From Chloroflexota bacterium (GTDB lineage Bacteria > Chloroflexota > Anaerolineae > Promineifilales > Promineifilaceae): DNA of 5,814 nt. The notes beneath the pieces were generated by a model. It had not been told where the DNA came from. It was given only the letters and a program-made list of their open reading frames with translations, and ran no database searches. The DNA lies in assembly GCA_008501785.1 (NCBI GenBank), contig QQUD01000348.1:1-5814 (forward strand). The letters run 5' to 3'. The position numbers and the translations under genes are program-made. How positions within the stretch are numbered: the stretch's first letter is position 1; each line of letters opens with the position of its first letter. Shown one piece after another: positions 1 to 5,814 of this stretch.

Positions 1-159
1 CACAATTCAAACGAATAAACAAATGTCACAAATAAATTGTCTCGTCTATTCTCGTGATTCAATTTTTCTTGAGCTTATGCATTACTTTCGTGTAAACTTT
101 CATCTTGTCGGTCATGAATATACTCCTGTTTTGGTTGTGGAAGACCTAGGAGTTTACCC

Positions 160-837
160 ATGATCGACATTTTTTCTATTGGTTATTCTGTTAAATCTTT
201 ACTGTCCGGTAGAGAAATATTAAATTGTCTTTTTGAAAAATTTCAAAAAAACTTCAATAAAAGCGAACTAGCGACTCTCTGTTTTCAACTTGGAATTGAT
301 ATTGAAAACATTCATGGTGAAACCCGAATTGAAAAAGCTAGAGAACTTTCCTGGTATTTTATACGACATAAACGATTAGATAAGTTAATTGAAGTTGGCA
401 AAGAAAAACACTCACATGCAGATTGGGAAGAACTTGAGGTATTATTGAATACCGAAAACGAAAATTCAACAAATGAAGTTGTAAAACTTACTGAACATAA
501 TGAGGATACACAAAATGCACTGCATATAAATTCATTATATTCAAATAAGAGCAACAGCTTAAATTCTAGACCCACATCACAAATTGCTGGTGAAGTGGCA
601 ATCACCCTTGAAGAATTAGGGTATTTTATTGAATTAAATGTAGGTCCTAAAAACGCTGCAATTCCTATTGCGGTTATAGATAAACAATATGAAAAAGCAA
701 TTCTTGGTATCGAGTTTGATGAAGAATTTTACTACAATCAACGCTCAGCAAGAGATCGAGATCGCCTTCGCAAACAGGTACTTGAACAAAATTTAAACTG
801 GAAGTTGCATAAGATTTGGACAATCGATTGGTATTAA
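160..837 (+). CDS. EAD-like adaptor domain fused to MTES_1575/Vsr-like nuclease domain (C-terminus cut by in-frame stop)
   Basis: The product is 225 residues with two recognisable parts. Residues about 20-90 resemble the effector-associated domains (EAD7-like, death-like helical fold) of bacterial conflict systems: a hydrophobic helix, then ELATLCFQLGIDIENI, then a basic helix with KARELSWYFIRHKRLDKLIE. Residues 95-138 are a polar Asn/Ser/Glu-rich linker. Residues 139-225 match the REase_MTES_1575 type of PD-(D/E)xK nuclease: GEVAITLEELGYFIELNVG, GIEFDE (E185), RSARDRDRLRKQVLE (195-209) and HKIWTIDWY at the end. Known EADs recruit effectors to partners carrying a like domain, and the nuclease domain would act on nucleic acid; the substrate is not visible. 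The ATG at 160 has AGGAG at 148-152 (7-base spacing), and an in-frame stop lies upstream at 115-117. Residue P169 sits where many relatives have Asp, which may weaken catalysis. The gene is AT-rich compared with its neighbours, suggesting transfer. No partner gene is seen in the window. Confidence 0.8.
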   Translation: MIDIFSIGYSVKSLLSGREILNCLFEKFQKNFNKSELATLCFQLGIDIENIHGETRIEKARELSWYFIRHKRLDKLIEVGKEKHSHADWEELEVLLNTENENSTNEVVKLTEHNEDTQNALHINSLYSNKSNSLNSRPTSQIAGEVAITLEELGYFIELNVGPKNAAIPIAVIDKQYEKAILGIEFDEEFYYNQRSARDRDRLRKQVLEQNLNWKLHKIWTIDWY

Positions 838-906
838 AATAAGCAAGGTGAAATTCAACGATTGATTCGTGCAATTGAAAATGCAAAAGAAGAGCTTTCA
901 ATATGA
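838..906 (+). pseudogene. In-frame C-terminal remainder of the nuclease gene beyond a premature TAA
   Basis: Directly after the TAA at 835-837 the same frame stays open for 23 codons and ends at TGA 904-906. It reads NKQGEIQRLIRAIENAKEEL plus two residues. Members of this nuclease family usually continue after the DW(Y/F/W) motif with a basic residue, Asn, and then a helix of the form E(I/L)xRLxxAIExAK, which is what is seen here. The TAA occupies the position where a Lys or Arg is expected, so a single AAA-to-TAA change would explain it. The tail has no start codon or ribosome binding site of its own. The gene is therefore either a recent nonsense mutant, or a form lacking its last helix that still folds, or the result of a sequencing error. 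The homology reading comes from my memory of the family, not from a search. Confidence 0.65.
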
Positions 907-988
907 TATCCTAAATAATATCGAAATGCCTTGAACTAATTGATTTACTCTACAATCCATCGTTTAAAATCACGAATATATCGAATAA

Positions 989-1006
989 TCGATAAAATTT
1001 TATCGA
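989..1006. promoter_or_regulatory. Perfect 18-bp palindrome, candidate operator
   Basis: TCGATAAAATTTTATCGA is its own reverse complement over all 18 bases. It has no spacer and no following T-run, so it fits a homodimeric protein binding site better than an intrinsic terminator. It lies about 65 bases upstream of the TTGACA box at 1070. The short word ATCGA recurs around it, as ATATCGAA near 979-985 and in both arms. The function is inferred. Confidence 0.4.
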
Positions 1007-1069
1007 CAATATAATACTTTCATTCTTTCCATTTGTGATTCCCCATATCCCAATTCCCAATTTTGCCAG

Positions 1070-1099
1070 TTGACAACCCCCCTCAATTTGTGATATTTT
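1070..1099 (+). promoter_or_regulatory. Candidate sigma-70-type promoter for the leader/ABC operon
   Basis: A perfect TTGACA -35 box at 1070-1075 is followed after 18 bases by TATTTT at 1094-1099. GATATT at 1092-1097 with a 16-base spacer is an alternative -10. Transcription would start near 1105-1107 and run into the leader ORF at 1159 and then the ABC genes. This is the best promoter match found upstream of the operon, but AT-rich DNA gives chance matches. Confidence 0.45.
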
Positions 1100-1132
1100 A
1101 GTCGTTCGCGTGTTTATCGGAAGTTTGCATGA

Positions 1133-1146
1133 TGCCCAACAGGGCA
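1133..1146 (+). promoter_or_regulatory. Small hairpin abutting the leader ORF ribosome binding site
   Basis: TGCCC (1133-1137) and GGGCA (1142-1146) pair as a 5-bp stem around an AACA loop. The last base of the stem is the first A of the AAGGAGG Shine-Dalgarno at 1146-1152, so the stem could influence access to that site. The stem is short and may be fortuitous. Confidence 0.3.
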
Positions 1147-1158
1147 AGGAGGCGTGCC

Positions 1159-1203
1159 ATGAAAAACCTGCTCAAGATCATCCAAACCCTTTTCGTTGAT
1201 TGA
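1159..1203 (+). CDS. Short leader ORF, 14 residues
   Basis: ATG at 1159 opens a 14-codon frame, MKNLLKIIQTLFVD, ending at TGA 1201-1203. It is preceded by a perfect AAGGAGG at 1146-1152 with an ideal 6-base spacing, one of the best ribosome binding sites in the window. Two in-frame ATGs at 1129 and 1132 would add ten basic residues (MMPNRARRRA), with a weaker GGAAG at 1119-1123. The peptide is amphipathic (K, L, I, F) and lies 325 bases before the ABC start, downstream of the TTGACA promoter candidate. It could be a regulatory leader peptide, a small membrane-active peptide, or the head of a lost gene. No family is recognised. Confidence 0.35.
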   Translation: MKNLLKIIQTLFVD

Positions 1204-1240
1204 TTCTAAATTTTGTAGTTAAAAGTTGATAGCCTTTGTT

Positions 1241-1357
1241 CGTTGTCCGTTGTCCGTGAACCGTAAGCCGTAAACCGATTACGGATTACGAAACCACGGA
1301 TTACGAAATCACGGACTACGAGACTACGGACTACAAGACTACAAGACTAAAGACTAC
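1241..1357. repeat. Degenerate 7/8-base tandem repeat tract
   Basis: From 1241 the sequence breaks into successive units of 7 or 8 bases. The order is CGTTGTC twice, CGTGAAC, CGTAAGC, CGTAAAC, CGATTAC, GGATTAC, GAAACCAC, GGATTAC, GAAATCAC, GGACTAC, GAGACTAC, GGACTAC, AAGACTAC, AAGACTAA and AGACTAC. The units drift gradually along the tract, as expected for slipped-strand expansion with mutation. The style resembles the short tandemly repeated heptanucleotides (STRR) of filamentous cyanobacteria, though the unit sequence differs. A related run of units occurs inside the second ABC gene at 4934-4968 and shares the 9-mer ACCGATTAC (1274-1282 and 4953-4961). No protein-coding role is seen here. 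Confidence 0.8.
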
Positions 1358-1364
1358 AAATTCC

Positions 1365-1404
1365 AAAGGAGGTGCCTACCCAAGGGAGTGATTCCATCGA
1401 CTCC
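1365..1404 (+). promoter_or_regulatory. Ten-base anti-SD match followed by a hairpin, no clear start codon
   Basis: AAAGGAGGTG at 1365-1374 is complementary to the full usual 3' end of bacterial 16S rRNA. No ATG follows at normal distance. The nearest candidate is GTG at 1388, 13 bases after, which opens only a 17-codon frame to TAA 1439-1441. Immediately downstream GGAGT (1385-1389) pairs with ACTCC (1400-1404), and GAT (1390-1392) with ATC (1396-1398) across one bulged G, giving an eight-bp hairpin. It could be a ribosome standby or leader element, or the relic of a start site whose gene is gone. Confidence 0.35.
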
Positions 1405-1527
1405 AGATGTGTCCTGTTCTGTCGTATTGTTTGTATTTTAAGTAAACTGCATCAGTCGCGTGTTGTTTCCTTTTGAAATTTTTGTGCGGTTTACCAACAA
1501 TCATTCATTTTGGAGAAGTTTGAACAT

Positions 1528-3285
1528 ATGGAATTGCCTATTAGACGGTATTGGGACGTGATGTTTCAATACCTGCAACCGTTACGAAATAAAGTTATCT
1601 GGCTAACGTTGCTTATTTTTAGCATGTTGGGACTGCAATTGGTGAATCCGCAGTTGATTCGGTATTTTATTGACACGGCCGTTTCCACCACCACCCTCAC
1701 CCCCCTCATTTACGCCGCCCTTTTCTACCTCGGCTTTTCACTGCTGCTGCAGCTGATTGGCGTTGTCACCACCTACATCAGTGAAGATATTGGTTGGCGC
1801 TCGACTAACCAGCTGCGTGCCGATTTGGCGCGTCACTGCCTGCACCTGGACATGTCCTTCCACAACGAGCACACCCCCGGCGAAATGATCGAACGCATCG
1901 ACGGCGATGTGGCGCACATTGCTATCTTCTTTTCGCAGTTTGTGATTCGGATTATGGGAAATGTGCTGCTGATTGTGGGTGTATTGATTGTGCTGCTGTG
2001 GGAAGATTGGCGGATTTCGCTGGCGCTGGGTGTGTTTACGGCCGTTACCCTCTACACCCTCAGCAAACTGCGCCAAATCGCCGTTCCCCACTGGAAAGCG
2101 GCCCGCGAAGCCAACGCCGACCTCTTTAGCTTCATCGAAGAACAACTTTCCGGCACCGAAGACGTGCGGTCCAGCGGTGCGGTCCCATTTGTGATGAAAA
2201 ACCTGGCCCGCCTGAATCGTATCCGCATGAATAAAGAGATTGACGGAGCCATGAGAAGCATTTTGATTATCGGCACCTGGATTGGCTTATTCGGCATTGG
2301 CCGGATTATTGCGCTTGTGTCTGGATATTATTTGTATCAGGCAGGCGTACTCACCATTGGCTCGGTCTATTTAGTCCTCAACTATACGCTGGCTATCTTC
2401 CGGCCCCTGCGCGAGATTACTAATCAGATTGAGCAAATGCAGCAAGCCGCAGCGGGGATAGAACGGGTTGAATCCTTACAAAAACTAATCAGCAAAATCA
2501 CGAACACAACAACTACCAGCTTACCAAACGGACCACTCAGCGTCACATTTGATCACGTTACCTTTGCCTATCATGAAGAAGAACACATTTTGAAAGATAT
2601 CGACTTCACATTGCAACCGGGCGAGGTGCTGGGCTTGCTCGGGCGCACGGGCAGCGGCAAAACAACACTCACTCGCCTCCTTTTCCGCCTTTATGACACC
2701 CAAACGGGTCAAATTCAACTGGGCAACAAAGCTGACTCCATCCACATTCAAGACACGCCAGTCATGGAACTGCGCCAGCGGATTGGGATGGTCACGCAAG
2801 ATGTGCAGCTTTTTCGGGCCACGGTGCGCGATAATCTCACTTTTTTCGATAAATCGATTACCGATGAGCAAATTCTCGCCGTCATTCATGACCTGGGTCT
2901 GACCAGTTGGTTTGAGTCGCTAACTGATGGATTAGATACCGAATTACAAACTGAAGGCAGCAGTCTCTCGGCAGGTGAAGCACAGTTATTGGCATTTACG
3001 CGGGTATTTTTAAAAGACCCTGGACTGGTGATTCTGGATGAAGCATCTTCTCGGCTTGACCCAGCAACTGAACAGCTAATTGAACGCGCCGTTGACAAGC
3101 TGTTAGCCAATCGCACGGGCATTATCGTGGCGCACCGGCTGGGAACGGTGGCGCGGGCTGACAAGATTATGATTTTGGGAAACGGCCGTATTCTCGAACA
3201 CGGCCCCTACAACGAACTCGTCAACAATCCCACATCCCATTTTTCGCAACTGCTGCAAACCGGTCTCGAAGCCGTAATGGCATAA
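1528..3285 (+). CDS. ABC exporter half-transporter, subunit 1 (permease fused to ATPase; catalytic Walker B, degenerate signature)
   Basis: This 585-residue inner-membrane half-transporter has the usual order of a type IV (ABCB/MsbA-like) exporter. Six membrane segments lie at about 23-45, 58-85, 133-157, 162-180, 245-270 and 275-295, followed by the typical FRPLREITNQIEQMQQAAAGIERVE helix end and an ATPase domain from about 338. In the ATPase, Y348 is the A-loop aromatic, Walker A is GRTGSGKT (372-379), the Q-loop Gln is Q424, the signature is LSAGE (480-484) instead of LSGGQ, Walker B is LVILDE (500-505) with catalytic E505, and H536 is the switch His. I chose ATG 1528 over the in-frame TTG at 1510, because TTTGGAGAAG (1509-1518) is the obvious ribosome binding site and lies inside the TTG version. 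The gene is 12 bases from subunit 2, so the two are surely co-transcribed. The substrate cannot be read from the sequence; drugs, lipids or peptides are possible. Confidence 0.95.
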   Translation: MELPIRRYWDVMFQYLQPLRNKVIWLTLLIFSMLGLQLVNPQLIRYFIDTAVSTTTLTPLIYAALFYLGFSLLLQLIGVVTTYISEDIGWRSTNQLRADLARHCLHLDMSFHNEHTPGEMIERIDGDVAHIAIFFSQFVIRIMGNVLLIVGVLIVLLWEDWRISLALGVFTAVTLYTLSKLRQIAVPHWKAAREANADLFSFIEEQLSGTEDVRSSGAVPFVMKNLARLNRIRMNKEIDGAMRSILIIGTWIGLFGIGRIIALVSGYYLYQAGVLTIGSVYLVLNYTLAIFRPLREITNQIEQMQQAAAGIERVESLQKLISKITNTTTTSLPNGPLSVTFDHVTFAYHEEEHILKDIDFTLQPGEVLGLLGRTGSGKTTLTRLLFRLYDTQTGQIQLGNKADSIHIQDTPVMELRQRIGMVTQDVQLFRATVRDNLTFFDKSITDEQILAVIHDLGLTSWFESLTDGLDTELQTEGSSLSAGEAQLLAFTRVFLKDPGLVILDEASSRLDPATEQLIERAVDKLLANRTGIIVAHRLGTVARADKIMILGNGRILEHGPYNELVNNPTSHFSQLLQTGLEAVMA

Positions 3286-3286
3286 A

Positions 3287-3294
3287 TAGGAGGG
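3287..3294 (+). promoter_or_regulatory. Ribosome binding site of ABC subunit 2
   Basis: TAGGAGGG lies in the 12-base gap after the TAA of subunit 1, with AGGAGG at 3288-3293 and only four bases before ATG 3298. The S9 peptidase gene downstream uses the same AGGAGG plus four bases spacing (5315-5320), so short spacing seems normal in this genome. Confidence 0.8.
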
Positions 3295-3297
3295 AAA

Positions 3298-5133
3298 ATG
3301 ACAGCAACAACCCAAACACCAGAGAACACCACACCCACCTGGAAATTCGTGTGGTCTTTAATCCGTTTTCGGCAGCCACAGCACACCTTCAACCTGATTT
3401 CACTGTTGGTACCCATGATTGCCATGATTGGCATGCCGTTAATCATTCGTGCCTACCTGAACATGCTCAGCGGCAGCGCACCAGTCGCATTTAACTTGTG
3501 GACCTTGCTGGCGCTGCTGGTCGTGTTTGTTATGTCACACATGGGGGCCGTTTGGGGCATCTTTCGTATGAATCGCCCCTTTATGCTGCACAATCATGCC
3601 CTGCTGCACAAAAACATGATGCAGCGGATATTGGAGCGTCCTGGAGCCAACGCCCTGCCCGAATCCCCAGGTGAAGCAATCAGCCGTTTTCGGGGCGATG
3701 TGTGGGAAATCCCTTTATTTGCGCTCTGGCTGAACAATATCGCCGCACACACCTTTTTCATGACTATAACCCTGACGATTATGCTCGTCATCAACGCCCG
3801 CCTGACACTGATTGCTTTGATTCCATTAGCTGTGGTTATTTCTATTGCCAATGCGGCGACTGGACGCATCGAAGCATATCGCAAGGAATTGCGCAAACGC
3901 AGCGGCATTGTCACTGGCTTTATTGCCGAAACATTTAACGCCGTGCAAGCCATCAAAGTAGCCACCGCAGAGGACCGCGTAATTGATTATTTTGAAACGC
4001 TCAATGAAAAGCGGCGGCAGGCGGCGCTAAAAGACAGGCTGTTCAATGAAATTCTGAGGTCTATCTTTCGCAACTCTAGCAATCTGGCAACGGCCGTTAT
4101 CCTCCTCCTCGCCGCCCAATCTTTGCAAGATGGCAGCTTCACAGTTGGCGACTTTGCCCTTTTCACCTCCTACCTCGCCAATACCACCGATTTTGTTACC
4201 TTCCTCGGCTTTTTAATGGCCCGATACAAGCAGGCAGGCGTGGCCGCCAATCGAATGGTGCGCTTGTTGCAAGGCGCACCCCCAGAAAATTTGGTGCAGC
4301 ATGGACCGGTGCATATGACGGGTAATTTGCCTGAGGTGCCTTTTGTGGCGAAAACGGCCGTTCACCACCTGCACACCCTCGACCTCAATCACCTCACCTA
4401 CAAACACCCCGATTCCAACCGGGGCATCGAAGATATTAACCTGCAACTTGAACGCGGCTCCTTCACCATCATTACAGGTCGCATTGGCTCCGGCAAGACG
4501 ACATTGCTGCGCGTTTTGTTGGGTTTACTGCCTATTGAAAACGGCCAAATCCTTTGGAATAACAATCCTGTTGACAATCCGGCGGAATTTTTTGTACCAC
4601 CCCGCGCTGCCTACACGGCCCAGGTACCGCGTCTCTTTAGCGACACGCTGCGCAACAATCTGCTGCTGGGTCTACCTGAAGAGGCCGTTGACATTCCGGC
4701 CGCTATCGAAGCGGCTGTCATGGGGCCAGATTTACAAGAGTTGGAAAAAGGACTAGACACAAAGGTGGGCCCGAAAGGCGTCAAGTTATCTGGCGGCCAA
4801 ATTCAACGCGCCGCCACCGCCCGCATGTTCCTGCGCAACGCCGAACTGCTCGTCTTTGACGACCTTTCTAGTGCGCTCGATGTCGAGACTGAAAAGCAGT
4901 TATGGGAACGGCTTTTGCATGGTAAGCAGTTTTCGGTAAACGGTAAACGGTCACCGATTACAGACCACCAACAACCCACCCTGCTAGTCGTATCTCACCG
5001 TCGTGTTGCTTTGCAGCGGGCTGACCATATTGTTGTGTTGAAAAACGGCCGTATTCACGCCACAGGCACCCTGGATCACCTCCTCGCCACCAACGAAGAA
5101 ATGCAACACCTTTGGGAAGGCAAGCTCACCTAA
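3298..5133 (+). CDS. ABC exporter half-transporter, subunit 2 (canonical signature, non-catalytic Walker B Asp, repeat insertion in ATPase)
   Basis: This 611-residue partner of the preceding gene has six membrane segments at about 30-53, 66-88, 147-166, 168-187, 260-277 and 283-308, then an ATPase domain from about 360. Walker A is GRIGSGKT (394-401), the Q-loop Gln is Q442, the signature is canonical LSGGQ (497-501), and Walker B ends VFDD with D522 where the catalytic Glu normally sits; H567 is the switch His. The Asp makes this subunit the non-catalytic half, as in heterodimers such as BmrCD or TM287/288. Together with subunit 1 it should form one working and one degenerate ATP site. Residues about 541-559 ([19 protein letters not shown]), between the D-loop helix and the switch strand, look like an insertion relative to the family. 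Bases 4934-4968 within it are 7-base repeat units. The linker 326-359 between membrane and ATPase domains is somewhat long. Confidence 0.95.
4934..4968. repeat. Heptad repeat units embedded in the ABC subunit 2 coding sequence
   Basis: The bases read as five consecutive heptamers: CGGTAAA, CGGTAAA, CGGTCAC, CGATTAC, AGACCAC. Unit CGATTAC is identical to one in the intergenic tract (1276-1282), and the 9-mer ACCGATTAC is shared. The repeat is in frame and encodes about residues 546-557 in a surface loop of the ATPase domain, with no stop codon produced. Confidence 0.7.
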
Positions 5134-5139
5134 CCAAGA

Positions 5140-5272
5140 AGAGTTACCAACTTCCTGGAAGCTGATGAGCAAAACGCTGAACGAGTCATGTATAACCAAG
5201 ATTCACCAAACACAGCTTCTGGGAAGTTTTGATACGGGCTATTTGCTAACTTTAATGGAAGTTGGCAACTCT
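5140..5272. repeat. 133-bp segment bounded by 16-base inverted repeats
   Basis: AGAGTTACCAACTTCC at 5140-5155 and GGAAGTTGGCAACTCT at 5257-5272 are inverted copies with one mismatch in 16 bases. They lie wholly in the gap between ABC subunit 2 and the peptidase gene, starting seven bases after the stop codon. The interior has no ORF of note but holds two further GGAAG(C/T)T words (5157-5163 and 5222-5228). No clear target-site duplication is visible. It could be a miniature inverted-repeat element, a long-range RNA stem serving to end or insulate the ABC transcript, or a pair of binding sites. There is no T-run, so it is not a classic intrinsic terminator. Confidence 0.55.
5229..5256 (+). promoter_or_regulatory. 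Candidate promoter for the S9 peptidase gene
   Basis: TTGATA (5229-5234) and TTTAAT (5251-5256) are each one base from the sigma-70 consensus, with a 16-base spacer. Initiation near 5263 would leave a leader of about 60 bases before ATG 5325. The right arm of the inverted repeat (5257-5272) begins directly after the -10 box and would cover the start site, which would suit a repressor site or a hairpin at the 5' end of the RNA. This assignment is inference. Confidence 0.35.
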
Positions 5273-5324
5273 ATCAAAATTCGACTATCATTGCATCATT
5301 CCAGAAAGCATTCCAGGAGGTAAC

Positions 5325-5814
5325 ATGGCTGCCGCCAAAAAGAGCCGGATAACTGCAGAAGATTTGTACCGCTTTGAACTGATCACCGACGCCCAGATTT
5401 CTCCCAATGGCAAATTTATTGTTTACACCGTGCAGCGGATTGACAAAAAAACTGAGAAAAAATTAAGCAACCTGTGGCGAGTGCCCACCGAGGGTGGGAA
5501 AGCACGCCAATTTACCTATGGGGATCATTCTGACTCGATGCCGCGCTGGTCGCCGGATAGTCAGGAAATTGCATTTCTTTCGAATCGGGGAAACAACGGG
5601 AAACCACCCCAATTGTACATTATTCCAGTTGATGGCGGAGAGGCACGCCCATTAACCAACCTCAAAGGCGTGATTGGTGATTTTGAATGGTCACCAGACG
5701 GCAAGCAATTTGCCATCATATTCCGCAAAAAAGACAAAGAAGTGCTGGAACGTGAGGGTGATGAGGATAAGAAAAAGTTAGGAGTCGTCTCCCGACACGT
5801 CACCACCACCCAAT
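5325..5814 (+). CDS. S9-family peptidase (prolyl oligopeptidase/acylaminoacyl-peptidase-like), N-terminal part, cut by window end
   Basis: ATG 5325 follows AGGAGG at 5315-5320 and opens a frame of 163 codons that runs off the window without a stop. The N-terminus (MAAAKKSRITAEDLYRFELI) has no signal peptide, so the enzyme is probably cytoplasmic; the phrase ITAEDLYRF is typical of the start of S9C-like peptidases. PD40/WD40-like propeller blades are visible: DAQISPNGKFIVYTVQ (22-37), PRWSPDSQEIAFLSNRG (73-89) followed by LYIIPVDGGEARPLT (97-111), and FEWSPDGKQFAIIF (120-133). The charged stretch 134-151 (KKDKEVLEREGDEDKKK) is usual in a propeller loop. Family members carry a C-terminal alpha/beta-hydrolase domain with a Ser-Asp-His triad, which here would lie past the window, so catalytic competence cannot be judged. 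It cleaves short peptides or blocked N-termini in known relatives. It is 191 bases from the ABC operon and same-stranded. Confidence 0.9.
   Translation, partial: MAAAKKSRITAEDLYRFELITDAQISPNGKFIVYTVQRIDKKTEKKLSNLWRVPTEGGKARQFTYGDHSDSMPRWSPDSQEIAFLSNRGNNGKPPQLYIIPVDGGEARPLTNLKGVIGDFEWSPDGKQFAIIFRKKDKEVLEREGDEDKKKLGVVSRHVTTTQ

Follow-up and report, generated by a model that had tools for sequence, protein, structure and literature searches.

In Rickettsia, palindromic repeat elements (RPEs) stand in frame within existing genes at solvent-exposed places; some ortholog positions hold elements of different groups, and the idea of a hotspot has been raised (PMC3767692). The TAACTGA heptamers of Beggiatoaceae and cyanobacteria are intergenic direct repeats, some of which lie within reading frames, chiefly those of hypothetical proteins or the ends of genes (PMC4679880). 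The heptamers GGGAATC of Xanthomonas and GGGGATT of Nostoc are over-represented between genes and under-represented on the coding strand of ORFs, and the heptamer arrays of Xanthomonas change rapidly in length and sequence between close species (PMC4692102). Chloroflexus aurantiacus carries 22 satellites of one heptamer, GATAGRA being the Chloroflexus heptamer (PMC6749651); mirror repeats and oligopurine stretches are moderately over-represented in Chloroflexus and Roseiflexus (PMC4060949). Several bacterial phyla thus have heptamer repeats on record, and the papers considered here do not agree on a role or a means of spreading. Among the matches listed in a search of the open literature, with subscription papers mostly outside it, no title or abstract concerns heptads in the transporter loop described below.

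The DNA analysed here, the window, is a stretch of 5,814 nucleotides from a Chloroflexota bacterium (contig QQUD01000348.1 of assembly GCA_008501785.1), in which a heptad array lies inside the gene of an ABC exporter half (Table 1). That heptad DNA in frame yields new protein sequence inside one loop of this protein, the query, is well supported. The larger point, missed in an earlier note on this DNA, is that the same loop appears, from the protein sequences of the relatives, to hold different heptads in many lineages. The likeness to the RPEs, as the available text describes them, is that repeat DNA stands in frame within an existing gene and adds a peptide in an exposed place. In contrast, the RPEs are palindromes of 100–150 bp belonging to defined families and the query holds a non-palindromic heptad array of about 35 bases; across the relatives the heptad pieces are short arrays with many units, unlike the RPE families. 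The comparison with Rickettsia drawn in the earlier note therefore stands in idea, the insert being in frame and exposed or disordered, and does not extend to a palindrome in the query loop, although the loops of a few relatives read as inverted heptad arms. The TAACTGA repeats, in what was available of their description, are similarly intergenic heptamer direct repeats that also occur in reading frames. There, however, a single unit is involved, whereas here several units, as inferred, occur at the same internal loop across a conserved transporter family. The heptamers of Xanthomonas, Nostoc and Chloroflexus are alike in forming arrays spread over genomes and differ in that no recurrent protein site is described for them in the accessible parts of the papers (PMC4692102, PMC6749651).

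Table 1. Coordinates in the window of the exporter genes, the loop with its heptad array and the intergenic heptad tracts.
Feature	Position	Strand	Basis
Partner ABC exporter half, Walker B ILDEAS, altered signature LSAGEAQ	1528..3285	+	translation, PF00664, PF00005
Host of the insert: ABC exporter half of 611 aa whose Walker B (FDD) is degenerate	3298..5133	+	ORF, PF00664, PF00005
Walker B, LVFDD, residues 518–522, D at the usual place of the catalytic Glu	4849..4863	+	translation, family count
Loop codons 540–560 (21 residues)	4915..4977	+	187-protein loop parse; AlphaFold2 model
In-frame heptad array CGGTAAA, CGGTAAA, CGGTCAC, CGATTAC, AGACCAC	4934..4968	+	sequence, TRF, lag-7 self-match
Single heptamers of the array: CGGTAAA, CGGTAAA, CGGTCAC, CGATTAC, AGACCAC	4934–4940, 4941–4947, 4948–4954, 4955–4961, 4962–4968		
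Switch-loop His567	4996..4998	+	alignments A1 and A2
Short heptad tract, ATTCCCA units	1038..1062	.	TRF
Heptad/octad tract, units TTGTCCG, CCGTAAA, CGGATTA, CGGACTA, inverted arms	1236..1359	.	TRF, lag-7 scan, inverted repeats

The two adjacent ORFs 1528–3285 and 3298–5133 both encode PF00664 and PF00005. Exporters usually carry a Glu after Walker B, and heterodimeric exporters have one degenerate site, the half without Glu bearing a canonical signature and the partner the reverse. This arrangement is matched in sequence by the window, where two half-transporters are adjacent and the Glu-less half has LSGGQ, the other ILDEAS and LSAGEAQ. Residues 518–522 form a Walker B motif with D replacing the catalytic Glu, His567 is the switch-loop His, and the host exporter, like the heterodimeric exporters, has one degenerate site. 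Of the 187 parsed family members, 186 have a Walker B ending in DD and one has DN, and the signature LSGGQ is found in all 187. Neither alignment A1 (24 rows) nor A2 (67 rows) shows any variation in the residues of the Walker A stretch, the signature or the switch His, so the gene looks intact. Judged by these motifs, the product of 3298–5133 represents the degenerate-site half in a putative heterodimeric type IV ABC exporter of Chloroflexota. Its fold is common with Sav1866, the top Foldseek match, with TmrAB and TM287/288, whose chains are in the first five, and with BmrCD, ranked 36th, at TM-scores of about 0.5–0.6.

The five heptamers that the earlier note had read at 4934–4968 were found exactly there by sequence and by TRF, which reports 4934–4951 with period 7, 2.6 copies and 100% matches. 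Within 4915–4980 the lag-7 self-match is 34/59 (58%), with lags 14 and 21 at 56% and 47% and the remaining lags from 3 to 24 at 15–33%. The best 28-base period-7 score of the gene is 21, a value reached by none of 2,000 codon shuffles (shuffle maximum 19), which rules out chance periodicity as the source of the array; a lag-7 scan between 1528 and 5100 found no other place with a score within 2 of that of the loop. The array is read as CAG TTT TCG GTA AAC GGT AAA CGG TCA CCG ATT ACA GAC CAC and the frame stays open through 4934–4968, TCA at 4951–4953 standing where a third perfect CGGTAAA would give TAA. A search of 4900–5000 for inverted repeats of at least 9 bases found none, so the query loop has no palindrome. 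The array has 2.6 perfect copies at 4934–4951 followed by degenerate units, and thus falls outside 7n3, the code for a heptanucleotide repeat with three or more perfect units in the available part of PMC4060949.

The loop is placed between the helix that follows the D-loop and the strand leading to the switch His, and both the loop parse and the AlphaFold2 model agree with the position that had been proposed between these elements. In the model of the query (mean pLDDT 81) a helix at 529–541 and a strand at 561–565 flank the loop, in which pLDDT is below 50 at residues 546–548 and 550–556. In the model of the relative P0121 the loop extends over about residues 613–673, its first part forming a longer helix, and the values are below 50 at 639–657 and 659–666. 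The product of the array is a flexible surface loop that is more likely tolerated than selected. About 14 residues of the query loop are extra, since it has 21 residues and the same loop has 5–7 in 88 of 187 relatives; the roughly 15–19 residues claimed earlier are thus too many. Sequence alignment to three solved exporter chains, Pgp-1 and two versions of plant ABCB1, gave six domain alignments at the loop, every one of them with 14 gap columns there.

The relatives comprise 120 proteins, query included, from a first search and 189 after two further searches seeded by relatives; each protein search contributed the 120 top-ranking proteins out of some 8,000 matches, and the set is part of the family. 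Organism names, given for a minority of the rows, belong to Chloroflexota (Anaerolineaceae, Ardenticatenaceae, Roseiflexaceae, Caldilineaceae, Leptofilum and others), except one row labelled Chitinophagaceae. The query protein represents two member sequences on two contigs; some relatives may carry sequencing errors, and database contigs are often short. The loop was parsed in 187 of the 189 proteins, the unparsed ones being P0032 and P0109, and ranges from 5 to 62 residues, with at least 12 in 70 proteins. The comparison of the loop with orthologues, called for in the earlier note, was made on these 187. The loop sequence of the query, whose presence in unrelated lineages would have spoken against the insertion proposed there, is in 0 of the 186 other parsed relatives, and loop sequences differ even among the sisters P0001, P0002 and P0003. 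Inspection of the loop list by eye showed no multiple-of-seven rule for loop lengths. In other collections, a search of genome contigs with the single protein matched only a Paenibacillus locus at 23% identity, and family alignment A1 found no relative in viral contigs. A tblastn search of plasmids gave ten relatives among the matches listed, 37–45% identical; in two cyanobacterial loci from this search the loop pattern was unparsed and no lag-7 tract appeared at the threshold.

The period of the relatives' loops was read through their peptides, DNA being read for the query alone. The test takes the best local 7-base self-match over all synonymous DNA and sets it against those of 100 permuted versions of the peptide, which puts the lowest attainable p at about 0.01; it covered the 70 loops of at least 12 residues, the other 117 being shorter. 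At p ≤ 0.02, 21 of the 70 loops respond at lag 7, against 0, 3 and 4 at lags 4, 5 and 8, and at p ≤ 0.05 the numbers are 24 against 1, 5 and 7. The query is among the positives, the known DNA case being recovered by the test. About a third of the long loops are thus shown, at the level of synonymous reading, to carry a period-7 signal. The other 46, at p ≤ 0.05, do not, and heptads as the only source of long loops are therefore not established. A lag-7 score of at least 13 is reached by 22 of the 70 loops and by 4 of 840 length-matched segments from the same proteins; 17/840 segments reach it at lag 5 and 7/840 at lag 8, the strictness of the score varying by lag. When the peptides are reversed, which keeps composition and residue spacing, only 3 of the 70 loops still score high, against 22 unreversed. 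A 7-residue periodicity of the coiled-coil type was rejected, as the signal is one of 7 bases running across codon phases and is mostly lost on reversal. A cruder earlier test of exact repeated units in 55 loops pointed in the same direction. A sliding scan of all 187 proteins gave a match touching the loop in 16 and elsewhere in 5, namely at the C-terminus of P0157, in one conserved segment shared by three relatives and in P0183. The C-terminal stretch of P0157 (about residues 610–624), which looks like a second heptad, is a period-7 stretch besides the heptad loop of that protein.

The units inferred from the peptides differ widely, with GACAGGG in P0153, TCAGCCT in P0135, GGAATGC in P0098, TCCTCCG in P0084 and GACGAAC in P0180, and the sisters P0001, P0002 and P0003 all score with unlike units. 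Such units are approximate, since the query itself yields ATCACCG, a blend of its later units, and not CGGTAAA. Their freedom from stops was excluded as evidence, because units derived from peptides are stop-free nearly by construction. One of two equally good units of the P0002 loop, CGGACAA, is the reverse complement of TTGTCCG in the tract of the window, and P0002 is the only one of the 22 loops to fit any of the ten window heptamers compared. The loops of P0056, P0070 and P0105 give a period-8 signal with a score of at least 16, P0105 also having period 7; octads may mix with heptads in loops, as they do in the tract.

Inverted arms were sought by scoring a unit jointly with its reverse complement, with the plain complement as control. 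The arm scores are 16 versus 10 in P0121, 15 versus 10 in P0138 and 11 versus 9 in P0143, and among the 21 positive loops of at least 19 residues the reverse complement beats the control 12 times and loses twice. Against the plain reverse the positives are evenly split, 7 to 6, and the 17 other loops go 10 to 1 against the reverse complement; units that coincide with their own reverse after rotation inflate this control. These peptide-based scores support inverted heptad arms in a few loops and not as a general feature.

On a FastTree phylogeny of 187 rows built without the loop, in which 53 of 184 inner branches have support below 80, the 24 positives (here p ≤ 0.03) require at least 17 changes. 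The 22 loops scoring at least 13 need 16 changes, the 15 scoring at least 16 need 13 and the 10 scoring at least 20 need 10; when only loops of up to 9 residues form the other state, these become 13, 12 and 9. The counts are blind to gain versus loss, and the positives are partly non-independent, P0043 and P0044 sharing one loop. Close pairs differ strongly, P0180 and P0165 being 89.8% identical outside a loop of 31 versus 6 residues and P0143 and P0141 89.3% identical with loops of 26 versus 5. Because such short-loop partners stand beside long loops, and because loops are unlike between sisters, the protein sequences point to repeated, fairly recent events.

The intergenic comparison for the query rests on one tract in the window, the larger one, which contains inverted repeats, for example 1242–1254/1322–1334 and 1248–1259/1309–1320. 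Against the reverse complement of this tract (about 1225–1266) the whole loop matches at 29 of 42 bases, net 16. This ranks first among 593 coding slices, the best slice beyond the loop scoring 13, and is equalled by none of 1,000 base shuffles and by 10 of 1,000 scrambles that preserve the period. The 9-mer ACCGATTAC, put forward earlier as the link between loop and tract, is shared but weak alone, and was dropped as chief evidence because tract 8-mers recur widely, 20 of them in 1528–5800 with only two in the loop. The proposed origin of the loop repeat in the intergenic family is moderately supported, at about 1/100 against the period-preserving null; the transfer itself we infer. Kinship of the query loop with the tract is likely on this sequence match. 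A 20-base CGGTAAA pattern was found in six viral contigs, five of which show a longer lag-7 tract there; two of the six (L003 and L006) resemble copies of each other. A blastn search of window 900–1500 against phages gave no match.

The reading that we prefer, at a probability of about 0.72, is a recurrent heptad origin at one permissive loop, by whichever route. Heptad arrays, which intergenic DNA of Chloroflexota is known to contain, would repeatedly enter or grow at a permissive surface loop of the degenerate-site half, short pieces landing there when copied during repair or recombination and slippage then lengthening them. As 7 leaves a remainder of 1 on division by three, three successive units take an array through every codon phase, and the surviving pieces would be those of a net length divisible by three and without stops. 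The loop would be a place where insertions harm least, and heptad arrays a common insertable DNA of these genomes. Inserted pieces would drift, which would account for weaker signals and perhaps for part of the 46 long loops that show none. The copying from intergenic arrays, the near-neutrality and the order of events are steps that we infer, copying being favoured by the inverted arms and by the resemblance of the query loop to the local tract. The main rival, a narrower version of this explanation that overlaps with it, would have the arrays arise locally when polymerase slippage extends a 7-base duplication formed by chance, without intergenic material and with the period set by a general 7-base preference of slippage. 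It accords with the differing units of the relatives, with the P0153 loop, which reads as a plain tandem array, and with an earlier survey in which heptanucleotides outnumber the other long simple repeats in most genomes, for which the available parts of two papers give a polymerase-footprint slippage idea (PMC4679880, PMC4692102). Slippage alone, however, does not make the inverted arms of P0121 and P0138, and the loop-to-tract match of the query beats 990 of 1,000 scrambled heptad arrays; we hold a purely local origin to be less likely. At the other extreme, heptad arrays with inverted arms could be a mobile repeat class of Chloroflexota and phages that inserts repeatedly at preferred sites, permissive loops being a phylum-wide standing target. 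We consider this unlikely; if true, the NBD loop would be the first example of loops turning non-coding repeats into peptide.

Two further explanations bear on the loop rather than on the repeats. Heptad inserts might have been retained as a regulatory or docking loop of the degenerate NBD, a suggestion that draws on the insert being a near neighbour, in sequence, of the switch His in the degenerate-site half, and on the presence of loops of at least 12 residues in 70 of 187 proteins. An adaptive loop of this kind is improbable, given sequences that are unconserved even between the three sisters, close partners of two positives that have no insert, and low model confidence at the loop. The loop might also be an ordinary indel-prone hydrophilic linker that varies freely, its period being due to composition or chance. 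The 46 loops without signal, and several that are Gly/Asn/Ser-rich without a period (P0061, for example), are what such a linker would give; the signal, however, is not reproduced by permutation, by reversal, at other lags or in segments of the same proteins, and period 7 is directly visible in the DNA of the query. For the family this explanation is very improbable, and for the query itself close to refuted. Under recurrent heptad origin, one loop with different heptads per lineage, and close partners without them, would be a natural record of array movement and of non-coding repeats becoming protein, and such repeats could give rise to new protein sequence again and again. Pairs about 90% identical make the question of array movement testable by DNA comparison, and reading period 7 through synonymous codons is usable on protein databases without DNA.

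Several observations lie beside the exporter loop. One 11-kb viral contig (L003) carries seven lag-7 tracts with several different units over 901–11026. A phage contig (L005) has three heptad arrays (1123–1279, 1715–1909 and 3207–3340) in gaps adjoining tail-module genes, which stop shortly upstream of start codons; the first two, which were the arrays tested, carry long arms in inverted orientation, one example spanning 62 bases with 76% complementarity. In the window itself, an ORF at 160–837 encodes an EAD7 effector-associated domain and a REase_MTES_1575 nuclease-like domain. This ORF stops at 835–837, before the domain profile is complete (82 of 96), and its frame remains open as far as 906, so a stop may have shortened the gene. 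An intergenic element at 5140–5272 separates the exporter from a gene that matches PD40 and DPP IV N-terminal, and has 16-base inverted arms (5140–5155/5257–5272, 94% complementary) and a second pair at 5149–5164/5213–5228. Its sequence suggests a small palindromic repeat that differs in kind from the heptads.
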